From Cliona cf. orientalis (lineage: Eukaryota > Porifera > Demospongiae > Clionaida > Clionaidae): a DNA stretch of 64,000 nucleotides. The translations under genes were made by a program, and so were the position numbers. The notes under the pieces are model-generated. The model saw nothing but the letters and a program-made list of their open reading frames with translations, ran no database searches and had not been told where the DNA came from. The DNA is taken from positions 5,850,292-5,914,291 of the forward strand of contig OZ005697.1 in assembly GCA_963930775.1 (NCBI GenBank), written 5' to 3'. Below, piece by piece: positions 1-64,000 of this stretch. The number at the start of each line of letters is the position of its first letter. Positions within the stretch are counted from its first letter, which is position 1.

Positions 1-195
1 GTACAGTCGCTGGTACAAACTTGAATACACTTTGTAGTAGACCAGGAAAGATAAAATGGCGCAAATAATTATGGTACCAAGTACTGCTGCTATACTTCTC
101 ACTAGGTTGAGGGATTTCCAATCTGCTTCTGTAAAATTGGTACAGTTCATATTGAACTGTGATCCATTTAGGTCAGTGTACAGCTCCATATTCAT
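1..195 (-). CDS. 7TM receptor-like gene, 5' part, cut by window edge
   Basis: The minus-strand frame from an ATG at 195 (or 189) to the left edge reads as the N-terminal ectodomain and first membrane segment of a receptor closely related to the intact one at 18125-19378. It shares the stretches GSQFNMNCTNFT and WKSLNLVRSIAA, and then a hydrophobic TM1. Two or more N-glycosylation sites (NCT, NFT) lie just before TM1. Upstream of the ATG the frame stays open to a stop near 317, but it lacks the hydrophobic N-terminal segment seen in the intact paralogue, so an upstream exon or a degraded start is possible. The rest of the gene lies outside the window. Homology to the local paralogue is directly visible; function is unknown. 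Confidence 0.75.
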   Translation of the reverse strand, partial: MNMELYTDLNGSQFNMNCTNFTEADWKSLNLVRSIAAVLGTIIICAILSFLVYYKVYSSLYQRLY

Positions 196-1480
196 ACGCC
201 TCAGAAAATCACGATTAATGTCACGAAGACTTAGTGGTGGTAGTTTACTGTCTCGTGTCACCAGGGCCTTCTTTATCTGAACTTCCTTGATGCTGCACTG
301 CACTGTACTGTGACCTTAACGTAATTGTCGAGAGGGATCAGGTACAATGATTTAAATGATACGCATGCGCAGGTTGTGTGGGGTATCCTTTTAACGCATG
401 CGCACTAGCTGTAGACGAGATGATAATAACATTATGATCCGAGGGCCGCCTTTTTTTGATACATTGACGAAATCAGCGGTAAGGTTATTTCAATTCACCG
501 TTACAGAGGTAAGTAGTATTTGCACAATATTATGGTTTCTGAAATATCAGACGACCATTTACCTGAGGGCTATGACCCAAGTGTGACGTTTATATTATGT
601 ACAGGAAGGAGTGGGGAGGGTCTATCCTCGCGCCCAGCTCCTACGCATCCCCCCACGAGAAACACTAGGGTCTGGGGAATTGTACACATCTGACTTGTCT
701 CCGTTCTGCAATTTTCAGGCACCAATCAAACACTGGGGTATTGAAAATTTTTGACAAATTGAAGAAGACAAGATTTTGTTGAAGACAACACTTTGGTGCC
801 AAAATACAGCTTGGCACCCCACACAAAAGCTCACATTGACACAATTTTTATCAATTTTATTTGACGACAAACAAAATAGTACGGCACATTCTGTTATGTA
901 CAATAATAATTATGTATATTATCCCACTGTACATTTTCAAAACTTTGGAGGGGGGGGGGTGGACATATTTTTGGGTATCAAAACATTGTGCCATTCTCTT
1001 TTGGTGATACTTGCATTTTGATTTCCTTTTAGCTAAAAATAATAGCCGCTTCTGCCCAAAGTGTTTGAATGGTGACGTGAAAGGGTGAGCACATACTATG
1101 AACCCCCCCAAAAAATTTAAACATTGAATGCTCTAGCTAATATAAAATTCAGGCCAATGAATGTAGCTACTGCCTTAAATTGAGCAAAATTCACGATATA
1201 AGAAGAGAGCTATACCTACAGCTGAAGAATCAGAAGCAATTAAGCATTCATCCTTGACGCCGCTGTAGGTTGTTCTGGCACCAACTACGGTCCAATACTG
1301 CCATATCAGCACCCCTGATCAAATTGCGGTATGCATGCAGCATGTTAAAATACACGCATGCATATGTGACTTGGCTATTGTCTAGCTAAAATTGTAGCAT
1401 TTTATGTGTAGTGATAATGCGCTCATATGCTCCTGCTAATAATGAGAAGTGGTCATAGATCAACGGAGCTACGTATACAG
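196..1480. other. No gene recognised
   Basis: Short ORFs only. The stretch holds CATGCGCA-type motifs near 362-405 and a diverged piece resembling the GTCTCGCGA fold-back family near 618-680. No coding signal is convincing. Confidence 0.5.
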
Positions 1481-1848
1481 TAATGATTCTGGACGATCAA
1501 CCTGTGGCAATGAAAGGAGCCATAACTTGGTAACGGATTTAGCTATGATTAGTATGAACAGGAAACACAAACCAAGTGTTAGCTGAGTGAATGGCCTTTC
1601 TTCTGAATCTTGAATCAAGTGACTCAGTTATTAAAACGCACGCTTTGTGATTGCTCTATGGAAATTTGTATGCAAAAATCTGTTTTAGTGCGTAACTCGA
1701 ACAAACTTTGTTCTTTCAACAGGAAACATCCAGCGCTGAATAGGTCTCATCGAGAGGAAGTTATCGACACCTTAACCATTAAATTTTGAATTCCTATCGC
1801 CACCACTTTGTGATATCAAGCCGAAAAATCGGGCATCCGGAATCGCTA
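1481..1848. repeat. MITE family A (TAGCGATTCCGG termini), copy 1
   Basis: This 370-bp non-coding element starts TAATGATTCTGGACGATC and ends in CCGGAATCGCTA, which are imperfect terminal inverted repeats. The interior matches a second copy at 19831-20193, with shared blocks such as CATAACTTGG, CGCTGAATAGG and TATCGACACCTTAACCAT. Each copy lies beyond the 5' end of a 7TM receptor paralogue and in the same relative orientation. Confidence 0.65.
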
Positions 1849-2891
1849 TGTGCTCTCTACTTTCTCTCTAGGAGATGTAGTTATTTATAAGTCCATTTCA
1901 GGGACAGTTGTCTCTCTCCATCTTTTCCAAGTTTCTATGCAAATCCACAGAGCCTGTATCCAGGTAAAGCAATATGAACATAATGTGCACCACTAGCCAA
2001 GGATGCATCTCCACAAACTTCTCTTGCTCTCTCTTGTAGCTACATGTGTGTGTGATGTGTATGTATCCATGTGCGTATCTGAATATTAATTTTGTGTATC
2101 CATGTGCATGTGTGTGCATGTATCTGTGTATGTATGTCTGTGCAAGTGTGGCCCTTCAGCCACATTACAAGACATGTTTATATTTTGTTTTTCCATGTGC
2201 GTCCTGATCATCACTTCTGGTAATGTCACTATAGAACAATGACTGAGCCCTGATAGCTACTGTGGCGAAGTCAGCAGCACTATAGGCACACACCGACATG
2301 GGGTCCCCATTTCACGAGGGGTCCCTATACATGTACTCCTAGTGTTTTGGGGACTCAGGGGTCCATATTTCACTTAGGAGAATAGGCACCCCCATCCCCA
2401 TAACACTAGTGATATAGGGTTGGGGGTGCCCAAAAACGGGGGTCCCCATATCCCTGCTACACCGGCACCATAAATCATGGGTGTGCACATGCATGTACAT
2501 GTCTTGCGAGGGAGAGAGAGAAGAAGAAATGGAGAGGGAGAACCACATGGCATGTATACCGTACATATACAATAACTTCAACATTTTATACTGGCCACTA
2601 GCTATAGCTATACACTCTCCTCATAGCTGTGACCAGGAGCATCTGTTATGTCACTACTTGAAGCACTAACGTTAGCTAACAATATTGTGCTATCTTCTAT
2701 TTGCAGGGTGCCAGGTGGTGGTGAAGTTTTGAGAGAAGAGTATGCATACTCTTTAGGAATTTCCAAAGGAGAAGAAGGGAGATCTTTGCATGGAAAACTA
2801 GAGCTCATAGAGCACATACCCCGCGTGCCATGGCAATATCACCCATGGCCATGCCTCTTGTTAGAGACCTCTATTCTTTGAAGTTTAATCT
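1849..2891. other. No gene recognised; low-complexity and repeat-like sequence
   Basis: Contains GTGTATGT/ATGTGCATG-rich sequence at 2040-2145 and a block of GGGGTCC(CC)AT repeats at 2290-2460. Near 2800-2840 is a segment (CTCATAGAGCACATACCCC) that matches the left end of repeat family B. No supported coding region. Confidence 0.4.
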
Positions 2892-3304
2892 CTTGCTACT
2901 CATGAACTTTTTCGTTCCCTTCTGAGATCCATGATCACAAATGACATTAATTTTGTGCTAGAAGTATGCTGTAGAGCAGCTCGAGCATGCACAGTAGACT
3001 CCCTAGAGCAGCTTGAGCATGCGCAATAGACTTCATGAGGTACTACTACCCCAGTAGGTGGGCGTGTCCGACATACTCGTACGATTTGTAGCTTCCCTGG
3101 ATCTCTTGCTTGCTACTCATGAACTTTGTCGTTCCCTTCTGAGCTATATAGAAGTATGCTGTAGAGCCGCTCGAGCATGCGCAGTATAAAAACTCCCTGG
3201 AAATAGAGAGCAGCTCGAGCATGCGCAATAGACTTTAGGAGGTACTAGGTGGGCGTGTCCGAAGTAGGCGTGTCCGACATACTCGCACGATTTGTAGCTT
3301 CCTT
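2892..3304. repeat. Tandem duplication, about 217-bp unit
   Basis: The unit starting CTTGCTACTCATGAACTT at 2892 is repeated from 3109. Both copies contain GAAGTATGCTGTAGAGC, GCATGCGCA boxes and the ending GTGGGCGTGTCCG then GATTTGTAGCTTCC. Small indels separate the two copies. Confidence 0.8.
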
Positions 3305-3338
3305 GGGTATTGCCTAGTGTTAAGAATGAGACAGAAGG

Positions 3339-3504
3339 TGTTTTTTCGCTGTCTTACATCATTTTGTCCCATTTGTTGATTCTACTTTTGCCTAAATGTT
3401 GAGATTTGCCGATTTTTGTGCGGACAGACAACAGACAACAGACAACAGACGACAGACAAACCGATTGCTTTACCCCCTGCTGCGCATGCGCGCACGCGGG
3501 GTAA
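3339..3504 (+). repeat. Repeat family B, right-end copy
   Basis: Ends in the family signature: GCCGATTTTTGTGC, then GACAGAC repeats, then ACCGATTGCTTTACCCC, followed by a GCGCATGCGCGC palindrome and GCGGGGTAAC. Other copies are near 16150-16612, 20380-20510, 33768-34160, 46185-46735 and (minus) 61073-61915. Confidence 0.65.
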
Positions 3505-3704
3505 CAACTACAAATACATGAGGGACCTACTGTTTGATCCATGAGAGGGGCCCGGGAAGATAGCTCTGTGTGTGGGAAGTGGACATAAACACAAATTAAA
3601 AACTCCATACAGCATTAGTTATAGTGGGTGTGGCCATTGCACATAAAATATTGCCACTGGACTCTGGATTCAGGGATGGAAACCATCTCACCCTCTACCT
3701 TGAT

Positions 3705-3914
3705 GTTGATTGAGCCTGACTGTTACTACAGTTTCCAGCTCTAGCTATCTGACACCATAGATTATCTATTATCTATGCTGACACTGAGTGGATTTCCCCA
3801 CATATTAGTTGATTGAGCCTGACTGTTACTACAGTTTCCAGCTCTAGCTATCTGACACCATAGATTATCTATTAGCTATCTATGCTGACACTGAGTGGAT
3901 TTCCCCACATATTA
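3705..3914. repeat. Tandem duplication, about 103-bp unit
   Basis: GTTGATTGAGCCTGACTGTT begins at 3705 and again at 3808. The units are nearly identical except for a 4-bp insertion (AGCT) in the second, which points to a recent duplication. Confidence 0.9.
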
Positions 3915-3953
3915 ATTTATATAATTCCGGCCTACATTATTCCATTTCCCTAC

Positions 3954-3976
3954 GGGGGGGGGGGGGGGGGGGGGGG
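3954..3976 (+). repeat. Poly-G tract (23 G)
   Basis: Uninterrupted G run. Similar runs occur at 10087-10106 (C), 60701-60723 (C) and 62241-62264 (G). All are likely to be length-unstable in assemblies. Confidence 0.95.
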
Positions 3977-5944
3977 CACAAACCACGTGAAATGGGGACC
4001 CCATTTCGCTAGTGATATTGGGACAGGGGGTTGCCCTACACCATGTGTACCGTACACATTCTATTGACGACCTTTTACCACACGCACCACTTTGCAGCTA
4101 TATACTGGGGATATGATCAAGTATTCACAAGCATAATAATATTATGTAAGGTAAAGGGCCCTTCATTGGACAGCACCATTTATTGTACATGTTACGGAAT
4201 ATCATGTACCACAAAACAAGTATGTTTGATGTCACAATCATGGGATAATGTGACTGAACACTACTATATAACAGCGTGCAAAAGTACAATCGAGTGCCAG
4301 TTAGTATAGCGCGCATGCGCAGATGAAGACCACACCCCTCACTGGAGGCCAAGAGTAGTTGATCAAACTCACCGTGTAATGGTGAAGTTCTCACTCAGCT
4401 CGAACGTCGAATCTACCACCAGACCATGACAAAGAGCAGACATCGCCTCTCGCTTCGCTCGAGGCTCGGTGGCCTGCCGAGCAGGCCTGTCGAAACGCGC
4501 GGCGCTTGCGCCGCTCGCTCGAGCTCGAGAATGCATCTCTATGGCCCCTAGGCCTTGGCAACCTCGTTTGTGCACACGGCACAACAATTCTGACCAATCG
4601 TGAGTCTTCTGAACTTGTAGGAGAGCGCATCTTTTATGCCCTCCAGGTTAGGACACGGACTATATAAGAAAATTGATCGTCTGAAAAATATTTTTCGTTG
4701 TATATATAAAATTAAAGTTGGGGTAGCTATGCTGTAGCTATGCCGGGAAAATGGTTCTAAATAATGTATACTACGGGTATCTGGCTATCTCTGCGTGCAA
4801 AGAATCCTGGACTGTTTAATTAGTAACTGTTGTCTCCAGCGCTGAACGAAAGAGGTAGCTAAGAGTTAAACACAAAATGCCAGTACCTTCCAAGATGAAT
4901 AAGAGTTCAGTGAACTTCAAGAGATTGTAAAAATTTAACTATTTGAGTAAAATTAATGTTTTTAGAGAGAATTTAGTGCTCTTTTGTGATAGTTATCTGC
5001 TGTATTGCTGTTATAAAGCATTAATGCACCTTAGAGCTTGTTTTGAACAGAGTCTAGTCTTGTACCAGATAATGGACACAATTATTCCCTAGAGTAGTTT
5101 TGTGATGGCAAGCTGCTGCAGAAGAGACAAAACTGGTCTGTATGTAGTATAAATGAGTAGGATTCCATGGTTATGGACGAACAAAACAACAGAATCGATA
5201 CTGGAGACAATTAAATCCATAATTGTTAAGGATGATCGCCCCAACACATTTAATCAAATGGTGGAAAACTCGGACGAAAGTGGTGGAGACTATATTTAGA
5301 AAATGTCATCCAGAACTCTCTCTTAGGAAAGCAACTAGCTAGATTAACTCGTTTGTAGTTAATTTTGCTATGGTTGCCGTATACTTAATTAGACCAGTGC
5401 TGCAGCAGTGTTATTTTTCAAAAAAAAAAAAGTGTACTAAATTAATGCATAGTATCGTGTTTTAATAATGTGTTCAACAACTGGACTTGCTGTTCAGTAA
5501 TTGGCAACATGCGTAGCGGTACGAAAAGTGATCCCTTAGTCCAATAAATGGTCCATTTCCTGCAAGATTGCAAAGAGAAATCCCTGACAGCTGACAACAA
5601 TGACGATATGGGAAAGCCTGGAGGGTATGTCAGAGTAGCCTTTTTTGGCACCTATGGTGTGGAATGTCATCCAGTAAGAAAGGATTACTGTCACCAATTG
5701 CAAAAGAAACAAAAATGCATTCACTTTCTTTGCATCTTTAAAGTGGTTATTGCACATCGTTTAAGGTCCCTAGAATGTGGAGCCTGAACAGGTTTGAGTT
5801 TGGTTGACAACGTTGGCCAGAATAGACATTTGAACCTTAAGTGTCCAAAACTTGGGCCCTTTACCTTACGGGGTTTCATTTAGCGAAAAATTTTGGGGTG
5901 GAAAGCGTGAGTGGGCGTATGTAGCATGACAAGTTCCTTGGGAC
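3977..5944. other. No gene recognised; GC-rich patch at 4375-4590
   Basis: Mostly AT-rich with short ORFs. A GC-rich patch at 4440-4535 contains CTCGAGCTCGAG-type and GGCGCTTGCGCC self-complementary motifs and looks like part of a hairpin repeat. Nothing else is supported. Confidence 0.4.
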
Positions 5945-6412
5945 ATAAGAATCCCGCGATTACGCCCCCCCCCCTTTGTGCATGCTAGCATTAGGCAAAA
6001 GTGGGGAGGGGGCTTATTCGCGGGATCATTACATTTCCGTGTGACGACCATTACCGAGCGTCGAATGCCCCGTCCACGTGGGCGCGCGATCTCTGTATTT
6101 TCTCTGGCTATTTGATGGGCAGTATTCGAGAAAAACGACAAAGGCATAAATTGACACAAATAGCTAGTTTGCTAGCTGTAAATACTGTTTTTATTGGCTT
6201 GTGGATTCTAATTTTACTGTCAGGGAGGGGGTAGTCTCGCGAGCCAGCTCCTCCTACGCAAAGAGGGGTCTTCGAGGGGTTGGTTCGCGAGACTGGGGGA
6301 TGGGGGTGGGGTGGGTGGGGCTTATACGCGAGACAAACTAGAGTAAATGATCGATTATCGGCCACCACGAATAATCGGACGCTATATCTTTCGGACAGCT
6401 TATCGATTGTTG
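5945..6412. repeat. MITE family C (GAATCCCGCGATTAC), mosaic copy
   Basis: The left part (GAATCCCGCGATTACGCCC onward, with GTGTGACGACCATTACCGA and GCTAGCTGTAAATACTGTTT) matches the full element at 60674-61065. The right part (6300-6412) matches, in reverse orientation, 14940-15015. A short GTCTCGCGA...TCGCGAGAC hairpin is inserted at 6237-6292. Confidence 0.65.
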
Positions 6413-6808
6413 CCTTCCAGTAGATATATATAGACCGCTAGTGGACTGGAGTACACCCTAGTAGTATGCAAGGTATAGACCCGCTTGTAGCTTACCAGTG
6501 CAGAGAAACGTCTCCTCTACTGAAAATAGCTAATGTCGGACAATTTTTCGGCCAGCCGGACGACGTACAAAAATCGTTCCCTGGCCACTTTAACACTGGG
6601 CATTCTTATTCCAGCTAACACAGACGAGCGCCCACCCTTATCCACGCCCCCACCCCGCCCCTAGAACGAACTTTGAACCCAAGAATCTTGTATGGCATGA
6701 CATTGTATAGAAACACAACAACAACAACAAAAAACAAGTCATAAACAAGTTATTGATCAGTATAAAAGATGACATTGCATGTTGATACTATTGCATAAGC
6801 ATGACAGG
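6413..6808. other. 3' flank of the transposase-protease gene; nothing further seen
   Basis: Includes a short CAACAACAACAA tract near 6716-6730. No canonical AATAAA was seen on the minus strand just downstream of the stop at 6809. Confidence 0.35.
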
Positions 6809-7407
6809 TCACTTGCTCCTTTTCTTAGCAGGATACTTCACAGAGAACTCTTTTGGCTTTCCAGCTATAGCCCCCCCACGGCCCAGACACAGACTGCAGC
6901 TAAAGTCTGTGACAGTCTCAAGCTCGGAAATACCAGCACAAGCACAGTGGACCCACTTGTTGCAGCTGTCACACTGGATCATATCAGTATCATACTCATC
7001 AGGCATGCCGCAGAAGCAGTTAATAGGATAGGAGAAGAGTTGAGATTTTGGGCGGGGAATGGTTTCTGAGGTTTTCTGCATCTGGGGAAAGGCTGACATT
7101 TCACCTTTTTGGAGGCAATTGTATAAGTGAACTCGCATGCGTTCTTGATCGAAGGATGCTGCACTAGGATTCCGTCCTTGGCAGATCTCTGTAGCGAAAG
7201 CTATAGCAAAACAGCCACAGTCGGTGTGGCCAACCTGCTGCTGCACACTTTCTTTCCGAACCCTGAGGACTCCACCAGGACTATAAACTTTAGCAATTTG
7301 TAAAAGCAGAGACATTTCGATTGTAGTGAAGCTGCCCACACTGTCAAAAAGTTTTATTTCAGTAGGGGAATCAACAGTTGTGGTACATACCCAGTGACCA
7401 CGAGATT
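6809..7407 (-). CDS. Ulp1-type protease core plus PHD finger (terminal exon)
   Basis: Last exon of the composite gene. It starts with SRGHWVCTTT, where the His of GHWV fits the catalytic His of C48 (SUMO/Ulp1) peptidases. LFDSVG supplies the Asp and QVGHTDCGCFAIAFA the Gln/Cys region, so the whole triad is present. A PHD finger follows within about 45 residues: CxC near QEYD-type CFCGMPDEYD, then CDSC, then WVHC-x2-C, then CSLC. The stop follows a Lys-rich tail (KYPAKKRSK). Ulp1 plus PHD is a pairing known from several transposon families; here it is in frame with a DDE transposase. Activity cannot be inferred from sequence alone. Confidence 0.88.
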
Positions 7408-10400
7408 CTGTGGGGTAAACATTAAAATGTCAGATCATAATAATAATATTATTATTATTACTCACAACAGCTACATAATCAAAACCTCAATAATTCATAA
7501 CTAATTGGGCATGGTGCTCTGGGGAGTACATAACCAGTATTAAAACTTCCTCTATTATAAAGAAATTACTTTAAGGTACATGCATGTGTACATGTATGTA
7601 CATTACATGTGCATCTCAGGGCCCCACTCTGGATCTGTATAAACGACTGTGGGGGTATACAGTTAAATTTTAGTGATGCAGTCTACTCACACACCAAGCA
7701 ATACTGATTGCATAACTTACGCATATCAATATGAAATATCTGAACAGCATTCCTCTTTGTTGTTGTAAATGAAAGATAATGAGAGAGACTAGTATCCTGA
7801 AGTCCTTTTACTCGAGGAAATTGATGGTGAAGTAATGTTTGCACAGCATTCATGAGAGCTTCAGTAAGGTCCTTTCCAGACAACAGAGCATTACGATCAG
7901 ATAGGAATAGTTGCAAATCCTTAATCCACCACTTTGTCTTAGGTGTGGTAGCATCTTCAGTAATTTCAATAACATCCTCACCTACACAATCAAGTCAAAG
8001 TTATGAATGGATAATTACATAAAATTATATGACATTTCCTGAGGTGGATATATATAATGATCATAGTATTATCAACTCCTGGAAAGATATTTTAACAGCA
8101 CTGCGGTAAAATAACAAAGGGCAGTGGTAGTCAAAATGGGTGCTGCACCGCTCCAACACTCTTAAGTGACTTCCTTGAGGATGTGGGATGGGTTGGATAA
8201 TTAATTTTATTAATTGTGGAAAATGATCCTGACCACAAGGATGCTACCCGAGGAAGAAGTGTGTTTTAACATTTGTCATTTATAAGAGGGAGGAAATATC
8301 TGAGATATTAAATTTCTCTAAATCATGGCTGTTGATTAGCTGAGTCGATTATACATCCAACATTAAGACTTAGTACGTACCGCCTTTTTCACTTGATTTG
8401 AGACATGAAGCTACTGCTCTCATTTTCTGTTTACCAGGGACTATCACATCTGCAACAAGCATAAGCAATATTCAGAGATGTATGAGATGTTAAATATCCC
8501 ATTAATCTAGAGGGGGTGCTGTGGAATTCCCCCCTAATGACCAATTCGATGTCGCTATCACCCCCCAAGTGCTCAAAATACGTTATGTCAAACTAATATC
8601 ATCAAAATCAACAGGTGCTCTCAACTTTGCATGTACACGTACATGTACGTGCACATGTGACTAGAGATTATAAGGAAACCAGTTTGATTTCACACTAATT
8701 ACATCCCCAGTATTAATTTACTTTTTTGCGGTTATTAGGTAATTATGTTGTAATTATGATGTAACCTATGTCGTCATAGCGCTAAAATTCAGAGCCCAGT
8801 TTACAGAACACTTCTGAGAACTGAAAATCCACAGAATCATATATTAACTTACATACATATATAGCGAATACATTAAAAGCTGAGTGCTACTTTCTCCGAC
8901 AAGTAATGCCGGCCGAACTTCACGCATTCTCTTGGCTGACGTAATCCTGTGGATAAATAAAGCTAGCCTTGCGCTATTTATAGCACGCGTCATGCCACGA
9001 CCGATCTGAAGTTTGGAAGCTGTACTGTGCTGTCGAGTTCATCTCCTTTGATAGAAGCATCGAAACTCGAAGTCGAAAGTTGATCTTAGACTCCATCTCT
9101 ACGATTGAGGCCCTGGCATCGATGTGTGTATGACGACCTTTACCACATGCACCATTAGAACTATACAGCCACTGGGGATGTGGTCAAGGGTTCATAATAA
9201 TATGCATTTACTTATAGTCATGTCCACAATAATATTATACTTCATAATATTCAGAACTAATTTTTGGGATGTAAAAATAACTTTTTTCCCTGGGGGGCAT
9301 ACCCCCACACCGCCTAGCAGCAAATCCTGTATGACACACTGGTACGCACATATGTACCTTCAATCTTACTCTTGCCCTTCTCCATAAAACTGGCAGATTC
9401 TGAGACAATGGTTTTCTGACGTGTTGCATACACCTTTCTCACTACTGCCTCTTCCTTCTTGGATGCTTTCTGATTAATCCCGTATGTCTCTGAAACATGA
9501 ATATGACTTACTAAAAACAAGAGAATGTACAGTTACAGGAATATACACCCCCACCAAGCCTCCCCCCCTCACAGCAATCAGATAAACCCATCTCTACACC
9601 TGGCCTTACTATTTTTATCCTCTTTAGAATCAGATGATGAATCAGACATGACTGCAGCTTTTTGGCGAGTTGGATAGGATTTCTTCACACCTTTCGCTTG
9701 GGAACGAGAGGAAGTCTCACCTAAAAAATTGAGAGTTCAGTGTATGTGCATGGAGGAATTTCACAGCATAATATCCCCCACCACCCCCCCCCCCATCTCC
9801 ATTAAAATTAGCTGCTTCTATACCTGGCCTTACCATTTTCATCCTCCTTAGAACCAGAAGATATATCAGACATGATTGCAGCTCTTTGGCGAGTTGGATA
9901 GAATTTTTTTACATCTTTTGCTTGGGAACCGGGAGCAATCTCACCTAAAAATTGAGAGAATGTACAGTGTACAAGTATAGTGTGTGCACGGGTGTACAAA
10001 AACGGCATTTCACAGGAATTATAATGTAATCCTAGGCACCAAGTTGATAACTATTACATAATAAAACACGTATCTACTCCTTCAGGCCCCCCCCCCCCCC
10101 CCCCCCAAAATTGAGAACGTACAGGATGTGTGTGCATGGGGGCACTTCAAAGTATATCCACCCCTCCCCACTCCACTACAATTGTCATCAATTGGCCATA
10201 CCATTTTCATCCTTAGAACCAGATGATGTATCGGACGTGAAAGCTGCTGATTTCTTTACACCTTTCGCTTGGGAACCAGGGGAAATCTCACCTAAAAAAT
10301 GGAGAGGGCTCAATGTATGCGCACGGGAACATTTCATAGCATCCCTCCCCCCACCCCCTCCTCTGATACAAGCTGCTTTGTCATCTCTACACCTGGCCTT

Positions 10401-13055
10401 ACCATTTTCATCCTCCTTAGAACCAGATGATGTACATGTATCGGACTTGACTGCAGCTCTTTGGCGAGTTGGATAGGATTTCTTCACACCTTTCGCTTGG
10501 GAACCAGGGGCAATCTCACCCGCTACATCAGTGTCTTTGCTGGATTTTTTTCTCAACCTTTGGGAGGAACGGACTTGTTTTGGAGCAGTACTGGTAGGAT
10601 TGGTATGGTCTGTGTTCTTTTTCCTCATTGAGAGAGTACTTGGTGAAACTTGGTTTTTTAGTGAACGTGTTTGTCGAGCAGAGTCGTATGTTTCTTTCAA
10701 TACTTGCTTTCCTCGACAAGTCTCAGGAGCCTTTAACCTTTTATCCACAGACTTCCTTTTTTCTTGCCTCTTTGCAGCACTTGCTACCTTGTGATCTGAC
10801 AGAGGGTTACCTTCATTGGCATTCATCTCCGGTTCACTCTCAGGAGGATGTGTTTTTTCTTCCTCCTCCCAATCAAAGAAGTATTCGGGAATGTCCCAAT
10901 AATCATCATAAAGGAGGTAATCATCTGCAATCAAATGCAATGATATATTTAATGTCTAGTCACAGCAGTTATTGCATATAACCACATTGATAATAGTATT
11001 GAGGCACACAAGTCAATTGTACATGTATATCATTAGTCTTGTGGCTGGAATGTTTGAAAATTGCCAGTGGCTGCCTGACTGCAGTTAATCATATGATCCA
11101 TATTTAACGATAGAAATTAGCATTAAGTTTTACAAATTCTCATAACACGCATATTATTACAGTACATGGAGTGATTGATGATCTTTACCAGAAAAGCATG
11201 TGGTTTAAAGACATACGTTGTATTAGATTAAGTACTGTACTAGTAAACACAGAATATGACAAAATTGGTTAACATACCATCAATCGAGCTAGATTGTGGA
11301 TCTTCTTCAGGTAGTGGCTTACGAATGCTTTCTTCTGTACAAAATTAATTCACAGATCACAGAAGATGAATATTAATTATATAAATATTATACTCTTACT
11401 TTTTGATGCCTTTAGTTGGAGCTTTTGTTGCTTTTTAGCCTCTCGATTTCTCACACGTTCTTCTTTTAATCGAGCTTTCTCTTCTTTTTGCAGCTCTTTT
11501 TCTTGTAGTGCTTGTAGATTTTCAGCACTTGTAAGCACACGGCTGGAGTGGATTTGAGTAGTTGGCTTTCGGCGAGGAGGAACAGGTAGACTAAGAAAGG
11601 GGGTGAGAGTGGTATGCCGTTCTGCCTGCCGATACCGAGAATGTACAGGAGATTCTTCAAGCAAGGGCAACTCTGGGTGATATTTGTTCACCCACATTCT
11701 GTAACAAGGATCATCACAGTCTTGCTTATCCTTGTAATACTGCTCAAATTTAAGCAGCTCGCTCTGAGAAAATCTGGGACTTTCTGCTACTCCACCTGGA
11801 ATACGTCGTTTAACTGGCGTGTACAAAGGTATATAGGACAAGCCAGTTTTCTGGCATAAATTTGAAGCTACATCATCACCAGGCAAATCGATAGCATCCC
11901 TGTTCAGTGGACATACTCCAGTTGTTCGAAAACCTGCAAGAACGTTCTTCTGGGTCATCGACTTGTACCAGGCTTCACTGAAAATATGTGAAAAATTGTG
12001 CTTTGAAATGACCTTTCCTGGATTTTTAATCAAATAATTGTGGACTTCTTCCCGCCAAGCAATTTTCAATGGTCCAAACATGCCCTTGTCAAGGGGCTGC
12101 GTCAAGTGTGTGGTGTTTGGGGGGAAAGTAAAGATGATGACCTGCTGCTCTGCAGCATATCGTATTGCCTCCGGGCAATAATGTGATGAATGACCATCAA
12201 CTAAAAGAAGCAGGGGCCGACAAGGGGGAGCATAGCTCAGAAATAAGTTACGAAACCAAACGTAAAAGAGCTCTCCATCGATCCAACCTTTATCTGACAA
12301 CCCGTAAATAGTACCAGCAACTTCACCATTTGAAAGCTCTGCTGGAAGCTTTTTCCTGTTCCATATAACCATTGGTGGGAGGCTATACCCATCAGCTCTC
12401 ACACATCCCACAATAGTGATCTGTTGTTTTGATCCACTAGAAACAGCTGAAGGATTCTTACTTCCTTTTAGATTGACGGTTTTCATGGACTTGGGGTCCA
12501 ATGCCAACCCAGTTTCATCCATATTAAATATTTGAAGAGGTACATCCATCAAACCATTTTCTTCCATTGCATCCTCAAGAATATCAAAATATTTGTCTAA
12601 AGATTCTCGATCAGACGCCATAGCTCTAACATTAGAAAGAGCAGCAGGTGAACGGAGGACAATTTCAGGATTTCGTTTCACAAAAGACTCCCACCAACCA
12701 CTACTAACCCCCTTCTATAGATACCACGCGATGCTAGAATTCGTTCAACTATAGCCATGACTTCACTTCTCGTGCGACCGTATCCAATGGCTGCAGAGCG
12801 GCAAAGGAATGTTGCAAGTTCCTTTTCTTCTTGTGCAGTGAGGTAAGTTGCCGGGCCACTCGTACTCCCAGGGAGTACTCGTCCAGTGATTCTGTCGCCC
12901 AACGTACTCTTTGGAACATTGTAAAGTGCAGCTGCCTTTCTTACAGCAATTTCATCTTGAACAACAGCAGATATGGCTTTACTCATATTTTCTTCACTCC
13001 AAGATTTGTACTGTACTGGGCGTAGCGGCACATGTGAATGACTTGCTGTAGACAT
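6809..13055 (-). CDS. Composite gene: pogo/Tigger-type transposase - basic repeat exons - Ulp1 protease - PHD finger
   Basis: Ten exons read right to left: 13055-11400, 11334-11278, 10924-10403, 10291-10202, 9944-9834, 9720-9610, 9489-9358, 8449-8381, 7981-7721, 7407-6809. All nine introns are GT-AG and phase 1, giving about 1,200 aa. The order of parts is: a psq/CENP-B-like HTH (KSWSEENMSKAISAVVQDE); a DDE domain with acidic residues in FNMDETG, LLVDGHSSHY and THLTQPLDKG; a charged coiled tail; an acidic segment; five basic modules; a Ulp1/C48-type protease (GHWV His, FDSVG Asp, HTDCGCFAIA Cys); and a C-terminal PHD finger (CFCGMPDEY, QCDSCNKWVHC, CSLC). One frameshift near 12712 splits the HTH and DDE parts. 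The start is the Met of MSTASHSH at 13055; a longer frame begins at 13103. It may be a transposon product, a domesticated fusion, or two genes read through. Domains are clear; the single-gene model rests on phase continuity. Confidence 0.75.
9358..10520 (-). repeat. Tandemly duplicated symmetric exons (five modules)
   Basis: Modules at 10520-10403 (end of a larger exon), 10291-10202, 9944-9834, 9720-9610 and, more diverged, 9489-9358. Each standalone exon starts after one base of a codon and ends after one base (phase 1-1). The first four encode the pattern GEIxPGSQAKGVKK(S)YPTRQ, then RAAV, then SD/SSGSKEDENG. Intron flanks are also similar, with poly-C runs near 9790, 10087 and 10350, so exon and intron were duplicated together with a spacing of 220-450 bp. 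The modules are basic and Ser-rich, as in disordered DNA-binding or linker tails. Confidence 0.85.
11082..11250. repeat. Dispersed repeat family D, copy 1 (in intron)
   Basis: Shares AGTTAATC, ATGATCCA, GAAATTAGCATT, ATTCTCATAAC and GATCTTTACCAGAAAAG with copies at 25385-25510 and 32400-32560. It lies between exon 2 and exon 3 of the composite gene. Confidence 0.6.
11377..12681 (-). CDS. DDE (pogo/Tigger-type) transposase domain exon
   Basis: This is the long open part of the first exon of the composite gene, with the catalytic core of the Tc1/mariner-IS630 superfamily, CENP-B/jerky/Tigger branch. Visible motifs are MDETGLALDPK (first Asp), VDGHSSHYCPE (second Asp) and PPNTTHLTQPLDKG (third acidic position). 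The tail is a Lys/Glu-rich coiled segment, and the spliced frame leaves this exon at 11400 (AAAAA/GTAAGA). If the intron is retained, the frame stops at 11377. Upstream residues that usually precede this core (a WWESF-type motif) are present in this frame before its first Met, which shows that the true N-terminus lies in the adjoining frame. Confidence 0.9.
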   Translation of the reverse strand: MKRNPEIVLRSPAALSNVRAMASDRESLDKYFDILEDAMEENGLMDVPLQIFNMDETGLALDPKSMKTVNLKGSKNPSAVSSGSKQQITIVGCVRADGYSLPPMVIWNRKKLPAELSNGEVAGTIYGLSDKGWIDGELFYVWFRNLFLSYAPPCRPLLLLVDGHSSHYCPEAIRYAAEQQVIIFTFPPNTTHLTQPLDKGMFGPLKIAWREEVHNYLIKNPGKVISKHNFSHIFSEAWYKSMTQKNVLAGFRTTGVCPLNRDAIDLPGDDVASNLCQKTGLSYIPLYTPVKRRIPGGVAESPRFSQSELLKFEQYYKDKQDCDDPCYRMWVNKYHPELPLLEESPVHSRYRQAERHTTLTPFLSLPVPPRRKPTTQIHSSRVLTSAENLQALQEKELQKEEKARLKEERVRNREAKKQQKLQLKASKSKSIIFI

Positions 13056-13103
13056 AGTAAGTGCTCCCTTACCAAATGAACTGCTCACAAAAAACACGAT
13101 CAC
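12678..13103 (-). CDS. N-terminal helix-turn-helix part of the transposase (frame-shifted)
   Basis: Encodes the psq/CENP-B-like DNA-binding part (AISAVVQDEIAVRKAAALYN, VPKSTLGDRI) and the following helix region (EEKELATFLCRSAAIGYGRT). It ends four codons past the point where the reading frame should pass into the DDE frame. The break maps to a run of five G on the minus strand (12711-12715), so either a one-base change inactivates the gene or the base count is wrong. Confidence 0.8.
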   Translation of the reverse strand: MIVFFVSSSFGKGALTMSTASHSHVPLRPVQYKSWSEENMSKAISAVVQDEIAVRKAAALYNVPKSTLGDRITGRVLPGSTSGPATYLTAQEEKELATFLCRSAAIGYGRTRSEVMAIVERILASRGIYRRGLVVVGGSLL

Positions 13104-13985
13104 GAAGAGAAGCCATTATCTGTGCATACAGTCAAGATAGTCAGGGTACTACTGAAACACCCACCCCTCCCCTTTTGAGGTTTTGAACGAGCATGCATGG
13201 TAAGAATTGGTATATTGTACATCATTGGTTGACGTACATGTAAGGTACAATAATCAATATTGGTTAAGCCCTCACATACATGTACATGTACCAAAAAAAT
13301 TGCATATCTGATATTTGGCAGCAAGCACTCCAGGTTAACACAGGTATGTGGTTGCGTTATGTCATTCCACAGTCTTGGCGGTTACACGTTATTACACTCA
13401 CTCATGCACACCATAGTGGGAAGGGCAGGAAATGAGTATAATAATTACATGTACATGTATAAGCTATAACAATGGCGTTTCGATAGTTGACTAAACTTAT
13501 AGTGGATCCCAACCCGGAATCGTGTTGCAGATATACAAAGAATATTGCATGATTATGCTAGCATAAGCAAGATGCATTTTGTGCGCATGTGTACATGTAC
13601 CGTCTTGTATACCACGCATGTACCACTGGTCTATTGCCCAATGAAAGGTTTATTTCTTATTAACACCCACCACAGGTACATTACTCTGTACAGATCCTGT
13701 ACACGCCTTTTCTCATTTTTACCGTGCATTAACATACCAAACCATCAAATATGGAGACACTTCAGCTCTTGTTCAATCCCGTGTGCTATACATGTACATA
13801 TAGGCACTATAGGCTATGGTACACACCATTGTCCAGACCCCTACTCTCTCTGTGCATGAAGCGGGCTGGGTACGAGTGGATTTTTATTTCTTTTTAACAC
13901 CCATCTATACCAGGCAGTTTGTGCGTTCCACCTGGTACGACCTGACCCTTTGCTCAGCCTCTCTTGAGTAGGTGGGCCAGGGTTA
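13104..13985. other. No gene recognised
   Basis: Contains several TACATGTA-rich stretches (13209-13291, 13590-13600) and AT-rich sequence. It is the likely promoter side of the composite gene, but no promoter motif can be assigned. Confidence 0.35.
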
Positions 13986-14333
13986 GTCTTGTGACCCAGC
14001 CCCCAAAAACGTTCACGTAAAATTTTCCCAAGAGACTATATCCACTCTTCTCGTCATAGCGTGGTAACAATGCAAAGCAAAGTGACTTCCCATAGCCAGT
14101 ACGTAAGCTAACCAACACATCTTTACCTCCAATGAAGCCACCACACGGCATATTCGAGTGGCATTCTTCGTAAAAAAATTATTTTATGATAAATTGTGCG
14201 CTTTGCACGTTAATTGCAAACGGAGCGATCTGATTGGTGGCGCCACATTCCAGAGTTTGGGACTGCTCGTTGTACACAATGATACCAGACCCCTTTTTCA
14301 TGTGAGCGGTTTTAGGGGGCTGGGTCACGAGAC
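13986..14333. repeat. MITE family E (GTCTYGYGA termini) carrying a host-gene fragment
   Basis: Starts GTCTTGTGACCCAGCCCCC and ends GGGGGCTGGGTCACGAGAC, near-perfect terminal inverted repeats preceded by TA on the left. The right half shares TCTGATTGGT, GGGAC and TACCAGAC blocks with the fold-back element at 15256-15597. The left half holds a helicase-like coding fragment (see 14044-14139). Confidence 0.75.
14044..14139 (-). pseudogene. RecQ-like DEAD helicase fragment (Walker A region)
   Basis: About 32 codons are open and read GKDVLVSLRTGYGKSLCFAL followed by LPRYDEKS. This is the motif I segment of RecQ-family helicases (GKDVLVxxPTGxGKS), although Pro before Thr is replaced by Arg. Nothing else of the helicase is nearby, and the fragment sits entirely inside a MITE, so it reads as a captured piece of a gene and not a functional locus. 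Confidence 0.7.
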
Positions 14334-14939
14334 TTGCGGCTAGGGTGAGTATAGACTCCCACTTCTTTTTTCCCCCGGAACTGTTTCTAGCGATTTCATG
14401 GACATGCATACACCCTGCATCATGTGATGTCATTGCAAAGGATACTGGAAGGTGCCCAAAACTTTGAAGAAATCACAGAAACATCGCGATTATTTAAATT
14501 TATACTCGTTTTTGATATTGCATATGACCTTAGACACTAATAAACAGGCACACAAAATTCAAATTTATATCTCACCGACAGCTGGATGTAAGAGAATTCC
14601 GAGCAGTGCACCTACATGTAGTCTAGTATCAGCCACGTGCATGACGTGGAGAAATCTTCGTGATACAACCGTAAACGCGTACTATACCAATACGTAGCCA
14701 CGCCCACCAGGTCACACGCAACTGCGCTAGCATAGGCATGGTAGCTGTGGGCTTAGTACCCTTGAATAAGACGTCTGGAGGGCACGTCCGACTGTCCGCA
14801 AAAGTGTCCGACATTCTCTATGTTCGGGCACGGGGACATTTATCTCATTCCTCTCCGTAGACGCAAGTGTGCGATGGTCAATATATGATGTACTATCATA
14901 GGTACTAACGATCTTCCTTTTGGAGTTATACGTAATTAA

Positions 14940-15087
14940 TTTCCGTCTTCAGTCCGAAAGATATAGCGTCCGATTATTGATGGTGGCCGATAATTGATCA
15001 TTTACTCTACTTATGCAGGAACTCGAGGTAAAATGCAGGGGGGGCTTATGTGCGAGGGGGCGTAATTGCGGGATTCTACAGTATTAT
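14940..15087. repeat. MITE family C, right-end fragment
   Basis: Ends in GGGGGCGTAATTGCGGGATT then CTACAGTA, matching the right terminus of the 60674-61065 element. The preceding 70 bp match 6340-6412 in reverse orientation. Confidence 0.65.
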
Positions 15088-15255
15088 TTTTAGGAGAATT
15101 CCTCCAGATGGTATAAATTTTTGATCAAAAAGATACTAGCCTCCCTCCTGTCCCCCCTCCCCCCACCCCCATCCCTACCCCCGGGGCCCCAGAGGCACAT
15201 CTGTGAAGTTTTATTGTAATATATAAGTATGTTACTATGTTGCTATGGGAAAGTA

Positions 15256-15597
15256 GTCTCGCGCAGCCAGACTCTTACACCTCGGGAGGGGGAGGGAGAG
15301 AGTCTGGTAAAGTGCCATACATTGAGTTGTCCCAGTGCCTGGTATGAGGCGCGACCAATCAGATAGCATCTTTATGGCATTATATAGTTTGCGGTGGCGT
15401 ATCCGACTGTGAATGGACGAGATACTATTGCACACGCTTGTTTATTTTCCGTTCACAATCGGATATGCCACCGCAAACTAAAGATGCAATCTGATTGGTC
15501 GCGCCTCGTACGAGGCGCTGGGACAACTCGATGTATAGCACTTTACCAGACTCTCTCCCTCCCCCTCCCGAGGTGTAAGAGTCTGGTTGTGCGAGAC
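15256..15597. repeat. Fold-back element, family E, 342 bp
   Basis: Arms of about 155 bp are inverted copies of each other: GTCTCGCGCAGCCAGACTCT on the left pairs with AGAGTCTGGTTGTGCGAGAC on the right. A small asymmetric loop lies near 15415-15450. TA is present on both outer sides. Arms differ at scattered positions, so it is not a recent perfect palindrome. No coding capacity. Confidence 0.85.
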
Positions 15598-15599
15598 TA

Positions 15600-16149
15600 A
15601 TAGGAAAATGGGGCAAGGTAAACAGGATGATGGGTTTGCATGCACATCATGCTTTGTTGGTCACACAGCTACAGATTAAATTATCTTAGGTCAGGTACAT
15701 GAAAGTTCAGTTGGTTTATCTCTACAACCCATCTTAAAAGGGCATGCTGGGGAAAACCATTCCATGTCTCAAATCAGGGATGGCCTGTGCATGAATGAAT
15801 ATTTCAATTATCTGAGTGCCTAAATAATTATGTCGCACTGTACTTGCTAGACTCATGTAAAGCAGGACCTCAGAAACGTAGTAATTACTTAGCTATTAAG
15901 TTTGAAAGTACTAGTTATTAGTATGCATGACATCAGCAGCGTGTAGAGGAGGGGTACTGAAGTTTGTAATGTCTGCTTGTAGCTACATATTCACTTAATG
16001 GTTTGGTGCAGAAGAAATTTTACCGAGCTGAAGCCACACAATCAATACTGCTTGGGACATGGATGACCAGAACTAATTACATTATGGCAGGTTGAACAAC
16101 ATTGTACCCAGGAGTGAACTATTATTAATTTTGAGTTCACATGTCCCTC
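15600..16149. other. No gene recognised
   Basis: Plain AT-rich sequence with short ORFs only. Confidence 0.4.
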
Positions 16150-16612
16150 CATCTGTAGTGCTCTGAGATGCAGTAACTATAGATCTATAGAGCACATAGC
16201 TACCCCACGTGCCTTGTGCAATTTGTACAGCTTGTCACGAGCATTAATTATTCTATAGAACATTTTTACCAATACATGCGCTTGGCTGGTTGTGCATGCG
16301 TATGAGCAGAAAGCCATGCATTATGCATTGAGTATATATCATTATTATAGGCACTGTCGATAGGCATGACTACGGTGGCTAACAAAAAGGCTCTGTATAT
16401 TTGTGACGTTTGTAGACTGTATCCCTTGATTTGAAGCTTATTGAACCCAGTTTTTTGCCAGCTTTGGTGGATTCGTCACATTTATGAGTTGCTCGGGTGC
16501 CTAGATGTCAAAAAGTGTTGATTTTGTGCTCATATCAATGATGACACGTGCACCAGATGTCTCAACTGATTACTTTATCCCTTGCACATGCATGTGGGGT
16601 AGTAATAATAGT
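16150..16612 (+). repeat. Repeat family B, copy
   Basis: Left part has CTATAGAGCACATAGCTACCCC. The interior has GCATTATGCATTG, GTCGATAGGCATG and GCTAACAAAAAGG. The right end has TGATTACTTTATCCC, then GCACATGCATGTGGGGTAG. It matches the copy at 46185-46735 over most of its length. Confidence 0.65.
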
Positions 16613-16744
16613 ATCATTATAATATGTGTTATGATTATTATGGTGCTGCTGCAAATTTCTACTGTATTAAAATTGATGAAAAGTTTAGGCCATGTGGGGT
16701 TAGTATCCAGGATTGCCAATGTACTGGAATACTGTATTACTACA

Positions 16745-16889
16745 GTTTAGATCATAGCTGTAACAAATGCTGCAATCTGATTGGTCATTAGCAGGTACCT
16801 AGTACCCTACAAATCTGATAGAACCCCTGCAAGATTTTGATAGAACCCATCCTCGGGCTATTACAGTGTTTTACTGTTATGATCTAAAC
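16745..16889. repeat. Short inverted-repeat element
   Basis: GTTTAGATCATAGCTGTAA at the left and TTACTGTTATGATCTAAAC at the right form terminal inverted repeats around AT-rich sequence. It directly abuts the hairpin at 16892-17027. Confidence 0.65.
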
Positions 16890-16891
16890 TT

Positions 16892-17027
16892 GTTAGACAC
16901 TGTTTAGTCGGTTTCCACGTGATTTAGAAGACCTCAGGGCTCAGTAGAACCCTCGCTGCGCTCGGGATTCTACATAGAGCCCTTTGGTCTTCTAAATCAC
17001 GTAGAAACCTCCTAAACAGTGTCTAAC
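16892..17027. repeat. Hairpin element, family F (GC-rich core)
   Basis: Long palindrome: GTTAGACACTGTTTAG at the left pairs with CTAAACAGTGTCTAAC at the right, and GATTTAGAAGACC with GGTCTTCTAAATC. The apex is CCCTCGCTGCGCTCGGG. It has the same design as 20880-20964, 30630-30730 and 45392-45520. Confidence 0.8.
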
Positions 17028-18124
17028 TAATATATAGCACCTTCTGGTAAAGTTAAACTGGTAACTTATGCTAGTATGCTAAGAAATGCATTTGAAACTT
17101 CACTGGGTAAAATTTATAAGAATTGGGTGTGAATAAGAACATTGCAATGAAATTGGGTCACCAGATTTGATCATTATCCTTTCATTATGTATAATATTAT
17201 GTGCCATCTGTCCGATGGTCTACTTCCTTGATTTTAGTTGGGTATATAAATAGATCCATGCATGATACTTTACAATGTGATATTAATTATATCACAGTGT
17301 TTCCTCTAGGACTGAATTCAAACAGGGTGGTTGAGTATTAACATTACTGTCATTGATATTATATTGGCCATGAAGAGGAGTGATTTGCTTTTGCAGGCTT
17401 ACTTTTGCAATGTGCACTTGGATAGTCACTGTGTATGCACAATCTACTATGTGTGCATGTGCAGTGTACACTAGTACAACCACATTTCAACCACTAGTGG
17501 CGTGTCTCTGAGCTGATTGTGGGAAGCAAAGACACTGGGAGCTACTACTGTAAACCACTGTTGCAGCTGTTAGCATTTTTGCTAATCAGCCACTCACAAA
17601 CAGGGCGGGGCGCCCCTTTTCAAGTATAGTAGCGGAAACACTGTATCAGTGTTATAATGTGGGCAAATGAGTTTATCTAAGGCCACAAATAAAAGCTACC
17701 GTGTTTATGCGAATAGAACACAAGCTAAAAAATATTTTTTAAATTTCGTACAATTTTCTGGAAAAGGTCGTTAAGTGCTCCAGCACTATGAAAAACCCAG
17801 AATGCGAATTTTCTTGCACTAATTATATCATGCATTTTATTAGCTTAAACATGGTAAGTTAAACTAAAAGTTGTGTGATTATCCTGAAATCTGTGATTAC
17901 GACCATGCTCTCTAGAGTTGTTTGTGAGAAATTATTTGCCAAAAGAATGTGTAGTGAATTTCCTGTGCATCTAGTGATTTGCAGCATATCAATATTTCTA
18001 TTTTTCTTCTTTCAGCGTAAATGAAAATGAAATTAACTTTCAATCAATGTGGACCTTCATTTTAATGAAATCCCCAATAAGTAACACATGAGTCTTTGTC
18101 ATTGATACAAAAAAATATTTCTGT
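17028..18124. other. No gene; possible Ig-domain relic at 17498-17551
   Basis: A short plus-strand frame reads WRVSELIVGSKDTGSYYC, which has the DxGxYxC pattern of an Ig-fold F strand, but it is bounded by stops and has no supporting exon structure. A CCGTGTTTATGCG motif near 17700 resembles a MITE end. The remainder is AT-rich and includes the 3' flank of the receptor gene. Confidence 0.3.
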
Positions 18125-19378
18125 CTATTGAATGAATGACATGCTTCCATAATATCCAGCATCACTCACTAAAGGCTGATTAGATTTATCTGGTTCTGTC
18201 TCAGAGTGTTCCACATCAAAGTAGGTAGTACTGGGCTGAGTGATGCGCTCTGACCCTGGGATAGTAGTCCAGCGTGCTGCTGTTATAGATGGTACTGCAA
18301 CATGATCATGCGACTTGAGCTTTCGACATTTGAGGACCAACTTCTTGAAACCTCTCTGTATAACCTGTCCTACATGATGGAAGCACAAGAAATAGCCGAG
18401 AGGAAATACCAACACTCCAATGGGAAAGGCTAGGGCATGTGTTAACCACAGACCATACTGCTCATGACGATGAGACTGAAGTGTGTATATTCGACAAGCA
18501 ACACTACACAGGATCAGCAAGATGTGAATGAATTTGAAACCCAGAACATAGAGGGTACGCTTAAGAAGATGACGAACTTCTTTGAAGGCGTTGGCTAGCC
18601 TAAAGTAGACAACCAAAAAGATTAGACTAGCAATAATTCCGGCCACTCCTAACGTCATATACATGCCATAGAAGGTCATCTGAGTTGAGTAGCCTGTGGG
18701 TTCACAGTAATCATTCAGTGATCGCACAAAACACCAGGGGCCAGCTATGCCATACTTGTGCTGCATCAGCGGAGGCAGGGAAAACACTGTAGCGATGATC
18801 ACTGGTATGGCGATGTACACAGTCTCAATTATCACACCACAACATCTAGTTTTCCCAAATCCACACTGAGGAAGTCTAGTTCCTCTTATCTTTGACACAA
18901 CAAGGTAGAGAAGATAGGCAATAATTTCGTAAGAGAAAATAAATGTCAGTACATATGTCCATGCCAGGAAAAGTCCAACTGCTTCACACACGGCCTCTTG
19001 TCCCTGATAGTGCCACAAGTGTTCTATACTGACTACTCCACTAATATCACTAAGGAGAGTTGCAATGATCAGATAGAGATATAGTCGCTGGAACAAACTT
19101 GAGTATAACTTGTTGTAGATCAGGAACAATAAAATAGCAAGAATTACCACAGTTCCGAGTATTGCCGCAATACTTCTCACTAGATTGAGGGACTTCCAGT
19201 CAATATCAGTGAAATTGGTGCAGTTCATGTTGAACTGTGATCCATCTACACTATACAACGCCATATCCACGAATACAGCAGTCCAAATTATGAACTGAGC
19301 AAAAGCTATCGTTGTGGCAAATATATCCTTCACTCTGGAACGGCGCTGTGTACTACACTTCCGGGCGGGCTTCCCCAT
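18125..19378 (-). CDS. Seven-transmembrane receptor, cAMP-receptor/secretin-like, orphan
   Basis: Single-exon frame of about 417 aa from the Met of MGKPARKC (19378); a longer start exists at 19474. A basic N-terminus is followed by a hydrophobic segment (FATTIAFAQFIIWTAVFVDM) that may be a signal peptide, then a short ectodomain with two N-glycosylation sites (NCT, NFT). Seven segments follow: LVRSIAAILGTVVILAIL, LYLYLIIATLLSDISGVV, an AVGLFLAWTYVL stretch, VIIETVYIAIPVIIATV, MTLGVAGIIASLIFLVVY, LGFKFIHILLILCSVA and LAFPIGVLVFPLGYFLCF. Cys before TM3 (AVCEAV) and Cys in GPWCFV fit the conserved disulfide of loop 2. The C-tail is Ser/Thr-rich. The architecture resembles cAMP-receptor-like and secretin-like GPCRs expanded in sponges; ligand unknown. 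A partial paralogue lies at 1-195. Confidence 0.87.
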   Translation of the reverse strand: MGKPARKCSTQRRSRVKDIFATTIAFAQFIIWTAVFVDMALYSVDGSQFNMNCTNFTDIDWKSLNLVRSIAAILGTVVILAILLFLIYNKLYSSLFQRLYLYLIIATLLSDISGVVSIEHLWHYQGQEAVCEAVGLFLAWTYVLTFIFSYEIIAYLLYLVVSKIRGTRLPQCGFGKTRCCGVIIETVYIAIPVIIATVFSLPPLMQHKYGIAGPWCFVRSLNDYCEPTGYSTQMTFYGMYMTLGVAGIIASLIFLVVYFRLANAFKEVRHLLKRTLYVLGFKFIHILLILCSVACRIYTLQSHRHEQYGLWLTHALAFPIGVLVFPLGYFLCFHHVGQVIQRGFKKLVLKCRKLKSHDHVAVPSITAARWTTIPGSERITQPSTTYFDVEHSETEPDKSNQPLVSDAGYYGSMSFIQ

Positions 19379-19479
19379 AGTACTAGGTATACTCGCGCGC
19401 GCCGCCAGGCGCGCTTGTGGGTTCCAAAGCCTACGCATGCGCATTAGATCCAACCACAGACTGGACCCTTGCACGGAGT
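19379..19479. promoter_or_regulatory. Compact bidirectional promoter/5' region between receptor and MAN2C1
   Basis: The receptor (minus) and mannosidase (plus) start head to head. Their nearest possible ATGs are 19474 and 19480, or 19378 and 19480 if the shorter receptor start is used. The interval contains GCGCGCGCC and ACGCATGCGCA motifs and is GC-rich relative to its flanks. No TATA box was seen. The shared control region is inferred from geometry. Confidence 0.5.
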
Positions 19480-22400
19480 ATGACAGAACTAGCCGGGCCT
19501 GCTGTGTTGAAACACTGGCGAGTCACTCAAGAACGAATCGAAAAGTACCTGTCTGACATTTATTTCACAGACGTCAATCTCAAAGGAAGGTGAGGCCTCA
19601 TTCATCATGCAAAACATTAATGGTACTTTGGCGACCTTTACCTTATGGTCTAGAGTGTTTTGTCTCCAGATACATGTATATACAATTTGGTGTTTAATAA
19701 TCTGATCTAGCTTTGGAATTAATTTATTACTATCATAATATGTACAGAGTTCTCTAGAGCAAGAATCCTACACTTATTGCATCTGGAATAGAAGTGAGAG
19801 CTGCAGCAGCAAGTGTATGTGTGCCTATAGTAGCGATTCCGGACGATCGACCTAGGCACATAAAAGCAGTTATAACTTGGCAACAGAGGGGATTGACAAC
19901 AAAAACAAAATCACAAGATAGCTTAGGAAATTCTCTTCATTTAAGCCCCGACACAAGCGAATCGGTTGAGTAAACGCCTTACAGTTCTAATTTTTAGCTC
20001 ATGGAAAAATGTATGGAAAAACAATAATCGGTGCGTAAATCTGGCACATTTCAACCTTTCAACAACAACAACAAAAAACAACAACAACACAAATCGCTGA
20101 ATAGGCCTCACCGAGTGGAAGCTATCGACACCTTAACCATATTGATTGCTATTGCCGCCAGCGAGCTGAAAAATTAGGCATTCGGAATTGCTACCTATAG
20201 ATGACCTTGACTTGTATATTGTGCTAGCTTGCATTTGTGCACATAAGCAGAAAGCACATGGCCTGCAGTAGTGGGCAAGGTCGACAGACATGGCCAATTG
20301 AAAGGCAGTGTTTCTGGGTATTTGAAACCTAATGAAACCTCATTTTTAATAATTTTGATTGATTTATTGTGTTTGCGAATTGCTCAGATGCCTAGATCTC
20401 CGGATCTGGCGATTTTTGTGCTGATAAACAGTGAGACGGACTGAACCAATTGCTGTATCCCTTACGCATGCATGCATGTGGAACTGGGGTAATAATCATC
20501 AGACACAATCAATTTTACTCTGTTCTTATCCCCTGATGAAGACACCTGGAGAAGTGTTGAAACGTTGGATTTTTTTAATCATTGACTGGGTAGTGAAAAC
20601 TTGATCGCTAACAGTTTCATGAAAGTTCAGCATTAAACATAACAATTCTTTAATCATAGGCTCTACTCTCATCATGCCAAGCTACAGAGTGTCAAGTGGT
20701 ACAAAGCTGATGGAAGGATAGTCTATCAAGATGCAGTGGACTGCCTGCAAGATGCAGAGGAGGTTAATGACAAGCTCCAGTCTGTATGCATTGGCCCAGT
20801 GTAAGTTGTAGCCAAATCAAAATAAATTATGGACGATTGGTTAGTATAGGTTATTGCCCTAAGCCGAGGCTCTACGGCGTTTTAGAAACCTGAGGGATGT
20901 TGCATAATCACCGAGGGCGGAGCCCGAGGCGATTATGCAACATCCCGAGTGGTTTCTAATGAATCCCGTTATCTACCGAGAAACCCGCGCGCTCCGCGTG
21001 CCATAGGCGCACGGCCCAGCCCCTGTAGGGGGCTGGGCTAAATTGCATAGTATTATATGAACGGCTAAGGTTAGGTAGGGTTTGGGTTTAGGGTAGTGTT
21101 TGACACACTAGGGTTTGTACTACTATTGTTTATAAAGTCACGCGTGATAAAAGAGCAACTGGCAGCGGCGTTCACGGTGGTGTGTACCTCAGTTTGATCC
21201 TATTCATTCATTTTCTTTTTTTTTCTCTGGAAAATTTCTAAGTGAGGGAGGAGCGCACGGGTTTCTCGGTACATAACGGGATTCGTTTCTAATAGCCGTA
21301 GAGCCGAGGCGTGGGCGATAACTGGCTTAGACTATGGGACGCGCAGCGCTGTGCATTTGTGGTCTGCTGTAGTGCATCCTGCTGCTAGGTTACCAATCAG
21401 CTGTGTAAGTGTGGTTTTGTGGGTAGTTGCTTAGTAACTGTGCTGCTTTGAAAAGTGACCAATCAGATTCATGTTGCAGAGCAGGAAGTATGCAGCAATG
21501 ATGTCACACTTCCTTCACGTATATAAGCTAATAAGGCAGCCACGTGTGTTATTCAGTATGCAATGCCTGTGTAACGTATTGACCGCCACGTATGGTTTCC
21601 TATTTGCTACTAAAGCTGTTTGAGACACCCAAAGCTTGGCTATAAAGCCAGAGGAAATTTTTTCTAGGACCTTTTGACCGTGAGATCTGGACTGTGCTGG
21701 GAATGAAGGTGATTCTATGCTTCAAGCAGCTGAGGAGCAACTGTCTCAGCCGGGTCTCATGCGACACCCCTTCTACACGTGCGAGACTCGTCTCACAACA
21801 GTTTTTAGTGGTAGGAGAGACTACTTGGTGCTCAAAAGAGCCACCAATACTAGCACTCGTGCCGCGTGTCAGTGGGCTCAGCTCGGTCCCCATTTGAATT
21901 TTGCCAGAAAGCAAGATTTTTGCTAATTTAAACCTTGATAGAGCTACAAATTTTACCATCAATCCGAAAATCAATCATGCAGACAATAATTAAAACTAAT
22001 TTCTGCCTATTTCTTCCTTTTTGATGCATTTTGTTTAATACAATTCAAATTCATGACAGATCTTCTAACGAAATTTAACTACTCCATTCTGAGTATCTAC
22101 ACTATTTTAAATACCTCATTAAATTCAAAAGATCAAAGCATATTATGCATACCATAGTCTAACCATGCTTATAGCTTATAGTAACAAGGAAATAATTGCC
22201 TTGTCCCCAGGCCACTCCCATGTTTTCGATGTTCTGCGTATAACATTGAAAACGTGGGAGTGGCCTGGGGACGAGGCTAGGAAATGTTATAATATTATTA
22301 TACATGGCTCCTCGTTACATAAGCAAAAGGCAATTGTACAAATGGGCTTGAGAGAAAATGTGCATATAGTGATCTTCTGCATGTCTCTGTTCATAGTTGG

Positions 22401-25400
22401 AGCACACACTGGTTCAAATGTGATATGACTGTACCTAAAGAGTGGGCGGGGCATCAGGTGCGGTTTAGATGGGATAGCCACTGTGAGGCTATGGTGAGTG
22501 CTATTGCTTGGATGTAATGTTTTATTCACAATAAAATGAATATCAAACTTACTGTATATTATCGTCAATTCTCCAAGAATAGATACATGTACATGTATGC
22601 TCTTGGGGAGCATATACATGTACATGTACTCATACCCCCTAGATGGCTATATATTACCTTAAAGCTCCCTCACTTCTGCAGAGCATTTTCTGCCCCATAA
22701 TATGTGTGTACCTTACAGCAACAAGGAGAATACAGAGTGGCCTACAGTAGCCTCGTCCCCAGGCCACTCCCACGTTTTCAATGTTGCATTGAAAACGTGG
22801 GAGTGGCCTGGGGACGAGGCTAGCCTACAGCACTATTAGGTTGGACTGACACCATAGCTGAGTGGGGGGTGGGGGGGGGGGAGGGGGGGAAGTAATGTTG
22901 GAATGTATTATTCTTTCCTCCGAATTGTGTATCTTTCAGGTGTGGCAGGATGGACAGCCTGCTCAGGTGAGTTAGACTGTTCTGTAATGATGATTTAGAC
23001 ATTTTATCTCGTGTGTGTGCAGGGATTGACTGGGAGCAGTGACAAAGGACAGCGAAGGACAGACTTTGTACTCACCAGGAGTGCTCAAGGAGGGGAGAGG
23101 TGAGCTCTCTAGCAGTAGCAGCGTCCAGCAATCAATTGTGCATTTCACGCACTTAAAATCTGTACTGATAATTTCACTGACTGAAGACCTAGATTGTTAG
23201 ATTTATGTACATGTACATGTACATTGATTCAGCAGTCAGTTATACATGCATATACATTGTACCTACGTATGTGGCACTGCGTGGCACAGTATGGTCAACT
23301 GAGCTTCTTTGCTTAGAAACTACTGTTGTAATCTGTTCAAATTGTACATGTACATGTACATGAATGATGTGTACTCTTCTATGACGTATCAGTGTGCTTG
23401 TAAATTGTGTGTAATTCAGTGTATTCTCTACTCTTACAGATTCATTCTTTACATTGAGGCTTCAGCTAATGGCATGTTTGGTGCTGGTCGTGATGGATTG
23501 ATCAATCCTCCAGACCCGGGGAAACAGTACCCTTTAGCAATGGCCGAGATTGCTATCTTTGATCAGGCAGTCTATGACCTCCTCATGGACCTCACTGTTT
23601 TATACGACATGAGCAAAGTATGTGTGTAGTTCACTTGTACTTCTCTAAGGGAGATTAAGAATGTTAACTCATCTTAGTTGCCCATTTGATTCTCCCTAGC
23701 TCCCTTGAGCTCTCCTCATTATTAATCCCTCGGACTCCCTCTCTCTCTCTTTCTCCCTTATACAGTGTACATGTAGATACATTAATTTTTTTCTTTCAGT
23801 TTCTCCCTCAAGGTTCACCTCGTGCATATGATGCTCTCTACGCTGCCAATGCTATTATAAACAATTGCAATCCATTTGATCCGTCAACATTTCCCAAGTA
23901 CATGTTTTATATCATTGTAAACTCTCCGTTCTATTATTCATTTCTCCTTGTAGATGTCGTTCAATTGCTGCTAAAGTTCTTAGTGAGAGAAATGGGGACT
24001 CACAGCATGTCATCCATGCCATGGCCCACTGCCACATTGATTCAGGTTGCTTTTATTATGCATGCTGTTGTGTGAGTGGTTGCTCTGCTGGCTGGCTATA
24101 TATGCTGTGTAATTACGTACATGTATGTCAATAGCACATTAATCTCCGACTCTCCGTGTACTGAGGAATGGTGATATTTCTTGCTTGTATAATATTATAC
24201 TGTATGTTACATTTCCAGCCTGGTTATGGCCGTATTCTGAGTCGATTAGAAAGTGTGGTCGTAGCTGGGCGTCTGTCCTTCAACTCATGGACGACTATCC
24301 AACATTCACTTTTGTGTGTTCACAGGTATGGCAGTGCTAGTACCATAAACTATCTCATTCAGTTTGGTATTTTCTGTGTTTGTGATGATTAGGGCCAGCA
24401 GTTTGAGTGGGTGAAAGAGAACTACCCTTCCCTATATCAGAGGATCAAGGAGAGAGTGAGAGAGGGGAGATTCATCCCTATTGGAGGGACATGGATTGAA
24501 ATGGTAAACTTCCAACCTCCTATTATTGATTTATCCATTAAGCTGTTACATACTCAGGATGGCAATATCCCCAGTGGAGAATCATTTGTGAGGCAATTTC
24601 TTGTGGGACAGAAATTCTTCCAAGATGAATTTGGGGAGTATTGTAAGGAGGTGTGTATGGTACATGTGTGCAGTCATAGATATCCACCATTCTCTAGTCT
24701 AGGTATGCACAACATCATGTAAATTGCTCTTCCTGGGTATGCCTAAACAGGGTCGGAGTCACTAGTTTAATGAAACCTTTAACTTCTTGTAGCTTCATAT
24801 GTATGTACATATTCATGTAACATGTTACCTGTTTTATTATTGACAGTTTTGGCTTCCTGATACATTTGGCTACTCAGCTCAGCTTCCCCAGGTCATGGCT
24901 GAAGCTGGAATTCACTATTTCCTCACTCAAAAGCTTAGCTGGAACATCACAAACAAATTTCCAGTAAGCAGTATGTTTTATCTCGATTGACTTATGCTGT
25001 AACATACGTCACATTAATTTTATCTAAAAAGCATAACTCATTCGTATGGGAAGGACTAGATGGATCAAGGTATGACTTGGCTAATACAGTGGAGTACATG
25101 TTTGTACTGATGAGTCCATTATCATTGCTGTAGAGTCCTTGCTCATTTCCCCCCTGCTGATACCTATGAGTCAAACGCTGATGTGAAGGATGTAAGTTTC
25201 ATGTGCAATGGACCTGATATTTAACTGATTATGTGAATCTGTCATTATTGTAGCTGGTGCGGACAGTTGAGCAGTTTAAGGAGAAAGGTCGTAGTTGTAG
25301 TAGTGTCCTACTATATGGCTATGGAGATGGTGGGGGAGGACCTCAGTGAGTGATCCATCTCTTTCTCTGTGTATATATATTGTAGTTAATCGAATATAAT

Positions 25401-28400
25401 GTATGATCCAATTTATTGTAAGAAATTGGCATTCTACAATTCTCATAGCATGTACATGTATATATGGAGCGATTGACGATCTTCACCAGAAAAGTGCACG
25501 TTTTTCATAATTTTATAGTGGATGTAGCTATACCTTGATTACTGTGCATAAATTCAGTTCGTAGATGGATTTGATAGCCTCGATCATTAAACCTGTTGAG
25601 AGTGTGAGTTTGGGGGCGGGGGGAGGGGGATGAGAAGGAATAATTTGTAGCGTGTGTCATTAAAGGTTATTTCCATCATACCATGAGCAGTGAAAATATG
25701 CTGGAGTCTCTGAAGCGGCTGGTTGATGTGGATGGTCTTCCCAAAGTGAAGCACTCCTCCCCTCAAGACTTCTTTGGGACTGTTGATAAGGAGGATTCTG
25801 GTAACCTGTGTAGGTGGGTGGGTGAGCTCTATCTGGAACTCCACAGGGGAACATATACCACTCATGCTAAGGTGAGAACTCGATCGCTCTGTATTACTGA
25901 GGCTAATGCTAAACAGGTACAAATTTCTGCAGGGAGCATCACTAGTTAATTATATGCTCATGGTAATCCAATCTTGTACTGGCTAGATATGACATTGGGC
26001 ATGCAGTGTCACAATGGACCCCCTTAATTAGGATCCCCCATCTATAAAAACAAAACTAGAGCTTGAACTCTAGAGGACATACCCCACACATGTTGCACTA
26101 GCTGCATCTATTGATCTGCATGGAGATGAAAGCTGCAGCAGTGCAGTAAGCTAATGACCTTTACTGTCAATTTCAAAGTTCATGCCCATAAGATCTCAAA
26201 GCACGATACATGCATATAGGCATGCCACGAGACTTGGAGTCAAATTTGAAATTCTGCTGCAGCATGATGTTCTTGTGAACCTCACCAATTGAGTGCTTAT
26301 TTGGGGCGAGCCTGAGCGAGCCCCGAATACACGAGGTACAGGAAGCGGTTTATATGTATATATAATATTTGTATGTATGTTTGTGGGGTGATCATTTCAG
26401 TGAGGAGAGAGTTAAATTTTGAACGCGTATGGTAATGGTCGTCATGCGCATGCGCATGCGCATACGCCCACACTGCACCATCGATCTGAGAGACAACTCG
26501 AGTGTAGGCAAGGTATAAAACTGGGAAAGGTGACTGCTGTACTATCGATTACATTATCGCTTGTGCAGTGCCACACCCCTGGACTGGTTGCTGTCACGAA
26601 ATTTAAAACCATAAAAATTAATTTTTGAGGGTCTTTTCGGACTTTCCACGAAAATTAGCACCCACAAAATTACCTGCCATACGGTATATTATCACGACAA
26701 ATTTGGACCCCCCCTTTTTTGTTCCCCCCGGCCCTTATATTTCAGAAATATATGGACCCCAGTTGAAAAATGTGGACCCCCCATGCAAATTCCTATTGTA
26801 ACCAGAATTTTTTAACTCTCGGCGCATGCGCGAGGGTTATGGTAGTTGGTTTGTCGGTTTGTTTGTCTGTTACCACTCTAGCTGCTACATACCTCGTTTG
26901 CGAGTCCAATTTTCGGTGTTGTAAGGTTCCTTATGGCGTTCCAAACCCATGATTTGTGTGGATTTCTCTGAAAACGCTTTGTTCGCCAGTTTTGGTGTCA
27001 TTTGCCGATTCTAAGCTTCTTGACTTTGCCCGAGCTAGCAATAGCATAACTTAACATATAAATAGATTGCGCGCTATATACGGTATGCACGCTTATTAAC
27101 ACTCAGTGCATGCACGGTTGCATCAATCCCTCCGCCAGTCCACTGGCGAGCTTTTGACGATTGAAGGATGGCAGTGGCTTCTTTTCAACTCTAAGGCTTA
27201 GCTGCCTGTATTTTTGTGGTACCCTTGGACTCTCTGGCTTGTATGCATGCATGGCATTTGATACAATGCTTGAACCCAAGTGAGTTGCAATAGTATTGAA
27301 CATGCAATATTTCTCAGTGTACTTCAGTCTTGTGCCAAGGCCTAAGAATTGGAGGTTAGGCTACAGTGAGGGAAGTTGAGTTGATGTCGACACCACAGTG
27401 TGGAATTCGATATAACACACTAGGGTTGTTGCTGCTCTGTGAGCCATTGAACCTTGAATAACACTGCTGTGCAAGTATAACATTAGCCTCATCCCTGTCT
27501 CGCCCCAGCTCCAGCCCTTTAGCTACCCCGGGCCCCTTTTCTGCATGCAACTGTTGAAGCATGTAGCTAATGTCATGCAACGCGCCGAGGGTTTTGTGCT
27601 CGAGAGAGCTCTAGTTGTCCAAGTGTTCAGCTGTTGATAATAATACTGTTATCAGTTATCATGAGCAAAAATTATTACACACTATGCACTATGAACAATT
27701 GCTCAATCTAGGCTTAAACAAATACAAGTAAACTTTGCCGATGGCTGATTTACAATGTCTTGATTGATATTTGAGCAATTCTGATGGTACCACTCCCTGC
27801 ATCCAATGCATTGAACCAGGGGTCCACGTTTCCCATGATATTTGTCCCAGGGGAGACGGTCTCCCAAGCCTCCTTCTTCCTTTGGAATTCGGAAAAGAAG
27901 TCATTTTCTTCTCCTCAAAACACTGAATAAGGTGTTATCTCATTTCTGTCTGGACATAGCGCTCAGTATAAGGATCCTTCCTCATACACAGGCTAACAGC
28001 AAAGGCAAGAGCAAAGAGGTCACAGTCGCTACCTCCCACCTGACTTTGAACATCAACATGGTAGAGATCAAATTAAGCTTTTCTCCGATGTCTTCAAAAT
28101 CGCAGCCACCTGCCTCTTCAAACCTGACGATGTAGTAGAATAAGCCGGCATACTGTCGAAAACTTCCACAATTCCTGTTGATGAAAACACGTGAAGTACA
28201 GTGTAGTGGCATACACTATGCATGCAAGCAAAATGTACCTTTTTCGCACCAGACTGAGACAACACCTTTTTTGGTTCTTCTAGTGTAGGCATAGGTGGAG
28301 GGAGGGGTGGAAGATCGTCATCACTGGATTCAAGCACCTGGTATAGTGGATATTATGATTATGCATGAAAATAATATACAACATAACCATACCTCATTAT

Positions 28401-31400
28401 CAGTGTCTCGTTCATCAGCGTCTGCCATTGGCTCAGAGCTAGAGGTGTTTTTTTCATACCATCGCTGTAAGTGAAAGCCATTGACTCTCTCCACCACCTG
28501 AATAAAATTATAAGCATAATCTGCAGTATAATAATTATTAGGACTATTTAAAATTATATCACCACTTTTTTAGTACAAGTACAAGAATTAATACCTTCTC
28601 TCCATTTTGCTCTTTGAGCTGATACAATCCTTTGCCAAGGGAGGCTGTGATTGTGTAGGGACCCTTCCATCGAAAATCCAGGCAACCACCTTTTCTCTTT
28701 TTCAATTGAAATCCTTCAACTTCACAAGCGCCCCAACTTTATATGAAGCACCGGCACCATGTTTCCTGTCATAGTATGTTTTTGCTTCTGTTGCACCTGT
28801 TCAATGTTTTCCTTCACAGCTTTTTCAATTTTGCGTCGCTTTGCATCTCTCTCGTCTGAATCAGGGCTCCTGAGATTGGTGTATGCCTGCAGCTTTTGAT
28901 CCATGTCAATATTGTCAGTGTTACAATCAACAGGTAAGTGTGCAACTCTCCCAAACATTGTTTCAAAAGGTGAATGCTTCGTTGATTCTTGAAAAGAGGT
29001 ATTGTAGGCATACACCAACTCTCCTAGCTTGACATCCCATTCATCCCTGTGATTGTGGGAGTACTTTGCGATGGCATTTTTCAAGGTTTGATTAAAACTT
29101 CATCAAGCCCATTTGCTTGGGGGTGATAGGCAGTAGTGAGCCTGTGTTCAATCCCCATGCTCTGCATCAACTCCGCATTCATGGTGTTGTTGAATTCACT
29201 CCCTTGATCGAAAGTGATGACGTGAGGAATACCCACGATGAAAAATAGCTGTATAAGGTAAGTAGACACATTTAAATGCAGAGCTGCCTTGTAATACTTA
29301 AATCTTTTGCCTCTTTGAGTGCAGAGAATACATTCTTTGCCTCCTTTGTGGGTAATGCCTTTGCCCATCCAAACCTAGTGAAGTATTCTGACACAGTCAG
29401 TATGACATTGTACCGATTACCTGAATAAGAGGTGGGTGAAAATGGCCCAACAAAGTCGATGCCAATATGGTACATTGGTGACTTCACTGGTACTGGATGA
29501 AGCTCGGGTCGCTCAGTTGAGCCTTTTGTTCATCCGTTGGCAGACGGGACAAACTTTCACCTGTACACCGGTCAATTTAACGAATCATTAATATAATATT
29601 ACTATTACATTATAGCCTCGTCCCCTGGCCACTCCCCTGCAAGACCAATTTGACAAATACTAGAGATGAATTGAGCAGTTTTCCCCCACCTTTGCCCCAG
29701 GTGCATAGCTAATGGAGGCAATTAATTACAAGTACTTAAAGAAAATATACCATTTCCTTCACTTGGTTGGCCATTCCTCGCCAATAGAACCTTTCTGCAA
29801 CTCTTCTCCATGTCTTTGTTTTGCCAAAATGTGCAGAAGTTGCATCTGAATGGCAAGCTCTCAATATCCATCCTTGCTCCTTGACAGAGGTGAAAACCTT
29901 CACTCTTCCTTTTTTCTTTGTACGTAGACTTCTCCATTGTCTGTAATCAATGTTCCTGCTCTTTTTCAAACAGCCCTTTTCTTATCTTTCGTCAGTGAGG
30001 GGGGGGATAAGTGCCAGATAGTTTGTATTCTATAGCACAGTCTAGAATGTGATCTTCTGAAGGGCAAGTTTCTCCTTCCGCCTCCATGCAGAGTGTTCTG
30101 AGCTCGTCATTCCTCTGATGATACTGCTATGATGTCCTTCGAATCGTGTCTGGTCGCTCCTCGATGATCCTGCTGTGATGTCCTCCGAATTTTGTCCTGG
30201 TCGGTTGTTTCTTCGTCATCGATCGATGGTCGATGGGATACGGTTGCTCGATGATCCTACTTGAAGTTAGTAAGAATTTCTTGATGATGGCTGTTTTTGA
30301 TGCTTCTACTATCGAATAGATGTCTGATCCATCGCTGCGATGCTTCTTTTGTACCCAACATCTTTGCACCTCGAAATGCACTTGCGGCGGTCCTAATATT
30401 TCAAAGACGGTCCACATATTTCAGTAATATTTGGACCGGGCGGTCCAAATATTTTGGGGGTCCAAATATCACGTGACGATGTCACTGTACTCTCTCTATG
30501 CTTTATGAGCATGCATGTATACTATTAATAGATGATCATGCATACCAGCCACATTATCCCATGATTGTGCCATACGGTATATATGTCACTGTACTCGATC
30601 TCTCTATGCTGTGTGAGGATACATGTATAGGTTACATCATGAGGTGGAGGTCTCTATGGGATTTACACACCGAGGGCCGGAGGCCCGAGGCGGTGTAAAT
30701 CGCGTAGAGACCGAACCGAGTGATGTAACCGACTTGTACCATGGGCTACGTGGTCCTGACAACGTATCTACAACCTAGCAACTACAGCGCCGGTGTCCTA
30801 ATGAAAAATGTCCCATCCAAATTATGTCCAGGGGACGTAAACGGGTTAACGAACTACGTCCGGGGGGACACATGTTGCCATCGAATATTGTCCGGTGGGA
30901 CACGATTCACCGTTGAACTGCATCCCACAGCGTAGAATGTCGTCCCCTTTGCAGACTTCCGCTGCTCGCGGCTGCCGGACTCGTATCAAACAGTAGCAAG
31001 AGTATGGTCTTGACAGTAGTGTTGTTAATACTGTCTTAGTATAATTATACTTTAAAATGAACAAAAATGAAAAACTATATCTATGAATCAAAGATATTAT
31101 ACACACATCAACAACAAGAATGGCAGTGCCATAATTCAGTGTCTTGAGGTACAAAGGAGAGTCCAACACAGTGTATATGATACCAATGCTCACACTTGTC
31201 GCATTGAATCATGTCTCCGTACAGAGGTCCTTCATATCTTCTCCAAGTGCAGCATGTACTGCAAACGCGATGGCATAAACTCCAGTCACTGGACCCTTTT
31301 TGCTGCTAAACTGGGGGAATATGCACAATGAGGTGTGGATCTACTTCTTTTCCATCTTCCTCTACAGTAATCAATGGATGCGAAATTTTGAAGCCACGCC

Positions 31401-34400
31401 CACTTTGAGCGGTAAAACCACGCCCCTTTCGATCATTCTCTTGAGAGAAACTATCAGTCTTACCAGTCCAATCGATCCGTTTTTGAACGAATTTTCTGCT
31501 AAAGCATGCTAAGGTGAGCCATTGTAGTAGTTTTCTTAGTTCTGTAGATAGAAAGGGGGTTCCACTCAGCATTTCATAGCCTATCATCAGTGCTTCTTAG
31601 TGCTAGGTGCAGCCCAAAGGGGGTTCCATGGAACCCTGGGAACCACCCTTAATCCGCCACTGCTTAGAAGATTATGAATCCCTTAATCCCTTGTGCAATT
31701 AACCTCGGCCGACCTTTTGGTGCCTTTTTCATTGGGGTGCTACTACAGCAAGCCCGCTCGTGGCGGCGGGCGGACGTTATCCCGGTGCGCATGATGGATA
31801 TCGTTAATTGATGGCGTCCCCCCAGACGCGATTCTACGGGGGACGCTATACGGCCATAAAAGGCTCGAGTGTGTACCTAGCAACAGTTCAAACCATCGTC
31901 ATCGATTGAGTCGACGCTGGACATCGATGCATAGTTAGCCGACGCCGTTTTCTGTCCAACTCGAGCTTCTTCCTTGACATTCAGAACCGCAATACTATCG
32001 TCGCTGCGTACAAAAGGCCGGCCATGTCATCGCTGTCTTGATTTCAACTTGAGGTAGTCAGAGTGCAGCTCAGGTTTTACTACTGCTGACTTGGCAATCA
32101 TTCGCTCTACCCATTCAATTAATGCAGTAAGACCTGCCCACTAATCATCTGCATACAGTACTCTGCATAGCACTAGAGCTCTGTACTTTATCTCTTTCAC
32201 TAACAAAAGATGCTGTAACTACCCTAGCAGGCATGATCATGTAAAATTTCATAGCCTCAGAGGTAGGTGTCTATCTCGATAGACACCTCCTATAAATCAA
32301 TCTGATTGATCAGAATGTTACAACCATGGTACAAGTATACTATTCGTGCGTACCAGCCACATTTTCCCATGATTATGTCATTAACATGTAGGAAGATTAA
32401 CAAAATCATAGTACCGTAGTTAATCAACACATGATCCAATTTAACGCGATAAATTAGCATTTTACGAATTCTCATAACGTTTATATATGGAGCGGTTGAC
32501 GACCAAAACGTGCATTTTTCAAAATTGAAATTATTTTTTTCATGCATTGTATTAGATTAAGTATGGTACGTAGTACAACCTGTATACTTATCTAGCACTA
32601 ATGAGGCCTGGTGTGCATGTACCTTTGTGAGACTGACAGTCACAATCATGCAGGGGTACATCTAACACAAACTGTTGATGGAGTGTGTCATCCCTTTGGA
32701 GGGCCACATGTAGCTATAGCTTGAGGTGTTTAAATTCTAGGAATTTGCACAGTGATATAAGCCCAATAATGTGCTTGTGAAATACTCTCTTTGTGGATGA
32801 AACAGGTACTCAGAGTGTAGAAAGGTTCTGTGTGTTAGCCGTATAATGGCAAATAGCAATGACTAAATTTAATTTCTTTAATACATCAATTCATCGAAGC
32901 TTTTCTATGTAAGTGATGCGCTTTATCAGGATGAACAAAAAGAAATCACAACTTCCAAGAATCAATCGTCACACCACAAATATCATCTGATTCTCCACCT
33001 ACATGTACTTTCACTTGCTTTATGTTGTATCTTAGCTTCCACTTATCCAACCACCCCCGAGAATCTTTGAAATTAGATACAGGTATGCCTAGTTGCTCCG
33101 TTATTTCTTTAGCCTTCTCAATCAATACCAAGCCTGCTGGAAAGATGTTTTTCGAGTATGCTAGAAGATACCCAGCTTCATTTATGTCCATGAATTTAGA
33201 GGAATGAAATTTCATAGTAGCATGGACTTTACTGCTTGAGGCATTGGACTCATGCACAGATAAATAAAGAATCATGACTCTTAAGGATCTTAGCGATTTG
33301 AGTTTTACCAAATTGAAATTTATCTACCAACACTTGTGCTGGCATGTGGGATCTTCTTAGGCTTTGATTACCTCTACCTTTTGGTTCAAGGTAAGGCAAT
33401 TCCTTTTCTTTGAAGCAGTTATAGTTGCCATTCTTGTATACCATTAGCAGCTGCCAGGCAAAACACATGGCCGTGTATACCATCATACCATGTACCCCAT
33501 CCACTCCAGCACTCCCATGGCCCAGCCTTTAATAGTCTCCTATATGGTGCGTGAGATGACGCCAGCCTAACCTTAGCTGTACGGCTACAGGATATAAATG
33601 TTTGTGATGGCTAGTCAACCTTCAAACAGTATATCTGGCCATGGTAACTAGAAATACAGTTGTTTGTGAGGGGATACCACGCTTACATGGACAGCTGAAC
33701 TCTGGTGACAGGTGAAATACTGCTACTGAAGAGAGAACCAACTAACCCCAGAGATGACTAGAGCTCTGGAGAGCACATACCCCGTGCGCGCGTTGCATCC
33801 TGCTTGCAGCAGATCAGAATGCATTTGCAGGATCCATCCATTGTGTAGCGTGAACGCTGTTGACGACCTTGTACCTACATGTACATATTATTGTGCCAGG
33901 TTGTGCGCATGAGCAGATCAGAAAGCACATGGCCTGCTGTGCAGTAGTGATAGGTGTGGTCAACAAAACGTAGCGTTTGCTACACTTGAGGGGCTTACCG
34001 AACGATAAGATTTCGACGGATATGTTGTGATTATGAGTTGCTCAGATGCCTAGATGTCCAGATCTGGCGATTTTTGTGCTAATAGATGACGACGACAACG
34101 ACAGACAGACACAACAAATTACATTACCCCTTGCGCATGCGCGCGGGGTAATAATGCTGTACGTGGCTCTTTTAAAGAGGACACCATAGTCGTATAATAA
34201 TTAAGTTTTGGCACCTTACATGTACCTGTCAAGATTTCTGGCAAGAGATGTAACCAAGGCATTTGCAGAGGTGACTGGAGAAAGGGTCAACAGAAAAGCA
34301 GGAAATGGGCTGGAGATACTGTGTATACAGAATTTAAGGAACTAAGGCCTACATTGCTCCTGGAAGGGTCCGTTATGAGAATTATGAGAAGCTCCACTAA

Positions 34401-37400
34401 TACTTCATCTGACTTTCTTGAAAAAGCTGATGGAAAATTTAGCCACTACATGCATGGTTCATGAACTAGGATATCAATAAACTGAGTTGACTTATAATTA
34501 TTGCTCACTTCATTGTTTATACTTACAGTATTTCAACTGTTGTCTGTATAATCAGAGGATACCATATCTAAGACGAAGTCTATCATTTGGCTTGTACCAA
34601 TATGTAGGATAAGATTCTGTCGCTCCATATAGACATGTAGCTTTCCAAAATCAACAGCTTGCTCAGTTGCTAAAAGTTAGAGTTCTTGCATGGTGACAGT
34701 CTTAATACTGCACATATCTCAGCCATGAAAAGATTTTAGTGGCTGTATATCAGAAACGATAATAATCTAGTTCTTGATCATATAATTATCTGATGTTCTA
34801 AAACAAGCCTATCTGTTCCGCATCTGCAGTGCAATTCAGTGCCCCACAAGGTATTGGGCCTGTCTTTCTCCATGCACCACAGCCAGAACTCCTTGTTCAG
34901 TCTGTTTAAGGTTTGGGACACCGTCCCTCCCATTTGGTTTATGTAGGCTATTGCCAACGTGTTGTCCATCCTCAATAGGACATGAATGCTTCTCTCCTCC
35001 CTGAAGAAGCATTTGAAGGCCAAGAATGCTGCCAGCATCTCTAGGCAGTTGATGTGAAGATTCTGCTCTTCCCTGGACCAGGGGCCTCCTGTCCTGGTGC
35101 CCCAACATACAGCACCCCAGCCCATCAGCGAGGCATCCGTCTTGGCTGTGACGTTGTGTTTCTTTGTTAATAGGCTCCAATTCATAAAGTTGGTGTTCCA
35201 CTACTCGAGCTCCTCCCTTGCCATCGACGACAGCCGAATGGGGGTGCTATAATCCTGATATGATGAGCGCAGAGTGTGCTGCAGGTCTGCCTGCAACTGT
35301 CAATAGAAGAGGGGGGCCATGGTAATGGATAACATCAAGGCCATAACTTGTTCGGCTGCCAGCACTTTCCTGGCCTTTGCTCTGATGTTCTTGATCTTCT
35401 CTCCCGGAAGCTTGAGTTCCATGGATGGAGAGTCGATCTGGAACCCCAGAAAGTCTATGCTCTTCCAGGGCTCTAGCAGTGACTTGGGGGAGTTGATCAC
35501 AAATGCTAAATTCTCTAGGAGATAAACTATTGCAGTGACTTGGGGAAGTTGATCACAAATGCTAAATTCTCTAGGAGATAAACTACATGTATTCCTTTGA
35601 CATGGTCTCTTAGCATCGTCTCCAACTGTGCCTAGCCTCGTCCCCAGGCTCTCTTGGGGGAGGGGAAAAGAGAGCCGGGTAACGACTGCATGCACATGGT
35701 AAGGCAGTTTTCATAGCTAAATGGCCTTTCGAGGGGACAAAAACCAACGTTTGAGTGATTTACCTCATTTAAGCCTCCTAGACACCATCACTAGCCGATA
35801 GCAAGATACTTTTCGAGTGCTTGGGCGACTTTTGAGCTTGACTGGTAGTATACGATCAAGTAGTCCACGGATAGTATACGGAGATTTTGGCGCATGCGCA
35901 TGCAGTCGTTACCAGGCTCTCTTTTCTCCTAGCCTGGGGACGAGGCTACAACTGCGCCATGATCAGCGTATCATCTATGTACATAATTAGTCTCACGCGC
36001 ATCTCCCTCAGGACTGCTTCAACAAGTCTTTTCACATGTGTATACCCTCCATCTTGAAATGATGGTGTGGGACAAAATTGTTCAACCTCTTCAGGTTGAT
36101 AATTGGTCTGTGGCCCCCATCTTTCTTGGGGACTAGGAATATGCTGGAAAGGAAGCCGTCCTCTATCCCAGTCTTTTCTTTTGAGATTGCCCCTTTCAAG
36201 ATCGTTTGCTCAATCTCTATCTGAAGAGACTCCATCTCTTCCTTTGAGAAGTGGGGGCATGCAGGCTGATGCACTTGGTAAAGCTTGGTCAGCCATTCTT
36301 TGTGATAGCCCTGGGTTGCATCCAGTACCCACCGATTATTGCATATTTTCTCCCAGTTGCTTCTAAACAAGCTTAGCCTTCCAGCTAGTTGATTAGATTT
36401 AAAATCTAATCAAAATATTAGCTACACCGAACTGCTGTAATTGTTGAACAATTATTGAATTATATGTCTCCATAAGAGAGGGGAATACTAAAGGAAAATT
36501 TAAGAATACAGTAATATTTTAGCTGGTCTGTTCTTGCCCATCCGTCAGTTTTCTTCTTTTTCACTGACTCTTCCCTCTTCCCTTCGGAAGATAATTTTCT
36601 TTTCCTCCGTTTTGGTGGTTCCCGAACTTGGGTGGATATGGGTGGAAGCGACCCCTTCCATCATTGTAGCCTTGTCGGCTTGAAGGTGCGCTGCCCCCTT
36701 GACATGGAGCCTGAGGGCAGCGACCGTAAAAATTCTGATGAGACCTGTGTTGGGGGGCATTTGGGATCCCCAAACCTCTCCCTCATCTGCCTCCGAGAGG
36801 GGTTTGGAATTTGTTTGAGAAAGGATTCCTTGAGTACTTTTCTCGTGTTCTCTGACACAGCAAATAGCTACGATGAGGACTGTCTCATCATCCTCATCGG
36901 GCCAAATCAAGGTGTCTCCATAGTTGGGTACCTCGCTCAGCGACCTGTCAGCCCAAGGTGTAGGTCCCTCTTGACGAGGTATTGAATGTTCGTTCCCTCG
37001 TGCCTTCGGCGCGTGAGTCGAGGTGTTGCTAAGGGATAGCTCCTCTGAACTTGGCATCTCCAGTGTAGCTGATTGGGATTTGAGGGCTTCCAGCCATCTC
37101 CCGAACGTGTCCATCTTCTCCGAGATATCCTCTGGCTAATGCTATCACTGCTTCAGTGAGCCCAGAGATTGCCAAGCCGTCATTGTTGCCAGAAGCGTCG
37201 TTATCACTGGTATGACCAGTTATCACAGGTAGCGTGAGGGGTGCATCTAGGAGTCCTGCCGCTCGCAGGAACTCCAGGTTGGTGGCGATATCATCTCTGG
37301 TCATCTGTTGCTGCACATTATCTTCGTTAGTGAACTCCGTCGACATGGTGAAACTTGGTTGGTTGATGAAACTTTGAATTTTTGTCTTTGATTTTTGCAG

Positions 37401-40400
37401 TGAGCTAGAAAGAAGATTGAATAGATATGGAAAGACACTGAGTTTTATTTGATAGTCCAACTATGACATCGTAGCAGCGTGTGCAGATATTAATGAATGA
37501 TGTATAAGTACTACCAATTATCTAGCTGATTGAAACCGGAAATGAGCTAGGAAGCTAGGCTAAACATGTTGATATGGAGACTGAGCCTTCTGAAGTATAA
37601 TCGAATTTCCGGATAAGCGAGGTTGGATAATCGAGGTTGCACTGTTCCAGTAGTTGATATGCTTGTCAGTGAGCCATTTGCCTATAAGAAAAAAACCCCA
37701 GAAATAGGCTAATTCTATCTACATGCATGAACTAGAGCTCTCTAGAGCCCTTGCCGCATTACACAGCATTAGCTGCATAAGCAGGCATGCAATGACAATA
37801 ATAACTGTTATAGCACAGCAGTGTTGTTCAAGGTTCAAGGGTTTGCAAATTATATTTATAGCTAGCTAGCGCTAAGCTATTATAACTGCTGTTACTGTTA
37901 GTGTTAGCATAGAGTAGCTAATATTATGGATTGTACGCCATTACACAATACCACGTGCATGCCAGATCAGCAGATCTAGTGCAAGTAAAGCCAAGAAGCA
38001 TAGTTGATAGCCTACTGCAACCAGTGATATGTCAGTCGAGATTTAAGAACTATCGCTAGACTTACACACTGTTCTGCTTAAATTGAAGTGATCGCTGAGT
38101 CTCTCAAGAGACGAAGAAGGCACTACATAATAAATACATGTAGAACATTGTGTGTTGCTTTGATTGAACTTCTTCGTATTTGTTTCTTTTCTTTCGTTAT
38201 GATCTCTCTATCGCTATTTTTCAATTCGTATACACCGTTTCCGACATTGTGTTAGATCCTAGCCAGACTGGATTATCTTGCCACCATGTGCTTCTGAGCA
38301 GTACCGTGTAGCGGGAAATTAAAATGTTCACGAATTTCGCAATTTTACAGCAACCCGCGAAAGTTTTCTCCATGAAATTTAGGCATATCACACCCATTAT
38401 GCGATCAGTTTAACATTCCGTGAAAGTTTTCTCCGCGAAATTCTCCCTTCCTACCAATTCGCGAAAGTTTTCTCCCTCGAAAGTTTCCCGCTATACGGTA
38501 TTCTCGAGAAGAACTTGAGTTCCAGCAGGTAACTCCTCTTGTAGATACTTTCGGTTGTAGGTCTCCTTTTGATTCTTTTATGCTTTATCAATGTTCGTGT
38601 TGCTTTCTAAATGCCTCTTCTCTTAATTAGAGGAACATAGTTACTGTTTCATCAATGTTTGTATCTTGTTCATCACCATCAGTGGCAGATTGCAGGTTGT
38701 ATGTATGTACTTATGTGTATGTGGCTTGCTGTGCTCCCAGTGTTGCAAGTCAATGCTACATAATGGAGCATAGATATAATCCGATTTCGCAAAGTCAGGT
38801 CCATAGCATTGCGAGTTTATATATAGGCCTCACGAAAATTAATTAAATGTCATAATTACTTGTGACCAACTCACGAAGTGTTTTTGCAATGTACTGTATA
38901 ATTATACAAATTTAAAGGCCTGAGCATTTTGCGTATGCCAAGCTCTCTAAACAAATTTTCGATACTATATAGCGTGTAACTTTGGTGAGCATTAAATTTG
39001 TCGAAATGGCTCTCCATTGGTATTGGCAACCTTTAACATAGGCTATCTGAAGCCTTAATTGATGACCTATATAATGTAACTGAATTTGCCAAATAACTAC
39101 CAAATTACAAACCTTGCTGAAATTTCTCACTATATGGTATTCCTAATTAATTTTATGGTGTGTATGCAAGAGGGATAAAAATAGTACAAGGTGCTTAGTC
39201 TACATCAGATGTAATATATTCAATTGTCATGTATGTGCATATTTTATAAATTTTTCTTAGATAAAACAAGAAAACAGGAGAGGAGAGTTTCTTCTTCATG
39301 ATGTGGATTTTGTTAGCGCCATAGCCTATGCCAGTAAGTCCTTTACCGTAGATGATCTAGTCATAATAATACTCATTGGATGGATGTCCACAACTTGTGT
39401 AGAGAGCCAAGACCCTGCAGTATTGGAGGCAGTCCAGGCTGAAATGCTACCATTATGGAAGAAGTTTCTTTTGAATCAATTTCATGATGTTCTTCCAGGA
39501 AGTTGTATAGAACAGGTATATTTGTTTGGAAGTGCATGGTAAAACCGTTAAAGATTTTCTGACAAATTATATTGTGCAGGTTGCAAAGGATGCATTGGAA
39601 TACTATGGTGGTCAGTTATTAGTATTATTTAAGAGTACGTAGCTTGATATATTGGCTGCAGAAACAACCCTCGTCGTCTGAGAATTAGGGTTAGATATCT
39701 CAAATAGCAGTTGGTGAAGCTTGATTACATGGCTTTATCCGATTCATATCTGTGCTGATAGTGGCCAAAGTGTATTAGAGTACCACAGATTGATGGACGG
39801 ATGGCAAGGGTTATTAACCCTCGGAGCTTGCACGAGGGGTATGGTAGTCATCTTGTGACCATGCATACTCTAGTAGCTGCTACTACATATGTATGTACAC
39901 ATATCAGTGTGTGGTATATGCCATGTGGTACGATCTCGCCTTGTTATGCTTCTGATGATTTTATGACCTGAAACACAGTGCAAGCTGTTAGTGTGCTCAG
40001 GCAACTGCATCAAGGGTTTTATACAAAAGTACTTCATTTTGATTGTTTACCTTGCATTGCCCGCCATGGTGTACTTTTGGATAATTACAGAAATTAAAGA
40101 TGGTGCATCGAAGGTGTTTACGAATCAACTTTGCCTTATTCTCTCGAAGGTATGATGTGGAAGCAAGCTAATCTCTCCTGTGTAAAGTCTGTATATCAAC
40201 TAGATATGGGAGAAGGCATCACAGGAGCAACTTATGGTGATCAACACATTCGGTTGGCAGCGTTTTGAAGCGGTGCACTTGGATGTTGAAGAAGGAGGAA
40301 GGAGGGAAGAGGCAAACCAGCCTAAGAAACCTCGGCTGGAACGAAGTAACTGTACACAGATGCTTCACGATGGCTCTGAAATTGGTTTGTACTTCTATCT

Positions 40401-43400
40401 TTGTCTATACACAACATAATCAATATTTTTGTACATACACATGTAGCACTGGTGTGTGTGGAACCTATGTCTTTTCAAATTTTAAAGGTAGTCAGTGTCC
40501 CGCATCCGGTTACCATCAAGCAGGTGATAGCATAAACAATGTACACATGCATAGAGATACTTCTGTTTATGACTATAGGACTCCAGTGGTGACTGTGTGC
40601 TTGAAAATAGTATTCTAAGAGCCACTATTACCAAGGGAGGTCTGTTGAAGTCATTGATACACAAACCTTCAGCAAGGTAAGTACCTTTTGTCTAGGTTCT
40701 TGGTTGGGTAATAGATACTAATTTTCATAGCAAGTACGCTCGTTCTTGTTACACCAATACTGGCAGAACAAAATAATAGTAATATTCTTGCCAGTGTTGG
40801 TGTAACAAGAACGAGCGTACTTGCTATGCGAATTAGTACCTTTTGTCTTTTTACTTTGATTGTGTACTTTCATTGGTACCTGGGACAGTGATGCCATGAT
40901 ACTGTATGGTTATACAAGTGTAAAAACAATTGAATAAAATTGAAGGAGGAAGTAGGGATGACAATGCCAAAAAGTACACAAACAAGATTTTTAGGGATAA
41001 GAGATAATCACAACCACTATACATCCCTACGCTTGCTTTTCTTGATTATAATTACAGACCTATTGATGTCAACTTATTCAAGGCATGCTATCCTTGGAGT
41101 GTTCTTGAATTGCATGTGGGAGAAATTCATGTTCTCCCTGTCAATAATTTTTATATTATCATGCTACTCAAAAAGCAAGCGTAGGGATGTATAGTGGTTG
41201 TGATTATCTCTTATCCCTAAAAATCTTGTTTGTGTACTTTTTGGCATTGTCATCCCTACTTCCTCCTTCAATTTTATTCAATTGTTTTTACACTTGTTTC
41301 TGTTCTTTTTTATTGCATGAGTGCAACTATAGTAAGTATAGATGGGAGGTGTGCCGAAGTTCGCTCGTGCGCGTAAAAGTAGTAGCCACGCCCTTCGTTA
41401 ACTCGCCTTAGCTGTTTTCAGGCGGCCAAATAGCGATGAGACTCTAGTACTAGTATAGCTATTATTGATTTATCGACTATCTTTGTCACTACTGAGCTGG
41501 CTGTTATGTCGACTGCTGATGGCCGTGCCGCGCCCGTACGTTGAGGCCTTGAGTCTCCATATCCGGATCCCAGCGCAGTACTCTGAGCACTGCACGCGTT
41601 AGCCTCTAGCTAGGTTCGCTTTATCGCGCTCGCGCTCGCACTGGCCTAGCTCGTGCGGGAGAGCCTGGCGCTAATAGCTATGGCTAGGCTAAGCTGGCTT
41701 GGTTCGAGGCGCTAGCTAGCTAGCTGGCTTGCTAGCGGCGGTGGTGCGCGCCGCTGACTGCAGTCACGACTTCACCATGGCAACGCATTATGAGCATGCG
41801 CATTATATGATAAAAATAGCGTATCGGACACACCCTATCCTTAATGCGCCGTACACACCCACCATTATGTGACTGTAGAGATAATGCAAAACTAGCGTGT
41901 CACTGCACTGCGCGCTACAAAATAGAGTGGATTTATGTGAGAACTAAGGTGTGAGGTCCAGAGAGTGTTGAGTTAGCCCTGGAAATGACAAAGAAAGAAA
42001 GAAAGATTGACAAATGGCTATTTTATTGAACATCTGGTTCTGGCATATACAATTGAGTTGATGGATGATCTTGGTCTTGTTAGATAGATAATTTGCTATA
42101 GATTCTGATTTTGACACTTAGAAATTTCATAAAGTTACCTGTTTTGAGATATTAGGATTTTTGCAATGTATTACATATATGGAGTATCCGTGCCATCCCT
42201 ACTTATAGAGTCTACTGACTCTATGATAATATTATATATAATGGGTTGCAACATTATTGTAGTGCCACTTAGAAGTAATTAGCATGAACCTGTTTATATT
42301 ATGTAGGGAATCTATAGAGCCAGGAAAGCTTGGCAACCAGCTTGTACTGTTTGATGACATTCCTCTATTCTGGGATGCATGGGACGTGATGGAGTACCAC
42401 TTAGAGACAAGACGACCTTTGACCTGTGACGTCCATGGTGTGTCGTGTGTGCTGGACACTGGTCCACTGCGAGTAGCCCTGCAGGTTGACACTGAGATCA
42501 GCAAACAGAGCTCAATCTCCCAGATCATCAGCTTGGATGCACAGTCACCCTACCTCAGGTTTGAAACACAGGTAACAATTTCATTATGGACTAGGATATA
42601 GGACCAGGTACATAATAATCATAATGTTAATTTTGGTAGGTAAATTGGCAGGAGTGCCACAAGTTTTTGAAAGTGGAGTTTCCCTTTAACGTTCACTCTC
42701 ACGAGGCCAAGTACGAGATTCAGTTTGGTCACCTCTCACGACCTACTCACTTTAATACCTCCTGGGATCAAGCTAAGTTTGAGGTACTGCCATAGTACAG
42801 TGCAGTGCTATAATATTATTATTAGTAATTCCCTTGTCACTGGGACCTTGTTGTATTAGGTGTGTGGCCACAAGTGGGCAGATCTTTCTGAGCATGGCTT
42901 TGGTGTGGCTTTGTTGAATGATAGCAAATATGGCTACTCAACACATGGAAGCATCATGAGGCTCTCTCTGTGAGTGTGTGCACATCCTAAGTTTAGTGAG
43001 AACTATAATTATTGTGCATGTGCATGTACATGCACACTGTAGTCTTCGTGCTCCCAAGGCTCCTGATGCTAATGCTGACATGGGTCAGCATTCATTCTCT
43101 TATGCTGTAATGCCACATTCTGGTAAGTGAGCTCTTTATATTGGCGATGGTAGCTAATTCACTATACAGTGCTGCACCATGTCTTATGTTACATCAAATT
43201 TGTAATTACTGCAAAACCATCGAATTCCCAATAATGTTTTGGCCACATACCAGACGCAAGAGTGTTGTGAATGGATGGAGTTTGAGTCTATCCTAATGTT
43301 GCATTACATAGCGACGAGCGTCATCATAAAGGCGATGCAACACAACACATGGTGTAGAAAGTCATATTATTGTGAACTGACCTTAGATTGATTTGTGTCC

Positions 43401-46400
43401 ACTACAACTAATGTGTGCAGGTACACTTCAAGAAGGAAATGTTATTCAACAAGCGTACAACTTCAATTACCCATTGAGAGCGATTCAGTCAGCATACTTG
43501 GGTAAGGGGCAGTTTGGGCATTGCTCACAAGTACATTAAAGTATTTGAACTCCACAAATCTGTATTGAAAGCTTGTTTTGCCGATAATATCAGTATGCAA
43601 TAAGTATGCTGGTAAGAATATAACCTTCATTTATGTAGGTAATGATTGCTCCTTATTCAGCATCAGTAATCCTGCTGTTATTCTTGAAACCATCAAGCCA
43701 GTAAGTACACTTGTTATATGAAGCCCCTCGGGTGTATAGTTAACTTTAAACCTTACTCGATCAAAGCTATTAATTTTTAGTATTGAATGCAGTATGGCTC
43801 AACTAGTCTAGTATGCTCATATCTTGCAAAATCCTTGGTGCGTATAGGTAGCCTGCATGCTGCAAATTTACAAGCTAAGCTATCAATAACTGTTATTGTT
43901 ATTAGCAGGGTTGTGACCTCTGTATCCGAATTATGTAATATACTAGTCTTGTTTATAATTATGCCAGATCAGCAGATCTAGTACAAGTACACTCAAAAGC
44001 AAGAAGCATAGTTGCACATTGATAGCCTGCTGTCTGTCAAGTTGCAAGAACTATCGCTGTACCTGCATATTACTCTTGTTGAAATAAAGCGATTGCTGTC
44101 CATTATCCATCAAGAGCTCCTCAAAAAGCTAAGAAGGCAATGGTGGTTAGCAAATATCTCCAGAACTGAGTACAAGGCGCTACATATATTAGCATAATGC
44201 ATGCCAAAAGCCTAGTGGAATCTTATTTCAATGTATAAACTACCGTATTTCTTCTAAAAATTCGGCCCTTCTAATTATTCGGCACCCTTTACCGAATGAT
44301 TGAATATAGTCTCTAATTTTTCGGCAAAGGACGTCATGCGTATATGCTATAAACGGGAATGGAATGCGCACGCAGACAGAATGTTGAATATTAACCTCTA
44401 AAAATTCGGCGAAGCTAAAGCAATGTTATTTTCATGCCGAATTTTTAGAAGAAATACGGTAGGTACTAGTGTGGTAACAGACATACTCACACACAGAATG
44501 ACTACCCTATCCCTCATGCATGTGCCAAGTATTAACAATGGCACTACCCATGGAAGCGTCTGCAGTGCCATTGCTATTTCAGAAATGAGCAAACTAGACT
44601 AGTTGAGCCATATTAATGAGAGTGCTGAATTGGCAAATAATATTAGTCACTACATGAGCTTCTCTTATACCCACACTAATGATATTGGCACTCATGCAAA
44701 ACGTATGATTATGATTCATATTAGCATTACTTGTTATTCTATGCATTTACACATGTAAGTAGCTTATCTAATTGTTATATTAAGGCTTATATCCCGTTAC
44801 TATGTTGTTGCTAAGTAAAATATATGCCATATTGTACTAACCGCAAACTCATATTGCACTAACTGCAACGATATTGCACTAACCGCAAAGTCATATTGCA
44901 CTGTCAAATGCGCTTCAGGCAAAAGTATTGCCGAGGATCAAAGAACATCCGCTTCTTCAGCAATTCTGTGGGGCTCTGTAAAGCTGTATTAATGGAGCAT
45001 GTAGCGGGAAGAATGGCAGGAAAAAGCACGAAGCGGTTCGAAGAGATGGGCGGAGTCGTATCGTCAATCGGTCGCGAGTCTACACAGACTGAGAGAGCTA
45101 CATACATACCAAGGTAAGCTTACCGCGTAGAAGCTTTGGCATGGCAATAGGTATCCTTGCTTCTGCGCTAGGCAACAGCTTGAGCGACGAATATCAGATT
45201 CTGAACTCGATGGTGCTTATCATGCAATCGAGTTTAGTGTTGATTTGACCACACCCCTCAGCCACGGGGCGCTCTAAAGAACGATCGACGTTCGAGAGCT
45301 GACTCAGAGAGCAGCTTAGTAGACCAATACGACAAAAATGAGTTGTTCTTTCTTCTTCAGTATCCATGGTAGCTAATGCCCACGGGATATAAAATAGTTA
45401 TATCATGCGCACTCAGGATGCATGGCATTTATTGCCCTCAACCCTCCGGCGCTTTGCGCCCTCGTTCTTCGATGCAATAAATGCCATACATCCCTCGTGC
45501 CCGTGATTTATGTAACTATTACATATTATTCTATATTCGTAAGTAGTTTCAATATTATCATCTGGATATTGTTTCCAAGATCAGTTTTAAATGAAGTGAG
45601 ATAGTTTTGCCAGTGCACAGTCGTAAGAATGAACTTAATTAGTGTAGGATTATTATACTGAGATACAGATCTCTACGCTATATTTACACAACGAAGGGCC
45701 AAGGCCAATGCTGTATGTATTAATGGTGTAGAAGCCAAACTGGGATATGACTGCATGACTTGTACCAAGGGCACATGACCATAACAGCACATCATTCTAG
45801 TACTAGTAACAACGGTGCTGGTTACAAAATTAGCTCAAGCAGCACCAACGACTATATGAATCGTTGTGTGAGTCCCTACCATCAGCCCAGGGCCAGAAAT
45901 GCTATACCTTGTTTCAGATGATCAACGCTATGTACTATTCACTCAATAAAATTACTGACTGTCAAGGCTCTTTGACAATTATCATTTCGGCTGCTTGAGC
46001 GCTTGAAGAGAGTCACTAATAATTATTCTGCATCCAGTTTACTCTCTTCACTTTTAATAATAATTGTCCTTCAATCTTGATACGCTACAAGTCTATGGTA
46101 GTACTGTATATAGCACAATATACCTCTGGTAGTTATCACATCTTGTACAAATACAGTACTACTATGGACGTAATTTGCAACTAGAGCTCTGTAGAGCACA
46201 TACCCCGCATGCACATTATGTAATCTGTAGATTTACTTTTGCATGTATGGTTATAAATATTTAAATGCTGTTTGTAGCCCTGATGATGCAAAAAAGCACT
46301 AGAGGCTAGGAAGATATGAAGTTGAACTACCTATAGTTTGTTGTAGCTATCTTACATTCTGATTAGGGTTTCAAATTTCAGTTGGTGGATTCGGATAGCT

Positions 46401-47103
46401 AGCTAAGCCAAACAGTATTATAGTATTACGAGCATTATTTAGAATATTTCGACGATCTTTACCTGTTCATATTATATTTGGCCACTTAGTTGCATGTGTG
46501 CCTGAGCAAAGCACAATGCATTATGCGACTCTGGCATTGTCAATAGGCATGGCTACAGTGGGCAACAAAAAGACATGTTTGTGACCATACCCTCCGATTT
46601 GAAGCATACTGAAGCCAGTTTTTCGAGTGGCTTAGATACCTACATCTCTAGATGTGGCAATTTTTGTGCTCACGATGACAACAACTCGACCGATTACTTT
46701 ACCCCTTGCGCATGCGTACGGGGTAACTATGGTAGGAGTATACATGTAGCTATTACAGGTTCAATCTGATCATACATTGTCAGTGTTGTATGTTATTTAT
46801 AATAATAATATTTCACAGCCTATGAGGATAGAATCAAATGCTACAATAATCTTGCGACTGTATGAAGCTTATGGAAGCCATGCAGATGTGATAATTACTT
46901 CAAACCTTCCTATTAAATCTTATCAAAGGTATTAACATAATAATATACTACCACTATGCTGATGAATAATGTAGTAAGGTTTTGATTATTGCAGATGTAA
47001 TATACTTGAGGACCCCATACAAGACCCAGTAAGCTGCGATGGTTCCCTATCACTACACTTCAAGCCGTTCCAGATTATAACTATCATACTCCATTTGAAA
47101 TAA
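19480..47103 (+). CDS. MAN2C1: Cytosolic/neutral alpha-mannosidase (GH38), 31 exons
   Basis: Trims alpha-mannose from free oligosaccharides in the cytosol. Exons: 19480-19589, 20660-20800, 22397-22493, 22940-22966, 23023-23099, 23440-23617, 23800-23897, 23954-24045, 24219-24325, 24393-24503, 24558-24650, 24847-24963, 25032-25069, 25134-25191, 25254-25345, 25691-25871, 39261-39333, 39403-39515, 39580-39610, 40091-40149, 40225-40384, 40447-40487, 40579-40676, 42307-42571, 42640-42783, 42860-42969, 43043-43122, 43421-43501, 43639-43700, 46819-46928, 46995-47103. They sum to 3,153 nt, in frame, 1,050 aa (human enzyme about 1,040). The N-terminus ([20 protein letters not shown]) is typical. GH38 metal and catalytic sites are visible: AHCHIDSAWLWP, the Asp of [13 protein letters not shown], and the His of LNQFHDV. 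No signal peptide, as expected. Oddities: a 13.4-kb intron 16 full of transposons, and an inserted basic stretch ([11 protein letters not shown]) in exon 21. Exon 19-20 borders are the least certain. Confidence 0.95.
19831..20193. repeat. MITE family A, copy 2 (MAN2C1 intron 1)
   Basis: Left end TAGCGATTCCGGACGATC, right end GCATTCGGAATTGCTA. The interior matches 1481-1848, with an added CAACAACAACAA microsatellite at 20063-20090. Confidence 0.7.
20842..21332. repeat. Nested palindromic element with family F hairpin (MAN2C1 intron 2)
   Basis: Outer arms: AAGCCGAGGCTCTACGGC at the left and GCCGTAGAGCCGAGGC at the right. A second pair is GAATCCCGTTATCTACCGAG with CGGTACATAACGGGATTC. Inside, at 20880-20964, a hairpin pairs GGGATGTTGCATAATC with GATTATGCAACATCCC around the core CCGAGGGCGGAGCCCGAGGC. 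Between them are CCCAGCCCCTGTAGGGGGCT and a TAGGGTTTGGGTTTAGGG stretch. Confidence 0.75.
22196..22279. repeat. Fold-back element, family G, copy 1
   Basis: An 84-bp hairpin with TIRs CCTTGTCCCCAGGCCACTCC and GGAGTGGCCTGGGGACGAGG. Flanks GGAAATAA (22188-22195) and GGAAATGT (22280-22287) look like a decayed 8-bp target duplication. Confidence 0.8.
22748..22822. repeat. Fold-back element, family G, copy 2 with 8-bp target duplication
   Basis: A 75-bp near-perfect palindrome from TAGCCTCGTCCCCAGGCCAC to GTGGCCTGGGGACGAGGCTA. Flanked on both sides by GCCTACAG (22740-22747 and 22823-22830), a clean 8-bp target site duplication. Confidence 0.9.
25385..25510. repeat. Dispersed repeat family D, copy 2 (MAN2C1 intron 15)
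   Basis: GTAGTTAATC, ATGATCCAATTTA, ACAATTCTCATA and GCGATTGACGATCTTCACC match the other copies. Confidence 0.6.
26690..30478 (-). mobile_element. Ginger1-like DNA transposon with long TIRs, degraded
   Basis: Both ends carry diverged inverted repeats of about 85 bp. The left end (26693-26780) has TTTGGACCCCCCC, CCCCCCGGCCC and TTTCAGAAATATATGGACC. The right end, reversed, has TTTGGACCCCC, CGCCCGGTCC and TACTGAAATATGTGGACC. Between them on the minus strand lie remnants of an integrase with zinc finger, DDE core and GPY/F-type motif, followed by a Ulp1 protease. That order is the published hallmark of Ginger1 elements, which also have 40-270 bp TIRs. I could not define the target duplication. 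The element sits in MAN2C1 intron 16, antisense to the gene. Confidence 0.7.
27780..30100 (-). pseudogene. Ginger-type integrase + Ulp1 protease, broken
   Basis: Reading right to left, the remnants are: an RKxKRAV-type start, an HHCC-like segment ([28 protein letters not shown]), CPVCQRMNK, the integrase core ([11 protein letters not shown] with the first Asp, [11 protein letters not shown] with the second, [10 protein letters not shown]), a C-terminal domain with [10 protein letters not shown] and [13 protein letters not shown], an acidic linker, then Ulp1 pieces ([25 protein letters not shown], and a [11 protein letters not shown] tail). Frameshifts occur near 29095 and 28270 and in-frame stops near 27925 and 29975, so the gene is dead as read. 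A Ty3/gypsy integrase is the alternative, but the fused Ulp1 and the TIRs favour Ginger. Confidence 0.75.
30630..30730. repeat. Hairpin element, family F
   Basis: GGTTACATCA at the left pairs with TGATGTAACC at the right, GGTCTCTA with TAGAGACC, and GATTTACAC with GTGTAAATC. The apex is CCGAGGGCCGGAGGCCCGAG. Compare 16892-17027, which has the same order of blocks but different bases in both arms. Confidence 0.85.
31105..31400 (-). pseudogene. Ulp1 protease / PHD finger relic
   Basis: Minus-strand pieces read [10 protein letters not shown], then a shifted frame with [20 protein letters not shown] (a Ulp1 Cys-box context in which the Cys codon region is disrupted), then [19 protein letters not shown] and ELWHCHSCC (PHD finger half). 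The protease and PHD parts are closer together than in the gene at 6809-7407, and frames do not join, so this is a deleted and frameshifted copy of the same architecture. Confidence 0.65.
31590..32399. other. No gene recognised
   Basis: A short perfect palindrome (GGTGTCTATCTCGATAGACACC) lies near 32266-32288. The rest has no interpretable feature beyond GC-rich sequence at 31750-31870. Confidence 0.35.
32400..32560. repeat. Dispersed repeat family D, copy 3
   Basis: Contains ATGATCCAATTTA, AAATTAGCATTTTACGAATT, CTCATAACG and GGAGCGGTTGACGA, aligned to 11082-11250 and 25385-25510. Confidence 0.6.
32946..33420 (-). pseudogene. Tigger/CENP-B-type DNA-binding domain, truncated transposase
   Basis: Two adjacent frames encode a psq-type helix-turn-helix ([20 protein letters not shown]) and a Tc5/CENP-B-type second DNA-binding half ([27 protein letters not shown]). 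The frames overlap near 33250-33311, which implies a frameshift. No DDE domain follows downstream on this strand, so only the N-terminal third of a Tigger-like transposase remains. Confidence 0.7.
33768..34160 (+). repeat. Repeat family B, well-preserved copy
   Basis: Left end GAGCACATACCCCGTGCGCG; right end ATTACCCCTTGCGCATGCGC then GCGGGGTAATA, so the termini are inverted (TACCCCGYGCGC / GCGCGCGGGGTA). The interior holds TGAGTTGCTCAGATGCCTAG and GGCGATTTTTGTGC. Confidence 0.75.
35489..35586. repeat. Tandem duplication inside the retroelement, about 48-bp unit
   Basis: GTTGATCACAAATGCTAAAT followed by TCTCTAGGAGATAAACTA occurs twice, with the bases CAGTGACTTGGGG before each copy. It disrupts the reverse-transcriptase frame. 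Confidence 0.85.
35633..35948. repeat. Fold-back MITE, family G, inserted in the retroelement
   Basis: Left TAGCCTCGTCCCCAGGCTCT, right CTAGCCTGGGGACGAGGCTA; inner repeats GGTAACGACTGCATGC and GCATGCAGTCGTTACC. Flanks CAACTGTGCC (35623-35632) and CAACTGCGCC (35949-35958) are a 10-bp target duplication with one mismatch. Removing the element and one flank restores an uninterrupted reverse-transcriptase frame across the site, which dates the insertion after the retroelement. Confidence 0.9.
37850..38160. repeat. Dispersed repeat family H, copy 1
   Basis: Shares GCCAGATCAGCAGATCTAGT, AAGAAGCATAGTTG and AAGAACTATCGCT with 43855-44195. Confidence 0.6.
38302..38500. repeat. MITE with TACCGTA ends (TAGCGGGAAA family)
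   Basis: Left TACCGTGTAGCGGGAAA, right TTTCCCGCTATACGGTA. The interior repeats TTCGCGAAAGTTTTCTCC-like units in both directions. It is 199 bp, TA at both ends, and non-coding. Confidence 0.85.
38963..39145. repeat. MITE family I, copy 1
   Basis: Starts ATACTATATAGCGTGTAACT and ends TTTCTCACTATATGGTAT. The block GCATTAAATTTGTCGAAATG and GGCTCTCCATTGGT also occur at 47628-47845. Confidence 0.65.
40720..40845. repeat. Inverted repeat (MAN2C1 intron 23)
   Basis: Arms of about 50 bp: GCAAGTACGCTCGTTCTTGT at the left pairs with ACAAGAACGAGCGTACTTGC at the right around a short AT-rich loop (40770-40790). Arms are almost perfect. Confidence 0.9.
40914..41297. repeat. Perfect 127-bp inverted repeat element (MAN2C1 intron 23)
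   Basis: Left arm 40914-41040 and right arm 41171-41297 are exact reverse complements by eye, starting ACAAGTGTAAAAACAATTGA. A 130-bp spacer with no long ORF separates them. No target duplication is evident. The exact match suggests recent origin or ongoing arm correction. Confidence 0.92.
43855..44195. repeat. Dispersed repeat family H, copy 2 (MAN2C1 intron 29)
   Basis: Matches 37850-38160 through GCCAGATCAGCAGATCTAGT, AAGAAGCATAGTTG and AAGAACTATCGCT. Confidence 0.6.
44241..44462. repeat. MITE with TACCGTA ends (TTCTTCTAAAAATTCGGC family)
   Basis: TACCGTATTTCTTCTAAAAA at the left, TTTTTAGAAGAAATACGGTA at the right. Internal TTCGGC boxes repeat in both directions. It is 222 bp and lies in MAN2C1 intron 29. 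Confidence 0.9.
44826..44903. repeat. Short tandem repeat, about 24-bp unit
   Basis: CATATTGCACTAACCGCAAA-like units recur three to four times (44831-44900). Confidence 0.85.
45392..45520. repeat. Hairpin element, family F
   Basis: GGCATTTATTGC at the left pairs with GCAATAAATGCC at the right and AATAGTTA with TAACTATT. The apex contains CCTCCGGCGCTTTGCGCCCT. Arms are imperfect toward the base. Lies in MAN2C1 intron 29. Confidence 0.75.
46185..46735 (+). repeat. Repeat family B, long copy
   Basis: Left end CTAGAGCTCTGTAGAGCACA then TACCCCGCATGC; right end CGATTACTTTACCCC then TTGCGCATGCGTACGGGGTA. Ends 84 bp before exon 30 of MAN2C1. Confidence 0.7.
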
Positions 47104-48196
47104 AGGTGCATTACTTTGTTAATGATAATACAGAGTAATTAATCATTCATTGACTGCCATTCCTAGTCAGTTGTGATATCATTGGAATATTGCTATATTA
47201 TCGTGCATCTACATAATAATAATATCATTATTATTATGTAGCAATGCCTTTGAGGATTTCTAGAGATGGATTGCCAGATTATTATGCATACCTACAAATT
47301 TAACATAAGACAATGTCATGCCATGACACAGTGCCACACTATGCATGCACTGTGCCTGTGGGAGGGAATCTTATGCTATAGAACTCGGAGTCTGTGTTAA
47401 TTGTAGCTATCTAGCTCACTGAAGTCCATAGAAGGATAAGTTATCCCTTTCTTTCAAACAATCCTAGGGTGCCGAGTATCACCATGTGTAGCTGATATGG
47501 CTATCTACATGCCATGGTAATAATATCCCTGTAGGCCTCTTTTTTTATTGAACTATGCAAAAAAACGCAGGCATTCAAACTGAGATAAGGTGAACGTCAA
47601 ATGAACCATGATAATGGGTGATATCATATAGCGGGTAACTTTGGTGACGGCATTAAATTTGACGAAATAGCTCTCCATTGGTGTAGGTGAAGTTTGAATT
47701 TGGCAATTTGAGTTGAGTCCTTACTGTCATAGGTGTGCATGTATTAAGTTAAACTGGTGAATTTTTATTTTGGCAATCTATACCGAAATCACCAAATCAC
47801 CAAACTAAAAACATTAGTCACCATAATTCCGCTATATAGTATGTACACCAACACCTTGCATCTTAAAGTGGTACAACTGTCCAGCTACGGGGTGGAGCCA
47901 GAAAGCTGGGTGGTTACTGCGGGTATGCACTGTATAAATCATAGGTGCTACCTTTGATTCTCTCTCCAACCATAATTATATGGTACAATGCAGTATTGTT
48001 ATTGAAGATACATAACATTATTATTGGTGATGACATCAGCTTATTATTGTCAATGTTCATGTTGTTGGTTTGGGGATACATGTACATGTAACTTGAGTGA
48101 AAAAAATTATTGTATTGTTTAGATAGTATGTGTGCTTTCAGGTTCTGTTTGCATCCTGACAAGTAGCTACGATTGCATGGAGTATTCATTTCTGCC
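47104..48196. other. Intergenic, with MITE family I copy 2 at 47628-47845
   Basis: The family I copy starts ATCATATAGCGGGTAACTTT, shares GCATTAAATTTGACGAAAT with 38963-39145, and ends in a CCGCTATATAG motif. No canonical AATAAA was found close to the MAN2C1 stop. The remaining sequence holds AT-rich microsatellite runs (AATAATAATA). Confidence 0.55.
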
Positions 48197-49960
48197 ATGG
48201 ATTTTTTATGTCAAGTAGTGCTTTTATTAGTCAGTGCACTTGTAGATACACCTGAAGTTATAGCCGATAAGTCTCTGAATGAGAGACAACTTGACATATT
48301 CAGAAATACAACTTGGCAAGCAGAGTGTAATGCTGAGTCATTAAGGAACAATAGCTGCTCCAGAAGAAAGACATGTCCACCATGGTTCATTTGTACTACC
48401 ACTGGGAGTTGTAAGTGTGAATCTACCAGTGTGCATGGAGGTATCAAATGTAGTGAAAAATCAATGAGATCTGCAGTTTTGAATTGCCATTGTGTTACTT
48501 ATGATAAAGAAGATACCTTAACATTTGCTGGGTTGTGTTTCTATAACTGTGAACGCCCCATCCTCAACAAAGCATTCGATAATGTATACCATGGCCTTCC
48601 TGAAAATATCTCAGATCTAAACAAGTACATGTGTAACAGGTTTAACAGAGATGGAGTTTTATGTGGTGAATGCACGAAAGGGTTAAATCCATTTGTTCTT
48701 TCTTACGATCTTAGTTGTATCAATTGTCCAAACAGCCATCTGAACTGGTTGAAGTTCATTGCCATTGGGTTTATTCCACTCACCATATTTTATTTCATTA
48801 TGGTATTCTTTAACATCAGTGTAACCTCCTCACACATGCATGGCTATGTACTATTCAGTCAAGCGGTTTCAACTCCAGCATTTGTACGCGTGTTATTTCT
48901 TACTATTGAAGGGCTGCCTTTTGTTTCAAACGTGATCAAATCTCTTGAGCCTTTCTTTAGCTCATGGAATCTTGATTTTTTCCGTTCTACCGTGCCTAAT
49001 ATTTGTCTCGACATTGATACTTTACAAGCATTTGCTTTAGACTACTGTGTTGCTGTGTACCCTTTGTTATTGATTACTGTATCTTATCTACTGATTGAGC
49101 TTTATGATCGCAATGTATGGCTGATTGTTTACATTTGGCAACCATTTCATTTCTTTTTCAAATTATTTCGACGCAACTGGGATGTCCGAACATCTGTGAT
49201 TGATTCTTTCGCTACCTTCTTTGTATTATCCTACGTTAAAGTTTTGAGTGTCTCAATAGATTTATTAGTGTATGCACCAGTGATAGAATTACCATCAAGG
49301 AACGTTCAGTACAGGCTCTATTATTCTTCAAATGTAATCATTTTCCACAGATACCATGTACCTTATGCTGTTCTTGCTATTAGTTTCATCATCTTTTTCA
49401 TTCTGATTCCCACATTGATTTTAGTCCTTTATCCATTCCGGTTCTTTCAAAAGTGTCTTTCTTACTATCAGATAAGATGGCATTTTCTTCGTGCTTTTGT
49501 TGATTCTTTTCAGGGATACTATAAGGATGGAACTGAACCAATGACTTGGGACTTCCGTTGCTTTTCACCTTATGGTCTCATCCTGAGAATCTGTTTTGGT
49601 ATCTTATTTGTCCTAACGTTGTCTTCCATGTTCTTCATATATGCTGTCATTGTTTTAGTCTCCGTGATAATTTTGTTACTGAACTTCAATCCATATAAGG
49701 AAGCATTTAAACACTTCACAAGAATTGATGCCTTTTTCATGATCTTCTTATCAATCCTCTACATCTCTTTTCTTGGTATCAACATTGTGGATATTCAAGC
49801 TCGCAGCTTTAAGGTTTCCTTTTTTGTAATGTCGACGCTGGCATCAGTTGTTCCAGTTATTTATATATCAGCCATTACTCTGCACTGGATTTATTCACGG
49901 AGAAGGTGGGGTAAGCAGCTATTATTAAGTATAAAATTCCGTATATCAAGACAGTGTTAG
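48197..49960 (+). CDS. Cys-rich multipass membrane protein, single exon, orphan
   Basis: 587 aa from the Met of MDFLCQVVLLLVSALVD, which gives a good signal peptide; an upstream Met at 48173 is possible. The ectodomain (about 200 aa) is Cys-rich, with TCPPWFICTTTGSCKC and a DGVLCGECTKGLNPFVLSYD motif followed by CINC, just before the first membrane span. Eight to nine hydrophobic spans follow (for example FIAIGFIPLTIFYFIMVFF, VAVYPLLLITVSYLLIEL, AVLAISFIIFFILIPTLIL, RICFGILFVLTLSSMFFIY). Between the later spans is FVDSFQGYYKDGTEPMTWDF. The LCGEC and FQGxYKDG motifs are, to my recollection, typical of a large uncharacterised family in sponges; no function is known to me. Absence of introns contrasts with its neighbours and may reflect retroposition or family habit. 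Confidence 0.85.
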   Translation: MDFLCQVVLLLVSALVDTPEVIADKSLNERQLDIFRNTTWQAECNAESLRNNSCSRRKTCPPWFICTTTGSCKCESTSVHGGIKCSEKSMRSAVLNCHCVTYDKEDTLTFAGLCFYNCERPILNKAFDNVYHGLPENISDLNKYMCNRFNRDGVLCGECTKGLNPFVLSYDLSCINCPNSHLNWLKFIAIGFIPLTIFYFIMVFFNISVTSSHMHGYVLFSQAVSTPAFVRVLFLTIEGLPFVSNVIKSLEPFFSSWNLDFFRSTVPNICLDIDTLQAFALDYCVAVYPLLLITVSYLLIELYDRNVWLIVYIWQPFHFFFKLFRRNWDVRTSVIDSFATFFVLSYVKVLSVSIDLLVYAPVIELPSRNVQYRLYYSSNVIIFHRYHVPYAVLAISFIIFFILIPTLILVLYPFRFFQKCLSYYQIRWHFLRAFVDSFQGYYKDGTEPMTWDFRCFSPYGLILRICFGILFVLTLSSMFFIYAVIVLVSVIILLLNFNPYKEAFKHFTRIDAFFMIFLSILYISFLGINIVDIQARSFKVSFFVMSTLASVVPVIYISAITLHWIYSRRRWGKQLLLSIKFRISRQC

Positions 49961-51370
49961 CAGTGTAGGTCATGGAGAGAATATTATTATAATACACATA
50001 ACAGTTAATTTTGGTAACATGCACAAACATTTTGAATATAGTGTCATTTTCAATATTTAGTGTTTATGGTCACCAAGAGTTCACTGTTAACAAGAACAAT
50101 ATTATTATGTAACATTCATAGTAGTAGTAGATGTCATGATGAGAGATATCACAGTTGATCGTTAATTCAGTCTGCAATACTTGGATGAACTGTGGTACCA
50201 CACAAGGGGCAGTACCTGGTTTGGTACAGCATTGCAGCTTATAGCTTAAGGCTGGTTCATAATACTATAACACTACACAATGCGTTGCATTGCATTGACT
50301 TTGCAGAGTTTTGCAAAATTAGCGAACGCTAGGCCTTGCGTCACTTTGTGAACCACCTTTACAGTATTACACAAGAACAGATTATTGATACCACAGCAAT
50401 CAACTATCACGTCACTTAGGAGAACACCATCTACGCTTAGCCTAGCTAATACTGTGGATGTTGTACACTGTTGTTAATGTACACTTGTGGTCACTTAAAA
50501 TTTTTAAAAATTTAATGGTGTATTTCCAATACATATTAGCTTATTGTAAGTCATTAATATCAAGTTTGATATTAGCACTATTCCTGTGGAATCATGTATT
50601 GTGCATGTAGGTTTTTTTTTTCTAGAATATGCATGCTATTAAAATTGGGAAACCTGATAAACAATTCACTTATTCAAAGGCTATGCTTAATGCATGACTG
50701 CTTATATTATAGCATTTTTTTACCTCTAGCTCTTATTTTTTTTCTGTGGGCCATGGCATGTTTGTTCTCTTGAGAAGGAATAGCTATAATCTCGATAATA
50801 TTGCTAATTCTTTTTCCTTACTGTATCTTACTTTTTTGGGGATGCACCCATTCAATAGATGATACCTGTTTTGTATGCATGTATGATAAACATGTTAACG
50901 TTGATTCACACAATATTATAATAATATTATTATGTATAATATTGACCAATATCAATATGATATCCCATAGATACGTAGTCTATAAAGTGTCTATTTATGA
51001 TCTCCCATTTTATTATTGGCTAGCTTTGGTCCTATAGAGATTTGGGACCTCTTGTGTATTTGCAATAATATTGGGTGATAGAATTTTGTTTCATTTTAGC
51101 TATCACTGTTGATGTCAAAAGACCTATTGATTGATCAATGATTAGATGTGAATTTATGTCAATAAAGGTGATTTGGCTATATTTATTTTCTCTATAGAAT
51201 GTTCATGCATGAAATGCAGAGGATACATAGTAATAATATCAGTGCAAAGCACTATAATTAAAGTACATGCCAAGTACTAAGAGGATAACACAATAGCTAC
51301 CGTAGGACTAAACAGCAGCAAATATACCAACATTAAATGACGTTCAGTTGTTCAAGTTAATGGTTGATAC
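49961..51370. other. No gene recognised
   Basis: AT-rich 3' flank and intergenic sequence with several AATATTAT runs; short ORFs only. Confidence 0.45.
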
Positions 51371-51840
51371 GTAAGAGTTCAAAAGTTATCTCTTGAATGT
51401 GGGTGCAGCTGCAATAGATAATGGGAGTGAATTCCAGGAGGAAATTGTTGATGGAAAGAAGGAATAGTGGAATGTATTAGATGATACATGCATGAGGCTG
51501 AACATAGAGATTGCCATGGATCTGCCATTACTGTTGGGATAATTGATAGAGTGAAGAGATAGATAGTGGGGAATTAGGAAATGAAAGTGACCATTCACTC
51601 ACTGTCTTGTAGAAGTAGTAAAGGCCAAGGTGCTCCTGTGGGCGGCAAGGTCAGGGAGAAGGGAGTTCCTGGTAACTTGAGTTACATTGTTTAAGACAAA
51701 ATATCTTGAAGGCGATTTTCTATACTAGTTCAAGCTGGTTGATGTTTAATTAGATGAGGACTCCAAACCTGAGACAAGTGTGAACTTCAATAATGTGAGC
51801 AGTGCATGCATTGATCAGGAGTAGACCACAGCTCAGCGCC
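51370..51840 (-). pseudogene. Non-LTR retrotransposon (LINE) 3' end relic
   Basis: Minus-strand translation ends in HYSFFPSTISSWNSLPLSIA, the typical C-terminal tail of CR1/RTE-like reverse-transcriptase ORFs (FFPxTIxxWNxLP). Upstream pieces are interrupted by stops. Only the extreme 3' end is recognisable. Confidence 0.7.
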
Positions 51841-52685
51841 TTGTAATAGCTATATTATTATTTGCACTACCAGAGCGTAGAGATCAAAGGCACTGCCAGT
51901 GCAATGAATTGTTGGTGGTGCTTGGTAGCCTGTGACGATAGGCTCAGACCTAAGTATGAATAAAAAATCAACCATTGCTTGTACAGTGCAACTAGCTGTG
52001 AATAAGTAATCAACCTCTGTTTATATACTCTTTGTGGTGTTGCTCAGCAACTACAGCTTATATAGGGTGCATTCTTGATGGTTTTGCCTAGCAACTACAA
52101 CTATTACCTCATAGCTATAGCAAGTTTGCTGATTAATAGGATTAAATAGTATAGTAATGCATTTGTAAAAGTAGTAATGATTATAACCTAAAAGCGTAGG
52201 CACAGCTTGATAAGCCCTTGATGGCACCCTATTCAATATTAACAGATAATAGTGAACAAATTATACTAAGTCTTATTGCTGCAATTCTAATACCACCCAT
52301 GACCAACCAGAACTGAGGCACCAAGCCACAACATGCATATGATGGAGAGGAATTTAATTAAGGCTATATAAATTACACCGGCTTCTCTTATGAATATTAT
52401 GAAACATGCCTGGCATGGCCGGGTGATGATGCTGGCACCACCTCGATCTGGCACTCTCCTATACATTATGGCCTACATCTAGTATAGTACGTAGCTATCG
52501 TGCCCATAATTTTAATAACAGTCCATTAACATAATGATATTACTTTATCATGAAAGTTTTTCCAAACCTAAAGGGCAATCATCCCATGCCTGCTCATGAT
52601 GAAATAACTTTATGATGAAAAGCTGTTGCTTGAATTATGTCTAACAAAAATAATTAAATGATTGGATTGCCAGCTGTTGCCAAAG
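51841..52685. other. No gene recognised
   Basis: AT-rich intergenic sequence; nothing supported. Confidence 0.4.
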
Positions 52686-52691
52686 TTTATT
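52686..52691 (-). terminator. Polyadenylation signal AATAAA of the desaturase gene
   Basis: TTTATT on the plus strand gives AATAAA on the minus strand, about 65 nt after the desaturase stop codon, a normal distance for a short 3' UTR. Confidence 0.6.
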
Positions 52692-52755
52692 CAGAAATCC
52701 ATGATGCTATCATGATATTTTGTGTATGCATGACATTGTGTATGTGATCATACAA

Positions 52756-55700
52756 TCACCCAATCTTCTTGCTCCCAACATCTTTCCCCATGTTCTTCAA
52801 GTACTCAATGTGTTTCTTCCACGCCTCCCAGAACGATGACATACAGTTGTACCGGATCCCAAACTCCTTGCAAGTCTTCACTAGCAGAGGGGTAACCCAG
52901 AGGTAGTGACCCTGGGCCATGTCCGGGAAGAGGTGATGTGCTGTCTGGTGGTTGAGTCCGCCAGACATGATGTACCAGAACCAACTGTCCGTGCAGTAGT
53001 CACACGTGGTTAACACTTGAACCTCAGCCCTATCAATACAGCAGTACATCATACATAAGAAAGTATATAAAATTAAATTATCACTGCACTGCCTCAGGTA
53101 TCCCCCTACGGGCAAAGTATAGAAATATTATGATCAGTATCAATACTGTCATTAACTATTAGGACTATCTATTACACACAACCAAGTCTGGATCATCTTT
53201 TTAGTAAGGAAATCCCATGTTCTGATAGAGGATAGGTATAGGGCTACTGAAATGGACTCTTGAAAAGGAAAAGACAACAATTTTAATCAATGGAGTTTAA
53301 TGTTTAAGTTAACTTATGAGCCAAACGGGCAGCGCAAGCGTGGCAATCTACGGGGCGGTGCCACACGGCCTCGGAGGGGAGGGGCCATGTGCAGGCATGC
53401 ACAGTGGCAGTCAAACCTCATGCGTTACAGCAGCTACATGTAGTACTGTCTCTTTCCCATCCCTAACGATCCCCACCCAGTTATTGGTTAAATTGACGGC
53501 TATGGCTCTGGCAAGACTCTCCACTGAGGTCTTGGCTTCAGTGTGAAAGGCATGGAGTTGGCTCGCGGAAAGACTGGGATTTTTCCCCAAGTGGGTCAAA
53601 TAAGTGGTAATTAGCCCAAGAATGTTAATTACCCAACCACAACTTATACAGGGCAAGGGGGGCTGACTCCATAATGAACCAACAATGTATGGCCATTATA
53701 GGGCTAGTGGCAATTAATAACTAATTATTGGTGTAATAGGTTAATTACTTTTATGTTGAAGCTAAGTTAACTTCTGAATAAATCACAAATAATTATACTG
53801 GTATCACTGCTCACCAGTCCATATTCACGACATTGTTTTTGTCAGGCGTTGGAGGTTGAACAACCTGCCAGTGTATAATACAATATCGATATCATGTCAT
53901 GTATAATAAATGAATATTATTATCAGCTAGAGGACATAAAGGATTAAAGTGATGACCTACCGCACTGGAGAGATGGTGGGACTCATTGAGATTGCCCAAT
54001 AGGAGAGAAAAGGCAACATCACTGACAATGTTTACCATGACCTTAAAGTTAGTGATCGTGTGTACAATAGTAATTAGTGAGATTATCTACATCTGTAATG
54101 CAAATGAACCTACACACAGCCGTATAGGCAAAGGTTCACTGAGAAACCATTCCTCCAAAAGATTGTTAGTATGCAGGGTATTCTGCATTCTTTTGAGATC
54201 ATGCATACCGTACTGTCCTGGGTATATTATGCCCATGGGCGCTTTTACCTGGGACATAAATTGTATACATGTAGAAGCTGCTGCATTTCTGGCCCCTTGA
54301 AATGCGGTACATGGGTACTTACCCAGGAGTGGATGCTTACTCGGAACACTACGGTAGTATACCATGGCCAGTTAAAATTAATGACTCACCAGATGCCAAA
54401 ATGGTGTGTAAAAGTATGGTAGAACATACTTAAAGATGCAGTGGGTAATCTTTCCGATCCAAAACATCATCCACTGAGTAGTGGTAAGGGGATTCATTCG
54501 GATTAGAGCTACACAATAATTATTGAACAACACCATGTTCTTAATACCCATATTATCATCACTGTACATACTTCTTCTGCTTTGATAGAGATACATGAAG
54601 TCCTCAATCCGAAACTTTGTGCTCATCTACAAGTGCATGTGAGCAATAAATATTTACTTTTGGCGTGCTGAATCTTTGCTCAGCAATTTTTTTCATCAAG
54701 AAGTAATCAAATCACACTTACCAGTGAGTACACAAAGGGCATGTATAGGTGCTGATATACGTAGAACTTTTTCCACTTCTGTGATTTTTTGATCCTCCAG
54801 AGTGATGGTAGCTAATGGTAAGGTAAAATAATAATATTATAATAATAATATATTATGATAATCATAGTAGGCAACCAGGCTAGCTTCACTCAGTATATAT
54901 ATAACAGACAAGCTGGAAATAGGGCCTAGCAACACATGACGTTTAATTATAGCTGTGCATCCATCAACATAAATTCAATAACAGGTGCAGATGCCATCCG
55001 ATCCTGATTATTGCCAAAAGGAATATGTAAGAATGCATGAGGTTTCTAAGGGTAGCAAAATATTGTACTATTTTATAGTAGCTGACCTGATCCATTATCT
55101 ACATACATACAGCATGCCTTAAAGTACAAAATTTGCACCTTATCAGAGGTTGGAAGATCTGGATCCATGTCCATGTTGGTGTAGGGGTGATGTCCAAGGT
55201 TGTGCTACACACGATAATACATATCACTATATTGAATTGAATATTATCCTTCTTTGCATACAGTGGATGGCTGGGGTACCCAGGGATTTTCTATGCATGC
55301 ACCCCTTTAGCTTAGCCTTCCTGTATTAAGCTTTGATGCTTTACACCAGGCCAATGGCATCAGGTCTTTCACCTGCTTATCTCTAAAACAGTGATCTCTG
55401 TATAAATAATTGCATGCACAATACATTGTAGAATAGATATGCAAACACTGTAATGGCTAGTGTAGCTACCTGATGTTTCCAGCAGTAGGAGGAGATTCCC
55501 AAGACACACTCTGATAGTAGCTGTAGGGCCGTCCACACCCAGGGTTTGTGTGTGATAGCACAGTGACTGCATAGTGTATTGTATACTAGCTAGTATTGGG
55601 TAACATACTAAAAACATCATCTAGGGTGCCTTGAAAATTAATGGTGCATGTTTGATTCATTAACTCATAATACCTTTAGCTAGCTAGATCAAAACTGTAT

Positions 55701-58700
55701 GGGCTGTAGCATAGATTTAGTTTGCTTATAGCTAATCACTCTTGATCATGGTTTAATAGATTCTTGCGCTCACTTTGCATCGTGTTGCATGGTGAGGAAG
55801 AAGGCCGATGTGAAGAGGCCACAAATGATGGCAGAGACAAGCGCAAGTGGTAGAAAGGAATAAGACACAACCTATAGCATAGTATGATATTAGTAGGCAA
55901 CATATGCACCGTAGATCTGGAAATTTTCGTGTAAAGAAACTTTCGTATGATAAATTTTCGTGCAAACACTTTTTCGTAGGAACGACCCCTTACCGCATAG
56001 TGCATTTCAATTTTCGTAAGATTAATTTTCTTAGCCGCCATCGACTATACGAAAATATTTTTACAAACGAAAATTCCAGATTTACGGTATACAATCATAA
56101 TAATAATAGTATGGTGGCTAGCATGTTGAATGTCAACATCTGTAGAAGATGTGTACTAAAACTAGCCACGTGTATGCCTAATTCAGTCCACTATAATGAT
56201 GATGATAACTATAATTATTATTATAGCTACATAGTATAATAATACATACTATTTATAGCTAAGACCATTATTATTAAATATGTACTCGCTCCTACATACA
56301 CGGCATGATTGTCATAAGAGAACTTACGGCCAAGTACCAGGTAGAAAGGACAATGAAAGTGATCCAAAAATTTTTAAACAGAGACCAGAGTTCCACCTTG
56401 CGATCCTGCATAATTAAATTTATCACACATGTGCATGAAGGACTTGCATAATACTACAGCCCTTGCATTTTAGTTAATGTATGTTAATGAAAGTACTCGT
56501 GATCAAGTGTAAATTAAAACCATCGGGGGTGTTGACATTCTAGATCTATCACTTACAGTTTTTGCATGGATCAAGCATATATATATATAACAAAGCATGG
56601 TAGTTTTGACATCCAAACCAAAGGACCGTTATAACCATCTCACTCATTGTCTGCTCAGGCAAACTTAGCTAATCTCAGCAAAAGGCAGAGCCGTTTACTA
56701 AGTCCTATATACATTCCAGAAAAATTACCAGGCCTGTTTTGAAGGGAGTGAATCCTTGAAAGAGTGAAACTGCCATGAAACAGCCTCCAAGAACTACCGA
56801 GCACAAACACCATGCCAATTATTGCATTCTTATAGAATTATACATGTCATATTGGGTCTCGGTACTGTACAATGCTAGGCCAGGTAATAGCTACATTTCA
56901 ATCTTTACAATACTTTCAAACATAATATAATTTATAAGCTGATCATACATGAAAAAGCTGCCTATAGCTAATTCCCAAAAATTGCTCATTCAATTTGCTT
57001 CTAGATACATTTGTACCTACAATACTCGAAAAAAATGCCAGCTTCATCAACAACTATCTGGTCAAAATTAGTGTAGCTTTCGTTTTGGATCCCATTATTG
57101 TGCAAATATCTGAAACTCTGACGCACTGAAATAATGTGATCCCTATAGCTGCTGGTACATCAGATTCTATAAAATTCAGAATAACCTTGACTTTGCTATA
57201 ATATTGCCCTATAGCTATAATACTATACCAGGTTGTTATCCTTGAGGTGCTTATTCACTCTTTCCTTCAATGTACGATAGAACTGCCTGTGTACACATAG
57301 TATCATTAATTTTGTTACCCTGGCAAAATTCAATGTTGCCCTGCAAACTCACCCCATCTCCGGAAAGACAGGAAATTCATTATCGACCAGCTCACCAACA
57401 TAGTACTTATCCAAGACACTACATGTATGCATGGGATAATGGATATTATGGAGAATAAATCCTTGATTCTCAATAAATCTGAGACAATGAAAACTTGACC
57501 CACTTAGCCACTTCAGTGTTGTGATAGGACTCAAACACTTGGGTAATGTCTCTCCCAGCAGCACAGAGAATCTGGTCCACTCCACCGGGGTGTTTCCGCA
57601 TGAACAAACTCACATCATATACCTAAAGAATTAATTAACAAGCTTGAAGTTAATTATTATAGGTGATTATCTGCATCAGTTATTAGTTAATGAATTAAAG
57701 GACAAATATACAAGCAGCTTCTCTTAAAAAGGACCACTTGGGCAAATTTTAAGCAAAGAACAGTCATCCACCTGACCGATGCTAATATCAGTTGTTTGTA
57801 CCAAATTTCAGACAATATATTATTATAATTAGTTCCCTCATTGATGTTGGGAGCACCAGATTTGGAATAGTGTCATAATAATAATGACCATTTACCCTTG
57901 CTGTCATTGGCCAAAATGTTTTAGCCGACAATGTTCAATTGATGTAATAATTCAATAGATTACTCATATTAAAAAGGCAGCAGGAGCACATCAGGTGGGA
58001 GCAACTTGGCGATGTCCTCTCTCAATCCAGGTATGGAGAGTTGTTTGTAATGCTGCTAAATCCAGTAACTAAGGGTGCATCAACTACTGCACCTTGTGTT
58101 GATCATTGTTCTTGAAATGCCGATATTGCTAATGCCTTTGGTGACAAGCTTCACAGTTCTCTTGAACTCTGGTAACTCTTCTCACCCTCTTCTCGCTAAT
58201 ATTGAAAGCTCTCTCCCCTCCTCTGACTTAGCTTCAATTTCTGTGTCCCCTCATACTGTTTCCGAGGCTCTATTGCATCTTAGTAAACCCAACAACTCAG
58301 ATGGTACATTACTTTTGTCTAATCAATTTATCTTTGCATCCACTTCCTTTATCCATCTGCTCTCCAAAGGTTCACAGCTATGCTTCGTCATGGTTATGTC
58401 CCTAAGTATGTCAGAGAGTGTGTATTGCAGCAATTTTCAAACCTGGAAAAGATCCTTCTGACTCAGACATGCAGTTATTGGCCAATTGCTCTCGCACCCA
58501 CTCTATAAGTCAGATCTTTGAATGGACCATCTTAATTGATTACAGATCGGCATTTTCTACCTCTTCCTTATAATTTGGCTTCAAGCAGGGCTTGTCAACT
58601 CAGCTTTATACTCTCATCAAGAATGTCATTGCTCATTGTAACGTCTGATCAATCATTCTAGTGATTTAGCTAATATGAGCAAAGCTTTTGACTGAGTCAA

Positions 58701-60182
58701 TTATTCCATTCTAGAGCTTTTTGCAATTGATAGACTACTTCAGCGTGATTTATATCCTGTCGTCACTAGAGCTCTTCTCAATTGGTACTCTGACCAGAAT
58801 GTTTGTGTATCCTGGAATTGTCAATTTTCTAATAAAAATTTTCTGTTCCAATGGGCCGGGTACATCAGGGTGGAGTACTTTTTCTTATCTTGTATTCACG
58901 TACTGTTTATATTGATGATTTACTGACTGGGCTGACTCAGAAAAAAGGTGTCGGTTGTTACTGGAACAATCGATTTGTGGGTGCTCTATGCTATGCTGAT
59001 GATATTGCTCTCCTTGCGCCATCTCCTGCTACTCTTCGCTCGATGCTTGTCAACTCTTCCTTTCGCGGCATCCTCTTGTATCCTATTTTTAATGCAAGTA
59101 AGACCCAACTTGTTCATTTCTCACGCACTTGTTCTTCATAATTATTGTTCTCCTGCTAGTTTTTTCTTCGATGGTTTGGAGCTCACTCAGCCAAACACTT
59201 ATAGGTCATTTACTTTCCTTTAACAAGCTCTCTGATACTGATAATATTGTTAGAGTGAAGAAAGATCTTCAAGATTAGCAAAGCTAACTACATGCTCCAC
59301 TCATTCTCTCCCTGCAACCCACTTATTAAAACTAAGCTATTTGACAGTTTTTACCTATCCCTTTATGGTTCAGCTCTTTGGTTTTCTTCCTCTCCTGAAC
59401 TAAGATCGTTTAAGGTTATGTTCAACAATATTATCCTCCATAGGATTTGGTCTCTCCCTCGTATGTGTCATACTGGCATAGTTCATTGTACAGCTCAACT
59501 CAACCTTTAGCTTGTATAATATTGTTGTTTGGAGATCATCCAAGCTTCTGTCTGCAGCTCTGAAGCCTCAATCTTCGCTGGTTCGTAATGTGTTCAGAGC
59601 TCAACCCTTACTTACACAAGCCTAGGTTATAGCTCAATTTATGGCTCCTGTCATAAGAAGATCTATACACAGATCAAGACATTCTTTGTGCAAACTTTAC
59701 TAATTCGAGGTGTCAGACTTGCACCAGACCAGAACTCACATTTAAGTGAAGAAATAGTTTATGTCTATAGCCTAACATTTCACTTTCTTACTATACTTAT
59801 CTCCCTAATATCTTTAATTTATGCTGCATCTATGGTGGTGTGTTGATCAAATCAATAATAATAATAATAATGTATCCAGCGCTGTGGAAAGGGAGGGATC
59901 TGGGTTCGAGACTATAATATTATTCTAATTTGCTATATTAAATTTATAGTTCACACTAGAGGCTCCATCACTGTCTGTACGCATGACTAGACTATAGTAG
60001 CTACTGTTAGTGCAGCCGCTCACCTTACCACGGTAGGCAATGTGTGCATTATGAGGCTCGTTTAGCCTGCTCAGTTCCTTCCAGGTGAATTTACGAGGGA
60101 CTCCGAAGAGTGATCCACTGCCGCTGTTGGCGTGATTGCCATGATTTAGCGCTATCACGTCCTGAGCTGAAAGAGATGTCAT
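52756..60182 (-). CDS. Cytochrome b5-fused front-end fatty acid desaturase, 14 exons
   Basis: Adds a double bond between an existing one and the carboxyl end of fatty acyl chains at the ER, using its own cytochrome b5 as electron donor. Exons (right to left): 60182-60024, 57622-57495, 57418-57353, 57286-57229, 56405-56328, 55871-55774, 55566-55470, 55204-55139, 54811-54722, 54626-54572, 54508-54390, 54041-53961, 53864-53815, 53029-52756; 1,419 nt, 472 aa, all phases consistent. The b5 domain has MRKHPGGVDQI (heme HPGG) and SYHN. His boxes: QHDANH (HxxxH), HNLGHH (HxxxHH) and NHQTAHHLFP (QxxHH, the front-end type). Length is normal for the family. Regiospecificity (delta-5, delta-6 or other) cannot be read from sequence. 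Exon 12 (VNIVSDVAFSLLLGN) is the least conserved call. Intron 1 holds a dead LINE. Confidence 0.93.
55907..56089. repeat. MITE with ACCGTA ends in desaturase intron 5
   Basis: Left ACCGTAGATCTGGAAATTTT, right AAAATTCCAGATTTACGGTA; the interior repeats TTTTCGT boxes in both directions. It is 183 bp. Confidence 0.85.
58060..59520 (+). pseudogene. Non-LTR retrotransposon reverse transcriptase, degraded
   Basis: Lies in desaturase intron 1 on the opposite strand. Readable parts: HTVSEALLHLSKPNNSDG, a WPIALAPTL-like segment, RVHQGGVLFLILYSRTVYID, and the catalytic box LCYADDIALLAPSPATLRSM followed by FNASKTQLVHFSRT. The ORF is split by many stops and frameshifts. The YADD motif and surrounding pattern fit a CR1/Jockey-like LINE. 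Confidence 0.8.
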
Positions 60183-60673
60183 TGTTGGTGTGCAGATCCG
60201 ATGATACTATCTTGGCAGAGTGGCCCTGAAGGCAGGTTTTATCGCAATATACGTTTTCAGGAATTTCCTCGCTCAGCGCACAAGCCAATAGGTCAAAATG
60301 CTATTTGGTACAGGAAATTCGGGAAACAAACGCGGTGCTTTGGGTTCGCGCATGCGCAAAAATTTGAAACTCGCCGCAGCGGTCGGCTGCGGTAGCGAAT
60401 GCTACACTGACTGTATAACACAAGAAAAAAATCTCCTTTATAGCGAAGACCTACTATGTCGCATGATCTGGTAACGAGTTGCTCTAGGTTTAACATATTA
60501 AAGTTACAACATCAAGGCGGTCGTTAGTAATCTTGGAGTGGACCCTTCTACCGTTAGCAGGCAAGTCTTCACTGTACATTCCGAGACTCGGCACCGCTGA
60601 GGCGAGTTTCAAATTTTGCGCATGCGCGAACCCGAAGCACGGCGTTTGTTTCAAGATTCCCCAAACTTAGATA
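60183..60673. other. 5' flank of the desaturase gene; inverted GC-rich motif pair
   Basis: TTCGCGCATGCGCAAAAATT near 60346 recurs inverted as AATTTTGCGCATGCGCGAA near 60609, about 260 bp apart, with TTTGAAACTCGCC / GGCGAGTTTCAAA next to them. The pair bounds 60305-60660 as a possible short TIR element. No gene seen. Confidence 0.55.
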
Positions 60674-61065
60674 TACCGTAGAATCCCGCGATTACTCCCC
60701 CCCCCCCCCCCCCCCCCCCCCCCTTTGTGCAGCTAGCACTGGGCAACAGTGGGGAGGGGGCTTATAGTTATACGTGGGATAGTAATACATTTCCGTGTGA
60801 CGACCATTACCGACCGTCGAATGCCACGCGGGCGCGCGATCTCGGTACTTTCTCTGGCTGTTTATTGGGCAAAATTCGAGAAAAACAGCAAAGTAAGGCA
60901 TACAAATAGCTAGTTTACTAGCTGTAGCTACTGTTTTTATTGGCTTATAGACTTAATTTTACAGTCAGGGAGGGGTGCTTAATATATGCGAGATAAAACT
61001 ACCTATGCAGTAACTTGAGCCAAAAATGCAGGGGGGAGGGGGCGTAATCGTGGGATTCTACGGTA
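60674..61065. repeat. MITE family C, complete copy
   Basis: Left TACCGTAGAATCCCGCGATT, right GTGGGATTCTACGGTA: terminal inverted repeats with TA at each end, 392 bp. A poly-C run of about 23 follows the left TIR and GGGGGCG precedes the right TIR. The interior matches 5945-6235 (GTGTGACGACCATTACCGA, TACTGTTTTTATTGGCTT). Confidence 0.9.
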
Positions 61066-61295
61066 GTGTTTACTCCGTGCGCATGCGCAAGGGGTTAAGT
61101 ACAATCGGTCGCGTCGTCGTTGTTGTTGTCGTTACTCGCACAAAAATCGCCATCTCTCGATGCCTAGGCACCTAAGCGACTCGTAAGCACAACGAATCAG
61201 TCGCATTTGGCGAAAAACGGGCTTCCGCAGCCAGTGTGCTTCGAATCCGAGGGGCATGGTCCATGCACGAGCGTCACAAATGGTGCCTTTTTTTT

Positions 61296-61795
61296 GTTAC
61301 GCAGTGGCTACTGATCCGGCAGCCGGACGACCTTTGCCAACGCTATAGATCCGGCAAAAATGCTTAGAAAATTTTCAGAAAAAAGGAGCTAGAAAAAAAA
61401 CGAAAGTAAATAGGACAAGCTGGATTCGAACCCCGTACCATCGGCTCCAGAACCCAGATACGCCACCACTGCCGCCGCTGCTGGAACCCATTTTTTCACG
61501 ATTATATACAACAAACAACAATGATACTAGTATAGTACATCACTAACCCTGCTAACCATACCGTAGCCGAAACCCAACTCTACCCTGCCGAACTAACCCT
61601 GCTAACCATACCGTACCCAACCGTACCTACCTACGGTAACCCTGCCGAACTAACCCTGCTAACCATACTATAGCCGAAATCCAGCTAGTCCTACCTACCA
61701 TGGAATGTATAGTTCTATGTATATTATATAGCCGGCAGTCCCAGCCCCCTTCGGGGGGCTGGGACTGCTGCCGGATCAATAGCCACTGCGTTTTT
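61296..61795. repeat. Inserted fold-back element with tRNA-like box and short tandem repeats
   Basis: TIRs CGCAGTGGCTACTGATCCGG and CCGGATCAATAGCCACTGCG. Contents: a minus-strand tRNA-like B box (GGTTCGAATCC near 61425-61437), repeated CTAACCCTGCTAACCATACC units at 61545-61670, and a CCCAGCCCCCTTCGGGGGGC hairpin at 61740-61768. It interrupts a family B repeat. Confidence 0.75.
61420..61475 (-). other. tRNA-derived (SINE-like) internal promoter remnant
   Basis: On the minus strand TGGCGTATCTGG (A-box-like, one mismatch) is followed about 20 bp later by a perfect B box GGTTCGAATCC. The acceptor stem does not pair, so this is not a tRNA gene; it is better read as a SINE head. Confidence 0.45.
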
Positions 61796-62240
61796 CGTTA
61801 ACTTATATAATTACATGTAGATCTAGCCTTCGTAACCACGCCTATCGACAGTGCCCACTCAATGCATTATGCCTTATGCTTCCTGCTCATGCGCATAACT
61901 GTATTAGATGTGGGTATAATTCATTATTGAGAGTATGCCCACGTCTTTTATATTGTTAATGATGTAATACAACAGCTATTGCTTTAAGTGCTACCGGGAT
62001 TGACTTCCAATCCATAATCAACATGTGTTCTAACTGGCATTACTGTGTTATGCAATCACTTAGAGTATGTTTTGTGTGTGCATGCTAGCTATCACGTACA
62101 TGACTTGATGGGCAATAGTATATAAATTGAGTGTAGCTAATTTTATATAGCTAGCATTGTGTGTATGCATGACAGTTGAATAAATAACTTTCAGTGTGGC
62201 TAATCAGATCGAGATGTTATTGCATGGGCGTCGCACCCGG

Positions 62241-62264
62241 GGGGGGGGGGGGGGGGGGGGGGGG
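62241..62264 (+). repeat. Poly-G tract
   Basis: About 24 G, followed by GGGTCAGGGGGCTATGCCCC, a short hairpin also seen in similar form near 9291-9308. Confidence 0.9.
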
Positions 62265-62469
62265 CGGGTCAGGGGGCTATGCCCCCACTTTTCATGACCG
62301 GATACACCCACTTTAGATTATGCCATAGAATAAGCTGACCTTACCCGTCTATATGAACGTTTTGCCTGAAAACTAGACTGCTTTCATCTGTGCTTGAGTT
62401 GATAGCAGCTTCTGTCTGCCCTACAGTCGTCCCCGCTGCTTTTGCTCGTTAAGTTCAGTGCTAATCACG

Positions 62470-63690
62470 AACTCGTTTCCCATTAATTAGTGGGCGTGGC
62501 TATAAATTTGGCGCGCGTACTGTTACTTGACCCTTGCCCCCTCACCTTCCAATTGCTTCCGATGCCTATGTATTGAATTATAGAGTGCCTTATAATTGTA
62601 GTTACTTCAGTTATCTTCCTGTGCGTGCATGCTACTTGTACTGCCACTCCTTCAGCTTACAATATTATTCCCTGCCATGGGAACGTTAAGGTAGCATTAA
62701 AGTGCGTGGGCGTGAGGTGGGGGATATGACACCTAAACCACATCAAAGTCATTAGTGAGGTGCATGTTGTGTAACCACGCCCTTTTAATTGCACAGGTCT
62801 CAGGGGTGTGGCTGCTAGAGCCGGAAGTGTTCATTTAATATCCTCCATGGACCGGAAGCCGAGCCGGAAGGGAGGGGCCAGGCCACGCCCAAAACAGCCC
62901 CACCCTGTTCCCCAAGGACCACCATTCTCAATCAAGTGCCTACTAACCACCGGATGTCCACCGGAAGCCCACAATCAATCCCAATTAAAACACACAGCTT
63001 CCTCAAGGCCAAAACACACACAAACACTTGGAGGCCGTTCTGCCACACCGCCCACGCAAGAGCTCACCTCATTTCCTGTGTGGGCGGAGTAACAACACGT
63101 CATCGCAACCACATCCGCTTCAAACCATCGTCAGCTTCCGTCCAGCCGTACGGTCCCGATCCCCTCCATCGCACCGCCGTACAGTGCCTCATTAACAGAC
63201 ATGGCCTCACCTTTGACCTCCTGCCACGCCCCCAAGCCTCCTCGCGGGGTTCAAAGGTCACCACCGCTTCCGGGACACGCCCACCTATCGCCGAGGCCAA
63301 GTCCCAGGTGCCGATATCCAAGCACTGGCCCGTGAAGCCACGCCCAATCGGAAGCAATAAAACCTGCATTAACGCACACGCACACACTCCACACAGTGCC
63401 AGGAACACGCCCACATGCTTAATTAGGCCTAATAAGGCTTTTTTTTTTTTTTTTTTGTCGTTGCGGTTAATAGTTAAGAAAGAATGCTTTGATCTTGCTT
63501 TGAAGTGGGCAATTACCGGTGTTTTCTTCAGGGGCCACTTCCGGTCGCTAATTACACGCGCATAATCATCCCTGGCCGATTCTAGACACGCCCACCTTCG
63601 ACCAAAAGCACTCGTATGGCCTCTTCGGCCACGCCCCTTCACGATTCGCTAATTGAATTAGCCAATCCTGACGCTCACGCCCACGCACCC
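62470..63690. promoter_or_regulatory. C-rich block with clustered CACGCCC and CCGGAAG motifs
   Basis: At least eleven CACGCCC/GGGCGTG (KLF/SP-like) and six CCGGAAG/CTTCCGG (ETS-like) occurrences within 1.2 kb. The plus strand is strongly C-rich and G-poor from 62870 to 63430. Open frames on both strands here look compositional, with no recognisable domain. A cis-regulatory cluster or a diverged repeat are both possible. A run of 18 T lies at 63440-63457. Confidence 0.4.
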
Positions 63691-64000
63691 TTAATTCCTA
63701 CTATAGTAATAGTGAAAAGTTCAAAACATATTATTATTATGCATCCTGATTGGTAAAGGGTACGTAGGATTCAAAAGATGATAGAAGGCTACGTAATGAG
63801 TACTGCCATGGCACGTTTAATTAAAGAAGAATAATTATTATTCTTCCAGTTTATTCTAGCATTTCAATAACATTATGAGTTGCTCAATCACAATTTTGGA
63901 AAATTGATGCCATGCAGGCTATGGTCATAAGCTCTTTGATAATAGGTAGGATCATGTCATGATCAAAAGATCCTAATGGTTTCACTTTGCTGTATCATCT
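63691..64000. other. No gene recognised
   Basis: AT-rich sequence at the right edge; nothing supported. Confidence 0.4.

Follow-up and report, generated by a model that had tools for sequence, protein, structure and literature searches.

The question raised by this locus is whether the pogo-type transposase, the Ulp1-like protease and the PHD finger, which follow one another on the minus strand of the window (the 64,000-nucleotide stretch of the Cliona cf. orientalis genome that was analysed), are the product of a single gene and, if so, what kind of unit carries it. With a probability of roughly 0.78, the window element is one copy of a pogo transposon of the cut-and-paste kind that was recently active and has one spliced gene encoding, in this order, an HTH_psq domain, a DD35D transposase, a linker, a SENP/Ulp1-type protease and a PHD finger, for which the domain roles discussed below would apply.

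The mobile unit is larger than the region of the original prediction (6809..13055). It is a complete pogo-type transposon of 8671 bp, TA target duplications included, that spans 6339–15009 on the minus strand. The TA duplications lie at 6339–6340 (3′ side of the gene) and 15008–15009 (5′ side), and enclose 56-bp terminal inverted repeats at 6341–6396 (minus strand; the 3′ repeat, identical to its 5′ partner at 53 of 56 positions) and at 14952–15007 (minus strand; the 5′ repeat). Terminal inverted repeats with TA duplications, which had been proposed as a feature to look for around the gene, were thus found, and all six copies of the element detected in the genome have both ends, exactly paired repeats of the GAGTAA type, TA and unrelated flanks. 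Copies lie, among other places, on C1 (at 13.57 and 24.85 Mb) and C15, and copies of family G (see below) on C14 and C2. Identity among the copies is 94.7–99.98% (one pair reaches 99.98% over 8633 columns; 1129 bases of copy cD were left out of the comparison), and paralogous sites that cross the insertion point of the window element uninterrupted account for 38 of the 77 listed rows. The search for an empty site of copy cB returned just its own flanks, and no terminal inverted repeat was found in the family E stretches examined. The 5′ region contains part of a nested dispersed short repeat with a helicase-like fragment (14008–14334, minus strand). Two alternative ends were dropped: position 14137, suggested by a first comparison, is flanked by matching sequence on both sides, four of the six copies being longer there by approximately 181–188 bp, and 13493, suggested by the C7 copy, is not an end since the similarity of that copy resumes upstream. 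Self-comparison of 6300–14200 gave only chance pairs of inverted repeats because the true 5′ end lies outside this range.

Within the element, the predicted ten-exon chain with GT-AG borders was confirmed, with all nine introns in phase 1 of the DDE frame and exons 2–9 being multiples of three, splicing being deduced from consensus sites, frame and selection. On the minus strand, exon 1 (11400–13116) encodes the HTH_psq and DDE_1 (DD35D) domains and is followed by the linker, which is Lys/Ser-rich and built of duplicated mini-exons: exon 2 (11278–11334, 57 nt), exon 3 (10403–10924, 522 nt, acidic then basic, with a repeat unit at its end), the repeat-unit mini-exons 4 (10202–10291, 90 nt), 5 (9834–9944, 111 nt) and 6 (9610–9720, 111 nt), exon 7 (9358–9489, 132 nt) and exon 8 (8381–8449, 69 nt). 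Exon 9 (7721–7981, 261 nt) encodes the N-terminal part of the Ulp1-like domain, and exon 10 (6809–7407, 599 nt with the stop codon) its catalytic His-Asp-Gln-Cys part and the PHD finger. The single continuous splice frame of the original prediction holds from DDE through PHD, but in the window copy two different frames are needed to read the HTH/DDE exon, that of 12678–13115 for HTH and that of 11377–12714 for DDE. Two insertions interrupt the exon near 12714 and 13094, one of 2 bp and the other of 1 bp; both are absent from all five other copies, and because of them the window copy is probably dead. The start of exon 1, earlier placed at 13055, had to be moved, as that of the other copies matches approximately position 13116 of the window.

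Pfam searches of the window identified HTH_psq (E 2.6e-9), DDE_1 (E 4.1e-21, and 2.7e-21 in copy cA) and PHD (E 1.5e-6; 28.5 bits versus a cut-off of 24), as expected, whereas Peptidase_C48 on the last exon (E 0.005) remained under the curated cut-off (17.1–18.1 bits versus 20.7). Among 13 members of the module, 10 match Peptidase_C48 at E up to 0.05, the single-sequence scores being mostly weak, and seven also match the YopJ acetyltransferase fold, which is of the same class as C48, so that specificity for SUMO is presumptive. A profile built from these 13 relatives (eight at pogo places, five in other elements) matched SENP1 in the PDB (2.1e-8) as well as PHD fingers, the latter with values as low as 2.3e-14, the proteins with PHD matches being PHF2, EBS, PHF8, SPP1, BPTF, DIDO1, CFP1 and TAF3; the best of these are presumably readers of H3K4me3. 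A PDB search with the DDE part yielded nothing significant. The predicted His-Asp-Cys set of the protease is, with an additional Gln, invariant in 13/13 aligned sequences, as are the eight zinc ligands (C4HC3) of the PHD finger. At the cage positions of the latter, Trp is invariant and Met is present in 12/13; most relatives have an aromatic residue immediately ahead of the first Cys of the finger and family A has none, which makes its methyl-lysine cage uncertain. In 12 of 13 transposase sequences, 35 residues lie between the second and third Asp, the thirteenth (L011) having been missed by the search pattern.

On the basis of DDE_1, HTH_psq, the Asp triad and the terminal repeats with TA, the element is classified in the pogo superfamily. 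The Tigger label is not supported: the window and copy cA show HTH_psq alone and neither CENP-B_N nor HTH_Tnp_Tc5, the latter being found, weak and below the cut-off, in L029 and L007 only. From the accessible part of a survey of the superfamily (PMC7386202), the Tigger DNA-binding motif is CENP-B_N and/or HTH_Tnp_Tc5, and HTH_psq, as here, is reported for Fot and Fot-like elements; the combination of HTH and DDE_1, DD35D, TA duplications and terminal repeats in the 40–60 bp class is shared with the superfamily (Fot-like, Passer, Tigger). The present element differs in size, with 8.7 kb versus 1.2–5.2 kb and, in family A, a product of approximately 1220 codons in ten exons versus 300–977 aa (ranges that are descriptive rather than defining, and within which the 887-aa product of family G falls), and in the extra Ulp1 and PHD parts, the words ‘protease’ and ‘PHD’ being absent from that part of the text.

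The association of Ulp1 and PHD with other transposase classes, on which the original prediction drew, is indeed documented for Ginger1, which has a C-terminal Ulp1 and, in Ginger1-9_HM, Ulp1 and PHD, and for which a role similar to that considered here has been proposed (PMC2836005, accessible part). As in the window element, these parts stand behind a DDE enzyme in a spliced gene; however, the catalytic domain of Ginger1 is of the Gypsy-integrase type instead of pogo DDE_1, and no match to rve or H2C2 of the Ginger1 integrase was found in the window proteins. Mutator-like elements with Ulp1 (cited in the same source) are also cut-and-paste transposons encoding this protease, but their transposase is unrelated and here they are separate elements (L079 with L055). 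Some Cryptons carry an Ulp1-like C48 peptidase, for which domain shuffling has been suggested (PMC3212892), but they use a tyrosine recombinase rather than a DDE enzyme, and PHD is not mentioned in the accessible part of that source. No case of Ulp1/PHD with a pogo transposase was found in the literature on pogo, Ginger1 and Crypton elements, as far as accessible.

In the rest of the genome, Ulp1/PHD lies downstream and on the same strand at 24 or more of 85 pogo places among the matches listed (a lower bound; the 85 places are 107 listed rows minus 22 continuation fragments), and upstream or on the opposite strand at 0/85 each, again among the matches listed. Family G provides a compact version of the same arrangement, with a single 172-bp phase-1 intron, also present in a second copy, between the HTH-DDE and Ulp1-PHD parts. 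Order and strand, the family G fusion, and the location of both parts within the same terminal repeats and TA support the prediction that a pogo-type transposase is fused to Ulp1-like protease and PHD domains, and absence of the fused order from every relative is refuted within this genome. With at least 151 Ulp1-PHD matches in the genome (149 entered in the adjacency count, C11:6586650 being among those left out as fragments) occasional neighbours are expected, and the window copy is frame-broken, as might be the case if adjacent remnants of unrelated transposons had been chained by eye or by the assembly. Such an artefact is, however, barely conceivable, and in our view refuted, given the strict order and strand, the movement of the whole unit as one between its terminal repeats and the family G gene. 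A single element with two genes, namely a pogo transposase ending at about 11377, where the DDE frame indeed reaches a stop, and an independent Ulp1-PHD gene starting in the linker exons, would account for the in-frame Met codons in exon 3 of family A and for a linker with no detectable protein-level constraint (pN/pS 1.8–4.4 in four comparisons, with 14 versus 2 and 20 versus 3 changes, not significant). This is unlikely, since one frame is preserved across all nine introns and since the first Met of family G exon 2 is residue 192, after the catalytic His 104 and Cys 165.

Both enzyme parts are under purifying selection when the window copy is compared with cA and cB, two pairs that share one broken copy: pN/pS is 0.25 and 0.26, respectively, for HTH/DDE (Fisher p 0.013 and 0.0024), and 0.17 and 0.15 for Ulp1/PHD (p 1.4e-5 and 2.8e-7). 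The cA–cB pair, which has little divergence, gives 0.42 for Ulp1/PHD (6 versus 9 changes). The module is kept in eight family groups (A, B, C, C′, D, E, G and H), no PHD being detected in family B by tblastn or motif scan. Copy cE has lost the Ulp1/PHD part and none was seen in families F and L007; the module is thus dispensable for some relatives. These absences, along with the presence of the same module at the end of integrase-type and MULE elements in this genome and the conflict between transposase and Ulp1 trees, could be taken to mean that Ulp1-PHD is a passenger, acquired from another transposon or a gene of the host, that plays no part in transposition. However, the strong selection on the module, the invariance of its catalytic and zinc residues and its retention in the eight groups make this more improbable still than the two-gene arrangement.

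The gene being read as one functional unit, the same observations on the module's distribution lead to the tentative proposal, which we would not place above the level of a possibility, that Ulp1-PHD is a portable adaptor swapped among unrelated cut-and-paste elements (pogo, integrase-type and MULE), because with it a transposase would be able to locate active chromatin and neutralise silencing based on SUMO. At least two versions would have entered pogo elements, one in A, B, C, C′, D and H, and the other, closest to that of the integrase elements, in E and G. The associated p values of 0.029 and 0.032 are soft, because the grouping of E with G was chosen after the first trees had been seen. 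In the first Ulp1 tree, L051 (integrase-type, on a long branch) stood beside family A at 85/82, and the second left out rows A_win and L051; row A_cA included read-through intron sequence and B_L045 was partial. In the tree count of two changes, only F and L007 were marked as being devoid of the module; L015 and L030 carried no label. The occurrence of one module behind unrelated transposases, with conflicting trees, suggests repeated selection for it.

With regard to mechanism, it is plausible that integration is tied to SUMO processing and histone reading, as the domain content had led the original prediction to propose. The HTH domain would bind the terminal repeats and the DDE core would cut and join at TA, while the PHD finger may anchor the complex in active chromatin by binding methylated H3 (probably H3K4me3). 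The protease may strip SUMO, or a similar tag, from the transposase itself or, at donor or target sites, from host proteins of chromatin and repair, and SUMO removal could counter SUMO-dependent silencing or ease repair. A precedent is the PHD finger of RAG2, which reads H3K4me3 and is coupled to a transposon-derived recombinase, although RAG2 is a separate subunit, of the RAG/Transib family and with no protease. If the fused protein works in this way, a pogo-type transposase, a class that gave rise to the vertebrate CENP-B, POGZ, POGK and TIGD genes, can be equipped with a SUMO protease and a histone reader of its own, and the case offers a direct test of transposons acting against SUMO-dependent chromatin, for which family G, with its one intron, and the near-identical copies of the element provide compact material. 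Translations of families A, C and G reach a stop soon after the first donor site, so that an intron-retaining mRNA would yield the transposase alone and the balance between the two products may depend on splicing.

Judged from its sequence, the window element is a real pogo transposon that carries a fused and selected module made up of a Ulp1-like protease domain and a PHD finger; the mechanism of the fused Ulp1-PHD protein is one that we infer. A Ulp1/PHD match lies within 10 kb downstream of the transposase and on the same strand at 24 of 85 pogo places, while it was found upstream at none of the 85, and on the opposite strand at none. By family, in our own grouping by similarity, the 24 places belong to A (5), B (3), C (3), C' (1), D (3), E (4, in two subtypes), G (3) and H (2). 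Together with the one-intron junction of family G, this distribution upholds the proposed fusion of a pogo transposase with Ulp1 and PHD parts. In family G, exon 1 ends CTGAAAA/GTAAGA and exon 2 starts CACAG/AT, with 172 bp between them, the junction being alike in both copies examined (on contigs C14 and C2) and the product being 887 aa long. Exon 2 has 284 open codons. His 104 and Cys 165 both precede its first Met (192), so that this exon alone cannot start a complete protease.

A search of the genome (216.8 Mb, 149 contigs; window at C9:5850292-5914291) with the DDE exon yielded five more copies of the element, cA-cE, with 98-99% amino-acid identity, and homology among the copies, upstream parts included, sets its extent at window 6339 to 15009. 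The TIRs and TA duplications anticipated around it were recovered as paired TIRs at six copies and as TA beside both window ends: each end reads TA and then GAGTAAATGATCRATTATCGGCC..., and the two window ends are identical at 53 of 56 positions. The first 25 terminal bases match the genome exactly at 13 places, or at 15 if as many as two mismatches are allowed; the backwards control matches nowhere. Of the 13 exact matches, 12 are accounted for by the two ends of each of the six copies. The other, at C18:2512174-2512198, is an unpaired exact family A terminal repeat, possibly from a truncated or non-autonomous relative. Flanking sequence is not alike from copy to copy among those compared in family A. 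The window copy is inserted in a dispersed repeat, and of the 77 listed matches to its flanks joined together, 38 continue through the insertion point without a break, 2 are the window flanks themselves and 37 match the other half alone; an empty site for cB was looked for in the genome and none was found. Pairwise identity among copies is 94.7-99.98%, the highest value (over 8633 columns) being that of the C1 copy near 13.57 Mb and the C15 copy, which points to recent movement of the family A element. Within the element, window 14008-14334 is a piece of a dispersed short repeat (more than 90 matching genome rows) with a 74-aa frame of weak DEAD/RecQ-type helicase likeness (DEAD, E 0.001, below the cut-off; WRN, E 0.18).

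The ten-exon chain was confirmed, with GT-AG at all nine introns, all of phase 1 when read from the DDE frame (lengths of exons 2-9: 57, 522, 90, 111, 111, 132, 69 and 261). The single continuous frame of the original prediction did not hold in the window copy, being broken by two insertions without counterpart in the other five copies, namely 2 bp near 12714, which put HTH and DDE in separate frames, and 1 bp near 13094, which parts HTH from the start codon used by other copies (at about window 13116). In other copies HTH-DDE frames are open over 583-587 aa, and cA and cC have the same splice sites at exons 1-3 and 7-10. Not all copies are intact, since the first donor of cB reads ATAAGA and its exon-7 end is altered, cD has an insertion within the last exon, and cE is without exons 3-10. 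The latter (C7:411804-416945) keeps both TIRs and an open HTH-DDE frame, linker, Ulp1 and PHD being lost. The linkers, between the HTH/DDE exon and the Ulp1 exons, are frame-keeping tandem mini-exon duplications (window 9610-10520; L012:3336-4341; L080:148-1589) with unit counts that vary among copies and among families. Exons 3-6 contain a duplicated EIAPGSQAKGVKKSYPTRQRAAVMSDTSSGSKEDEN-like unit, and tandem exon-intron units are found in family C (169 bp, at least 5.9 copies) and family E (180 bp, 7.9 copies).

For window versus cA, pN/pS is 0.25 in HTH/DDE (7 synonymous, 6 nonsynonymous; Fisher p 0.013), 0.17 in Ulp1/PHD (15 and 9; p 1.4e-5) and 1.93 in the linker (2 and 14; p 0.54). Versus cB, the values are 0.26 (11 and 10; p 0.0024), 0.15 (19 and 10; p 2.8e-7) and 1.82 (3 and 20; p 0.44), respectively. 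The same regions give 0.34, 0.42 and 3.02 for cA versus cB, and 0.22, 0.21 (exon 9 only) and 4.43 for window versus cD, all these comparisons being non-independent, as copies are shared between pairs.

Across 13 Ulp1-PHD proteins, His 91, Trp 92, Asp 108, Gln 144 and Cys 150 are invariant, as are the eight PHD ligands and Trp 238 (numbering of the first sequence of the alignment). Their profile matched 137 distinct PDB sequences at E <=0.01; among the best 60 of these, the top matches are PHF2, EBS, SHL, PHF8, SPP1, BPTF and DIDO1. SENP1 was also matched in the PDB (E 2.1e-8). Pfam assigned PHD to 13/13, Peptidase_C48 to 10/13 and a YopJ-type acetyltransferase to 7/13, the last of which calls for care over substrate and activity of the Ulp1-like domain.

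TIRs with the same core (TAGAGTAAG...CGGACG) are on both sides of families C and C', and were seen on one side in B, D, G and F; a search for the shared core in the family E stretches examined found none. Family F, with an 874-aa frame, has no room for the module, as its 3' TIR lies only about 0.66 kb past the frame in four loci, and at the pogo locus L007 no module is present within about 5 kb downstream. Module-bearing pogo transposases do not form a single clade (p-AU 0.00016), and E and G are apart in the transposase tree (forced together, p-AU 0.029). In the Ulp1 tree, A, B, C, C', D and H are separate from the rest (99/99), E and G are grouped (100/99) and joined by the version of an integrase-type element, L053 (96/91), and one clade of all pogo modules has p-AU 0.032; the groups in these tests were partly picked after the first trees.

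Among the papers searched, pogo, Ulp1, PHD and transposon occur together in the text of one, the Ginger paper (PMC2836005), the accessible parts of which place Ulp1 in several Ginger1 families and in Mutator, and Ulp1 plus PHD in Ginger1-9_HM, pogo being named in tree context only. The part of PMC3212892 available reports C48 peptidases in Cryptons. The terms 'protease' and 'PHD' are absent from the accessible part of a pogo survey (PMC7386202) and, by term search, from PMC7325037, a Tigger survey (PMC9219625) and a paper on Passer (PMC9976928). In the literature searched, outside Repbase reports and subscription journals, none of the titles and abstracts describes a pogo element with Ulp1-PHD.

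In this genome the module also follows integrase pieces (Integrase_H2C2 at L057, 1.7e-15; rve_3 at L051, 3.8e-6), with weaker integrase matches at the module-bearing loci L053, L050 and L052, and none beside the module at L054. It likewise follows a MULE transposase (2.1e-14) at L079, beside the module locus L055, and at L069 the module is the end of a 1146-aa frame in which Pfam recognises no transposase. About 29 of the listed Ulp1/PHD genome matches sit in open frames of 1018-1154 aa, L069 being the one that was read. At C7:2058674-2066000 (L056 and L078), a Ulp1/PHD frame with repeated SGTQVRAP units lies on one strand, and a 589-aa frame, labelled gag-like by eye, lies nearby on the opposite strand.
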